Source: Actinomycetota bacterium
GTDB taxonomy: Bacteria; Actinomycetota; Coriobacteriia; Coriobacteriales; RUG844
NCBI GenBank assembly: GCA_013335845.1
Contig: JAAXUU010000016.1
Location: 1-11,524 of the forward strand
DNA length: 11,524 nucleotides
Direction: 5' to 3'
In this document: positions 1 to 11,524 of the stretch, one piece after another
Layout: each line of letters begins with the position of its first letter
How positions within the stretch are numbered: the stretch's first letter is position 1
Translations under genes and position numbers: made by a program
Notes under the pieces: model-generated
Seen by the model: the letters and a program-made list of their open reading frames with translations, nothing else
Told to the model about the DNA's origin: nothing
The model's database searches: none

Positions 1-54
1 GCTCGAGTTCGTCGATGCGTGCGAGTGCCCGATCAGCTCTCCGCCGACCTGGGC

Positions 55-104
55 GCGAAGATGCGCCGTGCGCTCCGGATACTGAACGCACGCCGCATCT
101 TCGC
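55..104. repeat. Long inverted repeat just past the ssb stop
   Basis: Arms 55-72 (GCGAAGATGCGCCGTGCG) and 87-104 (CGCACGCCGCATCTTCGC) pair over 18 bp with a single mismatch around a 14-nt loop. It lies 17 nt beyond the stop codon at 121-123. On the minus strand no T-run follows, so it would be a terminator without a U-tract or a 3'-end stabilising hairpin; on the plus strand only CTTTG follows. The 1-120 stretch is visibly richer in G+C than the first part of ssb. Its origin may be the same as that of the foreign tail on ssb. Confidence 0.6.
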
Positions 105-120
105 TTTGAGTTGGGGGGCG

Positions 121-591
121 CTACTTCAACTTGAAGGACGCCGATATGAACGACCCATCGTCAGTCGTCAGGGTTGCTTCGTAGCAATATCCGGCTTTGC
201 CCTTGGGGGTTCGCCAGTTCTGGATGAACTGGCCACCGGTACTGTCATAACGAAGCGAGGTTCCACCTGTGGTCGTGAACTCGATGTCATCGACGATAAC
301 ATCGATTTTACTGCGCTTCTGTCCATCTTTCTCCCATTGATGCCAACGTAGCTTGCCCTCGATAGCTACTTTGGTTCCTTTGGTGAGAAAGCGGGAAATG
401 CTTTCGGCGCGCGTGCCGAACATCGTGCAGTCGATGTAGTTGGGATAATCTTCCCAATCACCGGTCTGCGGATTTTTTCGGCGGTCATTCACCGCAACAC
501 CGAATCCAAGAACGGACATGCCATTCGCTGTCGAACGCATTTCCGGATCACGCGTAAGGTTTCCGCTGATTAACACTTTGTTGATACTCAT
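121..591 (-). CDS. ssb: Single-stranded DNA-binding protein with an abnormal, PxKF-like C-terminus
   Basis: SSB coats single-stranded DNA in replication, repair and recombination. Residues 1-105 form a normal bacterial SSB OB fold: an N-terminal MSINKVLISGNLTRDPE, then WEDYPNYIDCTMFG, the LTKGTKVAIEGKLR strand and IDVIVDDIEF. Known bacterial SSBs continue with a Gly/Pro/Gln-rich linker and end in an acidic tip such as DDDIPF, which recruits partner proteins. Here residues 106-156 instead read TTTGGTSLRYDS...NWRTPKGKAG...TTDDGSFISASFKLK, which resembles the last half of the PxKF domain of secreted proteins (recognised from memory, no search run). The protein ends in a basic FKLK. The gene lies 67 nt after rpsF in the usual rpsF-ssb order. 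The start has an AAGGTGG ribosome binding site 7 nt upstream. The SSB identity of the N-terminal part is certain; whether the full chimera is a real gene is doubtful. Confidence 0.93.
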   Translation of the reverse strand: MSINKVLISGNLTRDPEMRSTANGMSVLGFGVAVNDRRKNPQTGDWEDYPNYIDCTMFGTRAESISRFLTKGTKVAIEGKLRWHQWEKDGQKRSKIDVIVDDIEFTTTGGTSLRYDSTGGQFIQNWRTPKGKAGYCYEATLTTDDGSFISASFKLK

Positions 592-624
592 TCTGAAACC
601 ACCTTATCATTATGTCTTCTGCCC

Positions 625-654
625 GGTGAAACAGCCGCTTCACCGTAGGTGAAG
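625..654 (-). promoter_or_regulatory. Competing hairpins between rpsF and ssb
   Basis: On the minus strand the rpsF-ssb spacer holds CTTCACC, then GGTGAAG, then TTCACC. The middle GGTGAA can pair with the upstream copy (7-bp stem, 3-nt loop, 638-654) or with the downstream copy (6-bp stem, 625-644), but not with both. No T-run follows. A role in setting the ratio of S6 to SSB, or in mRNA processing, is only inference. Confidence 0.4.
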
Positions 655-658
655 ACGA

Positions 659-952
659 CTAGCTACGATCGTCGCGACGGACGATCATATAACGAACAAC
701 GTTATCCAAAATGTGGAGAACGCGATCGAGCTCAGCAATAGATGCCGGCTCTGTATGGAAATCAATAAGGGTGTAGTCCCCATCTGTGAGCTTATCGATC
801 TCAAAAGCAAGCTTGCGCTTACCCCAGGAATCGATATTGTCTACGACACCACCGTTGCCGATAATAGCGTCATCTATACGCTTCATAACAGCAAGTCGTG
901 TTTCGTCGTCGCTTGACGGGTTGATGAAAAACAGCAATTCATACGCCTTCAT
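659..952 (-). CDS. rpsF: Small ribosomal subunit protein bS6
   Basis: bS6 binds 16S rRNA in the platform of the 30S subunit together with bS18. The 97-residue length is normal for the family. Typical sequence is visible throughout: the start MKAYELLFFINPS, the GGVVDNIDSWGKRKLAFEI segment, DGDYTLIDF and the C-terminal VVRYMIVRRDD. A textbook AGGAGGTGA ribosome binding site lies just upstream of the ATG. Neighbours: ssb follows by 67 nt as in most bacteria, and an M23 peptidase-like gene ends 78 nt upstream on the same strand. I saw no convincing promoter in that 78-nt gap, so rpsF may be partly read from upstream, although ribosomal genes normally have their own promoter. rpsR (bS18), normally after ssb, does not start inside the window. 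Confidence 0.97.
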   Translation of the reverse strand: MKAYELLFFINPSSDDETRLAVMKRIDDAIIGNGGVVDNIDSWGKRKLAFEIDKLTDGDYTLIDFHTEPASIAELDRVLHILDNVVRYMIVRRDDRS

Positions 953-1030
953 GTAGTCACCTCCTCTGGACTGAACGGCTCCAAGACCATGAAGGCCAAG
1001 CTCGGAGCAGGAAATAACTTTTGAAGTCTA

Positions 1031-2107
1031 TCATCGGTCAGCGACTAGTGCAAGTTTATCTTTGCCTGCAGAACCCCTCCTCTCGGTATTCATACCTTTG
1101 ACCCTTGACGCTCTCCTGACGTACCTGCCGATTAGCGCCATGCCAAGACACCCGAAGGCAAGCCCCGAAACGCCGAGTAGGGGGACGGCGACCTCCCGGA
1201 ATGAATCGATTCCGAACGTATCGTTTATCAGCGCTTCGGTATCGTTTACCAGGCTTTTTACAATTTTAACGTTTTGAGGACCGCTGTTTTCGTTTGGATT
1301 TCGAACGGACTCATAATTCGAATCGAGCGTCGCACCGCCCGAAGAAACGAGACCTTCCCTGCTCGATAAAAGATTTTCTGTGCTTTCGGGCTGAATGAGA
1401 CCCTCTGCCACGACAGATTGGACAGTTGCTTGGCCGGATACTGCAGATGGGACCGGCTGGGGAGTATCGATCACACCCTTTGAGAAGCTTTCCGCAGCGA
1501 TAGATTGTTGTTCCTCAACGGTCGGATAGTCATCCGAAAGGGTCTCCTGCCAACCCAAAAGCTCGAGCGGATCATAGTACATACCCCCGCTCTTAAGCCC
1601 CATGTGCAGATGTGCGCCGGAAACGGAACGGTCGCCCGTTGCGGCAAGCGTGCCCAATGCATCCCCCACATCCACCGAAGCCCCGGTTTCGACATCGATC
1701 CTGGCGAAGGGCATCAGGGTCAGGATCCTCCCGTCCCCAAGCATCAACGAGACGGCTTGCATAGTCTGCCCCTCCGTCGCATCGCTTGCCGGAACCGTAC
1801 CGATGAATGAGACTATTCCAGCTTGCGGAGCAAAGACCGCATCACCGGCACCGGCCGGTATATCAACCCCGTGATGCACTATCTGCGTATCACCGGAGCA
1901 ATAGGTTTCATTGAACCCGCAGGCGATTTGGGGCGAGCCCGCAAGGGGCCAAGCGGCAAACGCCGAAAGGGGCGCAACGAATCGTATGCAGAACAGGATG
2001 CAGAAGAGGAGAGGGAATAGCGCGCGGACTCGCGCAGTAGTGTCTGGTCCGACCCTCTTCCGCGTTCGGAAGGGAATCCTTTGACGCGGTACATTCGGCT
2101 GACACAT
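1031..2107 (-). CDS. Exported M23-family metallopeptidase-like protein with C-terminal membrane anchor
   Basis: M23 peptidases cut peptide bridges of peptidoglycan using a zinc ion. The ATG at 2107 is chosen because AAGGAGGT lies 5 nt before it; an in-frame ATG at 2155 lacks such a site. The 358 residues contain a basic N-terminus, a signal/anchor segment at about 29-51 (ends in LSAFA), and an M23 domain at about 53-180 with zinc-ligand pattern HHGVD (H78, D82) and GAHLHMG (H166, H168). The central YxHL-type motif seen in many active members is not clear: the matching stretch reads LMPFARI. A long Ser/Glu-rich linker (190-300) leads to a membrane helix at about 306-328 and a basic tail (RYVRRASR). 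The product should be tethered at the outer face of the membrane with the domain facing the wall. Activity is probable but not certain. No LPXTG signal is present. The gene is separated from the upstream MerR gene by a terminator. Confidence 0.85.
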   Translation of the reverse strand: MCQPNVPRQRIPFRTRKRVGPDTTARVRALFPLLFCILFCIRFVAPLSAFAAWPLAGSPQIACGFNETYCSGDTQIVHHGVDIPAGAGDAVFAPQAGIVSFIGTVPASDATEGQTMQAVSLMLGDGRILTLMPFARIDVETGASVDVGDALGTLAATGDRSVSGAHLHMGLKSGGMYYDPLELLGWQETLSDDYPTVEEQQSIAAESFSKGVIDTPQPVPSAVSGQATVQSVVAEGLIQPESTENLLSSREGLVSSGGATLDSNYESVRNPNENSGPQNVKIVKSLVNDTEALINDTFGIDSFREVAVPLLGVSGLAFGCLGMALIGRYVRRASRVKGMNTERRGSAGKDKLALVADR

Positions 2108-2260
2108 CAAGACCTCCTTCTCGTATGCCGGATGAAGATACCGGACGAAGGTCATAGTAGATAAGCGAACTTAACGCCATACCCGGCTGACACCCTACCC
2201 TTTCGTCTCGCATCCGAACAGAATCCTATTGCGGCAGCTAGAAGACGACTTTGGAGCAAG

Positions 2261-2290
2261 AAAAGCCGGAAAACTATTTTCCCGGCTTTT
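2261..2290. terminator. Bidirectional rho-independent terminator
   Basis: Arms AAAAGCCGGAAAA and TTTTCCCGGCTTTT pair around CTA with one bulged base, with A- and T-runs flanking the G/C core on both sides. On the minus strand it comes 49 nt after the MerR stop and is followed by CTTTTCTTG, so it should end MerR transcription before the M23 gene. Confidence 0.8.
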
Positions 2291-2338
2291 CAATAGAACA
2301 TATGGCGCCCCGATCGTCAGAGCGATGCTAGGTACGTT

Positions 2339-2764
2339 TCAATCTGAAAAACAATACTGCTCGATGGCATCACGGAACCATGAAGCGAGTCCCGGCGCGT
2401 ATGCATCGTAGAATTCCACGAAGCGCGAGTCGCTTGCATATCCTTCTCCCAACGAAAGGTATACCTCTTTTGTGTAGAAGTCCCCGAAATTGCCGAGATA
2501 GGTGTGATGCTTGGCAACAAGTTCCTGCGCTGCCGCAGAGTTCGGGAGTTCACCGCTCGTAAAACAATCTGCCAATCCTCGGTAGAGCGCATCGCCTTGC
2601 GTCTGAAGATCTTCGAACTCCTCCTTGCTCAATGCCCTGAGCTTGGCATTCGATGCATCGACCCTCTCGTCGCCATAGTTCTCACGGATCTCAGCTCCGT
2701 ACTTCGCTTCGTTCTCTTCGATTTTCGCCTGCGCGAACCCGTCGAATTTATCTGCGTCGGACAT
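2339..2764 (-). CDS. Predicted TipAS-like short product from an internal start of the MerR gene
   Basis: An in-frame ATG at codon 116 of the MerR gene (start MSDADKFDGF) is preceded by GGGGAGG with a 5-nt spacer (2770-2776), a stronger ribosome binding site than that of the full-length GTG. It would make a 141-residue protein containing only the ligand-binding domain. In Streptomyces lividans, tipA is known to make such a DNA-binding-free TipAS form from an internal start, and it sequesters the drug. Use of the start here is inferred from the sequence. The GAGG could also be a by-product of the codons for Glu-Gly-Glu-Asp. Confidence 0.5.
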   Translation of the reverse strand: MSDADKFDGFAQAKIEENEAKYGAEIRENYGDERVDASNAKLRALSKEEFEDLQTQGDALYRGLADCFTSGELPNSAAAQELVAKHHTYLGNFGDFYTKEVYLSLGEGYASDSRFVEFYDAYAPGLASWFRDAIEQYCFSD

Positions 2765-3109
2765 AGTATCCTCCCCTTCCAAAGAAGCCAGCGTCCTGTC
2801 TATCATACCCACCAGTGTCTGTATTTGCATTCCTCGCCGGCACAACCGCCTGCGCTGTTCGCGCAAAATCGTTTTCCGGCCTTCTTCCGTATCGTCGAGA
2901 AGATCGGCGATTTGCGCGACCGGCACTTCGAGTTCACGAAATAAGAGGATTTGCTGAAGTCTATCGACCTCCGCCGCGCTATAGGTACGATAACCACCTG
3001 TCGTCCTTGCGCACGTGAGTAAGCCGATCTGATCGTAGTAGCGAAGCGTTCTCTCGCTCACATGTGCGATCCTCGCCAGCTCTCCGATGCCGTACCATTT
3101 CTTATCCAC
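2339..3109 (-). CDS. MerR-family regulator with TipAS antibiotic-binding domain (TipAL-like)
   Basis: A transcriptional activator of the TipA type, which in known members binds thiopeptides or other drugs and activates its own promoter. Residues 5-73 form the MerR winged helix (YGIGELARIAHVSERTLRYYDQIGLL, then GGYRTYS and LQQILLFRELEVPVAQI). Residues 76-112 form the dimer coiled coil. Residues 121-253 match the TipAS fold (KFDGFAQAKIEENEAKYG, then HHTYLGNFGDFYTKEVYLSLGEGYASDSRF). Cys182 and Cys253 lie in the ligand domain; in Streptomyces TipAS a cysteine bonds thiostrepton, but equivalence is not shown here. The length of 256 is normal for the family. The start is GTG, preceded by GAGGGG 8-9 nt upstream. 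A MerR-type promoter lies directly upstream and an internal start lies at 2764. No transporter gene is adjacent, so targets beyond itself are unknown. Confidence 0.92.
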   Translation of the reverse strand: MDKKWYGIGELARIAHVSERTLRYYDQIGLLTCARTTGGYRTYSAAEVDRLQQILLFRELEVPVAQIADLLDDTEEGRKTILREQRRRLCRRGMQIQTLVGMIDRTLASLEGEDTMSDADKFDGFAQAKIEENEAKYGAEIRENYGDERVDASNAKLRALSKEEFEDLQTQGDALYRGLADCFTSGELPNSAAAQELVAKHHTYLGNFGDFYTKEVYLSLGEGYASDSRFVEFYDAYAPGLASWFRDAIEQYCFSD

Positions 3110-3151
3110 CGTTTCGACCCCTCAAACATACACCGATGTGTTCGTGGGATA

Positions 3152-3182
3152 ACACTAAAGGTTTACGTAAGGTAAAGGTCAA
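3152..3182 (-). promoter_or_regulatory. MerR-type promoter and operator of the TipA-like gene
   Basis: Read on the minus strand, TTGACC (3177-3182) and TAGTGT (3152-3157) are separated by 19 bp, the over-long spacer typical of MerR-activated promoters. The spacer contains the dyad TTTACGTAAGGTAAA (3162-3176; arms TTTAC and GTAAA). The -10 box lies 42 nt from the GTG. Positive autoregulation by the MerR protein after ligand binding is the natural reading. Confidence 0.8.
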
Positions 3183-3187
3183 GACTT

Positions 3188-3267
3188 TTCTGAGATTTTT
3201 TCAGATTCTGCCGTTTTTCAGACTCTACCGATTTTCCGGTTCTACCGATTTTCCGGTTCTACCAATT
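3188..3267. repeat. 17-bp tandem repeat array overlapping the end of the HEAT-repeat gene
   Basis: Four head-to-tail units of 17-18 bp plus a partial one: 3188-3205, 3206-3222, 3223-3239, 3240-3256 and 3257-3267. The third and fourth differ at one base (CTCTACCGATTTTCCGG and TTCTACCGATTTTCCGG); the first two are diverged. The partial unit runs into the last codons and stop of the gene ending at 3259. The full units lie in the 3' untranslated region, just before the MerR promoter. Short inverted arms in the units (TCTG/CAGA, CCG/CGG) could form small hairpins, but no clear terminator tail is present. Confidence 0.8.
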
Positions 3268-5028
3268 GCGAGATAGAAAAAGGAGTTTCTCAGCGAGAAA
3301 AGCCACTCTCTTGTCGGAATCGTGCACCATTTCCGCAAGGATCGGCTGGGCTTCCTTCAGACGCAATCGAGCCACGCAGTCGATCGCTGCGCTGCGCACA
3401 TAGGCCCGAGAGTCACGCAAGGCATCGATGGCGTATGAAGCGGCGATCTTCGCATCGACGAATGAAAGCGCACGGAGTCCTTCTCCGCGGACCAATGCGG
3501 CATTGTCCTTGCAACACGCTTCGATAACACTGCGGGCTTCCTCGCCGTAATGGGCGAGCAGACCGAGCGCCATCGCCCGCGTGACCGGTTTGTCATGTTT
3601 CGCCAATTCGAAAGCTGCGTCATGCAGAAGTGACTGCGCGATACCCGCTTCTTTCGAATTCGTTTCCGTGAGGGTATCGACGATACCCCTACCGGCGTGT
3701 ATCGCAGCTACGCGCACCCATTCCCGAGAATCCTTGAGTAAAGGTTCGATATGGACGATCGCCCCGGAAGACGCCCCCCTGAACCCTTCCGATGCAGCCT
3801 GTGCGACACTTCGGTTCCCGCTTTTCAGAATCAGCTGCACAAGAACCGCATACGCTCTATGGGAGCAGGACGAACCGAGTAATTCAGCCGCAACACATCT
3901 GACGTCCTCTTCTCCTTGGTATTCATCGATAGCCAGATCTATAAGCCTCTCAAGAAGTTCGTCATCGGCTGCAACCTGCTTCTTCATAACGGATTCGACT
4001 TCGCGTTCGTGAAGACGGGCGTCCTTCTCGATGACGGAGCGGTCGTGGTTTATGGCCGAGAACTCTTCAAGGGACAGGGAGCGGGCGTTCGTCCGCCTCT
4101 TGCCGTTCAAAGTATGTGCGATCTGCCATCTGAGCACCTCATTCGGATCGGGACCCCAGATATTCGACAGAGCCGTGCACGCCATAGTAGCAACCGCCGC
4201 ATTTCCATCTCTCGTGGCATTTATGAGGGGGGCCAAGACCTGCGGTTCGATATATTCGCACAGAAACGCAGCGACGAGAAACCGTGTTTCCGGATCGGGT
4301 GCAAGCAAGGCCTCGGCTATCTCATCCGGAGTGTACCAGCCTGACATCATGCGGACCACATGTCCCGATTGTGCGGAATGAGAGCTCACCAGAGATAGGA
4401 GCAAGCGGAGAAACGCCTGCAATCCCGCTACCAGCACTCCCAAGCCGAACAGCAACAGTGCTATGCCGATGGCGACTATCGAACTTGCCGAGTACGAATT
4501 CGAGATCACGAGCCCCAAAACCGCAGATACTAGAAGCCATGCCCCGAGGACATAATGACGTACCACACCGGAGAAGGCATACAACGCCAGAAGCGCCAGA
4601 GCTAGAACCGATGCGATAACGAGCAAAGATGATTGTTCGAAGCGAGAAGAGTAGATTCCTATGGCACCGCAGATCAATGCACCGAACAGCACCGACAAGG
4701 TATGTGACGTGGGACGCTCCGGAACGCTTAGGCATAAACCACTCGGGATGATGAAATTCGTGCGCATGATAGAAGGGATGAAGGCGGTTATGGCTAAAAC
4801 ACATGCGGATAACGCCCATCCCAAAGCTGTCGGCCCTATCTCGTTATGGAATATCAGATAGATCGAACCGATCAGGAGCGCTGCTGCCCCGACTGTGATT
4901 TCGGGAACGGCCGTATGCCACCAGAATTTCCGGCATCCTTTAGCAGCAAGCCTCTTCATGGCGGCTTGGGTCGAGAAAGTATCGAGTTTTATGAGCTTAG
5001 GAGAAAACTCCTGCCGCGAACGCGTCAT
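3259..5028 (-). CDS. Six-helix membrane protein with cytoplasmic HEAT-repeat domain
   Basis: Specific function not recognised. The ATG at 5028 is chosen because AGGAGG lies 5 nt upstream; the in-frame GTG at 5034 would abut that site. The 589 residues divide in two. Residues 40-215 hold about six hydrophobic helices (about 43-61, 67-87, 110-128, 133-156, 160-178, 182-215). Residues 230-589 are soluble and rich in HEAT/PBS-lyase-like units of the pattern DxxxxVRxxAxxxL, clearest at 430-450 (LLKDSREWVRVAAIHAG), 474-495, 505-525 (DNAALVRGEGLRAL) and 536-582 (two units, DSRAYVRSAAIDCVARL and DSDKRVAFLAEKLL). HEAT solenoids are protein-binding scaffolds, so a membrane-anchored adaptor is likely. 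A charged helix at about 330-370 separates repeat groups. The gene stands alone between the terminator at 5123-5156 and the MerR unit. Confidence 0.85.
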   Translation of the reverse strand: MTRSRQEFSPKLIKLDTFSTQAAMKRLAAKGCRKFWWHTAVPEITVGAAALLIGSIYLIFHNEIGPTALGWALSACVLAITAFIPSIMRTNFIIPSGLCLSVPERPTSHTLSVLFGALICGAIGIYSSRFEQSSLLVIASVLALALLALYAFSGVVRHYVLGAWLLVSAVLGLVISNSYSASSIVAIGIALLLFGLGVLVAGLQAFLRLLLSLVSSHSAQSGHVVRMMSGWYTPDEIAEALLAPDPETRFLVAAFLCEYIEPQVLAPLINATRDGNAAVATMACTALSNIWGPDPNEVLRWQIAHTLNGKRRTNARSLSLEEFSAINHDRSVIEKDARLHEREVESVMKKQVAADDELLERLIDLAIDEYQGEEDVRCVAAELLGSSCSHRAYAVLVQLILKSGNRSVAQAASEGFRGASSGAIVHIEPLLKDSREWVRVAAIHAGRGIVDTLTETNSKEAGIAQSLLHDAAFELAKHDKPVTRAMALGLLAHYGEEARSVIEACCKDNAALVRGEGLRALSFVDAKIAASYAIDALRDSRAYVRSAAIDCVARLRLKEAQPILAEMVHDSDKRVAFLAEKLLFLSRNW

Positions 5029-5065
5029 ACGCACCTCCTCGTGTCTTCTCGCCTACTTGGCTTCC

Positions 5066-5088
5066 GAAGTGTTGAAGTGTATCACTTC
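5066..5088. promoter_or_regulatory. Repeated GAAGTG / inverted CACTTC motif in the HEAT gene leader
   Basis: GAAGTG occurs at 5066-5071 and 5074-5079, followed by the inverted copy CACTTC at 5083-5088, giving a perfect 6-bp dyad with a 3-bp centre (5074-5088) plus an extra direct copy. It sits 38-60 bp upstream of the HEAT-repeat gene start, where an operator or leader hairpin could lie. No regulator can be named. Confidence 0.35.
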
Positions 5089-5122
5089 CACATGATGTAT
5101 GAATCGTAAAGCTCTCTCTTCC

Positions 5123-5156
5123 GAAAAACAAGCGGCACCTTTTCACGGCGCCGCTT
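5123..5156 (-). terminator. Rho-independent terminator after the DUF4013 gene
   Basis: On the minus strand AAGCGGCGCC pairs with GGTGCCGCTT (one G/T wobble position) around a 7-nt loop, and GTTTTTCGG follows. It lies 44 nt past the stop codon at 5200. Confidence 0.8.
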
Positions 5157-5199
5157 CGGATTCGAGCTTCAGTTGCTTGGGGTTCGTGTGGTTCGCGTG

Positions 5200-5997
5200 C
5201 TACTCAGGGACGGACGGTACGGGCCCGACTCCGATAGGAAGGAAATCTTTCGAGGCCCCCCATTTCGCCGGTTCGAATTGCGCCATCCAATACCCCATAG
5301 CGCGGGCGACGAGAGCATTGACAACCGTTGTGAACAGCATCATGACGAGCAGGAATACCACACAGAAGACGATGATGAAGGGAAGAAGTGTGAGTGAAAC
5401 GGATAAGAGAGCCTCGGCATTCACGCCGCTCTCGACTGCCGGCACGTACAGCACGGCTATTAGTGCCACGATACCGCCGATGATGAGCGCGAAGAACACG
5501 ATAATCAACGATGCGAGCATCATCATGCCTAGTATCTTCAGAAGCCCCATCGGCTCACGTTTGGACATCTCCCAAGCCTGTTTGATCTGGACTCCCGGCT
5601 CGAAGGAGTCATATATGACCGCCCTGAGCATCGCAACCTGCATAAGCATCGAGGCCACAAAGGAGCCCACGACGCCAACAAGAGCGAAGAGCACGCCGAT
5701 CAAAGGTACTTCCGATAGGATGGTGTAAACCAAGGATATGACAAGACCCCAGCAGAGTGCGATCACAAACGAAATCAAACCTGATCGTAACACAGGGTTC
5801 AAATCGCCGATTCCGTTCGGTAAAGGCTTCTCGATCCCCCATGCTGCATCTCGCGCCCAACGATAAAGGTATCCGTAGACGACGATACTTCCCGCTACGG
5901 GTATGAACTGGATGATAGAAAGAACAGCGATGGTTTTCCACCAGCCCGGGTCTGCTCTAAGCGCATCCCAAGAGCGCTTTAGATAACCTGTCTCCAT
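5200..5997 (-). CDS. DUF4013 family polytopic membrane protein
   Basis: Function unknown in the family. The 265 residues begin METGYLKRSWDALRADPGWWKT, a short amphipathic N-terminus followed by a first helix IAVLSIIQFIPVAGSIVVYGYLYRWARDAAWG, which is the recognisable DUF4013 opening. Further hydrophobic stretches at about 74-94, 97-125, 153-186 (probably two helices) and 201-229 complete the membrane part. The C-terminus (MGYWMAQFEPAKWG...) is short and soluble. The ATG at 5997 has GAGG 6 nt upstream (GAGGACGCAATG); an in-frame ATG at 6069 lies inside an inverted repeat and would add 24 polar residues, so it is not preferred. The gene is flanked by its own terminator downstream and by the terminator of the preceding operon upstream, so it appears monocistronic. 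Confidence 0.85.
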   Translation of the reverse strand: METGYLKRSWDALRADPGWWKTIAVLSIIQFIPVAGSIVVYGYLYRWARDAAWGIEKPLPNGIGDLNPVLRSGLISFVIALCWGLVISLVYTILSEVPLIGVLFALVGVVGSFVASMLMQVAMLRAVIYDSFEPGVQIKQAWEMSKREPMGLLKILGMMMLASLIIVFFALIIGGIVALIAVLYVPAVESGVNAEALLSVSLTLLPFIIVFCVVFLLVMMLFTTVVNALVARAMGYWMAQFEPAKWGASKDFLPIGVGPVPSVPE

Positions 5998-6045
5998 TGC
6001 GTCCTCTTTCTCTGTTTCTCTGTTTTCATTTAACTTGCTTCGGAT

Positions 6046-6088
6046 AGCGTACACTTCGCAAAAAGTCATAATGCGTCTTGTGTACGCT
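6046..6088. promoter_or_regulatory. Perfect 9-bp inverted repeat upstream of the DUF4013 gene
   Basis: AGCGTACAC (6046-6054) and GTGTACGCT (6080-6088) are exact inverse copies 25 nt apart, with an inner CGCA/TGCG pair (6057-6060, 6072-6075). The site is 49-91 bp upstream of the gene start. Half-site spacing of 34 bp, about three helical turns, would suit an operator bound by two dimers or a looped protein; a leader hairpin is the alternative. No promoter hexamers could be fixed with confidence. Confidence 0.45.
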
Positions 6089-6124
6089 CAGCAACCAATT
6101 CGTTTGCAGTTTGTAATGTAATGC

Positions 6125-6170
6125 AAAACGCACGAACAGCTCGCCTCGGCACTCCGCGACGAGCTGTTCG
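6125..6170 (-). terminator. Terminator at the end of the subtilase-galE operon
   Basis: Arms CGAACAGCTCG (6133-6143) and CGAGCTGTTCG (6160-6170) form a perfect 11-bp stem with a 16-nt loop. On the minus strand it is followed by TGCGTTTTGC. It lies 66 nt past the stop of the acidic-tail gene. Between that stop and the hairpin GTACCTACC occurs twice (6171-6179, 6187-6195), of unknown meaning. Confidence 0.75.
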
Positions 6171-6236
6171 GTACCTACCCGATATCGTACCTACCGTACC
6201 ACTGCGACCTCGGTCGCGAAAGGAATCGACGAGCTA

Positions 6237-6800
6237 TTACTTCTCGTCTTCCTCGGTGTCTTCCACTTCTTCTTCGTCCTCGGATTCTTCGTCCTCGTCG
6301 ATTTCGAGGTCCTCTTCGAGCTCATCATCAAAATCTTCGAATTCGTCATCCTCGTCGAATTCTTCGGCATCCCAGTCGACGCTCTCGTCGAAGAACGAGA
6401 GGGTTTCACCGAGATATGCAGGGGCTTCTTCGAATGTGAGCACATCCTCGTCGATGGTGTAGACCAAGCACAGGGCATGCCCGATGTCTGAGTCCTTCTC
6501 GGCGCATTCGATGATTATCGCATCCTGCTCGCCGTCATCGGTATCGACATATCCGTCGTAGCAGAATACATAACAGGCGATTTCCTTGCGAGCTGCATCC
6601 ACGACTTTGCGTGCCGAGGAGAAACATTCTCCTGTCGTATCACCGGGATGCGTCTCGATGAACATGTTGTCGCCGTCGGCGAGAACGGTGAAGGGTACGA
6701 GGTCGCCGCCCTGTTCGAGCTTCTGGCGCGCTTCATCAAGCGCGAAATACGCGACTTTTTCGAGCACTTCGCTCATCTCAACTACTATTTCCTCTGCCAT
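6237..6800 (-). CDS. Unknown protein A: small alpha/beta domain with highly acidic C-terminal tail
   Basis: Not a family I can name. The ATG at 6800 (MAEEIVVEMSEVLEKV) is chosen because AAAGG lies 8 nt upstream; an in-frame ATG at 6872 has no such site. Residues 1-130 look like a compact domain: helix 8-30, strands near 35-50 (FTVLADGDNMFIET), helix 57-75 (CFSSARKVVDAARKEI) and strands 76-118 (ACYVFCYDGYVD, DAIIIECAE, HALCLVYTI). Residues 136-187 are almost entirely Asp/Glu with a few Phe, a disordered polyanionic tail. No signal peptide or membrane helix is seen, so it should be cytoplasmic. The domain matches the order of elements in the neighbour at 6958-7437. Acidic tails often mimic nucleic acid or bind basic partners; that is inference only. 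It lies 157 nt after protein B and ends at a strong terminator. Confidence 0.85.
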   Translation of the reverse strand: MAEEIVVEMSEVLEKVAYFALDEARQKLEQGGDLVPFTVLADGDNMFIETHPGDTTGECFSSARKVVDAARKEIACYVFCYDGYVDTDDGEQDAIIIECAEKDSDIGHALCLVYTIDEDVLTFEEAPAYLGETLSFFDESVDWDAEEFDEDDEFEDFDDELEEDLEIDEDEESEDEEEVEDTEEDEK

Positions 6801-6819
6801 AATGCACGCCTTTCGTTGT

Positions 6820-6837
6820 TTGCACATGCCAGTGCAA
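6820..6837. promoter_or_regulatory. Small dyad in the leader of protein A
   Basis: TTGCAC (6820-6825) and GTGCAA (6832-6837) are perfect inverted arms with a 6-bp centre, ending 20 bp upstream of the start of gene A and next to its ribosome binding site. It could be an operator or a hairpin that affects translation. Confidence 0.3.
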
Positions 6838-6901
6838 GGACAATCAATATGATAGAAGTCATGATACGGCATCGGGACCGAGCATGCGATAAGAAATTGT
6901 C

Positions 6902-6936
6902 ATCGGGTAGCATCTTCCTCAGGATCGGTACCCGAT
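6902..6936 (-). terminator. Possible weak terminator or hairpin between genes B and A
   Basis: ATCGGGTA (6902-6909) and TACCCGAT (6929-6936) are perfect 8-bp inverted arms with a 19-nt loop, 22 nt past the stop of gene B. On the minus strand GACAATTTCTT follows, a poor T-run. It may partly end transcription or mark mRNA processing so that A is made at a different level from the rest of the operon. Confidence 0.35.
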
Positions 6937-6957
6937 TCCTCCTACTTCGCCTACTGT

Positions 6958-7437
6958 TTACTTGGAATGTAGGAGGGAATCCGGTCCGTGCATGATGAGA
7001 GGCGCACCTAATGGCGCCGCGCCACCGCGAATGGGTCGCTTCGAATAGCATTGGATGACGAGAATACCCTCGCCCGTCTCTCTTTCACCGAGATAGACGA
7101 AGAGCGTCGTTTGCCCTGACGGGTACGGATTCCCCCCGTCGTCAGAGGGACGCGATTCCGGCAGTCCGAAGATGTCCTCGGTCGAGTCGACCAGAATGGC
7201 ATATGCTTCGATCTCCCCGTTGTTCTCGAGGAAGAGGCGGGCATTCTCCAGTACGGTGTCGAGAGATCCGTGGGCGCCGGAATCCACCTCGAAACGATAG
7301 CTACCTTCATCTGCCCGTTTGTATACGAGTGTCGGGGGCATTCCGCCCTTTCGCGGATGCATATCGAGCAGAGTGATCACAGCCCATGAGCAGAGCTTCT
7401 GCAGCTGTTCGCTTACGGGTGGTTTTTCATTCTGCAT
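6958..7437 (-). CDS. Unknown protein B: probable distant paralogue of protein A
   Basis: Unrecognised family. The ATG at 7437 (MQNEKPPVSEQ) has GGGAG 5 nt upstream; an in-frame ATG at 7452 is possible and would add five residues. The 159 residues show helix 8-27 (VSEQLQKLCSWAVITLLDM), strands near 35-51, helix 59-73 (LDTVLENARLFLENN), a strand EIEAYAILVDS, a loop with GLPESRPSDDGG, and strands TTLFVYLGE and GILVIQCYSKRP. This order and several residues (SE.L.K at the start, YxxxxDxxxD after the second helix) match protein A, but the acidic tail is absent; the C-terminus is Gly/Pro/Leu-rich instead. The gene overlaps the end of the YaiI-family gene by 11 nt, which suggests coupled translation. 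No signal peptide is seen; a cytoplasmic location is likely. Confidence 0.85.
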   Translation of the reverse strand: MQNEKPPVSEQLQKLCSWAVITLLDMHPRKGGMPPTLVYKRADEGSYRFEVDSGAHGSLDTVLENARLFLENNGEIEAYAILVDSTEDIFGLPESRPSDDGGNPYPSGQTTLFVYLGERETGEGILVIQCYSKRPIRGGAAPLGAPLIMHGPDSLLHSK

Positions 7438-7930
7438 GGACACTCCCGTCATCGGAAGCCGCCTCGAGTTGTTCCTTTATGACGCGTTCGAACATGCAGC
7501 AAAAGTGCTCGCGGTCATCCTCGAGGAAAGCGCGAGGACCACCGGTGCGTCCCCCGCTGCGACGGATCTTCTTCTCGACATGACGTAATTCGAGATCCAT
7601 ATCGATAGTGAGAAGCGAGTGCACGCGGCCACGAGGGCTGATCGCCCGAGCCCCACGTCCGAGAACCATGGCCGCAAGGCCGGTGTCTTGGGTGAGGACG
7701 ATATCCGTGCGTTTGAGCTGCTCGACTATGGCGAAGTCGGCCGAGTCGGCGCCGGTCTGCACTGTGAACACCTCGACATCGGCGTCGCCGCGTCTCAGAT
7801 GCTTCTGAAGATTCTGCGTGCCGTTAGCCACCAATACGACCGGCACCTTGTATTTACGGGCGAGAGCAAGAGCTTCCCGCATAACAGGGCATGCATCGGC
7901 ATCGATGAAAAGCGTCGGTTTCTCCGTCAC
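7427..7930 (-). CDS. YaiI/YqxD family protein (UPF0178, DUF188)
   Basis: A conserved bacterial family with a PIN-like fold and no firmly assigned role. The 167 residues carry the family signatures: FIDADACPVMREAL at 8-21, VANGTQNL, VQTGADSADFAIVEQL at 57-72, TQDTGLAAMVLGRGARAISPRG at 80-101 and RTGGPRAF at 128-135. The acidic residues D10, D12, D65 and D82 are placed as in a PIN-type metal site. The length is slightly above the usual 150. The start is GTG, 6 nt after the galE stop, with GAGG overlapping the end of galE, so translation is probably coupled. Its 3' end overlaps gene B. Adjacency to galE looks like simple operon sharing rather than a shared pathway. Confidence 0.93.
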   Translation of the reverse strand: MTEKPTLFIDADACPVMREALALARKYKVPVVLVANGTQNLQKHLRRGDADVEVFTVQTGADSADFAIVEQLKRTDIVLTQDTGLAAMVLGRGARAISPRGRVHSLLTIDMDLELRHVEKKIRRSGGRTGGPRAFLEDDREHFCCMFERVIKEQLEAASDDGSVHAE

Positions 7931-7936
7931 GTAGCC

Positions 7937-8929
7937 TCAGGCTTTCCGTGCTTGCCGACGACGCCTGAACTCGAGATCGCTTCGCAGGATATCGTCAAGT
8001 GTCCGCTTGGGCATCCAGCCGAGGATCTCCTTTGCACGGTCGCTGTTGGCGATGAGTTTAGCCGGATCCCCCGCACGCCGCTCGGCGATGGTAACCGGGA
8101 AGTCCGCCAGCTTCTTCGCCGCAGTAACGACTTCGGCGACGCTGTACCCGCTACCTGAACCGAGATTACACAGGATCGAGGTGTCGTTCTCGAGGATGTA
8201 CTCCGCACCCAGCACGTGTGCCCGTGCGAGGTCGCTCACATGCACATAATCGCGCACACAGGTACCATCGGGTGTCTCGTAATCGGTACCGAAGATATAG
8301 AACATGTCGCGCTCGCCCACAACGGTTTGCATGATAAGGGGAACGAGCCATGTGACCTGGTCTTTCTCCAAACCGATCTCAAGGGAGTCGTCGGCACCGG
8401 CCACGTTGAAGTACCGGAAGATACAATAGTTCATGTCATGTGCGGCACAAACCCACTTGATCATCTTCTCGCTCGCGAGTTTGGTATCGCCGTACGGATT
8501 GATGGGCATCAAGTCGTCGTCTTCCAAGCACTCGTCGTGCTCCGGCTCGCCATATACCGCTGCCGTAGACGAGAATACCAGGTTCCCGATACCATGTTCG
8601 ACCATCGTTTCGAGCATGACACGAACGCCCTCGACATTGTTGTGATAGTACTCGAGGGGCTGCTCGACGCTCTCGGGCACGATGAGTTTGGCAGCGAAGT
8701 GCATGACGACATCCACCGGTCTCCCCAGCGCGGCTTCACCCTCGATAGCCCGGGCGATGTCGGTCTTGTTCAGGATGTCACCCTCATAGAAACGTGCGTC
8801 CCTATGGACCATCTCCCGCTTGCCTGTCGAGAGGTTGTCTAAAACGGCAACCTCGTGTCCCGCCCGTATCAGTTCATAAACCGCGTGACTGCCGATATAA
8901 CCTGCGCCACCGATAACCAGTGCCTTCAT
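7937..8929 (-). CDS. galE: UDP-glucose 4-epimerase
   Basis: Interconverts UDP-glucose and UDP-galactose with bound NAD, for the Leloir pathway and for supplying sugars to surface glycans. The 330 residues are normal for the extended SDR family. Visible: the NAD-binding GGAGYIGSH (7-15), VLDNLSTG (29-36), the HFAA segment (77-80), the active-site FSSTAAVYG with Thr122 in the Ser/Thr position, the YxxxK pair Tyr146/Lys150 (NPYGDTKLASE), RYFNVAGAD (172-180) and CVRDYVHVSDLA (224-235). The C-terminus RRRRQARKA is unusually basic. The start has AGAGAGG 5 nt upstream. It lies 37 nt after the subtilase gene and 6 nt before the YaiI-family gene. No galK or galT is nearby, so a role in cell-envelope sugars fits the neighbourhood better than galactose use; this is inference. 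Confidence 0.96.
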   Translation of the reverse strand: MKALVIGGAGYIGSHAVYELIRAGHEVAVLDNLSTGKREMVHRDARFYEGDILNKTDIARAIEGEAALGRPVDVVMHFAAKLIVPESVEQPLEYYHNNVEGVRVMLETMVEHGIGNLVFSSTAAVYGEPEHDECLEDDDLMPINPYGDTKLASEKMIKWVCAAHDMNYCIFRYFNVAGADDSLEIGLEKDQVTWLVPLIMQTVVGERDMFYIFGTDYETPDGTCVRDYVHVSDLARAHVLGAEYILENDTSILCNLGSGSGYSVAEVVTAAKKLADFPVTIAERRAGDPAKLIANSDRAKEILGWMPKRTLDDILRSDLEFRRRRQARKA

Positions 8930-8966
8930 TCGTACCTCTCTCTAGAATGCAACGTGCAGGCGATCA

Positions 8967-11279
8967 TCAACCGAGCGCCGCTACAAAAGCTTGTCGAAGT
9001 GCCGCCGGGACGACGTCCTCCCCACCCAGCCACGCGAGTCGATCCACCTCATACTTATGATCAGGTACCACATCGAGCACGGATCTGCCCGAAACCGAAT
9101 CGTCTGCAAGGAGAAGGAGTCCTCCTCGTTCCCCGAGAAGAGGAGCCGCGGCTAGGGCATCGGGGAAATTAAGCCCCGTGGCAACGCCGATATCCGTCCA
9201 AGATAATACACCTTCCGCTACTGCGAATTCTGCGATATCTCTACACGTATCATAACGCGTGAGCCCACCATAGCGCATGACGGATAAACCTGCATCTTCC
9301 AATCGTGTAGCAGTCGTCGCGGGAATGACATCGTCCGCCCCAACAATGACCACACGATCGAAGTCCCCCGAGGTGAGCAGGGTATAGGTACTCGACGCGA
9401 GGCTTCCATCGGACGCGGTTAGGAAGATGGGGCATTTCGACGCATAGGCATAGGGTGAGATCGATAGCGCATCCGGGTAGTTCGACCCCAACGCCACGAT
9501 GGCAGTTCGGTTTTCAGACCAAAGGCCCCCTGCTCCAACGCTCTTCCCCTCGGCATAGATCTGCTCGGCGGTTTCGATTCGTGTTGCGCCTGCAAGCCGC
9601 ACAGATGTGAGGCCGCACAACTGATCGATCTGCGTTTTCACGCTCTCACTTATCGCTCCGGATCCGCCGACGATATAGACATGCGCAGGATCGAGTTCCT
9701 CAAGCGCCGTTCTCGTCTGTTCGGAAAGCGCATTTGTGGCGGTGAGGAGTATAGGCGCATCGAAACCTCCTGCCAAACCGGCAGCCGCCAGCGCATCGGG
9801 GAAATTGTCTCCTGTGGCGATAAGCACCGTGCCTCCCACAGCAGGGACCTCATCGGAAAACGCTTGGACTATCTCGAGCATAGTGTCATAACGCGTTGAT
9901 CCTGCAAGTTCTTCGATATCGACGGTCCTACTTAATGCAGCAGTTGCATCAACCTGTCCCCACCCGTAATCGATATCCTTTCCCGGATCTCCATAATCAG
10001 TGGCGGTCCCGTAAAGGATCTCCTTCACGTCGCTAATAGATCGCGTTGCATCCTGTGCGAAAACCAAAGCTGCGACGCCGGCAACAATCGGCGAGGCCAT
10101 GCTCGTCCCACTTTTGTAGCCGTAGTCATAGGGGGGAGATGGATTTAGCAGGTTCGTTCCTACCGGCACGGTACTGTATATATATGATCCCGGTGCAGAG
10201 ATGTCTTTTTGCGGGCCATAGTTTGAAAATGCCGAACGCTCGGTGTTTTCATCGAGTGAAATGACGCTCACGCACACTTCGAAATCGGCGGGATAGTACG
10301 GTTCTGACGAACCGTTGTTCCCCGCTGCACAAACGGTTAAGATGCCCCGCTCAGCCGCTTGGTTGATGACACCCTCCAACGCCGAATCGTACATCGTGGT
10401 GCCCAAGCTCAGATTGATCACGCGCAAACTGGGAATGTCAGCCTCGAATAGATATTCATATGCCTCGATAAGCGTTGCGGTGTTAGCATTGACCCCACCC
10501 CCGCTCAAGACATAGAACACATTGATGGGGATGATCGACGCATTATAGGAAACGCCCGCGATTCCCTGCCCGTTATTCGCTTCTGCTGCGATAATCCCCG
10601 CGACGTGGGTACCGTGGTCTTTGACGTACCCCGTGAGTGGCTGTCTCAGATACGCATCATAGGCATGGGCATAATCGATGGTATCGACAAGGTCGGGATG
10701 GCTCATGTCGATTCCCGTATCTATTACAGCAATACTGACCGTTTCTTCGACTCGCACTAAATCCCACGCTGTGTAAGCATTGATGCTATCCAAATACCAT
10801 TGTGCACTTGCAGCATAGGGATCATCTACGATGGTATCGAGTACGATCTCTTCCTCGGCAGTTTCCTCGACCAATTCATAGATGTAGTTCGGTTGCGCAT
10901 ACTCGACTGCGGGGTTGGCGTTCAGTTCAGCGAGTGTCTCATTTGCGGTGGCTCCATCGAGAATCTCGACCACAACCAGGTCTTCCGATTCGATGGTCTC
11001 CTCTGTGAGCTCCTCAGAAGGAGTCGCCTCAATCGCATCGACCGCTGCGCTCGCCTCGGCTACCGAAGCGCCTTCCTTGAACACGACGAGTACTTCATCC
11101 TCCACATAGGTGACCCCAGCATCGGCTTCACTCAGTGAATAGGTAGTCTCTTCTTCGAGATTGGTTGAGACGGGACTCTCCCCCGTGGCGAATGCGCCTG
11201 GAACCAGCCAGAGCGCCAATGCAAGCACCAGCACACAATTGAGAATCACTACGAGCTTTTTCTGAAGCTTGTTGTCCAC
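8967..11279 (-). CDS. Cell-wall-anchored S8 subtilisin-like serine protease with three CWB2 repeats
   Basis: An exported protease. Signal peptide about 1-32 (VVILNCVLVLALALWLVPGAFA). Residues 57-136 resemble a subtilase propeptide (YVEDEVLVVFKEG ... NPAVEYAQPNYIYEL). The S8 catalytic domain spans about 150-450 with Asp187 (AVIDTGID), His222 (DHGTHVAG), oxyanion Asn321 (AAGNNG) and Ser393 (SGTSMASP), so the triad is complete. Three cell-wall-binding repeat 2 modules follow at about 457-545, 559-650 and 668-755, each starting RxxGxxRxxT/D and containing GxNxPDALAAAP-type and VGGxxxI-type motifs. CWB2 modules bind secondary wall polymers, so the enzyme should stay on the cell surface. The region between propeptide and catalytic domain is acidic (ETAEEEIVLD). 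The start is GTG with GAGG 7 nt upstream. It is the first gene of the operon and has the only long leader. Confidence 0.95.
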   Translation of the reverse strand: MDNKLQKKLVVILNCVLVLALALWLVPGAFATGESPVSTNLEEETTYSLSEADAGVTYVEDEVLVVFKEGASVAEASAAVDAIEATPSEELTEETIESEDLVVVEILDGATANETLAELNANPAVEYAQPNYIYELVEETAEEEIVLDTIVDDPYAASAQWYLDSINAYTAWDLVRVEETVSIAVIDTGIDMSHPDLVDTIDYAHAYDAYLRQPLTGYVKDHGTHVAGIIAAEANNGQGIAGVSYNASIIPINVFYVLSGGGVNANTATLIEAYEYLFEADIPSLRVINLSLGTTMYDSALEGVINQAAERGILTVCAAGNNGSSEPYYPADFEVCVSVISLDENTERSAFSNYGPQKDISAPGSYIYSTVPVGTNLLNPSPPYDYGYKSGTSMASPIVAGVAALVFAQDATRSISDVKEILYGTATDYGDPGKDIDYGWGQVDATAALSRTVDIEELAGSTRYDTMLEIVQAFSDEVPAVGGTVLIATGDNFPDALAAAGLAGGFDAPILLTATNALSEQTRTALEELDPAHVYIVGGSGAISESVKTQIDQLCGLTSVRLAGATRIETAEQIYAEGKSVGAGGLWSENRTAIVALGSNYPDALSISPYAYASKCPIFLTASDGSLASSTYTLLTSGDFDRVVIVGADDVIPATTATRLEDAGLSVMRYGGLTRYDTCRDIAEFAVAEGVLSWTDIGVATGLNFPDALAAAPLLGERGGLLLLADDSVSGRSVLDVVPDHKYEVDRLAWLGGEDVVPAALRQAFVAALG

Positions 11280-11337
11280 GCTTCATCCTCACTGAGTTTG
11301 CCGGCTTTATGTTCGAGAACGAATACGTCAGGATAGG

Positions 11338-11343
11338 ACTATA
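11338..11343 (-). promoter_or_regulatory. Possible -10 box of the subtilase operon
   Basis: TATAGT on the minus strand, 59 nt upstream of the GTG, within an A/T-richer stretch. No convincing -35 box lies 16-18 bp before it, so the assignment is weak. Confidence 0.25.
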
Positions 11344-11435
11344 GTGTACTGCAAACAGCACGTCTTTTGGAGAGCGCTTCTTTTACTGTGACGATATCCG
11401 TGACCCGACGATGCGCGGCAGGCTGACTGTTCCAT

Positions 11436-11471
11436 ACCGAGCGATGGCGATTCGACTCATCGCCCTTCGGT
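11436..11471. terminator. Hairpin in the subtilase upstream region
   Basis: GGCGAT (11446-11451) pairs with ATCGCC (11459-11464) around a 7-nt loop, with outer arms ACCGA (11436-11440) and TCGGT (11467-11471). On the plus strand TTTT follows at 11471-11474; on the minus strand no T-run follows. It overlaps the stop of the possible upstream gene and may be a terminator or part of a structured leader. Confidence 0.35.
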
Positions 11472-11524
11472 TTTGAAAGCCTCAGGCGGCATGGGTTTCC
11501 CTGGAGGCGTCATCAAGGCGGCTC
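11457..11524 (-). CDS. Possible 3' end of an unidentified gene
   Basis: From the window edge one minus-strand frame is open for 21 codons and ends in TGA at 11457-11459; its last residues read MTPPGKPMPPEAFKTEGR. The other two minus frames stop within 14 codons. The segment is too short to identify. It may be the tail of a gene upstream of the subtilase, or chance. Confidence 0.3.
   Translation of the reverse strand, partial: AALMTPPGKPMPPEAFKTEGR

Follow-up and report, generated by a model that had tools for sequence, protein, structure and literature searches.

The closest described counterparts of the locus examined here are the bacterial SSB as encoded in the rpsF-ssb-rpsR operon of Coriobacteriia, the PxKF domain, and the chimeric contig end, a known class of artefact in draft assemblies. 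Comparison of the locus among relatives, proposed together with the original prediction, gave the following picture of the operon: across 60 ssb rows from 58 related loci, the protein ended in PF in all 60 (a strict acidic-tip pattern fitted 56, and the remaining four finished in RIPF or DIPF), rpsF lay upstream in 53, and rpsR lay within 1.5 kb downstream in 54, one of these counts being distant (L011, second ssb, 1,339 bases). The loci counted were L002, which belongs to the genome studied here, L005-L060, and L064; L005 and L049 are apparently one contig, both being 7,516 long with an identical SSB. Loci L061-L063 and L065-L086, which belong to other phyla or are distant by title and identity, were left out, as were OB matches spanning fewer than 61 residues or beginning ahead of the locus. 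In two genomes of the same family, the SSB ended in KSYDNIPPAPPTADAYADEDIPF (G002) and RDMPAAPTADAYADEDIPF (G001), with rpsR as the next gene in both. As a separate observation, Collinsella bouchesdurhonensis (L048) carries two 123-aa ssb copies about 1.3 kb apart that have the same tail, with DEDCPF rather than DEDIPF, and no rpsF or rpsR was found within 1.5 kb of them.

The window, that is, the whole stretch of 11,524 nucleotides analyzed, constitutes the entire contig C94 of a draft genome of 1.98 Mb in 429 contigs (85.75% complete, 2.23% contamination). Near its left end, the open reading frame at 591..121 (minus strand) is intact, starts with ATG, and encodes 156 aa. The Pfam SSB profile (PF00436) spans residues 3-105 of the product (E 6.4e-30; 103.7 bits, cutoff 26), in agreement with the prediction of an OB fold that is normal up to residue 105. 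These first 105 codons (277..591, minus strand) are authentic to the genome, as indicated by the Pfam match, by the identity of 103 of 105 residues to two normal SSBs (P0002 and P0003), and by the presence upstream of rpsF (659..952, minus strand), which encodes 30S ribosomal protein S6 (PF01250, E 1.9e-27) and is the sole rpsF match in its own genome. Further upstream on the same strand, a 374-aa protein with an M23 peptidase domain is encoded at 1031-2155. At the other end of the window, 8967-11279 (minus strand) encodes a 770-aa subtilase with an N-terminal prodomain and three cell-wall-binding 2 stretches, which is likely a secreted, wall-bound protease judging from this domain content.

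The remainder of the frame belongs to another family. NCBIfam NF038114 ("rightmost", PxKF domain) spans residues 99-156 (66.7 bits, cutoff 35), covering profile positions 54-113 of 113 up to the extreme end of the domain, and residues 106-156 scored by themselves still reached 65.0 bits. On profile evidence, these residues read, far beyond chance, as the last half of a PxKF domain, and the original prediction was right on this point. Only positions 54-113 of the 113-position domain were matched, and the C-terminus is SFKLK in place of a linker and an acidic PF tip. The corresponding stretch, 121..276 on the minus strand, would thus represent the last half of the PxKF domain and the stop codon of another gene. 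It is followed by a terminator-like hairpin (55..104, minus strand; self reverse-complement match 84%); the stretch 40-123 folds at -47.7 kcal/mol (z -5.12), and such a strong hairpin after the stop codon fits, as expected, the 3' end of a gene.

The possibility that this tail is the normal SSB C-terminus of the lineage was rejected. Among the 120 SSB matches listed, the best of at least 7,998 scored, 116 end in the PF tip; the four that do not are the window protein and P0072, P0084, and P0120, and the PxKF motifs searched for occur in the window protein alone, being absent from the other 119. Within these listed matches, residues 106-156 therefore do not correspond to the usual C-terminus of related SSBs; such a correspondence was what the original prediction had named as refuting it. 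Any fusion present in another species would be expected near the top of this ranking, as both halves would score, and the 120 matches listed of at least 7,998 show none.

Relatives of the tail were found at greater distance. At E 1e-4, the 51-residue tail had no relative in the 395 other genomes of the class sample (1 of 396 when the window's own is counted), and in the phylum sample 16 of 396 genomes matched, including the window's own, the other 15 of 395 being labelled "same phylum". The 18 matching places in the phylum sample reach up to 70% identity and fall within open frames that measure 199-1,653 aa. A search restricted to proteins of about 28-89 aa yielded 13 relatives, the best of which (P0121) was 77% identical, and a protein scan of viral contigs returned one (L089; 69% over 35 residues). 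No SSB OB match was detected in the 19 PxKF loci formed by the 18 phylum-sample places and L089 (tblastn, E 0.01, loci of 2-4 kb). The tail protein had no match in phages and the tail DNA none in plasmids, and exact and degenerate patterns of donor and fusion had none in viral contigs. A contig scan whose query included the tail was uninformative on PxKF donors, as the best 80 of 540 hits were SSB matches, and a literature search on "PxKF domain" found nothing.

Within the same bin, no other PxKF match exceeded the cutoff; the one sub-threshold match (C418, 12.5 bits, profile positions 5-37) was rejected as a source of the tail, since it falls, by eye, in an unrelated long ORF. A second copy of the tail was likewise rejected: the 23 DNA matches to window positions 1-330 comprised the window itself, the OB part of an ssb on contig C46, the complement of the hairpin, and 20 short matches of at most 31.9 bits. 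Codon usage lent no support to a foreign origin, as the tail ranks above 135 of 171 same-length segments taken from the window's own genes in codon score, although 51 codons make a weak test. On this evidence, the tail could derive from a gene of this very genome that is missing from the draft, or from a neighbor whose composition is similar.

The join between the two halves sits 276-291 bases from the contig end (base 1 of C94). By sequence comparison, it lies in or beside the codons for DDIEF, at about 277-291; its exact position is blurred by the NF038114 match, which begins as early as residue 99, and by P0123, a PxKF relative with a DDIEF of its own. At this site, the normal SSBs P0002 and P0003 read VDDIEFMSARG, P0123 reads SDDIEFTTTGGTSLRYD (including SDDIEFTTTGG), and viral L089 reads DPIEFTTTGGTSLRYD (including DPIEFTTTGG; DNA, ATCGAGTTCACGACCAC). 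Comparison of the SSBs with the PxKF relatives thus marks the DDIEF codons (277..291, minus strand) as a join zone possibly common to both parent genes. The full DDIEF occurs in 1 of the 13 short PxKF relatives (P0123) and EFTT in 4 of 13; all 19 DNA rows of PxKF relatives examined lack DDIEF, with DDIE present in L099, L102, and L114 and IEF in L089. The C46 ssb and L089 have 10 bases of DNA, ATCGAGTTCA, in common at the join point. Hence, the parent genes may share codons here, to the extent that relatives of the tail can stand in for the donor. Among the contigs of the genome, the window was the sole match to a degenerate DDIEFTTTG pattern. With sharing this short, a chimeric read or a short-overlap join would be a likelier route than the long k-mers of an assembler. 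The reading frame continues through the join and the tail closes with a proper stop; a random join preserves the frame about one time in three.

Strong evidence on the choice between the readings came from the gene expected next. The original prediction had proposed looking for rpsR in the genome, and a whole-bin search detected a single copy, at 13307-13453 (minus strand) of contig C27, its start at base 127 from the end of this 13,639-bp contig. The reverse strand of the C27 end, in a frame other than that of rpsR, encodes DAMPAAPTVDAYSDEDIPF followed by a stop codon, and 65 bases separate this stop from the rpsR ATG. This stretch finishes in YSDEDIPF, its tip DEDIPF adjoining rpsR, and the gene order that follows is rpsR (PF01084), a DUF2232 membrane protein gene, and rplI (PF01281, PF03948). 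In sequence, the C27 end encodes the normal tail of an SSB, and it does so at the usual site for one. The continuation of ssb is thus found elsewhere in the assembly, with about 53 bases missing between the contigs. The first base of C27 would fall about 53 bases past the join, as estimated from P0002 and P0003 on the assumption of equal tail length; the ends of C94 and C27 therefore do not overlap, and the true junction is not read.

The two contigs are bridged by P0002 and P0003, which are normal SSBs of 142 aa from other contigs in the protein collection. Each is identical to the window OB fold at the 103 positions mentioned above, the two differences being the same in both, and the C27 tail agrees with P0002 at 16 of 19 and with P0003 at 18 of 19 residues, 18 residues lying between the OB and tail parts. 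A normal SSB of a very close relative thus consists of the OB fold encoded on C94 and the tail encoded on C27. Both contig ends, what they encode, and the bridging proteins are direct observations. The bin has one match each for rpsF, in the window, and rpsR, on C27; rpsF lies upstream of the window ssb, and C94 stops before any rpsR. The tetranucleotide correlation of C27 with C94 (592 to the end) was 0.913, compared with 0.827 for the best of the 45 related loci over 9 kb (among L007-L060), which argues that C27 and C94 come from one organism. With completeness of the bin at 85.75% and contamination at 2.23%, an origin of C27 from a sister strain, or copies absent from the bin, would be possible in principle.

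These observations led us to reject a fixed, functional SSB-PxKF fusion that replaced the normal chromosomal SSB of the species, which we rate as the least probable of all the readings considered. In its favor, the frame runs open through both halves, each half scores well against its family, and the function of the lost tip could be supplied by a second SSB; however, the normal tail adjoins rpsR on C27 in the same bin, near-identical SSBs retain the normal tail, PxKF relatives occur in loci without an SSB OB match, and half a domain would be unlikely to fold. We conclude with high confidence that the left end of the window is a chimeric contig end and not a new SSB, because the normal ssb end lies on C27 of the same draft, beside the rpsR expected next. 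The true locus would be the usual operon rpsF-ssb-rpsR followed by the DUF2232 gene and rplI, with an SSB ending in YSDEDIPF. The draft assembly would have run C94 beyond codon 105 of ssb and on into an unrelated PxKF gene at its 3' end; a chimeric read, or a misjoin over a short overlap at codons common to both genes, may have been the cause, leaving the real continuation (ssb tail, rpsR, DUF2232, and rplI) stranded as the end of C27. Library preparation or assembly would be the source of the misjoin, whose exact point is placed by inference. Of the three options raised in the original prediction, the contig chimera near position 276 was thus supported, with its join refined to about 277-291, and the real fusion was not; the replacement of linker and tip as a biological feature found no support. 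Several points speak against a chimera: the kept frame and proper stop, the non-foreign codons, the donor that was not found, the full DDIEF microhomology in only one of 13 relatives, and the contig ends that lack an overlap.

The genome does contain another full-length ssb whose product has an acidic tip, a possibility that had also been suggested as worth checking; it lies on C46 at 7304-7657 (minus strand; 1468-1854, minus strand, in L002). Its 128-aa product ends in DADADIPF and is 84% identical to the window protein over residues 1-116. In the OB fold, 94 of 105 residues are the same, so that this genome has two SSBs of unusual similarity. Neither rpsF nor rpsR was detected within 1.5 kb of the C46 gene. 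Of the five proteins of this locus compared with PHROGs, the SSB matched phrog_44, a pyrophosphohydrolase matched phrog_2245, and three had no match, while the gene after ssb gave a Pfam Lin1244_N match; the neighborhood is likely, though not proven to be, a prophage. Owing to this gene, a cell living with the window's SSB alone is not implied. The C46 ssb is not needed for explaining the window.

The C46 gene also bears on a genuine rearrangement confined to a fraction of the population, to which we assign a small chance: recombination at or near DDIEF would have left some cells with an ssb fused to a PxKF gene end. Those cells would use the C46 ssb or die out, and other cells would keep the normal operon seen on C27. 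The in-frame join with its own stop and terminator-like hairpin, the tail codon usage compatible with the genome, and the full SSB with an acidic tip on C46 are consistent with this scenario, but the single rpsF and single rpsR match, the lack of any further above-cutoff PxKF match in the bin, the absence of a fusion copy among the 120 SSB matches listed of at least 7,998 scored, and the position of the join next to a contig end speak against it. Its more specific form, in which a subpopulation carries a real in-frame ssb-PxKF gene recombined near DDIEF and the tip of the prophage SSB supplies partner recruitment, has a slightly smaller chance still.

In practical terms, an in-frame join lets two unrelated genes pass for a new fusion protein, and the present one should not enter databases as a new SSB type; looking in the same bin for the expected operon neighbor, here rpsR, gave a strong answer without reads. 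Compared with known systems, the window resembles the bacterial SSB (PF00436/TIGR00621) and the Coriobacteriia rpsF-ssb-rpsR operon in the OB fold (residues 1-105) and in rpsF upstream, but lacks the linker, the acidic tip, and rpsR; a tail, a tip, and rpsR are on C27. Its tail resembles the C-terminal PxKF domain of NF038114 through the domain end, followed by a stop and a hairpin, but lacks the first half of the domain; its relatives stand in open frames of 199-1,653 aa, and the loci retrieved for them showed no SSB OB fold. With the chimeric contig end, it shares the abrupt join near the end of a contig, the continuation at the end of another contig, and possibly a short shared sequence.
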